Shown: positions 1 to 32,010 of the stretch, piece after piece | Layout: the number at the start of each line of letters is the position of its first letter | Numbering within the stretch: the first letter of the stretch is position 1 | NCBI GenBank assembly: GCA_016215705.1 | Contig: JACRIR010000237.1 | Coordinates: forward strand, 1 to 32,010 | Direction: 5' to 3' | DNA: 32,010 nt | DNA from: Candidatus Poribacteria bacterium | GTDB lineage: Bacteria; Abyssobacteria; SURF-5 | Made by a program: the position numbers and the translations under genes | The notes under the pieces: generated by a model | Seen by the model: the letters and a program-made list of their open reading frames with translations, nothing else | Database searches by the model: none | What the model was told of the DNA's origin: nothing

Positions 1-1
1 G

Positions 2-118
2 CCCCACGTTCTCCAATGGCTCAACGCGCTTGGCAAGACTCCATTATGTGCAGTAAAATACTTGGATGGACAAAGAAATGAAGGAAAAAAGAAAGCCGCG
101 GGTCGAAACTTCACATAA
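2..118 (+). CDS. C-terminal fragment of an unidentified protein (cut by left edge)
   Basis: An open frame enters from the left edge and runs 38 codons to TAA at 116-118. The peptide contains WLNALGKTPLCAVKYLDG and ends in a lysine-rich tail, KKKAAGRNFT. I do not recognise the family. The stop codon lies inside the first of two identical 11-bp half-sites (108-118), so the tail may belong to an element that ends at this junction. It could also be a chance open frame, because only 117 bases are visible. Confidence 0.35.
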   Translation, partial: PHVLQWLNALGKTPLCAVKYLDGQRNEGKKKAAGRNFT

Positions 119-161
119 TTCAGAACTTCACATAACACTATTTATGTTGAGCTCAACATAA
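108..161. repeat. Cluster of dif-like (Xer-type) recombination half-sites
   Basis: The 11-mer ACTTCACATAA occurs at 108-118 and again at 125-135, with a 6-bp spacer between. After another 6 bp (136-141) follows an inverted arm, TTATGTTGAGC (142-152), giving an 11-6-11 arrangement like a 28-bp XerC/XerD dif site. The CATAA/TTATG inner ends are typical of Xer arms. Positions 142-161 form a perfect 20-bp palindrome, TTATGTTGAGCTCAACATAA. An inverted arm TTATGTGCAGT also lies at 44-54. The geometry is seen directly; recombinase recognition is inference. Confidence 0.5.
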
Positions 162-344
162 GTAGTGGTTGTCCATAAGACAGTATGCGTGGCAAATCCA
201 CGCGAATCTCCTTATGACCTTGGACAATATGGACAAGAAATCTTGCCTGTCTTCGTCATCCATGAAGATTCTCTGCCGCGCATTGCCCCGCGCCGTAACA
301 TGATACACAGCGCCTCCGAATTGTATTCTCAGCGGTCTAGCCAT
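153..344 (-). pseudogene. Truncated RAYT (REP-associated Y1 transposase), N-terminal fragment
   Basis: The first 63 residues match the start of REP-associated tyrosine transposases of the Y1/IS200-like group: MARPLRIQFGGAVYHVTARG, then a DDEDRQDF segment and HAYCLMDNHY. The family's HUH motif normally reads NHxH. Here the first His is present but the frame leaves the family after NHY and stops, so the second catalytic His, the Tyr helix and most of a protein usually over 150 residues are missing. The break coincides with the dif-like half-site at 151-161, which suggests deletion or recombination there. The upstream side carries a CAAGACCTGACCCC motif at 377-390. The protein cannot be active, though the window is full of REP palindromes that an intact RAYT elsewhere might act on. 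Confidence 0.8.
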
Positions 345-374
345 GGCCGAATCCTATCATACATCTTGTCATAT

Positions 375-390
375 TGCAAGACCTGACCCC
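375..390. repeat. CAAGACCTGACCCC motif beside the RAYT start
   Basis: Positions 377-390 read CAAGACCTGACCCC, about 30 bp upstream of the RAYT fragment's start. A near-inverse copy, GGGGCCAGGTCTTG, lies at 2825-2838 with one mismatch. The two inverted copies bracket the DUF429 and HEPN-like genes. I recall this motif next to RAYT genes in other genomes, but that is memory and unchecked. Confidence 0.4.
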
Positions 391-480
391 AGAGGCCTGA
401 ATGTAAAATCATGTACCACCTTAGAATCTCTGCGAGGGCGGGAATCCATTCTTCTTGCAAGTTGGACGTATGGTAGCACG

Positions 481-1293
481 TCAGTCACCTTCCCTAGGAC
501 ACCAGATAGCTGCTGTAGTATCTCCGTAAGGAAAGGCCTTCCCATCGGTATACAGGGTTCCCACCCATGCACAGATTAGCGCGTCGAGGGTATCCTCGTA
601 CCGTTTTATTGCGGCGAGTGTCTTCACACTACCTGTCTTGGGCAACGGAAGATCCTCCAGGCCTAACTTATCTGCCAGCGCCATGCGGATGGCGTCAAAT
701 GTGCAAAGTAATGCATCGCTTCGTTCGCGTATTTCATAATCCGGCCAGTATCGGCGAGATTTGGACACTTTGTATTGAATGCGATATCGAGATCCGAGAA
801 GTGTTAGCAACGCCGGGTGCGGATACACCTCTACGAGACGGCGTCGAACGCCAGAATGTTCCAAAGTTGTGGCAACGGGATAGCCTTCTGCAGCAAATTC
901 ATCCGAAACGCGCTCTCCTATCCGTCCGGGACGTGACAGCCCCGGGCTGTGTGCCGAACAGCCCCGGCTACCGAACTTCTTCGATATTTGATTATCTGCT
1001 TCGCGACGACCACAAATGCCCTTTGTTGAGATGGGCATGTCGATCGTCACGATATCAACAGGCGCGTTTGCGAGACATTCAGCCGCATCAAGAAGCTCCT
1101 TCGCACAGGGAAGACTACCCCCGAAGCGCGGCGTGTTCCAGTCAACCGGAATGCCTCTTGCCCGTTCAAGAAAAGAGTCGTAGCTGGGCGCCACAGCCAC
1201 ACAGCGCCAGCCAAAACCGTTCCGGACTACAACTGCAACTCCGCTCGGTTCAGTCTCGGTCCACGCTGCATCAATGCCAAGGACAACATTCAT
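481..1293 (-). CDS. DUF429 family protein (predicted RNase H-like nuclease)
   Basis: A 270-residue protein with hallmarks of the DUF429/COG4923-like group, predicted to have an RNase H-like fold. The N-terminus reads GIDAAWTETEPSGVAVV with an early acidic residue, a central segment reads VTIDMPIS, then EVYPHPALL, and the C-terminus reads YEDTLDALICAWVG. Fold and likely divalent-metal catalysis are family knowledge; the substrate is unknown. The ATG at 1293 is preferred because GGAGG lies 8 bp upstream; a TTG five codons earlier would overlap that Shine-Dalgarno. It lies 213 bp downstream of the HEPN-like membrane protein on the same strand. Both sit between inverted RAYT-associated motifs, so they may be accessory cargo. 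A link to defence or nucleic-acid processing is inference. Confidence 0.8.
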   Translation of the reverse strand: MNVVLGIDAAWTETEPSGVAVVVRNGFGWRCVAVAPSYDSFLERARGIPVDWNTPRFGGSLPCAKELLDAAECLANAPVDIVTIDMPISTKGICGRREADNQISKKFGSRGCSAHSPGLSRPGRIGERVSDEFAAEGYPVATTLEHSGVRRRLVEVYPHPALLTLLGSRYRIQYKVSKSRRYWPDYEIRERSDALLCTFDAIRMALADKLGLEDLPLPKTGSVKTLAAIKRYEDTLDALICAWVGTLYTDGKAFPYGDTTAAIWCPREGD

Positions 1294-1506
1294 GTTATTG
1301 TCCTCCAACTTCTGAGAAAATGCGTGAGTTCAAGACTTGAATATGATGTCATTCACACCCCGCCTCCGCGAGATGTTCGAGAAAGGACATCTCAGAGGTG
1401 CTTTGCCACAGCTATGCCAACGCAAACGCTCAGACATGTCGGGCTTCTGGTCCGAGACGAACAGAAACACTAGAAGCGATGTCACTTGAACTGAATGTTC
1501 AGGGAA

Positions 1507-2787
1507 TCATCCTATTCTTATTGATCCGTAGCATGGGAACATCTTGCGAAAGTTCTCCTGAAGCATTGGATCAGCATTCAGATCAGCCGCGTATTGCTTG
1601 ACAGAATCTTCAAATTTCCCATGAAGGGTAAGGAGATCGACTTGGTAGCAACCAGCCGACATTTGTTGAACGAGGGGTACCCCGCTCGCTGAGAGTATGA
1701 AGCGATATTCGTGTGATTTCGTACGTGAATAGAGTCCGAATGAATGCAGGAGAGAATTGCGCAGTTGGTAGATGGTCTCTGCCTCTTCGGCGGAAATCGG
1801 CTGAAAATACTTGCAGATGAACGCTCTGAATCTCTGACCAACTTGTCCAGATTCGTCATCCCCTTCGTGAAACTTTCCCAGAAGATCAATTCCCGCAAGA
1901 ATGGCCATCCCACCGGGCCACAATGTCACATGACTTGTTTCGACATTGGTGTCATGATCCCGCTCGAGACAACGGCAAATATCCCTGCGCAATAGATATA
2001 ACACTCCATAGCTACGGGGAGAGGGAATGTGGTTTCGCGGGCTTTCAAAGAACAGGTCTGCTCTAACATCAAACATTTCCAAATCTTTATCGGAGGTGCG
2101 TGTAAGCCCTGCAAATTGTGAACGCCTCACGCCGCTCGGCACACTTGTGTTTCTCGTCATCTTTTCCCGAAAGCCAATCGTTCCTTTAACAAATTCCCCG
2201 TAGCGCTCTACATGACTGACGTGCATGCGCCAAAGAGCAAACGCCAGTCCCAAACTCACAGCAGACACTGGCACGAGTGGATACCAAGAAAAGGCGCCTC
2301 TCACGCGTACACCAAACAAGGTGATACTTACACCGCATACAATGGAAATTGCCGCGTTTCCACAAGCTTCCTTGATTACGTTAAGACGCTCGGCGTGTAA
2401 GCGCTCGTGAGGCGTTGCGATCTGATGAAATTGCGCCCACTTTTCGTAGAAGGTCGGGCGAGTCTCTGGTTTCTCCTCGCCAGAAGGATAAGTCTTCTTG
2501 CAGAATATCCCGCGAGTCTCTGATTTTTTCTTACCAGAGGGATGAGTCTTTAACAAGCAGCAGGTTTCTCCAAGATACTGAAGCGCAAATCCGACAATCC
2601 ACGAAGACCCAACGGCTTCAAGCCATAGCACTGATGTCATCTTGTCGAGGACATGAACAAGAGTATCAACCCCAAACAAACTTGCCAGCACGCATACTAT
2701 GAGAGCGCCGCCAGGAACTACCTTTCCGAACACATCTCGAAGCAGCAATTTGTCATAAAGGGCATTGAACAGTTCTCGCAGGTCCAT
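1507..2787 (-). CDS. Membrane protein with C-terminal HEPN-like RxxxxH motif
   Basis: About 426 residues. Hydrophobic segments lie near residues 24-42, 56-74, 147-164 and 172-189 (numbered from the upstream ATG), suggesting four membrane passes and a cytosolic C-terminal half. That half contains IYQLRNSLLHSFGLY, in which R345 and H350 form an Rx4H pattern like that of HEPN ribonucleases. A preceding segment, GGMAILAGIDLLGKF, looks like a conserved helix. I do not recognise a named family, and the HEPN reading rests on this motif and helical context only. Residues 82-117 are an 18-residue tandem duplication. The start at 2787 sits 6 bp after GGAGG; an ATG two codons upstream (2793) abuts the Shine-Dalgarno. 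Toxin, abortive-infection or structural roles are all possible. Confidence 0.65.
   Translation of the reverse strand: MDLRELFNALYDKLLLRDVFGKVVPGGALIVCVLASLFGVDTLVHVLDKMTSVLWLEAVGSSWIVGFALQYLGETCCLLKTHPSGKKKSETRGIFCKKTYPSGEEKPETRPTFYEKWAQFHQIATPHERLHAERLNVIKEACGNAAISIVCGVSITLFGVRVRGAFSWYPLVPVSAVSLGLAFALWRMHVSHVERYGEFVKGTIGFREKMTRNTSVPSGVRRSQFAGLTRTSDKDLEMFDVRADLFFESPRNHIPSPRSYGVLYLLRRDICRCLERDHDTNVETSHVTLWPGGMAILAGIDLLGKFHEGDDESGQVGQRFRAFICKYFQPISAEEAETIYQLRNSLLHSFGLYSRTKSHEYRFILSASGVPLVQQMSAGCYQVDLLTLHGKFEDSVKQYAADLNADPMLQENFRKMFPCYGSIRIG
2443..2550 (-). repeat. 54-bp in-frame tandem duplication inside the HEPN-like gene
   Basis: Two adjacent 54-bp units encode KTHPSGKKKSETRGIFCK and KTYPSGEEKPETRPTFYE, 18 residues each with nine identical positions. 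The duplication lies in the cytosolic loop after the second membrane segment and is charged and probably flexible. Divergence between the copies implies it is not recent. Confidence 0.8.
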
Positions 2788-2824
2788 TTTCATCCTCCCC
2801 CTTGTGCAGCGAAATCATTGTCGT

Positions 2825-2838
2825 GGGGCCAGGTCTTG
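2825..2838. repeat. Inverted partner of the RAYT-side motif
   Basis: GGGGCCAGGTCTTG is the reverse complement of the motif at 377-390 apart from one base. It lies upstream of the HEPN-like gene, so the pair faces inward around 391-2824. Confidence 0.4.
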
Positions 2839-2919
2839 AAATTTGAATTAAGCATCTCTCCGCAATACTAAACAGAGTCATCTACGGCGTTTGCTCCATT
2901 CCTTTGTTGGGTGAATCCT

Positions 2920-3501
2920 TCAGTATGACTGCCTTGACTTTGCTCTCTTCATACCCTGCAGATCGCCTATCCAAAAGACACTTGCTGAGTCTCCCATGAA
3001 ATGCAGAAGCAGTTTATGATCCTTGTTGTCAGCAACAAAAATCGGTTCTTCAATGTCATAAGGAATCATAGCCCAATAGATTTGCAGCTCCTCGGCGTTT
3101 GGCTTGCGGATTCTGTAAGGGCCACCTGTTTTCAGGTATCCTTCCATCGTCCTGCAAAAAGCAGAGATTTCCTCTTTGGTTCTAAAGACTGCTCCCTCAA
3201 GCGTCTGTACGCTGCCATTGCTCAATGGGATTACAAAATTCGCCGCAATCACCTTGTGATTCCTGAGCGACTCCATGTTCTTGATCTGAGCCCAAGGGAG
3301 CGGACCACACGTAACATTGCGACCAAACAGGTCATCCAACTTGACAGACGTCTGAGAGAAAACACGCTCCAGCTTCTTCTGAGCCTTCATATTTATCTCA
3401 TCCGACGCTTTAACATAGCGGATACCCGGCGGTATCTCGTCAGAAAAAGCGCTTGACGAGAACGTCATGACCAGCAAACACACTATCATGAATCTTTTCA
3501 T
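2920..3501 (-). CDS. Small exported protein of unknown function
   Basis: A 193-residue protein with a clear signal peptide: MKRF, then the hydrophobic run MIVCLLVMTF, then a small-residue cleavage region, SSSAFSDE. The ATG at 3501 is chosen because GGAGG lies 6 bp upstream and the signal peptide starts exactly there; longer in-frame starts would bury it. The mature part has no motif I recognise. It contains GRNVTCGPLPWAQ, a mixed alpha/beta segment, and an aromatic C-terminus (LLHFMGDSASVFWIGDL). Two cysteines remain in the mature part (VTCG and AFCR), so it could be a disulfide-bonded client of the redoxin encoded 101 bp upstream on the same strand. That partnership is inference from position. 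Confidence 0.75.
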   Translation of the reverse strand: MKRFMIVCLLVMTFSSSAFSDEIPPGIRYVKASDEINMKAQKKLERVFSQTSVKLDDLFGRNVTCGPLPWAQIKNMESLRNHKVIAANFVIPLSNGSVQTLEGAVFRTKEEISAFCRTMEGYLKTGGPYRIRKPNAEELQIYWAMIPYDIEEPIFVADNKDHKLLLHFMGDSASVFWIGDLQGMKRAKSRQSY

Positions 3502-3602
3502 AATCTTCCTCCAGCAAACTGTGCCTGAAGGCGTTTCGACCGCCGGATATTCTCGATTGAAATCCGTATCCATCCGGGTGTCTCCGCAGTTGGAACCGCG
3601 AA

Positions 3603-4214
3603 TCACTTAGTGACGGCTTGGAGTCGAGCAGGGGTGAGAGCATTGTCAGCTTTAAGCACGAACTCGATATTTTGGGTAAGCTCAAGTTCGAGATTCTCAA
3701 TTGTGCCGGTCCAGCTTTCATATATCGTGCCCTGCTGGTCTATGAGATAGAGTGTCGGGATCACGTGGGCGCGATAGGTGTCAAATATCTTCGATCCCTT
3801 ATCGTGGAGGATCGGGAGCGATGTCTTGATCTTTGCCATTATCTTCTGTGTTTTCTTTATGTCTCTGTCGTCATTTATGGCGAATACGGCAAGTCGCTCC
3901 TCGCCGAATGTCTCTGCCACCTTGCTGACTACGGGAAACTCCCGCAGACACGGCTTTCAGCCCGCGTTCCAGAACATCAGAAGCACCGGCCTGCCGCGGA
4001 ATTTGTCGAGCGAGATCGTCTCACCACTCAACGAGTTGAGCTGAAAGCCGGGAGCGTCAACGCCTGCTTTGAGAGGAGGCGGTGGGGGCGTTTTTGGCTC
4101 AAATGCGCCTCGCATCGCTATCGGAGTCCCAACCACCACTGAGACCATGGCCGCGCATGCAAGCACGAGCAAAAGGACTCCTGTCAGCCTTTCCTTCGAA
4201 ATCTTACGGTTCAT
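3603..4214 (-). CDS. TlpA-like thiol redoxin selenoprotein with UxxC active site
   Basis: Reading through one in-frame TGA at 3957-3959 gives a 203-residue protein. It has an N-terminal membrane anchor or signal (residues 10-29), a proline linker (PPPPP), and a thioredoxin-fold redoxin domain: APGFQLNSLSG, then FRGRPVLLMFWNAG, then U-K-P-C, LREFPVV, AVFAIND and VIPTLYLID with the conserved cis-Pro. The TGA (codon 86) falls exactly where TlpA/ResA proteins have the first catalytic Cys, and C89 completes the pair, so it is read as selenocysteine. A hairpin at 3929-3947 fits a bacterial SECIS. No other disruption exists on either side. The protein is probably periplasmic and membrane-tethered, acting as a thiol-disulfide oxidoreductase. 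It starts 15 bp after the Yip1-like gene's stop, so they form an operon. The alternative is a nonsense mutation at the catalytic Cys. Confidence 0.85.
3929..3947 (-). promoter_or_regulatory. SECIS-like hairpin downstream of the Sec UGA
   Basis: On the mRNA sense, CUGCGGG (3947-3941) pairs with CCCGUAG (3935-3929) through seven base pairs including one G-U, closing a five-base loop AGUUU (3940-3936). The stem begins 9 nt after the UGA and a G occupies the second loop position, 17 nt after the UGA. Bacterial SECIS elements lie within the coding region shortly after UGA and carry a G in the first two apical-loop bases, which SelB recognises. The fit is by eye, not by a folding program. Confidence 0.65.
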
Positions 4215-4229
4215 CGATCCCCACCTCTT

Positions 4230-5009
4230 TCACTGAATGGAAAGCCCGAAGAGAAAATCTTGTAAGGCTTCAACGCCGATCAAAGCCGCTATACATACAA
4301 GCCAGTAAAGAGCGGTTATTACGACAGCCTTGTTCCTCTGGACGCGAAGCAAACACTGCAACGAGATTGTCACGAGAACAAACGACCAGAGATGAAAAAG
4401 CTCGATTCGCCGGAGCAGAGGACCCAGCAATTGAGGATAACTGAACCCTCCCGCGAGTTCCAGAAGACCCGTTGGCAATTCGGCATAGAATGCACTGTAA
4501 TTTCCCGTCATCAGTGGAATGAAATACTTCAAGGAAACCCTTGTCAGCGCCGGCACGAATTCCGCGTAGGCCAGACAAGACGCGAGCGGAAAGAAGTTCG
4601 ATCTTGATCCGAAAATCTTCGCAATCACGAGAAGCGCACAAGCCATCATCAAAAGCACAACGATGGAGCCCAGAACTCCCCCAACAAAGTACAGTCCTGT
4701 TGAGAAGACAGCGGTAAAGACTTGGATGAAGGACAAGAACGACCCGTTGAACGGCACAGGTATTTCCTTGCCGAATTTCGAGAAGGCCATCACCATTATG
4801 ATGGACATCCTCAGGACAAATACAATGAGAACCCACAGCATGACGATAATGAGCGGCATGAGCCACTGTGGTTTTCGGGAAAGCTGTTCGAACGCTTTCG
4901 CAGGCGAGATCACCACTGCGCCCAGGCACTCGAGCCGCGAGAGTTCAATCGGCGGAGGCGCAATGTCTGGGGGTGACGCGCAGATTGCATCATTGAGCGG
5001 AGTTTCCAT
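4230..5009 (-). CDS. Yip1-like multi-pass membrane protein
   Basis: A 259-residue protein with a hydrophilic N-terminus followed by about five hydrophobic segments (LMPLIIVMLWVLIVFVL, the stretch after FSTGLYFVGG, LVIAKIF, the WSFVLVTISLQ region and VITALYWLVCIAALIGV). The early sequence CLGAVVISPAKAFEQLSRKPQWLMPL is characteristic of bacterial Yip1-domain proteins. Family function in bacteria is poorly defined and no catalytic residues are evident. The ATG at 5009 is chosen for the upstream AGGAGA. It is the first gene of the operon with the selenocysteine redoxin, and a TTGACA-type promoter lies about 80-105 bp upstream. Confidence 0.75.
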   Translation of the reverse strand: METPLNDAICASPPDIAPPPIELSRLECLGAVVISPAKAFEQLSRKPQWLMPLIIVMLWVLIVFVLRMSIIMVMAFSKFGKEIPVPFNGSFLSFIQVFTAVFSTGLYFVGGVLGSIVVLLMMACALLVIAKIFGSRSNFFPLASCLAYAEFVPALTRVSLKYFIPLMTGNYSAFYAELPTGLLELAGGFSYPQLLGPLLRRIELFHLWSFVLVTISLQCLLRVQRNKAVVITALYWLVCIAALIGVEALQDFLFGLSIQ

Positions 5010-5085
5010 CGGATTATCTCCTGTGGCGGTGTTGTCGCCGTGGTTCCGACAGCGGATATTTTTATTCGGTGGAAACCTTTGATTT

Positions 5086-5115
5086 ATGCTACACCACCGA
5101 CGCGCCACCTGTCAA
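5086..5115 (-). promoter_or_regulatory. Putative sigma-70-type promoter of the Yip1/selenoprotein operon
   Basis: A perfect -35 TTGACA (5115-5110) is separated by 18 bp from TAGCAT (5091-5086). The predicted transcript start near 5079 leaves a 70-nt leader before the ATG at 5009. The -10 matches only four of six consensus bases. Confidence 0.45.
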
Positions 5116-5372
5116 GCCTGCGGCGCTGACAAAGACCTCCTTGACCAATTTCCCCGTGAACCTTCATCATAATAATAGGCACAAAACCCTCAACGTTTTC
5201 CTCCCGCCCCCCTCTCTGCACTACCCAATATCAGAATCATGAATTCTTGTCGTGATTTTCTTTTCTTCTTCTTTCCCCAAATCCGTGTTAACCCGTGTCA
5301 ATCCGTGGATAAGAATGACTCTTTTTCTCTTTTTCTTCTTCTCCCCGAATCCGTGAAATCCGTAGGCTGAGC

Positions 5373-5397
5373 CCCGCGAAGTCCCGCGCTTCGCGGG
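5373..5397. repeat. Hairpin with CCCGCGAAG/CTTCGCGGG arms
   Basis: Nine-base perfect arms (5373-5381 and 5389-5397) enclose a seven-base loop. No T-tract follows, so this looks like a REP-type palindrome rather than a terminator. Confidence 0.6.
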
Positions 5398-5926
5398 ATT
5401 CCCAATGCTCTTTCTTTTGTTTGGTTGCGGCTTTGCCGCGCTGCGGTTCGGGTTCCTTTTCTTGGACAGCAGTGAAATTCTATCGTGATTTTCATCGACG
5501 TATGTCGTTTCTTCTTTTTGGGTTGCGGCCATGTCGCGCTGTGACCTCTGAGACCTCTGTGGCTGATCCTTCTTAGTGCTGTCATCCACAGCCGCCGGCA
5601 AGCAACGACCGCCGCGCGCAAACTTCCCTTTTCCCTGAATAGTTGCCGGAGGAGAACATCATGTACCAGAAAATACCGGTGGAACATGGCCGTACCTTGC
5701 ACGATTCTTGCTTCCTTGTCGCACGATGGGCGCCTCGGCCACCAGCATTAGGGATAGATGAACAGGGCCTGTAGTGGTATGATAAGAAAGGATTTGCCGT
5801 GACTCTGTCACTGTTCGATCCGCTGCTGCGGCTATAGGAACGAAGAAAAATGGATTCCCGCTCCGTGTTGAGGAGAGAAAAGGGGAAAGGAACAAGGAGA
5901 AGGGGGCTTGGGCATGGATAGCGAAT

Positions 5927-5957
5927 AAATCCCCCCTACCCCCCTTTGCAAAGGGGG
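5927..5957. repeat. C-rich REP with CCCCCTTTGCAAAGGGGG palindrome
   Basis: AAATCCCCCCTA is followed by an 18-bp perfect palindrome at 5940-5957. Related copies in both orientations lie at 28047-28206 inside a coding region, so this is a dispersed family. Confidence 0.75.
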
Positions 5958-6049
5958 AAAAAGCGGGTGGCTTTCGAGTCATTTATGGCTCTCTAGTCAT
6001 TTGCAATTCGTCTTGTTCGTGATCCAGAACCTTTCATGGAGTAATGAGA

Positions 6050-8203
6050 ATGTTGTCGAAATGGCTGAAATGGGCTCTGATTGCAGTCGCTGTCGTGATC
6101 GTCGTCGCGGCCACGGCAGTCTACGTAATCCTTTCACGCTACGACTACAATGCTCTCAAGCCGAAAGTGGGTCAAACCGTGCTCGACGCTACCGGCCGCG
6201 AACTCAAAATGGGCGGCGACATCAAGCTAGATATCGGCCTGAAACCGGCCCTTTCAGTCGATAACGTAAGCTTCAGGAATGCCCCGTGGGGCTCGCGGCC
6301 TGAGATGGCTTCCGTCAAACGTCTGGAAGTGCAAGTGGCGCTTCTTCCATTGATCGGCGGTAACATCGAGTTCAAACGGCTGATCCTGCTCGAGCCCGAA
6401 ATCCTTATCGAGACCAACAAATCGGGAGAATCGAACCTCAAGTTCGAAAAGCCGCACGAAACAGCCAAACCGAAAGAGGACAAACCAGCCAAGACCGAAT
6501 TTGAGATGCCGGCCCTGACGTTCAACGACGTGCGAATCGAAAACGGACGACTCGCGTACAAGAACGCTCGCTCGGGCAAGTCTTATTCGGTTGCGCTCGA
6601 CAGCCTGAAAGCACGGTCGAGAAGCAGCAATGCGCCGGTGGAAATCGAGATCAAGGGCGCATTCAACGGTTCGTTATCCAAGGGTTCGCCCTTGAAGGGT
6701 GCGCCTTTCAATGCCAAAGGGACCATCGGCCCGATCAAGTATTTGTTCAACCGGGGCAACCCGTGGCCGGTCAAGCTGACTGCCAAAGCCGGCGGCGCTA
6801 CGCTCTCGCTTGACGGCTCAATCAAGGACGTCACGAAAGCCAGAGGAATGAACCTTGGCGTCGCGGCCGAAGGCCAGTCGGTTCGCGAAATTGCGAAGAT
6901 GGCCGGCGTCAGAGACGTGCCGGAGATGGGTCCTTTCAAACTAGACGTCAAGATTTCCGACCCTTCGGAGAAGACCTACAGACTCTCTGACCTGCAACTG
7001 TCCCTCGGGCCGAGTGATCTGGCAGGCTCAGCGGAAATTGCGCTCGCCGATGAACGCCCATTTGTGACGGCCTTGCTCAAATCGAAGAGACTCGACTTGC
7101 GCGCGCTCTCACCCGAGAGAGCCGCTGCCGGCGGCTCTGCAACAGCGACCTCGAAGCCCAAAGCGAAAAAGGACAAAGTGTTTTCTGACACACCGCTTCC
7201 ACTGGACGCTTTGCATAAGATTGGCGCAAAGGCGGAGATCAAGGCCGACCGGATATTGCTGCCACAGGCGGCTCTGGACAATGTCGCCACCTCCATTGAG
7301 ATCAAGAACGGCGCTCTTGTCGCGGAACCGGTCACTGCCTCCATCGGCGGCGGCTCTTTCAAAGGCGGTTTGGACCTGCGCGCGGGCGGCGACTCAGCCG
7401 ATTTCAGCTTGCGACTCGATGTCGCCGATTTGGACCTCGCCCGCATGCTCCGCGAGCTGAACGCAAAAGACATCATGCAAGGCAACCTGAATGCGAGCAT
7501 CGACGTCCGGGGTCACGGAAAGTCCGTGGCGGGATTGATGGGCTCGCTCGACGGCAAAACCATCACGTATATAAGCGATGGACAGATCAATAACAAGTAC
7601 GTCGATCTGCTCGGCGCAAACCTGGGTTCCGGGGTCCTTCGCTTGCTCAATCCGCTGGCTCAAAAGGAGAGCCACACCAAGCTTGAGTGCTTTGTCAGCC
7701 GCTTCGATATCAACGACGGACTTGCGGAAAGCACCGTCCTGGTCATGAATACAAACAAGATGAGCGTCCTCGGCGTTGGCAGGGTCAATCTCAAAACGGA
7801 GGGGATAGACTTTTCCCTCAATCCCTCGCCGAAGGAAGGCGCAGGCACACCGGCTACCGGACAAGTGAGCCTCAGCCTTAGCGAACTGACGAAACCTTTC
7901 AAGTTGAGCGGCACGCTTGCCAACCCGAAGCTTGCCATCGATCCGACTCAAACCGCCGTCACAATCGGTAAGGCAGCGGGTGGCGTCGCTCTCCTCGGCC
8001 CGGTCGGCGCCGCAGCAGCCTTGACATGCGAGAATGAGTGTATTACGTGCGCCGAGGCCATCGCGGCCGCGCAAAAAGGAGTGAAAATAAGACCGCAAAG
8101 CGAAACCAGCAAAATCGGAAAGACAGCCGAGGGAGTCGCGGAAGGGGCCGGGCAAGCGGTCAAAGGCGCAGGGCGCAAACTCAAACGCCTTTTCGGCAGA
8201 TAA
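6050..8203 (+). CDS. AsmA family protein
   Basis: About 717 residues. An N-terminal membrane anchor (WALIAVAVVIVVAATAVYVIL) is followed by the AsmA signature GRELKMGGDIKLDIGLKPALSV, with the NVSFRNAPWG segment, and a long beta-rich body. The C-terminal AsmA-like domain includes LDGKTITYISDGQINNKYVDLLGANL and VNLKTEGIDFSLNPSPK. AsmA-like proteins are inner-membrane-anchored periplasmic beta-groove proteins implicated in outer-membrane phospholipid transport and assembly; this is family knowledge. The tail has four cysteines (CENECITCAEA), unusual near a C-terminus, then basic residues. An ATG at 6044 sits 2 bp after GGAG; the one at 6050, 8 bp after, is preferred. This gene supports a diderm host. 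Confidence 0.9.
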   Translation: MLSKWLKWALIAVAVVIVVAATAVYVILSRYDYNALKPKVGQTVLDATGRELKMGGDIKLDIGLKPALSVDNVSFRNAPWGSRPEMASVKRLEVQVALLPLIGGNIEFKRLILLEPEILIETNKSGESNLKFEKPHETAKPKEDKPAKTEFEMPALTFNDVRIENGRLAYKNARSGKSYSVALDSLKARSRSSNAPVEIEIKGAFNGSLSKGSPLKGAPFNAKGTIGPIKYLFNRGNPWPVKLTAKAGGATLSLDGSIKDVTKARGMNLGVAAEGQSVREIAKMAGVRDVPEMGPFKLDVKISDPSEKTYRLSDLQLSLGPSDLAGSAEIALADERPFVTALLKSKRLDLRALSPERAAAGGSATATSKPKAKKDKVFSDTPLPLDALHKIGAKAEIKADRILLPQAALDNVATSIEIKNGALVAEPVTASIGGGSFKGGLDLRAGGDSADFSLRLDVADLDLARMLRELNAKDIMQGNLNASIDVRGHGKSVAGLMGSLDGKTITYISDGQINNKYVDLLGANLGSGVLRLLNPLAQKESHTKLECFVSRFDINDGLAESTVLVMNTNKMSVLGVGRVNLKTEGIDFSLNPSPKEGAGTPATGQVSLSLSELTKPFKLSGTLANPKLAIDPTQTAVTIGKAAGGVALLGPVGAAAALTCENECITCAEAIAAAQKGVKIRPQSETSKIGKTAEGVAEGAGQAVKGAGRKLKRLFGR

Positions 8204-8332
8204 AGACAAGATAATGATGAATGATGAGTGATGAAAGGAACAAGACGAAAGGGAATACGAGAGACATTATTCTGAGATTTTAATGTCAAGGGCTCACCGT
8301 TATTTGGCAAAGAGAAACCGATACACAACAAC

Positions 8333-8410
8333 GTCATTCCCGCGAAAGCGGGAATCCATGTTTCTTGGGTTCACAACACGAATCTGGATTCCCGCCTTCG
8401 CGGGAATGAC
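8333..8410. repeat. Inverted pair of ATTCCCGC/GCGGGAAT REP hairpins
   Basis: Two hairpins with identical arms (8336-8343 with 8348-8355, loop GAAA; 8388-8395 with 8400-8407, loop CTTC) are arranged head to head with GTC and GAC outer edges. Single related copies occur at 12641-12665 and 16370-16394, each beside a repeated leader module. Confidence 0.8.
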
Positions 8411-8434
8411 AAAGAGAAGAAGGAATGAGAAGCA

Positions 8435-8521
8435 GGAATGACATTAGGTGTTCGGCTTCCTTTCGTGTTTAACCATAAACCAAAAACCCGGAACCATAAA
8501 CCACTTTCTGCGAGGCGCTAT
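8435..8521 (+). promoter_or_regulatory. Leader module copy A upstream of the lipoprotein gene
   Basis: After an AATGACAT edge, this stretch carries GGTGTTCGGCTTCCTTT, two AACCATAAACC-type motifs and CTTTCTGCGAGG before the ATG. It is the most diverged of three leaders that share this order (others at 12641-12736 and 16291-16394). It includes the ribosome-binding GAGG, 6 bp from the start. Confidence 0.55.
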
Positions 8522-8824
8522 ATGAAGAGAAGGCCAGTTGACTACTTATGGAGGGTTGTCGCATTGGGCATGGTGGCGTCGGTATTAGTTGCCTGCCGTC
8601 CGAAAGTGAATCAGGAGAGTTTCGAAAAGATCAATATAGGCATGACCGAGATGGAAGTCAGGAAAACCCTGGGCCCTCCGACGGAGACGAGCGGCATAGC
8701 CATCGGAGGCTTCTCGGGCGCCTCATCGACGTGGAAGAGCAAGGACGGCGCAATCGCCATACAGTTCTTGAATGGAAAAGTTCAGGCAAAGGAGTTCTTC
8801 AAGCCCGAAAAAGAGCGGCCATAG
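8522..8824 (+). CDS. Small lipoprotein, BamE/SmpA-like (DUF3862-like)
   Basis: A 100-residue protein with a basic N-terminus, a hydrophobic stretch and a lipobox ending at Cys25 (VLVAC), so it is probably a lipoprotein. The remainder, INIGMTEMEVRKTLGPP, followed by a beta segment ending in IQFLNGKVQAKEF, matches the BamE/SmpA-like fold in which GMTxxEVxxxLGxP is the signature. It is shorter than BamE-containing proteins with extra domains, and its partner is unknown. The ATG at 8522 follows GCGAGG. It ends 25 bp before the convergent stop of the propeller/dockerin gene. Confidence 0.75.
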   Translation: MKRRPVDYLWRVVALGMVASVLVACRPKVNQESFEKINIGMTEMEVRKTLGPPTETSGIAIGGFSGASSTWKSKDGAIAIQFLNGKVQAKEFFKPEKERP

Positions 8825-8849
8825 TGGGGTGAAAGGCCTATGTGCCCGG

Positions 8850-11800
8850 TTAGTTCCCGCATGGGAACTGCGTAATCAGGCCGACGGCCTTCTGAAGAAT
8901 GAGGATTGAGTCACCCGAATTATTCAAGCTGTCGCAATTTACATCATCGCGGCAACGTTCAGAAGCGTCCGGCGGATGCGGCGGATTCCCTATTTGTAGT
9001 CCGGCGGCTATCTTGAGAGAAAGGATGGCGTCACCGGCGTTGGTATTGCCGTCATTATTGATGTCGCCCTTTTGACCGACGCAGGAAGTGGGCACGTATT
9101 CGTCCGACCCCATATCAAAACCGTTGCCCAGCGGTCTGGAATTGTCATCGATATCGTGGTCAGGGGCGCCGGCGGCCGTGCCGACGTCGACACATGGAGA
9201 GCCGAGAGCCAGATGGTAGTCGCCATCAACCCATGAGCCTCCGTCCCAGTGCCCGGATTGAACAAAGAACGGCGCGCTGTCGATGTTGCCCGTGCCCCAA
9301 TTCAGCGTGCATCCTGATTCTCTGTAGATGTCGGCTTGACCGTTCATTACGTCACTGTAATTTATGGTGACAGACGAAGGGTACGCGGCTGTTCTGAGTG
9401 ACATCTCATGTCCTTGCGGGGCGGAGTTGTCCCATAGGATGCAGTTGACCAGGATTGAGGTGGAAGACACTCCGGACGATATCCCGCCACCCAGAGTATT
9501 CGCTGCGTTGCCGCTAATGGTGCAGTTGTTGATTTGCAGCGAGGTGTCGCTGCAACTGATCCCTCCGCCGAAGTCAGCCGAGTTCCCCACTACGGAGCAA
9601 TTCGTAATAATCGGTGTGGACGGCCCGGAGCAACTGATTGCGCCGCCATAATCGGCCGAGTTTCCCCTAATCACGCAGGCAGTGATGACTGGCGACGAGG
9701 AATTGCTGGCGATGCCGCCGCCATATGCCGTGGCAGAGTTTCCACTGATTGTGCACTTCGTGATCGTTGGCGAAGAAGCATTGCAGCGAATCCCGCCTCC
9801 GTTATCAGCCGAGTTGTCTCTAATGACACAGTTAGCAATGGTTGGAGAAGACGATTCACAACTGATTCCACCTCCGACTCCTGAAGGGCGACCATGCATG
9901 ATCGTGAAACCTTCAACAAGCGAAGCGGAAGTCTCATCACTGTGGAAGTAGAATCCTCTTCCGTCGTTCTCGCAATCGATGATGCAGTTTGCCGGTCCAT
10001 TCTCCGACCGGAGGGTGATAACCTTGCCGCGAAAATCAAGGTTCTTGTTTCCCGCGCCTGTGTAAGTCCCGTCACGGACAACGATCGTATCGCCGTCGCA
10101 GGCGCCGTCAATTGCCGCCTGAATGCCGGCGTAGCTGTCCGGCACGTATATTGTCCGGGGATCAGATGACAGCCAGTACACACTTTCTCCATTGGTTGCG
10201 GCATACAGGATGCCGCTCACGGAGTCAATTGCGATTTGATTGATTTCCAATTTGCGAAGGCAGTCGTCTTTCAATCGCCACGTGAGTCCGCCGTCCAGTG
10301 ACCGATATAAGCCGGCATATGTGGTGGCAAGGATCACGTTGCGCTGTGCCGGATCAATCAGAATGTCCGTGAAAATGGTTCCCGGATAGGATTGCTGCCA
10401 GCTCGCGCCGTTGTCCGGGGAGCGGAAAATCCCCTGAACCGTCGCGGCATAAAGGACGTTACTTTGAGCATCGAAGTCCAGGGCCAGAACGCCGGCATTG
10501 ACGCCATTGAGCCGCACCCATTGCTGTTGCTGCCCACTGTAGGCGTAAACGGCGCCGATTTCGTCGGCAGTGGGAACCCACGACTTCTGATGGTCGTAGG
10601 AGGTTTCGCCGTTGGAAGTGCGGCTCGCCGCATAGAGCGGCTCGCCGGTTGCGTCCAGAATGAGGTCGGTGATACTGACAGGAAGCGTCAGGCCGGCGTT
10701 GAAATAATCCCACGTCTGCCCTCCATCTGAACTCACCAGGATGCCTTCCTCCTGAGACGCGGCATAAATCCTGGATGGATCGGCAGAAGTCGTTACGACT
10801 TTCCATACGCCCACGTTCGAGAGCAGTTGTTGGCCCGGAGGACATTCATCTGACGGGTTCGTCAGGCAATCTACGTTGGCCAGGTATACGCCGCGTTGGC
10901 TGAGGTAATTCCAAGCGGGATTGCCCGTGCCATAGAAAACCTGGCTGGAGTTGCTGAAGTCCTGCGCAAAGGACCACGTATAAAGAATATCGGAAGCCGC
11001 TTTTTGCCGTTTCCATACTGGATTGGTTCCGCCCTCGCTCACGAATATGCCGGCCTCCGCGCCGGCATAGATAACTGACAAGTATGGGGCAGGCGGATTC
11101 GGATGCGCCCAAATTGCATTCACGAGAATGGAGCTTATGCCGTTTATGATGGGCACATAGGTTACTTGACCATCGTCACTCTTATTCACGCATTCATTAC
11201 CGCCGCTGGTTGTGTAAGAAACCTTTGACCGTGTGACCGTGCCCAATCCGGGAATGTTGTTCGTAATGGCTTCCGATGCGTCAAACGCCTTTCTGAAGAG
11301 GTGGATGGATTGTCTGAACCACTGAGAGCCTCCGTTGACACTGGTGTAGAGCCCGACTCCGGCATTCTGCTCAGGTCTGGGTCTGAAGAATGGTTGCTCT
11401 ATCGAGCCTATGCTGTCATTTGCCTTTATGTTGATCACACTTGAATTATTGGGGTCCACCCCAATGAAGTAAGCAAGGGGTAACACACTCAGGGAACTCA
11501 GCTCCACTGGAAGATTCATTCGGACCCAAGTGGCGCCGGCATCCGTAGTTTCATAGACCCATGAGTCCTCAGTCCCGAGAAAAAAATGGGCGGCATCCGT
11601 CGGATGACATGCAAGAAACGTTGCCCGTAGTGCGCTCTGCGGCAGGTCTCCGTTATGGGCGACCCAGGTCCCCTGCTCACGCCGAAACACTCCTCCGCCA
11701 TAGACCATGGCCCACAGTTCACCTGCGGAGTCCCTGGAGAGCAAGACGCTCACTGGCTGATACAATGTCGTTGAAGCGATTACTATCCCGTTGTCGGAGG

Positions 11801-12335
11801 GAGTCCAATTATTGCCTCCATCTCCGCTGGAGTAAATCCAGGCCGGCGTCGGGTCCATTACAATTCCGGGGTCACTGATGCCGGCATACAGATTCCCCTG
11901 CGAATCATTCTCGAGAGCGGAAATCGGCACGTATACGCCAGGGGCTTCCTGGGGCAGTCCATTGCTGCACACCTCCCATGTGTTACCGCCATTGAAGCTT
12001 CTCCACACGCCTCGAGAAGTCCCTCCTATGAATATATTTTGGAAATTCTGAGGATTGAACACTAGGCATGTCACGGAATTTCCCCGCATCATATCCGACG
12101 TGTATACGGCCCCCCATGTTGCGCCGCTATCCGTGCTCTTGTGGATGCCGCGGAATCCATAGACGAATAATGTCTGCCGGTCGAGCGGGGATATCTTGAG
12201 TTCAAACCGGTCGCCGCCATAGGGACCGATCGACACCCATTGATTCGCCGCCCGACTCTCTCCGCCAATCAATGACATGGCCACAAGGGTTGCCACTGCG
12301 ATGCGAGCCAGGAACAGCTTTCTAGGTAATAGCAT
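8850..12335 (-). CDS. Secreted multidomain protein: BNR-like propeller, beta-helix, dockerin
   Basis: About 1161 residues with a signal peptide (IAVATLVAMSLIGGESRA). The first half (about residues 30-730) has repeated SxDGGxTW or SxDxGxxW blades (STDSGATWG, SFNGGNTWE, SSDGGQTWD, SPDNGASWQ, SLDGGLTWR) of a sortilin/sialidase-like beta-propeller. Next, about 740-1040 is a right-handed parallel beta-helix, with DSYAGIQAAIDGACDGDTIVV and about six GGGI or GGAI coils (NSADNGGGI, NSADFGGGI). The C-terminus holds two dockerin-like calcium loops, GDINNDGNTNAGD and DVNCDSLNNSGD. The dockerin suggests attachment to a cohesin partner on the surface. No enzyme active site is evident; adhesion or polysaccharide binding is inferred. 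The ATG at 12335 has AAGG 9 bp upstream; one at 12344 is possible. Confidence 0.85.
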   Translation of the reverse strand: MLLPRKLFLARIAVATLVAMSLIGGESRAANQWVSIGPYGGDRFELKISPLDRQTLFVYGFRGIHKSTDSGATWGAVYTSDMMRGNSVTCLVFNPQNFQNIFIGGTSRGVWRSFNGGNTWEVCSNGLPQEAPGVYVPISALENDSQGNLYAGISDPGIVMDPTPAWIYSSGDGGNNWTPSDNGIVIASTTLYQPVSVLLSRDSAGELWAMVYGGGVFRREQGTWVAHNGDLPQSALRATFLACHPTDAAHFFLGTEDSWVYETTDAGATWVRMNLPVELSSLSVLPLAYFIGVDPNNSSVINIKANDSIGSIEQPFFRPRPEQNAGVGLYTSVNGGSQWFRQSIHLFRKAFDASEAITNNIPGLGTVTRSKVSYTTSGGNECVNKSDDGQVTYVPIINGISSILVNAIWAHPNPPAPYLSVIYAGAEAGIFVSEGGTNPVWKRQKAASDILYTWSFAQDFSNSSQVFYGTGNPAWNYLSQRGVYLANVDCLTNPSDECPPGQQLLSNVGVWKVVTTSADPSRIYAASQEEGILVSSDGGQTWDYFNAGLTLPVSITDLILDATGEPLYAASRTSNGETSYDHQKSWVPTADEIGAVYAYSGQQQQWVRLNGVNAGVLALDFDAQSNVLYAATVQGIFRSPDNGASWQQSYPGTIFTDILIDPAQRNVILATTYAGLYRSLDGGLTWRLKDDCLRKLEINQIAIDSVSGILYAATNGESVYWLSSDPRTIYVPDSYAGIQAAIDGACDGDTIVVRDGTYTGAGNKNLDFRGKVITLRSENGPANCIIDCENDGRGFYFHSDETSASLVEGFTIMHGRPSGVGGGISCESSSPTIANCVIRDNSADNGGGIRCNASSPTITKCTISGNSATAYGGGIASNSSSPVITACVIRGNSADYGGAISCSGPSTPIITNCSVVGNSADFGGGISCSDTSLQINNCTISGNAANTLGGGISSGVSSTSILVNCILWDNSAPQGHEMSLRTAAYPSSVTINYSDVMNGQADIYRESGCTLNWGTGNIDSAPFFVQSGHWDGGSWVDGDYHLALGSPCVDVGTAAGAPDHDIDDNSRPLGNGFDMGSDEYVPTSCVGQKGDINNDGNTNAGDAILSLKIAAGLQIGNPPHPPDASERCRDDVNCDSLNNSGDSILILQKAVGLITQFPCGN

Positions 12336-12372
12336 GGAAGGCATCCTTATAAAATTTCATGCTGACAGGTGA

Positions 12373-12402
12373 ATTATATATCATCAAGCATGAATTTGCC
12401 AA
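12373..12402 (-). promoter_or_regulatory. Promoter of the propeller/dockerin gene
   Basis: TTGGCA (12402-12397), an 18-bp spacer and a perfect TATAAT (12378-12373). Transcription would start near 12366, leaving a short leader of about 25-30 nt. It sits correctly relative to the gene start. Confidence 0.6.
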
Positions 12403-12580
12403 ATGGCGCGTAGCGCAATCAACGCCAGACGCGCTTGCCGTGACGAATTCTTGTTTGTGGCCGACTCAATCTGTCCCCCGGATTCAGCATCCATGGCCCT
12501 ATCCTTTTGTAGCGTATCCGACTTGACTCGCACCGGCTATTCTCCTATTCTACTCCTGCCAGCTTTTCTTTAGGAGCACC

Positions 12581-12603
12581 TGATCACGCCTTTGGCGTGA
12601 TTA
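12581..12603. repeat. Short hairpin ATCACGCC-TTT-GGCGTGAT
   Basis: Eight-base perfect arms (12583-12590 and 12594-12601) with a three-base loop lie between divergent genes. It is not placed as a terminator for any gene. The rest of 12403-12640 shows nothing I can support. Confidence 0.5.
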
Positions 12604-12640
12604 ATTCTGGAAGAGACGAGATGGCTTTTGGCGGGTGAAT

Positions 12641-12736
12641 GGATTCCCACTTTTGCGGGAATGACATGCGGTGTTCAGTTTCCCGAGGTTCAACCATGAA
12701 CCCTAAACCATGAACCGAGTTTCTCAGGAGGATATT
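12641..12736 (+). promoter_or_regulatory. Leader module copy B (REP hairpin to RBS) upstream of the PPC gene
   Basis: Order of parts: half-degenerate REP hairpin ending GGGAATGACAT, a short linker with GTTCAG, GGTTCAACCATGAACCC, then CTAAACCATGAACCGAG, TTTCTCAGGAGG and the ATG. Copy C on the other strand (16291-16394) repeats the same parts in the same order, including GAACCGAGTTTC and AGGAGG. Confidence 0.65.
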
Positions 12737-13174
12737 ATGAACGTCATGTCGCGCGAGGGCAGCGTCGAAGTGATTGTCGTCGGAATGGGGCCTGGGGAAT
12801 TGCTTCTCGAATCAATCATGAATGCGATTCGTGAACGCGACATTCGCAACGGCGTCGTGGTTTCGGGCATCGGCACGTTGAAGACTTGCCGCATGCACTA
12901 CATCAAACACACGGATTTTCCGCCGGAGGACGCGATTTTCAAACTCGAACAGCCGCTGGAGCTCTTAAGCGTCAGCGGAGTAATAGCCGACGGCGAGCCG
13001 CACCTTCATGCGGTGGTCTCGCATGCCGACCGCGAGGCGCAAGGCGGGCACGTCGAGCCGGGTTGTGAGGTTGCCTATCTTGCCGAGATTGTCATTCACA
13101 AATTCAATGATCTCGAGATGAAGCGCCATTTTGATGAGAAGAGGAGAATAAAGCTGCTGGGGCCAAGAAGATAA
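12737..13174 (+). CDS. PPC/DUF296 domain protein
   Basis: A 145-residue single-domain protein matching the PPC (DUF296) fold: an early GxGELLLESI, VVVSGIGTLKTCRMHY, then LELLSVSGVIADGEPHLHAVVSHAD and GGHVEPGCEVAYLAEIVI. The histidines in PHLH and GGH are the usual metal-site residues of bacterial and archaeal members, which form trimers. In plants the domain accompanies AT-hooks; free-standing prokaryotic members are often called DNA-binding, but I see no DNA-binding motif. The ATG at 12737 follows AGGAGG by 6 bp; an upstream ATG at 12710 lies within the repeated leader. It shares that leader with the convergent molybdoenzyme gene, which hints at common regulation. Confidence 0.85.
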   Translation: MNVMSREGSVEVIVVGMGPGELLLESIMNAIRERDIRNGVVVSGIGTLKTCRMHYIKHTDFPPEDAIFKLEQPLELLSVSGVIADGEPHLHAVVSHADREAQGGHVEPGCEVAYLAEIVIHKFNDLEMKRHFDEKRRIKLLGPRR

Positions 13175-13202
13175 AGAAGACGAACGGGCCTTGCTGTCGT
13201 CT

Positions 13203-13249
13203 CCCTTAATTCGGGGACACCTTGCGGCAAGGTGTCCCCGAATTAAGGG
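13203..13249. repeat. 47-bp perfect REP palindrome (GGGGACAC core)
   Basis: Perfectly self-complementary about position 13226, with outer arms CCCTTAATTC and core GGGGACACCTTGC. It lies between convergent genes and could fold in either transcript, but there is no T-run. Its near twin at 16400-16446 has the same outer arms, so the two flank the molybdoenzyme gene. Confidence 0.9.
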
Positions 13250-13386
13250 TTTCTTGCACACCTAATCCTGCCGCAGGCGGGGTGGGGTGCTCAGAATGAC
13301 AAGGCCGATGGACCTCTAAACCAGAATTCCGTTCCGGCAAAACGCCCCCTAGATTGTTCCCTCCTCGTTGTCACCCCTTCCCCCCT

Positions 13387-16290
13387 TCAGGCTTTTTCGA
13401 CCTCGACGGAGACGGCGCGGTCAACGGGTTGGGTGCACCAGTTCCAGCGATAGTAATTCAGGTGGCCGTAGCCCGCGGCGAGGTCAAGCCATTTGATCAT
13501 GCCCGGAATCGCGGTATCGTAGCTCTTCCACTTCTCGAACTGATACGGCTCCCACGCATGGTAAATGATCACCTGGCCTGGCCGGGTTTCCTCTTGCGAG
13601 CGGGCGGCCGAAGTCAATTTGACGTGAATCTTGAAGTCATCGAAATCGTTGTGCACGCGCACGAGGTCGCCTTCCTTGATGCCGCGCTTCTCGGCGTCCT
13701 CGGGGTTCATGAACATGAACGGACGGCCCTGGTGCGTTCTTGCGAGCACGTCGTCGGTTATCCAGATCGAGTGCACGCTCCATCGCTGGTGTCCGCTTGT
13801 CATTCGTAACGGATAGTTCCCGCCCATCTTCGGGTTGTCCTTGTGGATGGGGAAGCCCTCGCCGGCCTCGAGGAACCAGTCGTGGTCGATGTAGAAGGAT
13901 ATCCTGCGATTATAAGTCGGATACGGAATCTTCTTCGCCGTGTGGTACGTAAGCGGAACGATGGGTTCGTCGGGCTTTATCTCGGTTGCGAGGTGCATCG
14001 CGATCACATCGATCTCGGAAATCTTTGTGAACCGAATGATGCCTTCCTGGCGCATGGTTTTGAGGTCTGTGCCCTCGGGCAGCGAGCCGAGCTTCGCGCT
14101 GATCTTGATCGAATCATCGAGCGTTTCCTCGGCGCTGTCGCGATTCATCGTTGAGCGTTGGAGGATATCCGAAAGGTCGTAACCAGCGCCCCGGCGATTC
14201 TTGTACTTACCGAGTCCTCTTTCCTTCGCAAGCTCTTGCATACGTTCGGCCATATGTTTGAATGTTTCCCATTCCCCCCTGCCTTCACCCGGAGGCGGAA
14301 CGGCGGCTTCGGTCAACGTAAGCCACGGCACGTGGGGTGTCGGGAATCGAGTATCGGTCTTTTCGTAGAAACCGGCGCCGGGCAGAACCATGTCGGACAG
14401 AAGCGCCGTCGTGCTCCAGCGGGTCTCTATCGTAAAGATGAATTTATATTGCTTCCACAGTTCCGGATAGATATTCTTCCACCAGCCGCGGTTCTTTCGC
14501 GCCGGACTCGTGCCGAGGAAGAAATAGACTTGCGGTTTCTGATCGGGGAAAGGCCGGGTGAGACCGTCCCACCATCCCTTCGAGAGCGCCTCATTCATGT
14601 AGTCGTCGAAGCTGCGCTTCATTGTGGGGCAGTGCCACTCCTTCTTGTTCCATGTGTCACGGTAGTTGGAGTGGAAGTAGTAGAGGAACACCGGTGGAAC
14701 CATTCCCCATCTCTCGATGTTTCTTTGCCGCGTGTATTCTCTTTCGAGAATTTCGTCGGTTATATCGGGGTCTTTCTTTCTAATCTCCGCCTTGTCGCGG
14801 TTTCTCTCGAGGAGCATCATGAGAGCGCCAAGGTCGCGACGCTCGAGTGAAAGAAGCATGCTGCCCTCGAACAGTGACTCGCTCCACCCGCGGATGCCGC
14901 TGCCCTTGTTGCCAACGCTTCCGGTCAAGGCGAGCAGCAGGCACATCGCTCGCTCCATCAGGTCGCCATGATAGTATTTCGAGGAGTTCCAGCCCACGAG
15001 TATCTGCACGTGACCGCGCGCCTTCCACGCTTTCTGAGCCAGGCGACGGATTGTATCGGGATTCGCCCCGCAAATCTGGGCCGCCTTCTCCGGAGTGTAA
15101 TCCCTGTCGAGCATCTCTTTGAAGATTGCGAAGCCGGGCCTTACCTCAACCTGGCTGCCGTCCTTCAGTTTCGCGGTATATGTTCCTTCGAGCGCCGGGT
15201 CGCACGACAGTTTCAGCGTGCCGCGCGGCGCTTTCACGGGGGCGTTGGTCGCAGGGTCCCAGAAATAGAGTTGGTCCTCGCGGCCGGTCTTCTCCATGTC
15301 GGTTTCGCGAAGAAACTTCTGGTTGTCACTGCGGATGAGCAGCGGTAAATCCGTCTGCTCTTTGAGGAAAGCCGTGTCGTACGTGCCGGCCGAGATGAGC
15401 GCCTGCGCCACACCGAGACCCAGCGCGGCGTCCGCGCCGGGCTCCACCGGAATCCACTCGTCCGCGTGTACCGCCGAGGGAGAATAGTCAGGGGCTACCG
15501 TTATGATTTCTGCGCCGTTGTAACGCGCGTCGGCGATGAAGTGGTAGCATGGGATGCGCGTGTAAACCGGGTTCATGTGCCAGATGAGAATCAGCTTCCC
15601 GAAGAACCATCCATCGACCGAATCGCAGAACTGGAACTTCCCGAAGGTCTCATATACGCCCTTGTTGAAGTCGCCGATTGTGGAGTTGAGATCGAGCTGG
15701 GTTACACCCATTCCGCCGAGAAAGCGCGAGGCCGCCATCACATGAATCCAGCCGCCGTTGCCGGGACCCGGCTCATAGACGATGGACTCGGGACCTGCGG
15801 TCTGGATGGCGTCGAGCAAATGATTGCACACCTCGTCGATCGCCTCATTCCACGAAATCCGTTTCCATTTGCCTTCGCCGCGTTCGCCCACTCGTTTCAT
15901 AGGATACTTCACGCGGTCGGGGTTGTACATCATGTTGCTGAAAGAGCAACCCTTCTGGCAGCCGCGCGGGTTCCAGTCGGTGCTGTTGGGATCGATGATA
16001 GGATATTTGCCCGCCTGCTCCTCGCGCCAAACAACGCCGTCCTTGGTGTAGACGCGCCACAGGCAGTTGCCGGGGTAACAGTCAACGAGATGCGTGCCGT
16101 AGGTCACCCTGTCCCATTTCCATTCATCCCTATGCAGACTTTCCCAGTTCTTGTATTCCCACTTCTGGAATACCTTTTCGGTCGCCTGCGCTTCTCCCCC
16201 GAGAAACCCGAGTGAGTCGAGCGACAGCGCCAGTGTGGACACACTTGTTATCTTGAGAAAATCACGCCGCGTAAACCTGAAACCCGACAT
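13387..16290 (-). CDS. Tat-exported type II DMSO-reductase-family molybdoenzyme, catalytic subunit
   Basis: 967 residues. A Tat signal (TRRDFLKI, residues 7-14) indicates export of the folded cofactor-bound enzyme. The Fe-S site has His67, Cys71, Cys76 and Cys111 (HLVDCYPGNC, then NPRGCQKG), the His-first pattern of type II enzymes such as ethylbenzene dehydrogenase and nitrate reductase. MKRVGERGEGKWKRISWNEA closely follows the ethylbenzene-dehydrogenase branch. Asp207 in LNSTIGDFN is the likely molybdenum ligand. A C-terminal molybdopterin-dinucleotide domain contains GGNYPLRMTSGHQRWSVHS. Substrates in this branch include alkylbenzenes, alkanes, steroids, DMS and oxyanions; none can be assigned. 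No iron-sulfur, heme or chaperone subunit is adjacent. AGGAGG precedes the ATG, within leader copy C. Confidence 0.9.
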   Translation of the reverse strand: MSGFRFTRRDFLKITSVSTLALSLDSLGFLGGEAQATEKVFQKWEYKNWESLHRDEWKWDRVTYGTHLVDCYPGNCLWRVYTKDGVVWREEQAGKYPIIDPNSTDWNPRGCQKGCSFSNMMYNPDRVKYPMKRVGERGEGKWKRISWNEAIDEVCNHLLDAIQTAGPESIVYEPGPGNGGWIHVMAASRFLGGMGVTQLDLNSTIGDFNKGVYETFGKFQFCDSVDGWFFGKLILIWHMNPVYTRIPCYHFIADARYNGAEIITVAPDYSPSAVHADEWIPVEPGADAALGLGVAQALISAGTYDTAFLKEQTDLPLLIRSDNQKFLRETDMEKTGREDQLYFWDPATNAPVKAPRGTLKLSCDPALEGTYTAKLKDGSQVEVRPGFAIFKEMLDRDYTPEKAAQICGANPDTIRRLAQKAWKARGHVQILVGWNSSKYYHGDLMERAMCLLLALTGSVGNKGSGIRGWSESLFEGSMLLSLERRDLGALMMLLERNRDKAEIRKKDPDITDEILEREYTRQRNIERWGMVPPVFLYYFHSNYRDTWNKKEWHCPTMKRSFDDYMNEALSKGWWDGLTRPFPDQKPQVYFFLGTSPARKNRGWWKNIYPELWKQYKFIFTIETRWSTTALLSDMVLPGAGFYEKTDTRFPTPHVPWLTLTEAAVPPPGEGRGEWETFKHMAERMQELAKERGLGKYKNRRGAGYDLSDILQRSTMNRDSAEETLDDSIKISAKLGSLPEGTDLKTMRQEGIIRFTKISEIDVIAMHLATEIKPDEPIVPLTYHTAKKIPYPTYNRRISFYIDHDWFLEAGEGFPIHKDNPKMGGNYPLRMTSGHQRWSVHSIWITDDVLARTHQGRPFMFMNPEDAEKRGIKEGDLVRVHNDFDDFKIHVKLTSAARSQEETRPGQVIIYHAWEPYQFEKWKSYDTAIPGMIKWLDLAAGYGHLNYYRWNWCTQPVDRAVSVEVEKA

Positions 16291-16394
16291 AAGAACCTCC
16301 TAAGAAACTCGGTTCATGGTTTAGAGTTCAGGGTTCATGGTTGAACCCTAAAGGAGCCGAACCCTCTATGTCATTCCTGCGAAAGCGGGAACGC
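16291..16394 (-). promoter_or_regulatory. Leader module copy C upstream of the molybdoenzyme gene
   Basis: Read on the minus strand: REP hairpin ending AGGAATGACAT, GGTTCGGCTCCTTT, GGGTTCAACCATGAACCC, TAAACCATGAACCGAG, TTTCTTAGGAGG, then the ATG at 16290. It matches copy B almost part for part and copy A more loosely. The remaining sequence to 16803 holds a REP (16400-16446) and otherwise no gene or signal I can support. Confidence 0.65.
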
Positions 16395-16399
16395 ATTCT

Positions 16400-16446
16400 C
16401 CCTTAATTCGGGGACGCCTTGTCGCATGGTGTCCCCGAATTAAGGG
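16400..16446. repeat. 47-bp REP palindrome, slightly degenerate
   Basis: Outer arms CCCTTAATTC/GAATTAAGGG are perfect and identical to those at 13203-13249. The inner stem has one mismatch and two G-U-type pairs, one of them a single-base change of the core (GGGGACGC against GTGTCCCC), so this copy is older or relaxed. Confidence 0.85.
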
Positions 16447-16803
16447 GCGTTCCTCACGCAATTACCCGTGTCGTAGCATGATCAGACGTCCCTACTCCTT
16501 ACAAAAACAATGTGCTTCATCCAGGTAATATGCAGGGATTTTTCCACTTAACAATTCGGTGGTCTCTATACGTTTGGGAGAAGGAATCACGGGGCATTGC
16601 TATTGTAAAACCAAGACAAAATGAACAGCATTCATTATTTTAGGCGGCTTCAGATGAATTGTCAAGAAGTTTTTCGCGCACCAACCCCTGTAACCATAAA
16701 AGAAGAAATCCGGAACGCGAATGGCGAAAAAAAAAGCAGCAGTTGCCCACCCTCGCGAAACACGGCTGCCTGTGCAGGGATGATAGTCCCGGTGCGGCCT
16801 CAG

Positions 16804-18420
16804 CTATCTCAGTTCTTCGGAAATCATGTAGATTGATCGGCCGGCGCGGGTGAGGTAGTGGAGCCGGGTCGGGCTGTCGAATACAACCTTTGAGTTTACT
16901 CCGCGCTCTGTTCCTTCGATCCCGTCAATGACGACGAAGCTGTCGTCGTCTTCAACAATATAGGCCGGATGTTTGCTGTCGGGGCTGAACATGAGCGAGC
17001 CGTATCTGATCGACTCGTATCTTTTCCCCGCTTGTCCATCGAGCACGACATAGTATTCGTTGGTTTGCTGGTCCTGGGCGAGATAAGCGACGTGTTTGCT
17101 GTCGGGACTGAAAACGGGGCGGCTCAAGACGGACGAGTACCAATGATAATTGTGAGACTTCGACTCTACGCCATCGAGCACAAGAACATTTCTGCCCCCT
17201 TGTGAGATGACGTAGGCGAATCGTTTGCCATTGGGACTGAACGTGAGAGAGTCAGCCACCACGCCCCTGTCTTCGGGTTCGGCCGCGCGGTTTTCTTTTC
17301 CTATGGGCGACACTCTAATGGCTACGGCGCTTCCTGCCACGGGCGCAACGGTGTAGCCCTTGTAGCGCTTTTGTTCCACATCATCCAGGACAACAAATGA
17401 GTCGCTGCCTTCGTGCGTTGCATACGCAACACGCTTGCTGTCGGGGCTGAAGGTAATGCTGTTGATCGAGCCCCTTGTGTAACTTTTGCCCTTCTTATTG
17501 AAAAGCTTCTTTATGGCAAGCGACTCCTGATAATTCTCTTCCTCGCTTATGTAGGCCACCTGTTTGCTGTCAGGTGAGAAACAGCGGAACGAACCGTCAA
17601 GCTTGTCACCGTCAACAAAGGCGAATCGCTTCTTATGCTGTGTTATTGCGCTCGTTGTGAAGCCTGAGAAAGTGACGTCATATGCTATGCGTTTGCCGTC
17701 GGGGCTGAAGACAGGTCGGCTTGCCTCGCCCTGCGCCAGCATGCCGGAAAGATATCCTCCCCACAATGCCCTGTCTTTTTGAACCCTGCCGTCGAGGACC
17801 ACGCGCCAATTCGAGCCTTCGTCCTGACACCGGTATGCGTATCTCTTGCCGTCCGGACTGAAAACGAGCGAACCCCTTTCGATCGAGGAGAATCCGTTGT
17901 CTTCATCGCCGTCTATCACCATGAAAGGCTTCTTCTTTCCTTTCTTAGATGCTACGTATGCCAGTCGGTTGCTGTCCGGGCTGAATTCGATGCTCACATC
18001 ATCAATGCCGTCATATTTCCTTCCTGCTTTTCCGTCTACAATTACAAAGACCTTCTCCGAGCCTTTTTCTTGCGCCACGAATGCGAGCCTCTTTGCATCG
18101 GGGCTGAGTTTCAAAGCGCCGATATGACCATATGGACCATGCTCTTTGCCGTTCCAGATAACTACCGGTCTTCCTTGCTCGTCGTACTTGTAAGCATAGG
18201 CGACCGTTTTGCCATCTTTGCTGACGGCGAGGATGCCTTCATCCGCGGCAATCTTGTATTCGAGCAAGAATGGAACGTCAAACACAAGCGTCTTTTTGAT
18301 TGCTCGCTCGAGCGTCTGTCTTGGGACTTCGCCGACAAGGACGCCGGAAGAGAAAACAAGGAGGCATATTGCCGCAAAGGTAGCGACGGTGATTTGAGTC
18401 CTGTTTCGGTGCGTAATCAT
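16804..18420 (-). CDS. Exported TolB/PD40-like beta-propeller protein
   Basis: 538 residues beginning with a signal sequence (TVATFAAICLLVFSSGVLVG). The body is built from about ten repeats of the form LxFSPDxKRxAYV followed by VVLDGxExKxY (FSPDSKRVAYAT, FSPDGKRYAYRC, FSPNGKRFAYVI, FSPDSKHVAYLA), typical of PD40/WD40-like propellers related to TolB. No enzymatic residues are visible; roles in protein or peptidoglycan-associated interactions are inferred. It is not next to tol or pal genes, so it is probably not TolB itself. A G-rich Shine-Dalgarno (GGGGTGA) precedes the ATG. It is divergent from the cupin gene. Confidence 0.8.
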   Translation of the reverse strand: MITHRNRTQITVATFAAICLLVFSSGVLVGEVPRQTLERAIKKTLVFDVPFLLEYKIAADEGILAVSKDGKTVAYAYKYDEQGRPVVIWNGKEHGPYGHIGALKLSPDAKRLAFVAQEKGSEKVFVIVDGKAGRKYDGIDDVSIEFSPDSNRLAYVASKKGKKKPFMVIDGDEDNGFSSIERGSLVFSPDGKRYAYRCQDEGSNWRVVLDGRVQKDRALWGGYLSGMLAQGEASRPVFSPDGKRIAYDVTFSGFTTSAITQHKKRFAFVDGDKLDGSFRCFSPDSKQVAYISEEENYQESLAIKKLFNKKGKSYTRGSINSITFSPDSKRVAYATHEGSDSFVVLDDVEQKRYKGYTVAPVAGSAVAIRVSPIGKENRAAEPEDRGVVADSLTFSPNGKRFAYVISQGGRNVLVLDGVESKSHNYHWYSSVLSRPVFSPDSKHVAYLAQDQQTNEYYVVLDGQAGKRYESIRYGSLMFSPDSKHPAYIVEDDDSFVVIDGIEGTERGVNSKVVFDSPTRLHYLTRAGRSIYMISEELR

Positions 18421-18797
18421 TGCATGTCACCCCCCCCGAAAGCTGCGTGTTTCAGCCTTGCGGATGATTCCCTTCGATAGGCTTATTTGGAATAAGAGAA
18501 GTATAGAAGAAAAAGACCCATGCAATCAAGTCAACAGGAAAGGGGGAAATGGCAAAAAGGGAAAAAGACGAAAAGGGGGAATCAAACCGCAGAAACACAA
18601 GGCGCGCGAAGGGTCATTGTTCATTCGCACTGTTTGTCCGCATTCGTGTCATTTGTGATCCTGCTTCTTCTTGTTGAATTCACAGCCGGTTTTTTGTTAG
18701 AATGCGGTCTCAAACGCAAGGATTCTTGAGTTCGCTGACATTTGATATGAATTCCGTATCATGTGGGGAAGCCGGCAGGTTGAGGAGGTAGCGGGAA
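18421..18797. other. Divergent intergenic region with one promoter candidate
   Basis: The region separates the TolB-like gene (minus) from the cupin gene (plus). Its A/G-rich middle (18485-18620) contains no plausible gene. A promoter for the plus strand is seen at 18674-18703. I see no clear minus-strand promoter. Confidence 0.6.
18674..18703 (+). promoter_or_regulatory. Promoter candidate for the RmlC-like cupin gene
   Basis: TTGAAT (18674-18679), an 18-bp spacer and TAGAAT (18698-18703). The predicted start near 18710 gives a leader of almost 90 nt. Confidence 0.5.
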
Positions 18798-19247
18798 ATG
18801 ATAGACGGAGTGAAAGAGATTCCGCTTGTAAGGCACGCGGATGACCGCGGCTATGTGACGGAAGTGTTGAGAAACGATTCGCCCCATTTCAAGAAGTTCG
18901 GGCAGATTTACGTCGCCACGTGCCGCCGCAACGTCGTCAAGGCATGGCATTGCCACCGGAAACAGATCGACCATTTCTACGTCGTGAAAGGCACGGCCAA
19001 GATAGGGCTATACGACGACAGGCCGGACAGTCCGACGAAAGGGCAATACAACACATTCATCCTCGGCGATGAGGGCGAAGACGTGCTCCTTATCATACCG
19101 CCGCTCGTGTGGCATGGGCAGATGGGCCTGAGCGAATTGAGCTATCTCATCAACGTACCCACCGAGCCTTACAATCCCAAGGACCCCGACGAGCTCCGCA
19201 AGGGCATAGGCGAGCTCAACGACATCTGGACGATTAAGAACAAATAA
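18798..19247 (+). CDS. RmlC-like cupin (dTDP-4-dehydrorhamnose 3,5-epimerase family)
   Basis: 149 residues, shorter than classical RmlC (about 180). It carries the family pattern: DDRGYVTEVLRND near the N-terminus, QIYVATCRRNVVKAWHCHRKQIDHFYVVKG with the catalytic-type His, then LLIIPPLVWHGQMGL and YNPKDPDELR at the end. Family members act on nucleotide-linked keto-sugars in deoxysugar synthesis; the short form may epimerise one position or bind sugar nucleotides. No other rhamnose genes are adjacent, but glycosyltransferases lie downstream in the window. GGAGG lies about 9 bp before the ATG. It is followed after 9 bp by the inverted repeat that precedes the GxxExxY gene. Confidence 0.8.
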   Translation: MIDGVKEIPLVRHADDRGYVTEVLRNDSPHFKKFGQIYVATCRRNVVKAWHCHRKQIDHFYVVKGTAKIGLYDDRPDSPTKGQYNTFILGDEGEDVLLIIPPLVWHGQMGLSELSYLINVPTEPYNPKDPDELRKGIGELNDIWTIKNK

Positions 19248-19256
19248 AAAAATATT

Positions 19257-19275
19257 AACCACGGGGAACACGGGG
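19257..19275. repeat. Left 19-bp inverted repeat, abutting the GxxExxY start codon
   Basis: AACCACGGGGAACACGGGG ends at 19275 and the ATG begins at 19276. It is the exact reverse complement of 19666-19684. Its GGGG blocks are the only purine-rich sequence available as a ribosome-binding site. Confidence 0.95.
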
Positions 19276-19665
19276 ATGACTGCCGGTTTGAAGGACTGCG
19301 ATGAGGCGCTGATTGATCAAGTTCTTACCTCTGCTACGATAGTGCATAGTAAGCTAGGACCCGGACTCCTCGAATCAGTCTGTGAGCTCGCGCTGATGGT
19401 TGAGTTGAAGAACGCCGGTGTTCCGGCACAAAGACAGGTGGAGATTCCAGTAACGTATCAGGGACATGACCTTGGAGTGGGTTTTCGAGCGGATATTATT
19501 GTCGCTGACTGTCTGCTGTTGGAGATTAAGGCCGTAACTGAACTTACTGATATACATCTGGCACAGGTCCTGACCTATCTGAAATTGCTTCATTTCAAGC
19601 GCGGTTATCTCCTCAACTTCAACACGAAGCTACTCAAAGAAGGCATTAGACGCATCTCAATCTGA
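19276..19665 (+). CDS. GxxExxY family protein (PD-(D/E)xK-like)
   Basis: 129 residues matching the GxxExxY family: VHSKLGPGLLESVCELALMVEL, then a nuclease-like core with FRADIIVADCLLLEIKAV (D and ExK spacing as in PD-(D/E)xK folds), LAQVLTYLKLLHFKRGYLLNFN and a short basic end. The signature Tyr is Cys here (GLLESVC), a departure from the name-giving motif. Function is unestablished; a nuclease is suspected from the fold. The frame runs exactly from one 19-bp inverted repeat to the other, with the ATG following the left copy and TGA immediately preceding the right copy. It may therefore be a compact mobile or repeat-associated unit. Confidence 0.9.
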   Translation: MTAGLKDCDEALIDQVLTSATIVHSKLGPGLLESVCELALMVELKNAGVPAQRQVEIPVTYQGHDLGVGFRADIIVADCLLLEIKAVTELTDIHLAQVLTYLKLLHFKRGYLLNFNTKLLKEGIRRISI

Positions 19666-19684
19666 CCCCGTGTTCCCCGTGGTT
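19666..19684. repeat. Right 19-bp inverted repeat, abutting the GxxExxY stop codon
   Basis: CCCCGTGTTCCCCGTGGTT begins directly after the TGA (19663-19665) and pairs perfectly with 19257-19275. Pairing within the transcript would join its ends and cover the ribosome-binding region. Confidence 0.95.
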
Positions 19685-19715
19685 TGTTCTTTTCCTTTTT
19701 TCACTCGCGATGTGT

Positions 19716-21416
19716 TCACGGTGAGTATTTGATTATTGAGACATCTGAGGCGGCGGCGTTGACAACTTCGAGTCTCTGTCTGGCTTCGGGCGGAATGTGA
19801 TGCTCTTCTAGCCACTTGTCGAGACGTTTTCGGGTGACCACAAATCTGACTCCCAGCCCGTTCATTTCCTCGAGAGTTCGCTCCGGCGGGAACGCTCTGT
19901 GCCAGTAGTTGCCATGCTCCGTATCGAGATACGTATGAGCGTCCACGTAGTAGGCGAGGTGCGGTCCGAGGTCGGTCAGTACAGGCGCGTGAGACGCGGA
20001 GTTGAGGGCGTTCACGGATTGCGCAATGTCACTGAACGAGAGCCACGCAGTGTCTTCCTGCAGCGCTTGCGCGTGGCGGGCGCCGTATAGGTTGCCGAAA
20101 TAGAGGCCACCTGCCGCAAGCAGCGCCTGGGCCAATAACATGAGGGCAACGCCAGAAAAATGGGGACACGATGCGGCATCGTGTCCCCATTTTTCTGGCG
20201 TTGCATCGTGTCCCCATTTTTCTGGCGCCGCATCGTGTCCCCATTTTTCTGGCGTTGCATCGTGTCCCCATTTTTCTGGCGTTGCATCGTGTCCCCGATT
20301 TTCGGAGGAGAGGGGATTTGCCGGACCGACTCCTTTTCTTACCGTCAACAACGCCAGCGCGCGAAGCTGTTCCACCCATACTATGGCGGCCAGAGGGACT
20401 GCCATCAACATGAACCTTTCGTAGCGGTAATACCAGAGCGAATGCAGAGAAGCGTAAGCCAGGAACAAAAAACCCAAGCCCCTCGCCCTCTGACCCAGCC
20501 AGCCGAGGGTCGCACAGAAGAGCCCTTCCAGAAAAATGACTCCCCCGACGAGCAACCACACCGCTCCCATGATCGCCATCGGCGACATGAACTCGATTTC
20601 CTGCAGTGACTTTACGGGCCTGTGCATGAAACCAAACGGAACCCACACGTTGTAAATAAAGTTCTTGATCAAGCCGACCCGCAGAAAGGTGCCCCGAAAT
20701 TCGCCGAGATACGCCGGACTTTGGTTTGCCGCGACTGCAAGGCTTGCCCAATACGCGAACAGCGGAAGCAGGAACACCACCACTCCAATCAATAGATGAA
20801 GCCACGAAAGCGATTTTCGGGCCGGGAAGAAGATCGCTGCGAAGACTGCGAGCAAAAACAACGCTTCGATACGCGTAAGAACCGCCATTCCTCCTACCGC
20901 GGATGCGGCAAACAGATAAGAATAGCCTCCCGCCTGTTTGAATCTGAAGGCGAGATTCACGGAAAGCAACGAGAGCGCCAGCGCGACTCCTTCGGCCATC
21001 GGAAGACTGAACCACTTGATCACAATCGGATTGATTGCGAATGCCGTCGCCGCCAGCGCCTGCGCCGGCCAATCAAAGTCGAGCGCGGCGGCAACCCGAA
21101 GCATGAACAGCACGCACAGCAGGTAGGAGATCATTTGCAGCGAGATGTATGACAAGCCCGACATGAATGGGATTGCGAGAAAGATGGAATATCCTGGGAA
21201 ATACTTGGTGTCCAAGCCGTCATTCCAGGAAGTTCTCAGGCCATGGCCTTCGGCCAACTCTTTTGCCTTCGAGAGATAGAAGTAGCTGTCAATGGTGTAA
21301 GTGGGCGTGTGAGCGGCATGGTGCAGTATGAGGAGGATTCCAAGAATCGAACCGAGAGCCAGAACGAGCCAGATAAGGAAAGGCGGGACTCGCGGTGTCT
21401 CGTTATGATCTTTCAA
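19716..21416 (-). CDS. GT39/ArnT-like membrane glycosyltransferase with REP-derived insert
   Basis: 566 residues with about ten hydrophobic segments. The N-terminal helix is followed by THTPTYTIDSYFYLSKAKELAEGHG and DTKYFPGYSIFL, the catalytic-loop pattern of PMT_2/GT39-type transferases that use polyprenyl-phosphate sugars, and a C-terminal extracytoplasmic domain (YLDTEHGNYWHRAFPPE). Acceptor and sugar are unknown. Residues about 370-421 are a hydrophilic insert, four copies of GHDAxPEKW plus a partial one, encoded by a REP-derived 27-bp tandem array (20151-20305). It lies in a loop between membrane segments, so it may be tolerated. The start is TTG at 21416 without a clear Shine-Dalgarno and falls in a direct repeat; no better in-frame start precedes the first helix. 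Confidence 0.8.
   Translation of the reverse strand: MKDHNETPRVPPFLIWLVLALGSILGILLILHHAAHTPTYTIDSYFYLSKAKELAEGHGLRTSWNDGLDTKYFPGYSIFLAIPFMSGLSYISLQMISYLLCVLFMLRVAAALDFDWPAQALAATAFAINPIVIKWFSLPMAEGVALALSLLSVNLAFRFKQAGGYSYLFAASAVGGMAVLTRIEALFLLAVFAAIFFPARKSLSWLHLLIGVVVFLLPLFAYWASLAVAANQSPAYLGEFRGTFLRVGLIKNFIYNVWVPFGFMHRPVKSLQEIEFMSPMAIMGAVWLLVGGVIFLEGLFCATLGWLGQRARGLGFLFLAYASLHSLWYYRYERFMLMAVPLAAIVWVEQLRALALLTVRKGVGPANPLSSENRGHDATPEKWGHDATPEKWGHDAAPEKWGHDATPEKWGHDAASCPHFSGVALMLLAQALLAAGGLYFGNLYGARHAQALQEDTAWLSFSDIAQSVNALNSASHAPVLTDLGPHLAYYVDAHTYLDTEHGNYWHRAFPPERTLEEMNGLGVRFVVTRKRLDKWLEEHHIPPEARQRLEVVNAAASDVSIIKYSP
20151..20199. repeat. 49-bp perfect REP palindrome inside GT39
   Basis: Twenty-four-base perfect arms around position 20175. 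Outer arms are GCCAGAAAAAT/ATTTTTCTGGC and the core is GGGGACACGATGC. It is the only inverted unit of the array; the right arm is then reiterated in tandem. Confidence 0.95.
20176..20305. repeat. 27-bp tandem array from one REP arm
   Basis: Four full 27-bp copies start at 20176, 20203, 20230 and 20257, with a fifth partial copy at 20284. The second differs only in its last two bases (CC for TT). The last switches after GTGTCCCC to GATTTTC, the arm of the REP at 23612-23654, sharing 20 identical bases with it. The unit length is a multiple of three, so the host frame stays open. Confidence 0.95.
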
Positions 21417-21512
21417 TGGATTGCCGGAAAATAGAGATTCTTCGCTTCGCTCAGAATGACGTATATGGATTGCCGGAAAACAAAATCCTTCGCTTCAATC
21501 AGAATGACGCAT
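21416..21512. repeat. Two tandem copies of a 49-bp direct repeat
   Basis: ATGGATTGCCGGAAAA begins at 21416 and at 21465; each is followed by an ATTCTTCGCTTCG or ATCCTTCGCTTC stretch and CAGAATGACG. They fill the gap between the TPR protein's stop and the GT39 start, and the TTG start overlaps the first copy. Confidence 0.8.
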
Positions 21513-21518
21513 TTGATG

Positions 21519-23279
21519 TCACTTCTTGAGTTTCCTCAGCGTTTCGTCGTATTCCCTCTTCGCAAAACTCACCCATCGGCTGCGCGGATGTTCTTTGATG
21601 AGTTTCTCGAACCTGCCCAGTGCCAGGTCGTACTTCTGCTCCTCGAAATAAGTGTGGCCAAAATTGTAGAGGTTGTCGGCTATGTTTTTATTGTTCCGAT
21701 TATCGTCGAGCAGCTTCTTGGCTTCCTCGGCCCGGCTGCTGGTTGAGTATTTCATCAGGAAACTCTGGAACAGATCTATGGCCTGTTCGTAGGTTTTGTT
21801 TTCAAGGCCCTTGCTAATGCGACGAAACTCGCGTTCAGACTCGTTGCTCGCAAAGACCTCAGCCTCGGCGAGCCTTGGCTTGACGCTTGTGGCTGTCGGG
21901 GTTTGCGGGTATTGGTTCAATATCCTTCGGTACAATTCGGCGGCCTCGGCGTATTGCTCCAGTTCCATCCTTTTGTTCGCTTGTTCGGCAAGCTGAGCGG
22001 CTTTCTGCTCGAGCTTGCCCAGTTCCTGGTCCGCGATGGTCTGTTCGATCCTGGCTATCTCGGCGCGCGCCGCCTCGGCCGCTTTGGTGTCAGGGTAGTT
22101 ATCGACGATGCTTTTCAGAATATCCTCTGCGACCGGGCGATCCCCTTCGGAGTACATCTTGACTGCATGCTCGAGCCGCGTTTGCGCGACCTGCTCGTTC
22201 TGTCGATGGGTTTCTTCAGCGGTTGCACGCTGCCGGGCAAGCGCCTGTTCCAGCGAGGGCAATTGCTTTTCCACGAGTCCGGCCGCCTGAGTTTCGGGAT
22301 AGAGGCCGATAAGCGTGCGCGAGGCGCTCACCGCCTGCTCGATTTGGCCTTCGTTGAGATGTTTCTGAATTTGTTCGAGAAGTTGTTTTGCGCCGGCTTC
22401 GCGCTCCGCTGCCGCTTGTCCCGAAAGGCCTGTGGTCCCGGCTCTACGGGCCGGCCGACGCAACGCCTGCAAGACGTTTGTTTCGCCGCCCGGGGAACGA
22501 CGCACGCCCATCGTGACGTACAGGGCAAACGCAAATGAACCCACAAGCACAATGCATCCCGCTATCAGCGCGGTCAAAGCAAGCCGTTTGCCGCGCAGGA
22601 CTTCACCGCTCAGGCGAATTCGATTGAGCGCGAAGCCTCCCAGCAGCACTGCTATGAATGCTATGGCGCTTGCCGCCGGCGCCATCACAAGGCGCAATCC
22701 GGGCACAAACATAGCGGCCGACGCCAGGACGGCGCAGATTGCGAGCACGACACTCGCAACAGAAGTTTTGATTAGGACAGGTTTTGCGGGTGCGCCCAGG
22801 ACAATCTGCGGAACAACGCCCGGCCCAACCGGAGCGCCCGGCTCCACTCCAGCCTGCTTCTCGGCCATGCACCTGCCGCAGTATACTTTGCCGTCGAGCT
22901 TTTGCCTGCATTCGTCACAGATGAACTTGCCACAGCCGACGCATATGACGGTGGCTTTGCGGCCGGAGTGATAAGCGCAGTCAGGTACCTCCACCTCGGC
23001 TTCCGCTTCCTTTATGATCACGATTGGCTTGTCGGCCTCTTTTGCGGGAGGGGGCGGCGCTTGCTTGGGCTCTTGTTTCTCGAAGAGATCAAACAGATCG
23101 ATCACTTCTGAAGCGCGAATCCAATCAGCGAGGTCTTCATTGATAACGAGGTCATTGGGCCCAATCTGGCGTGAAGCGACCCACTGCCTGAGGACGTCGA
23201 GGCTGGCCGGCTCGAGCTTGCTGCCGTCGCGCGTTTTTACTTTCCAGTGCTTCGGCCCGTGGATGTCGTCCGAAGTCAT
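21519..23279 (-). CDS. GYF_2, zinc-finger, transmembrane and TPR protein
   Basis: 586 residues with a modular order. Residues about 10-70 form a GYF_2-like domain (WKVKTRDGSKLEPASLDVL, ending WIRASEV). A proline- and acid-rich linker follows. Residues about 102-140 form a B-box-like zinc finger (CAYH, CVGCGKFICDEC, CGRCMAEK). Three hydrophobic helices span about residues 170-260. The C-terminal half (about 290-586) is a run of TPR-like helices (YAEAAELYRRILNQYPQTPTA, YDLALGRFEKLIKEHPRSRW) related to YbgF/BamD-type repeats. The design suggests a cytosolic sensing end and a periplasmic scaffold, although the topology is inferred. GGAG lies 9 bp upstream of the ATG. Function is unknown. Confidence 0.8.
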   Translation of the reverse strand: MTSDDIHGPKHWKVKTRDGSKLEPASLDVLRQWVASRQIGPNDLVINEDLADWIRASEVIDLFDLFEKQEPKQAPPPPAKEADKPIVIIKEAEAEVEVPDCAYHSGRKATVICVGCGKFICDECRQKLDGKVYCGRCMAEKQAGVEPGAPVGPGVVPQIVLGAPAKPVLIKTSVASVVLAICAVLASAAMFVPGLRLVMAPAASAIAFIAVLLGGFALNRIRLSGEVLRGKRLALTALIAGCIVLVGSFAFALYVTMGVRRSPGGETNVLQALRRPARRAGTTGLSGQAAAEREAGAKQLLEQIQKHLNEGQIEQAVSASRTLIGLYPETQAAGLVEKQLPSLEQALARQRATAEETHRQNEQVAQTRLEHAVKMYSEGDRPVAEDILKSIVDNYPDTKAAEAARAEIARIEQTIADQELGKLEQKAAQLAEQANKRMELEQYAEAAELYRRILNQYPQTPTATSVKPRLAEAEVFASNESEREFRRISKGLENKTYEQAIDLFQSFLMKYSTSSRAEEAKKLLDDNRNNKNIADNLYNFGHTYFEEQKYDLALGRFEKLIKEHPRSRWVSFAKREYDETLRKLKK

Positions 23280-23575
23280 GCCGCTATTCTCCTTGGCTTT
23301 TCCCGCTGCCCGATGCGCCAGTCAGAACTAGTTTACCCGACAACCATATGTGTGGGCACAACTCGCCATGCCCCGTCCAGAACCGTTTCTGATCTCCTGC
23401 AAGTATCATCGAACACACTCAGAGAGGCGGTTCTAATGCAGAGCCGTTACAACTCCATTATATATATAGACTTTCGTTAAAATCAAGGGGGAACGAATTA
23501 CGCTGTTCGGGTTGAATCTGTGCTACGCACGTTTGAAATCGTGATTTCGCGCGACACTCTACATGCAAATCACGA

Positions 23576-23595
23576 GGGCGCAATGAATTGCGCCC
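23576..23595. repeat. GGGCGCAA-TGAA-TTGCGCCC palindrome
   Basis: Eight-base perfect arms with a four-base loop, followed by CTACGG. It belongs to a different REP family from its neighbour at 23612. Confidence 0.8.
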
Positions 23596-23611
23596 CTACG
23601 GACATGAATGA

Positions 23612-23654
23612 AGAAAATCGGGGACACGATGTCGCATCGTGTCCCCGATTTTCT
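23612..23654. repeat. 43-bp REP palindrome with GAAAATC/GATTTTC arms
   Basis: Self-complementary about 23633 except for one G-U-type pair at the centre. The core GGGGACACGATG is identical to those at 20151 and 25261, while the outer arms differ from both. Confidence 0.9.
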
Positions 23655-23795
23655 GAGGTGCGATTCATCGCGCCCGATATGTGCTGTTTGGCTGCGGCTA
23701 TGCCGCGATGTGTTCATTTGTGGAGCCCGTTTTTCCGGCCCATTTTGAGCAGCATAGCCATTGGACAGATTCACAGTCACATGTGGGAGAATCTT

Positions 23796-25226
23796 TTATC
23801 GGGAAAGGCCCGCATATCTGAGCGCGCTCCAGAGGCCCTTTGACAGGCGCACAATCTCGCGGGGATGCCGGAGTCTTTTCGCCCGCATGAGCATGTACGA
23901 GGGCCGGAAATAGAATCTCCGGTAAGCTCTTGAGATGAGGTTCTGAAGTTTGTCGGGGCTGAGGTCCCTTGTTCCGACTACGGGAGCGCGACTCGTGAAC
24001 AGCGACCAATCCTGAGTGCAAAGTCCCTCGCGCTTGAGTTGCTCGTAATAGAGCGTGTTCGGATATGGAGTGGCGGCGGTGAACTGCGCAACGTCGGGAT
24101 TGAGGCCGATAGCCAACTGCACGGTGGCCTCGACCGTCGCCTCCGTCTCGCCCGGAAGGCCGATGATGAAGAACGCCATTGTCTCGATGCCCATACGACG
24201 GCACTTGTCGAACAATCCTCGAATGCGTTCCGCAGAAATGGGAATCCGTTTGACGCCCTTCAGGATTTCCGAACTGCCCGACTCGACGCCGAAATTGATC
24301 TCTTTGCAGCCGGAGCGGGCAAACGCCTCAATCATGTCCTCCGTCGCGAGGTCGGCGCGCGTCTCGCAGCGCCAGTCAACCTTTATGCCGCGCTCGACGA
24401 TAAGCTCGCTTATCCGGAGAGCCCGTTCCTTATCTGCCGTAAATAGCGGGTCGCGAAAAAGAATCTCGCGCACACCGTGCCGGCGCACGCATTCTTCGAT
24501 CTCCTCAACGACGTTATGAGGGCTGCGCGCCCGCCATTCCGTGCCCTGCCCGATGCGGTATGGGCAGTAGATGCATCCGTAGTGGCAGCCGCGGCTGGTG
24601 AGCATGGTTGTAAAGGGTTTCTTTCCCCAAACTGCCGAACAGTATTTGTCCATCGGCAACAGGTGGCGCGCGGGAAATGGCAGCGAATCGAGGTCGGCGA
24701 TGAACGGCCTATCGGGCAGGCGTTTCAAACCTGCGCCGGATTTTATGCTGAGGCCGGGGATGCCTTCAACCGGTTTGCCTTGTGCAAGCGCGCTTGCGAG
24801 GTCGGCGATGGTGTATTCGGGCTCACCGCGTACAACCGCGTCCGCGCGTGATTCCTTGAGCGCCTCCTCGGAGAAAACGGTTACGTGGGGCCCGAGCAGG
24901 ACGACGAAAGTCTTCGGGCACGATTCTTTGATGGCGTTCGCAATCGCCAGATCGTCAGCGATAGACGGCGTTGCCGTGCTTACCGCTGCGAGCGCGTAAT
25001 TCCCGGACTTCATCCGCTCAAGGACCCTGGCAGGTCCCAGCCTGAGCGCGACCGCATCCAATATCTCCACCTCGTGCCCCAATTTCTCCAGGACGGCGGC
25101 GCAGTAGGCGAGGCTGAGAGGGGGCGTCATGTTGGTGCTTTTTATCTCGAAACCGAAGCCGCCCATGTGGTCGCGGCTGATCACGATGTCACGTTCGGGC
25201 TGAGGATTCAGGAGAAGTATTTTCAT
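23796..25226 (-). CDS. B12-binding-domain radical SAM protein
   Basis: 476 residues. An N-terminal cobalamin-binding-like Rossmann domain (MKILLLNPQP, PPLSLAYCAAVLEKLGHEVEILDA, VVLLGPHVTVF) is followed by a radical SAM barrel with the 4Fe-4S motif Cys214-x3-Cys218-x2-Cys221 (SRGCHYGCIYCPY), then FRDPLFTADKER, NFGVESGSSEILKGVKR and FFIIGLPGETEATVEA. The DxHxxG cobalamin motif is not evident, as is common in this class. Such enzymes often methylate unactivated carbons or modify lipids and sugars; the substrate is unknown. ATG 25226 (MKILLL) is chosen although its Shine-Dalgarno (AAGG) is close. A longer GTG start would lie within the REP palindrome at 25261-25311. It follows the GT2 gene co-directionally. 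Confidence 0.85.
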   Translation of the reverse strand: MKILLLNPQPERDIVISRDHMGGFGFEIKSTNMTPPLSLAYCAAVLEKLGHEVEILDAVALRLGPARVLERMKSGNYALAAVSTATPSIADDLAIANAIKESCPKTFVVLLGPHVTVFSEEALKESRADAVVRGEPEYTIADLASALAQGKPVEGIPGLSIKSGAGLKRLPDRPFIADLDSLPFPARHLLPMDKYCSAVWGKKPFTTMLTSRGCHYGCIYCPYRIGQGTEWRARSPHNVVEEIEECVRRHGVREILFRDPLFTADKERALRISELIVERGIKVDWRCETRADLATEDMIEAFARSGCKEINFGVESGSSEILKGVKRIPISAERIRGLFDKCRRMGIETMAFFIIGLPGETEATVEATVQLAIGLNPDVAQFTAATPYPNTLYYEQLKREGLCTQDWSLFTSRAPVVGTRDLSPDKLQNLISRAYRRFYFRPSYMLMRAKRLRHPREIVRLSKGLWSALRYAGLSR

Positions 25227-25260
25227 ATGCCTTACCATGCTGCAATCGAGGGCGCTTATT

Positions 25261-25311
25261 CGGTATTTATTCGGGGACACGATGCGGCATCGTGTCCCCG
25301 AATAAATACCG
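25261..25311. repeat. 51-bp perfect REP palindrome
   Basis: Perfectly self-complementary about 25286, with outer arms CGGTATTTATTC/GAATAAATACCG and core GGGGACACGATGC. It lies in the 96-bp gap between the GT2 and radical SAM genes and may limit read-through or protect mRNA ends. Confidence 0.95.
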
Positions 25312-25322
25312 CATCTTGCGCG

Positions 25323-26516
25323 CTACACTGTCCGATCCCGTTTTACGCGTTCCCAGAGCGCATTGAAGTCGCCTCTGAAGTACTTCAGACTCGCGGTCGC
25401 CAGATGTGAGGCGACCAGAATCATAGCGGGGATTGACACAAGCATGTCTTTCAGAAATCTGCGCGGCTCCGCCACGAGCGGCGCCAGGAGCGCAGTTCCT
25501 GCGATATAGCAGCCTAGTACTAAGAAGGCCATCGTCGCGAGTAATCGTCCTGCAACAGCCGGTTGGAAGAAGATCGCATGGACGAGTGCGGCCCCAAATG
25601 AAAGTATCAACAGATGCGGCCTCAGAATTCGGAACAGCGCGTATTCGGGGAAAATCAGAAGGCCGTACCAACCGTATCGCGGATTGCAGAGCAGCCCGGG
25701 GTGCCGGAAAAGCGATTGCGTCATTGCGCCGATGTTGCGTTTTTTCTGCCGCGAGAAATCATCGAGCGACTCCGGCGCGTGGTAAGTGGCTGAAGCGGAC
25801 GGTTCCAACCTTGCGCGATACCCGTGCTCCCTGAGCGCGATGCCGAACTCGCGGTCTTCGTAAATGACGTCGGTAGAGAAATCGCCCACGGCGCTGCGCC
25901 GGACAAGCGAGAATTGGCCGAACAGGCCCGCAGCGCTGTCGAGGCAACTCTCGCCGAATTTTTGGGCGTTTTGCACATCAAAGAGGAACTGCGAGACGCG
26001 CGTCAGATAATTCACCTCGCGGTTGCGCACCCGGATGGTCGGCGAAACGCCGCCGACTCCGGGGTCAGCCATATGGGCAACCAGTTTCCGCAACGTGTCG
26101 GCCGGCGCCAACACGGTTACGTCAGTGATGGCGATGATCTCGTTCCGGGCGCCGGCGAAGGCGGTTTTTTGGGCGAATATCTTTCCTTTTCGCTCTCCGG
26201 CCTGAACGAGGAGAACCTTTTTTTCTGCAAACAAGTGTGCCACTTCGGCAGTCCGGTCAGTCGAACCGTCGTCAACCACTATTACTTCTAGAAGCTCCTT
26301 GGGATAGTCCGACTCGAGGATGTTCTCCAGCTTCCTCTGAATATGTTTTTCTTCATTATAAGCAGGGATTATGACGGTTATGGGAGGAATGAAGCCGCGG
26401 GCGGGCGCGGGTCGCCGCAAGAGTCCGGCCAGAAGGACAACGAGATTGTAAAGCACATATTGGCCCACGGCGATTCCGAAGGCAACAAATGAAATCGTCA
26501 GAATGAGTGATGCCAT
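25323..26516 (-). CDS. Membrane glycosyltransferase family 2
   Basis: 397 residues: an N-terminal membrane helix, a GT-A domain and three or more C-terminal helices. The GT2 motifs are VIIPAYNEEKHI, VIVVDDGSTDRT, the acceptor-side YEDREFG and RQKKRNIG in place of the usual QxxRW. At the DxD position the sequence is ITDVTVL, so the second Asp is replaced. This may alter metal binding, as seen in some processive-like GT2 branches. It is probably an integral-membrane enzyme using a nucleotide sugar. It lies 53 bp downstream of the toroid gene and belongs to the glycan-like cluster. Confidence 0.85.
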   Translation of the reverse strand: MASLILTISFVAFGIAVGQYVLYNLVVLLAGLLRRPAPARGFIPPITVIIPAYNEEKHIQRKLENILESDYPKELLEVIVVDDGSTDRTAEVAHLFAEKKVLLVQAGERKGKIFAQKTAFAGARNEIIAITDVTVLAPADTLRKLVAHMADPGVGGVSPTIRVRNREVNYLTRVSQFLFDVQNAQKFGESCLDSAAGLFGQFSLVRRSAVGDFSTDVIYEDREFGIALREHGYRARLEPSASATYHAPESLDDFSRQKKRNIGAMTQSLFRHPGLLCNPRYGWYGLLIFPEYALFRILRPHLLILSFGAALVHAIFFQPAVAGRLLATMAFLVLGCYIAGTALLAPLVAEPRRFLKDMLVSIPAMILVASHLATASLKYFRGDFNALWERVKRDRTV

Positions 26517-26569
26517 ATTCCTTAATAACTTTGATTGAAGAATCTAATCCAAATCAATGCAACTACGTG

Positions 26570-29377
26570 CTAATGGCGTAACACTCGTAGCCGCAGGCTG
26601 TATGTTCCAAAGAAATTCCAATTCGCACTCCGGCTCACATCGAATGCCAGCCGGTTGCCGTCCCGAATAATCGAGTCCACCGCGCCGCCGGTTATCCGGA
26701 ACGAATATTCATTTCCACCGGATGATACAATGCATTCTTTCTTGCCATTTATCGACTTTATTTCATAAGAGCCCAGCAAGTCAATCCTGACCTGTTTGAT
26801 TTGGAGGTCGCCGGCGAGCGTTTTCACCACGAACTCGATGTCAGCGGCCAGCCGGCTCTTCGCGTCTAAGCCCGTTGAAATGAGAGAGTGTGTTATCTCG
26901 TGGAATGGGGCGAAGTAGGTGTGCGAGTGACGGCCGTCGGGGGACTGCTCCTGCGAAATGCCCGTGATCTCAACGAAATCGGTTCTACCGATTCTCTCGA
27001 ATGCGGGTCTGACCCGGTGCCGGTTCAACAGAATCTTTGCAGCCGGCGCCGATTTCAGGACATGGCGACCGAGACGAGTTTCGCGCAACATCGTATAGAC
27101 GGCCCGCCGCAATAGGCCGGCCTGGGTGTAAGGGCCGTCGAATGCGGGCGCCAGCCGGAGGCCCCCGTCGATGATAAACTGCGGCTGCGCAGTCGACATC
27201 TCGACGATCTGGTTGGTGGATCGTATCAGCGGTGGGGGTGCGTCGGCGTCCGAGCGCAACGACTTGACGATGCTTTCAGTAAGTTGCGCGTCATCCGCGT
27301 CGCCGCATGCGTCCAGCAGGAATTCGATGAAGGCGTCGGTCACAAACGTGGGCTCGATGTGAATGCTTTCCAACCCCGAGGGAAAATCCAGAAACCATGT
27401 TTCGCAGAAGCCGCCGTCGCGCTCCTGCAATCCGGCGATATTGTCGAAGAGCCGCCAGGCATGCTCGCGCCACGTTTCGTCGCAGCCTACGCGCCAGAGC
27501 CTCATGAATGCGCGCGCGATAAGGAGACCGCCCCATACGTCGATACGGGGGGTTATCGATTGCGAGAGTCCGTCAAATGACGGCTCCGCCATCGACTCGG
27601 TTGAACGCGGGCGAACCCACTGGAGCGCATAGGCTCCCCATTTCCCGGCATGTTCCAGCATTGCTCTGTCACCGGTGAAGGCGTGCCAGTCGAGGTTAGC
27701 ATGGATGCAGGCCTCGGCGGTGATGCCGTCGGCTTCACCTGCATTCACGTCGCGCAGATACTGCCCGCACGCGAAGAAGCTTTCCTCGCGGTTGACGAAG
27801 CGCATCGCCTCTTCGGCCGCAGCGCGGTATTCCGGTTTGTTGGTCCTGGCATGGGCGGCAATCAGAGCGCGGGCCGCTTCGGCGGAGCCGGCGACACAGC
27901 CTGCATGCGGCCTTTCGTTCCGCCTTCCGATGGAGGCCGGCCACGAGCCGTCATCGCGCTGAGTCTTTACAAGCCAGTCCGCTCCTTCCACCGCAAGACG
28001 ACCTAGCGCCGCTCTGTGTGAATCCGTGTTGCAAGGAGTAACCATCAAATCCCCCCTCCCCCCCTTTGACAAAGGGGGGAACTTGAGGACCTCTTCTACA
28101 GAGGGGGACTGAATATCTTCATTAGGGAGGGACTGGGGACCATCTCTTGTTAAGAGAGGGAACTGCTCACTTCCCCCTTTGACAAAGGGGGATTGAGGGG
28201 GATTTTTCCAATCAACGTCGAAATGCGTATTTGTGCGACCTGGCGTCGGCGCCCCTTTATTGGTGAGCGCGCAATATTCAAACAAGCGCCTCACAACAGT
28301 CGCCATGCCGCCCGGGAATCCGACGAAGCCGATGCCATGATGCGTGAACGCTTCGGTCTTCATTCCATCGAAGTAAGTGGTCGTGTGCCATAACGAGATG
28401 TCGTTCATTTTGTACAGGTAGTCGCCGCTCGCAAGTTTCGCGACAAGCTCTTGCTCACGTTGCTCGCCGCCGGTCCTTCCCATCCCGGCAAGTCTGCGGT
28501 AGAGCACGAGCTTGGTGACATCGTCCGTAATGTGCGAGTGCTTCATCTCGACTGATTCGAAGCCCGGCGTGTTTTTGACCGGCAGATGCATGTGGGTTCG
28601 ATTCCGCGCGTCCCAAGTTCGGTCGTAGAAGCGGACTGCCGCCTGCAGTCTTTTCGCGAGTTGTTCGCCGGAGACTTCGCGCACGACTGGATGTGCCGGA
28701 TGCAGATGCTTGAGGCACGTCCGTACGCACTCGAGCCAAGTGTCCGCGGCAACGAGCAGGAACGTTGCTTCGAACCACTCGCCTTCCGACAGAATCGCCG
28801 TGTGCTTTCTGATCCGTCTTTTCGTGCCGAACCAGCCGTACGGTTTGCGGATGACATCAAATTCCGGCATGATCGCGGCAGTGACATTCGCCAGGGCTTC
28901 GGCGCCGGAGGCCCGAATGAACAATGGAACTTCCCCATGTGGAAGCGTCAGAACTTTCGGGAAGGCGACTGCGAATGACCGGTATTTTTCCTGCCAGCAA
29001 GCGATCGGCATTTTCGAGAAGAGGGCTGCATCGTATCCCGTGCGCGCGCGAATGTGGTACTTGAAGTACGTGTTATAGGGGAACCCCATCTTCTTTGACT
29101 GTACACGTTCTGATCCGGCAAACTCGTATCGTCTTCCCCCTATGAACGCGGCATACGGATAGAATTCGCCCAGTCGCAGATTGAGGACCTCGAGTGGGAG
29201 CCCCTGCTCCGGGGTTCTGTCGACCGTCCATCTGATCTTGAGGACAATGGCTCCATTCTCTTCAGCGACTTCGGCGGCCTTGCGGATGCCGTCCGGCGGG
29301 TTTGTCGCGATGGAACCGACAACGGCCTCATCGAGCAGGATTTCGCCGTTCTTTATTTCAATCTTGTGCATTGCCAT
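26570..29377 (-). CDS. Large alpha/alpha-toroid protein, probably carbohydrate-related
   Basis: About 935 residues. The first 250 or so are beta-rich (ALPHGEVPLF-like strands and NLRLGEFYPYAAFIGGRRYEF). The rest is helical, with repeated toroid motifs (KTQRDDGSWPASIG, LQERDGGFCETWFLDFPSG, EACIHANLDWHAFTGDRAML) resembling glucuronyl-epimerase, hydrolase or terpene-cyclase-like toroids. I cannot name the family. Residues about 391-443 are encoded by an in-frame REP cluster and are probably a foreign loop. The ATG at 29377 overlaps the flippase-like gene by 20 bp, with GGGAAAAAG upstream; another ATG at 29371 is close. No signal peptide is visible, so a cytosolic location is likely. Its place among glycosyltransferases suggests glycan assembly or tailoring. 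Confidence 0.65.
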   Translation of the reverse strand: MAMHKIEIKNGEILLDEAVVGSIATNPPDGIRKAAEVAEENGAIVLKIRWTVDRTPEQGLPLEVLNLRLGEFYPYAAFIGGRRYEFAGSERVQSKKMGFPYNTYFKYHIRARTGYDAALFSKMPIACWQEKYRSFAVAFPKVLTLPHGEVPLFIRASGAEALANVTAAIMPEFDVIRKPYGWFGTKRRIRKHTAILSEGEWFEATFLLVAADTWLECVRTCLKHLHPAHPVVREVSGEQLAKRLQAAVRFYDRTWDARNRTHMHLPVKNTPGFESVEMKHSHITDDVTKLVLYRRLAGMGRTGGEQREQELVAKLASGDYLYKMNDISLWHTTTYFDGMKTEAFTHHGIGFVGFPGGMATVVRRLFEYCALTNKGAPTPGRTNTHFDVDWKNPPQSPFVKGGSEQFPLLTRDGPQSLPNEDIQSPSVEEVLKFPPLSKGGRGDLMVTPCNTDSHRAALGRLAVEGADWLVKTQRDDGSWPASIGRRNERPHAGCVAGSAEAARALIAAHARTNKPEYRAAAEEAMRFVNREESFFACGQYLRDVNAGEADGITAEACIHANLDWHAFTGDRAMLEHAGKWGAYALQWVRPRSTESMAEPSFDGLSQSITPRIDVWGGLLIARAFMRLWRVGCDETWREHAWRLFDNIAGLQERDGGFCETWFLDFPSGLESIHIEPTFVTDAFIEFLLDACGDADDAQLTESIVKSLRSDADAPPPLIRSTNQIVEMSTAQPQFIIDGGLRLAPAFDGPYTQAGLLRRAVYTMLRETRLGRHVLKSAPAAKILLNRHRVRPAFERIGRTDFVEITGISQEQSPDGRHSHTYFAPFHEITHSLISTGLDAKSRLAADIEFVVKTLAGDLQIKQVRIDLLGSYEIKSINGKKECIVSSGGNEYSFRITGGAVDSIIRDGNRLAFDVSRSANWNFFGTYSLRLRVLRH
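28047..28206. repeat. In-frame cluster of C-rich REPs inside the toroid gene
   Basis: AAATCCCCCCTCCCCCCC with TTTGACAAAGGGGGG (28047-28081) faces an inverted copy, CCCCCTTTGACAAAGGGGG (28173-28191) with GGGGGATTT (28197-28205). The middle has partial G- and C-rich pieces. It is about 160 bp, kept open in the host frame, and encodes peptides such as NPPQSPFVKGG and FPPLSKGGRGDL. The family also occurs at 5927-5957. Confidence 0.9.
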
Positions 29378-30272
29378 TGCTTTTTCCCGAAACCCAGAAC
29401 AATCCTCCCATGAGGGCGGGCACGCCCAGACCAATTATGTCATACATCAGGCTGATTAAGAGGGCGCGCTCGTACGAAGTTGCTATCGGGGGCCTCTGAA
29501 ACAATATTACCATCGCGGCCTCGCGCAGACCGAAGCCGGAGAAAGTTATTGGAACCAGCGACGACATCAGGGCAGGCGGGACAACCAGTGCTGGGTGCCA
29601 GATGGGCGTGTCGAAGAGAGCGCTCTTGCAGAAGCACCACACTTCGAGGAAAACTATTCCCCAATAAAGAAGAGATAATAGGGCAGCCTCTATAATTCGC
29701 TCGGGAGTCACGGTCCTCCGGAAATCGCGCAGCGAGACTCCTCGGCGGCGAAGCCACAGGAGACCGACCGCGGCAGCGCTCGCCGCGGCCAGCGCCACGA
29801 GCGCGGCAATATGCGCCCATCCTGGCGCGAGAGAAATCTGAAGGTCGGCGCGGAAGAGGACGAATATGCCGAGCGCCGCGAGCGGGCCGAGCGCGAGCAA
29901 GTCGAACACACGTTCCGCCGCGAAGCATGCGAGCCCGCGAGCCGTTGGCACATCCATCTCGGCCTGAAGCATATATACCTTTGCGAGTTCGCCCACTTTT
30001 GCGGGCGTGATCATTCCGGGCAGGAACGAGATCATTTGAATGCGCATGGTGTTCCAGAAATTGCGGTTTGCAAGCCTGCCGAACACCATTACGGCCAGGC
30101 GCTGTGCTCGAACAAACTGGCCCGCCACAATAAACACAATGGAAAACAAGATGAATGAATAGCGGATTCCACTCAGATGGGCAGCGCTCTGTGCGAGATT
30201 AGCTTTGCGTAACAAGAAGAGGATGATGGCGAGGGAAATGACGATCTTCAGAATTGTCGCGAATTTCTTCAA
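29358..30272 (-). CDS. Flippase-like membrane protein (LPG synthase TM / UPF0104 family)
   Basis: 304 residues with about seven or eight hydrophobic segments. Family features are QFVRAQRLAVMV after the second helix, ISFLPGMITPAKVGELAKVYML and the late SGFGLREAAMVILFQ. These match the AglD/MprF-like membrane domain that accompanies glycosyltransferases and is thought to move or present lipid-linked sugars. The start is a TTG at 30272 preceded by AGGAG at 9 bp; the gene begins 11 bp after the upstream GT2 stop. It overlaps the next gene's start, suggesting translational coupling. It has no soluble aminoacyl-transferase domain, so it is not a full MprF. Confidence 0.85.
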   Translation of the reverse strand: MKKFATILKIVISLAIILFLLRKANLAQSAAHLSGIRYSFILFSIVFIVAGQFVRAQRLAVMVFGRLANRNFWNTMRIQMISFLPGMITPAKVGELAKVYMLQAEMDVPTARGLACFAAERVFDLLALGPLAALGIFVLFRADLQISLAPGWAHIAALVALAAASAAAVGLLWLRRRGVSLRDFRRTVTPERIIEAALLSLLYWGIVFLEVWCFCKSALFDTPIWHPALVVPPALMSSLVPITFSGFGLREAAMVILFQRPPIATSYERALLISLMYDIIGLGVPALMGGLFWVSGKSNGNAQD

Positions 30273-30283
30273 TAAGGCGGCTC

Positions 30284-31147
30284 CTACTGAGTTCGTTTGT
30301 CTATAAGGTCGGCCAACAGTCCGATGACAGCCACTTGTATCGCGAAGGATATCAGGATGACGACCGTCACGTCCATGACTTTGTGAAGAACAAATCCGCT
30401 GTACAGCAGCAGTGCGACGCCGGCCAGAAACAAAGCGGCGCTGATGGGGAGGAATATCTTGAGCGGATTGAAATACATAATGGTGCGCACGATGATCATG
30501 AGGAATCCCAATGTGTCGGAGAACGGCCGAATCTTGCTTTTGCCCGTCCGCGGATGATAGTCAATCGGGCTGAATCGAACGCGGAAATTATTGCTCAGCA
30601 TGGCGAGAGTGATTGTGGTTGTGAATGAAAACCCCTGCGGAAGTATGTTCAAGAAACGCTCGAGCACAGATTTTCGCATCACTCGCATGCCTGAATTCAA
30701 ATCAGGGATTTTCGTGGAGGCAAGGTAATTCGCGAGAGCCGTCAGCGCCCACTTGGCAGGCCGCCTCATGAGTGGCATGGCGACATTGTCGCCGGTGCGC
30801 GCTCCGACGACCATGTCCGAGTCGTTCATGCTCCGGACAAGTTCGGGGAGCGCCTCGGGCGGATACGTGCCGTCGGCGTCCGTGATGGCGACCAGCGCGT
30901 GCCGCGCTGTCTTTAGGCCTTGTTTGATCGCCGCACCGTAGCCGAGATTCAGGCCGAGATCGATCACGCGTACATGGGGGCGTTCGGCCGCCACGCGAGA
31001 GGTTCCATCGCTCGAGCCGTCGTTGACGACAATGATTTCATGCTCGATCCCCGCTGCTTCCATCGCAGACGAGACACCCTTCAGCACCTTTCCGATGCTT
31101 TGTTCTTCATTATGCGCGGGAATGATTATTGATACCGGCTCTGCCAC
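30284..31147 (-). CDS. DPM1/DolP-mannosyltransferase-like GT2 with C-terminal membrane helices
   Basis: About 287 residues. The GT-A domain is classic: VSIIIPAHNEEQSIGKVL, IIVVNDGSSDGT, LGLNLGYGAAIKQGL, ITDADGTYPPEAL with an intact DxD, and PDLNSGMRVMRK. Two hydrophobic helices follow near the C-terminus (FLPISAALFLAGVALLLYSG and VVILISFAIQVAVIGLLADL). The family transfers a sugar from a nucleotide donor to polyprenyl phosphate, supplying GT39-type and related enzymes. The GTG at 31147 is preferred because GGAGGT lies 5 bp upstream; an ATG at 31159 lies within 3-4 bases of the predicted transcript start. It is the first gene of the five-gene cluster. Confidence 0.88.
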   Translation of the reverse strand: MAEPVSIIIPAHNEEQSIGKVLKGVSSAMEAAGIEHEIIVVNDGSSDGTSRVAAERPHVRVIDLGLNLGYGAAIKQGLKTARHALVAITDADGTYPPEALPELVRSMNDSDMVVGARTGDNVAMPLMRRPAKWALTALANYLASTKIPDLNSGMRVMRKSVLERFLNILPQGFSFTTTITLAMLSNNFRVRFSPIDYHPRTGKSKIRPFSDTLGFLMIIVRTIMYFNPLKIFLPISAALFLAGVALLLYSGFVLHKVMDVTVVILISFAIQVAVIGLLADLIDKRTQ

Positions 31148-31168
31148 AGTCACCTCCATTTGCGGGCC

Positions 31169-31177
31169 ATTATAGCA
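31169..31177 (-). promoter_or_regulatory. Extended -10 promoter (TGCTATAAT) of the glycan cluster
   Basis: A perfect extended -10, TGCTATAAT, ends at 31169. No good -35 is seen, which extended -10 promoters can do without. The predicted start near 31162 would leave a leader of only about 15 nt containing GGAGGT before the GTG at 31147. The rest of 31178-31475 shows no further feature. Confidence 0.6.
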
Positions 31178-31475
31178 TAGAATTCGCAGCGCGGCATAGC
31201 CACAGCCAAAGAAGAAGCTTAAGCCATTGAGGACACCGAGCTCACTGAGAAATACTGTTTTTGCCATCGAGCAGACGTGCCGCGTTGAAGTTGATAAAAG
31301 ATTGTGCAAACAAATTGGCGACTACATAGTCCTGTCCCGGTTCGCCGGTTATGGGACACTCTCAAGAGAGGTATTCGACTAGGGGGGAAAGAGGGGATTC
31401 GCCTGTCGGTTGTCTTCCCTTGCGTTCTTTGCGGCTGCGAATGAATTCACACCCGTACGACTGTCGAATAGGTTT

Positions 31476-32010
31476 TCAGAACGGTTCGATGTGAACCTGG
31501 ATGTCGGTGACGCCGGGGATTTGTTGTTTGATCCGTTGTTGGAGCTCGTGTGAGAGCGCATGAGCGTCCTCGACGTGCATGTCTTTGTCGACGACGACGT
31601 GGAGGTCGATGTTGATGTCGTCTTCGCGGCCGCGGGTGCGTATCCTGTGGCATTTCTGGATGCCGGCGATGCCGGCGCATATCATTTCGATGCGCGATTT
31701 ATCGAGCACCATCGCGTCGCAGAGAACCTGCGAGCTATGTCTCATTATCGAGAGGCCGACGCGCCCGATGGCGAGCGCGATGCCGATTGCAACTATCATA
31801 TCGACTCGCGGATAGCCGAACCGCGCGAGGATAAGGGTGATGATGACGGAGAACGAGACGTAGATATCGCTGCGGGTGTGGGCGGAATCGGCAAGGAGGA
31901 CGTCGCTTCTCAGGGCGGCGCCTTTCTTGTTTTCATAGCGCATGATGAGATAGTTGACGCACATTGTGCCTATCATCACGATAAAACTGGATGCGGACAC
32001 GTGGATAGGC
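31476..32010 (-). CDS. Cation diffusion facilitator transporter (C-terminal part; cut by right edge)
   Basis: At least 177 codons are open to the right edge, so the N-terminal helices are missing. The visible part shows the TM5 metal-site motif in LLADSAHTRSDIYVSFSV (His and Asp four apart, HxxxD), a further helix (MIVAIGIALAIGRVGLSIM), and the cytosolic C-terminal domain with IQKCHRIRTRGREDDINIDLHVVVD and ELQQRIKQQIPGVTDIQVHIEP. CDF proteins export divalent metals such as Zn, Fe, Mn or Co by proton exchange; selectivity cannot be set from this part. It is on the same strand as, but separated from, the glycan cluster. Confidence 0.9.
   Translation of the reverse strand, partial: PIHVSASSFIVMIGTMCVNYLIMRYENKKGAALRSDVLLADSAHTRSDIYVSFSVIITLILARFGYPRVDMIVAIGIALAIGRVGLSIMRHSSQVLCDAMVLDKSRIEMICAGIAGIQKCHRIRTRGREDDINIDLHVVVDKDMHVEDAHALSHELQQRIKQQIPGVTDIQVHIEPF

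Follow-up and report, generated by a model that had tools for sequence, protein, structure and literature searches.

Does the in-frame TGA that splits a redoxin gene in this DNA mark a broken gene, or is it read as selenocysteine (Sec)? The stretch analysed here (the window; 32,010 nucleotides) lies on contig C176 of genome G000, a 5.47-Mb draft assembly of 270 contigs that is 92% complete. We are highly confident that the locus is a functional selenoprotein gene in which UGA codon 86 is decoded as Sec. The product would be a ResA/TlpA-like thiol-disulfide oxidoreductase that is exported and probably anchored in the membrane. A first-pass annotation had proposed an undetected selenoprotein with UxxC replacing CxxC. 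Four observations made here support that proposal: an open reading frame on both sides of the TGA, a set of Sec-decoding genes, a UxxC position that is conserved in relatives, and a SECIS-like hairpin; the strand, a Sec-containing paralogue and the SECIS hairpin are additions of the present analysis.

The gene occupies positions 3603 to 4214 on the minus strand, as the first-pass annotation had it apart from the strand, which it did not give; a plus-strand reading of the interval is meaningless and was rejected. Translation starts at an ATG at 4214, preceded by a Shine-Dalgarno-like GAGGTGG (4221 to 4227, minus strand), and ends at a TGA stop at 3605-3603. With the internal TGA read as U, the 203-codon frame gives MNRKISKERL...VLLMFWNAGUKPCLREFPVV...HVIPTLYLID...AVTK. 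The TGA at 3959-3957 (codon 86), which falls at the first catalytic position (FWNAG-U-KPC), is the only internal stop, and there is no frameshift. Under translation table 11 the gene yields two truncated proteins, as had been anticipated, of 85 aa (3957-4214) and 105 aa (3603-3920). The domain is intact and in the same frame on either side of the TGA, as also claimed earlier: residues 51 to 165 of the joined protein align with AhpC-TSA (E = 3e-22), a stretch that spans the TGA. When searched against redoxin families, the 203-residue read-through protein scores 79.3 bits with PF00578 (gathering cut-off, 26) and carries the UKPC motif; PF08534 and PF13905 also exceed their cut-offs, again with matches that span the TGA. 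Reading through restores the full length of a predicted envelope redox protein, which would be cut in two by automatic annotation.

Residue 86 (3957 to 3959, minus strand) is the first position of the UxxC motif, and it aligns with Cys or with a TGA codon in all homologues. The resolving cysteine, Cys89 of UKPC, is a TGT at 3948 to 3950, and Pro153 of VIPTLYLID is encoded at 3756 to 3758, both on the minus strand. U/C86, C89, and P153 are invariant in the homologue alignment, which includes all of the TGA-containing redoxins from other phyla described below except that of G008. Pro153 presumably corresponds to the proline that faces the active site in thioredoxin folds, its cis geometry being assumed from knowledge of the fold. 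A hydrophobic segment at about residues 9 to 26 (4137 to 4190, minus strand) is predicted from the sequence to be a signal anchor or signal peptide. Of the traits expected in exported ResA/TlpA-like redoxins, the protein shows UxxC and, at Pro153, an invariant proline, while its N-terminal membrane anchor or signal is a candidate judged by eye; a helix at residues 7 to 24 appears in a single-sequence AlphaFold model that is of low confidence (mean pLDDT, 49) and too poor for a fold search.

The first-pass annotation argued that a random nonsense mutation would be unlikely to strike exactly codon 86. The conclusion holds, by way of a paralogue, more distant homologues, and a SECIS hairpin, but the argument from position is weaker than implied, because cysteine codons are one base from TGA. 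Among the 203 codons, 11 can become TGA by one substitution, which puts the chance that a random nonsense mutation lands on codon 86 at roughly 1 in 12. The selenoprotein case rests on the other three lines of evidence, the position of the TGA alone being insufficient. The same figure lends something to the view that the locus is a pseudogene, a CxxC redoxin in which one base change turned Cys into TGA and left only two truncated pieces: the chance of striking codon 86 is not negligible, and with numerous further TlpA/ResA paralogues in the genome, one loss might be tolerated. However, the gene has no other stop or frameshift, the genome encodes the full Sec machinery, and an unlinked paralogue as well as six distant redoxins have a TGA at the corresponding codon.

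No closer homologue was found than this paralogue, which lies on contig C145, is 38% identical, and is conserved on both sides of the TGA (19/35 residues identical before it; 17/45 and 24/63 after it). Its motif is FWSAGUNSCLREFP, with a TGA at the same position. Differences between the two genes are heaviest at third codon positions, and by inspection the genes around the C145 copy are not arranged like those in the window. Six redoxins from outside the phylum also carry a TGA at this site: two in G032 (FWATWUPSC and FRTTWUHSC), one in G033 (FWATWUPTC), two in G049 (FWATWUPYC and FRTTWUQSC), and one in G008 (FWGDWUPPC). The other homologues have Cys at position 86. Decay around the TGA was sought in relatives and none was seen: the paralogue and the six redoxins of other lineages keep UxxC, and the remainder keep CxxC. 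No orthologue closer than the 38% paralogue was found. The two other genomes of the family that were compared hold only distant Cys homologues, and a scan of named genome contigs returned a single distant Cys homologue. Viral contigs gave none, and the plasmids scanned gave only distant relatives (<60% identity), the best of them annotated as ordinary TlpA/redoxin proteins. It is conceivable, though doubtful, that the FWNAGU/FWSAGU pair forms a Sec subfamily of its own among the ResA-like envelope redoxins, specific to this lineage, expanded by duplication in a poorly sampled phylum, and with a selenium-dependent electron-transfer role beyond that of Cys ResA.

Two other matches were considered as selenoproteins and rejected. 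A C83 match listed with one TGA has a CLPC active site, its TGA being the gene end, and G035:C209 was set aside on the same grounds. Separately, C83:33720-46650 of the same genome (L055) holds at least six Cys-type TlpA/ResA-like redoxin domains clustered within 13 kb.

Directly downstream of the UGA, folding and covariation predict a bacterial SECIS hairpin (3926 to 3950, minus strand). Its sequence is CUGCGGGA-GUU-UCCCGUAG, with a core stem pairing 3947-3940 with 3936-3929 and the apical loop GUU at 3939-3937. The loop lies 17 nt downstream of the UGA and its first base is G, the geometry of a bacterial SECIS element, in which a stem-loop directly follows the Sec codon and carries a G in its small apical loop. 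An Rfam search of the window gave no match. To gauge coding constraint, the 16 codons downstream of the TGA were replaced by synonymous ones drawn from local codon usage. The natural hairpin has an energy of -14.1 kcal/mol, whereas the recodings have a mean of -4.9, and 11 of 3,000 were as strong (0 of 200 in a separate run). In redoxins matched by a C/UxxC...ExP motif, the mean energy is -11.6 kcal/mol for six TGA genes and -2.7 for 24 Cys genes, and the hairpin was not seen in the 24 Cys homologues.

In an alignment of six TGA genes, which share the position of the hairpin, 91.7% of the cells of the 8-bp stem are paired. At four pairs both sides vary yet still pair, which makes a total of 10 cells; this level was attained by 2 of 500 shuffles, and every slid control is far lower. 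The result is somewhat favored by a mild selection effect, since the alignment leaves out G049:C27 and G008. In these two UxxC genes with TGA, the scan found no hairpin of the shared shape. The innermost three stem pairs are invariant and uninformative, lying partly in GAG TTT CCC (Glu-Phe-Pro); because these codons help to form the inner stem, the hairpin is conserved in part through protein constraint. The selD and FdhA genes of this genome also have strong hairpins, with no clear excess over synonymous recodings; failing the recoding test would therefore not disprove a SECIS element, while passing it stays informative.

A covarying hairpin that exceeds coding constraint further argues against the pseudogene, which we consider very unlikely. 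It also bears on a sequencing or assembly error that turned TGC or TGT into TGA. The assembly is a draft in 270 contigs, but an error would not produce a SECIS that covaries, nor would it explain why the C145 paralogue and other redoxins have the same TGA, and we regard this explanation as extremely improbable.

Sec decoding at codon 86 also fits the gene content of the genome. selA (C228:46088-47185; 485 bits) adjoins selB (C228:43728-45614; 371.5 bits), tRNA-Sec (selC) with a TCA anticodon lies at C59:13392-13486 (68 bits), and selD is on C134 (391 bits). With all four genes present, absence of selB and selC, which the first-pass annotation had named as evidence against its proposal, does not apply. 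selD has its own in-frame TGA, in SGGUACK; UxxK is the motif listed for Sec-containing SelD (PMC13188914). A formate dehydrogenase-like (FdhA-like) gene has a TGA at CARLUHSP both in this genome and in the relative G001, and the counterpart in G002 has one TGA too. The TGAs of selD and the FdhA-like gene thus indicate that Sec is in use in this lineage.

That several genes of the genome carry internal TGA codons could also be read as a code change throughout the genome, with TGA reassigned to a standard residue such as Trp or Gly. However, the redoxin gene and its upstream neighbor both terminate in TGA, the large genes of the window are open under table 11, the TGAs of selD, FdhA, and the redoxins fall at known Sec sites, and a tRNA-Sec with TCA is present, leaving reassignment scarcely credible. 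Taken together, UxxC in the paralogue and homologues and the SECIS evidence make pseudogene, sequencing error, and reassignment all unlikely.

Two further genes of this genome have TGA codons of their own. C85:2108-2485 (L077) encodes a SelL-related AhpC-TSA protein with FRGLWULFC, a probable further selenoprotein. Near position 27300 of C77 (L079), the gene of a DMSO reductase type II-like molybdopterin enzyme contains TGA-TGC (U-C) in place of the Gly-Ser (GNKGSGIRG) that is found in 7 of 7 close paralogues from G000 and G001, including window 13387-16290. The site requires three base changes over two adjacent codons, the frame stays open for hundreds of codons beyond it, and no SECIS-like hairpin beyond coding constraint was found in this gene. 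The gene may be a young pseudogene, the codons may be an error, or the site may be an unusual Sec-Cys pair. The enzyme at window 13387-16290 is a DMSO reductase type II/ethylbenzene dehydrogenase-like catalytic subunit, with four close copies in the genome, counting itself and the C77 copy. Elsewhere in the window, a B12-binding radical SAM protein (23796-25280) lies near glycosyltransferases (25323-26516 and 30284-31309).

For the selenoprotein, a working mechanism can be proposed. SelB would deliver Sec-tRNA to UGA86 using the SECIS hairpin directly downstream, and the putative N-terminal hydrophobic segment would export the redoxin to the envelope. There, Sec86 would attack and Cys89 would resolve the mixed bond, so that the protein may reduce an envelope disulfide or an oxidized substrate. 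These residue roles and the envelope thiol-disulfide oxidoreductase action are assumed from what is general for ResA/TlpA-type thioredoxin folds. The neighboring genes give no clear hint to a partner or substrate. Upstream, a Yip1/YknW-like membrane protein gene (4230 to 5108, minus strand; PF04893, 6.6e-15; YknW_fam, 1.6e-21, below cut-off) ends 15 nt before the redoxin ATG, and the two genes are probably co-transcribed. The downstream open reading frame (2920 to 3606, minus strand) has no Pfam or NCBIfam match; its product is probably exported, the likely real start being an internal ATG at 3501 followed by a predicted signal peptide, MKRFMIVCLLVMTFSSSAFS.

How does this protein relate to known redoxins? 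The earlier label "TlpA-like" is fair, although the closest curated model is ResA and neither a ResA nor a TlpA cut-off is reached. The best NCBIfam model, ResA NF002854, gives 93.7 bits against a cut-off of 170, so the protein is ResA-like; TlpA NF047696 gives 54.1 bits against 230, making it TlpA-like only. The closest solved relatives by sequence are Bacillus ResA structures (PDB 4nmu and 1st9), the best being ResA-type 4nmu (1.5e-19). The active site is at the same place, with the first Cys of CKPC aligned to U86; ResA has Cys where the window redoxin has Sec. The ResA-like WAxxUGC selenoprotein family NF041054 is matched weakly (2.9e-09; 36.7 bits against a cut-off of 300), and its motif is UGC rather than UxxC.

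Selenoproteins with UxxC are already listed in reviews as cd02966 "thiol-disulfide isomerase-like" and PF08534 "redoxin family" proteins (PMC13188914, PMC9312934, and PMC1088965, cited jointly with PF00578). They share the same broad fold, and PF08534 is matched above cut-off here, whereas no curated subfamily model covers the window redoxin. The PF00578 "Prx-like thiol:disulfide oxidoreductase" selenoproteins, a prokaryotic UxxC family in PMC13188914 and PMC9312934 and already treated as known in PMC1088965, have the same Pfam domain and the same motif. The window protein appears to differ in being ResA-type, with an N-terminal hydrophobic segment and FWNAGU rather than the common FWATWU. General knowledge of selenoproteins is unchanged by this finding; the redoxin, its paralogue, and the SECIS together cleanly illustrate how selenium is used in a bacterial phylum from which three genomes were compared. 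The window redoxin is a further member of the recognized UxxC selenoprotein class, and what it contributes to that class is a Sec-containing paralogue alongside it and a SECIS that shows covariation.
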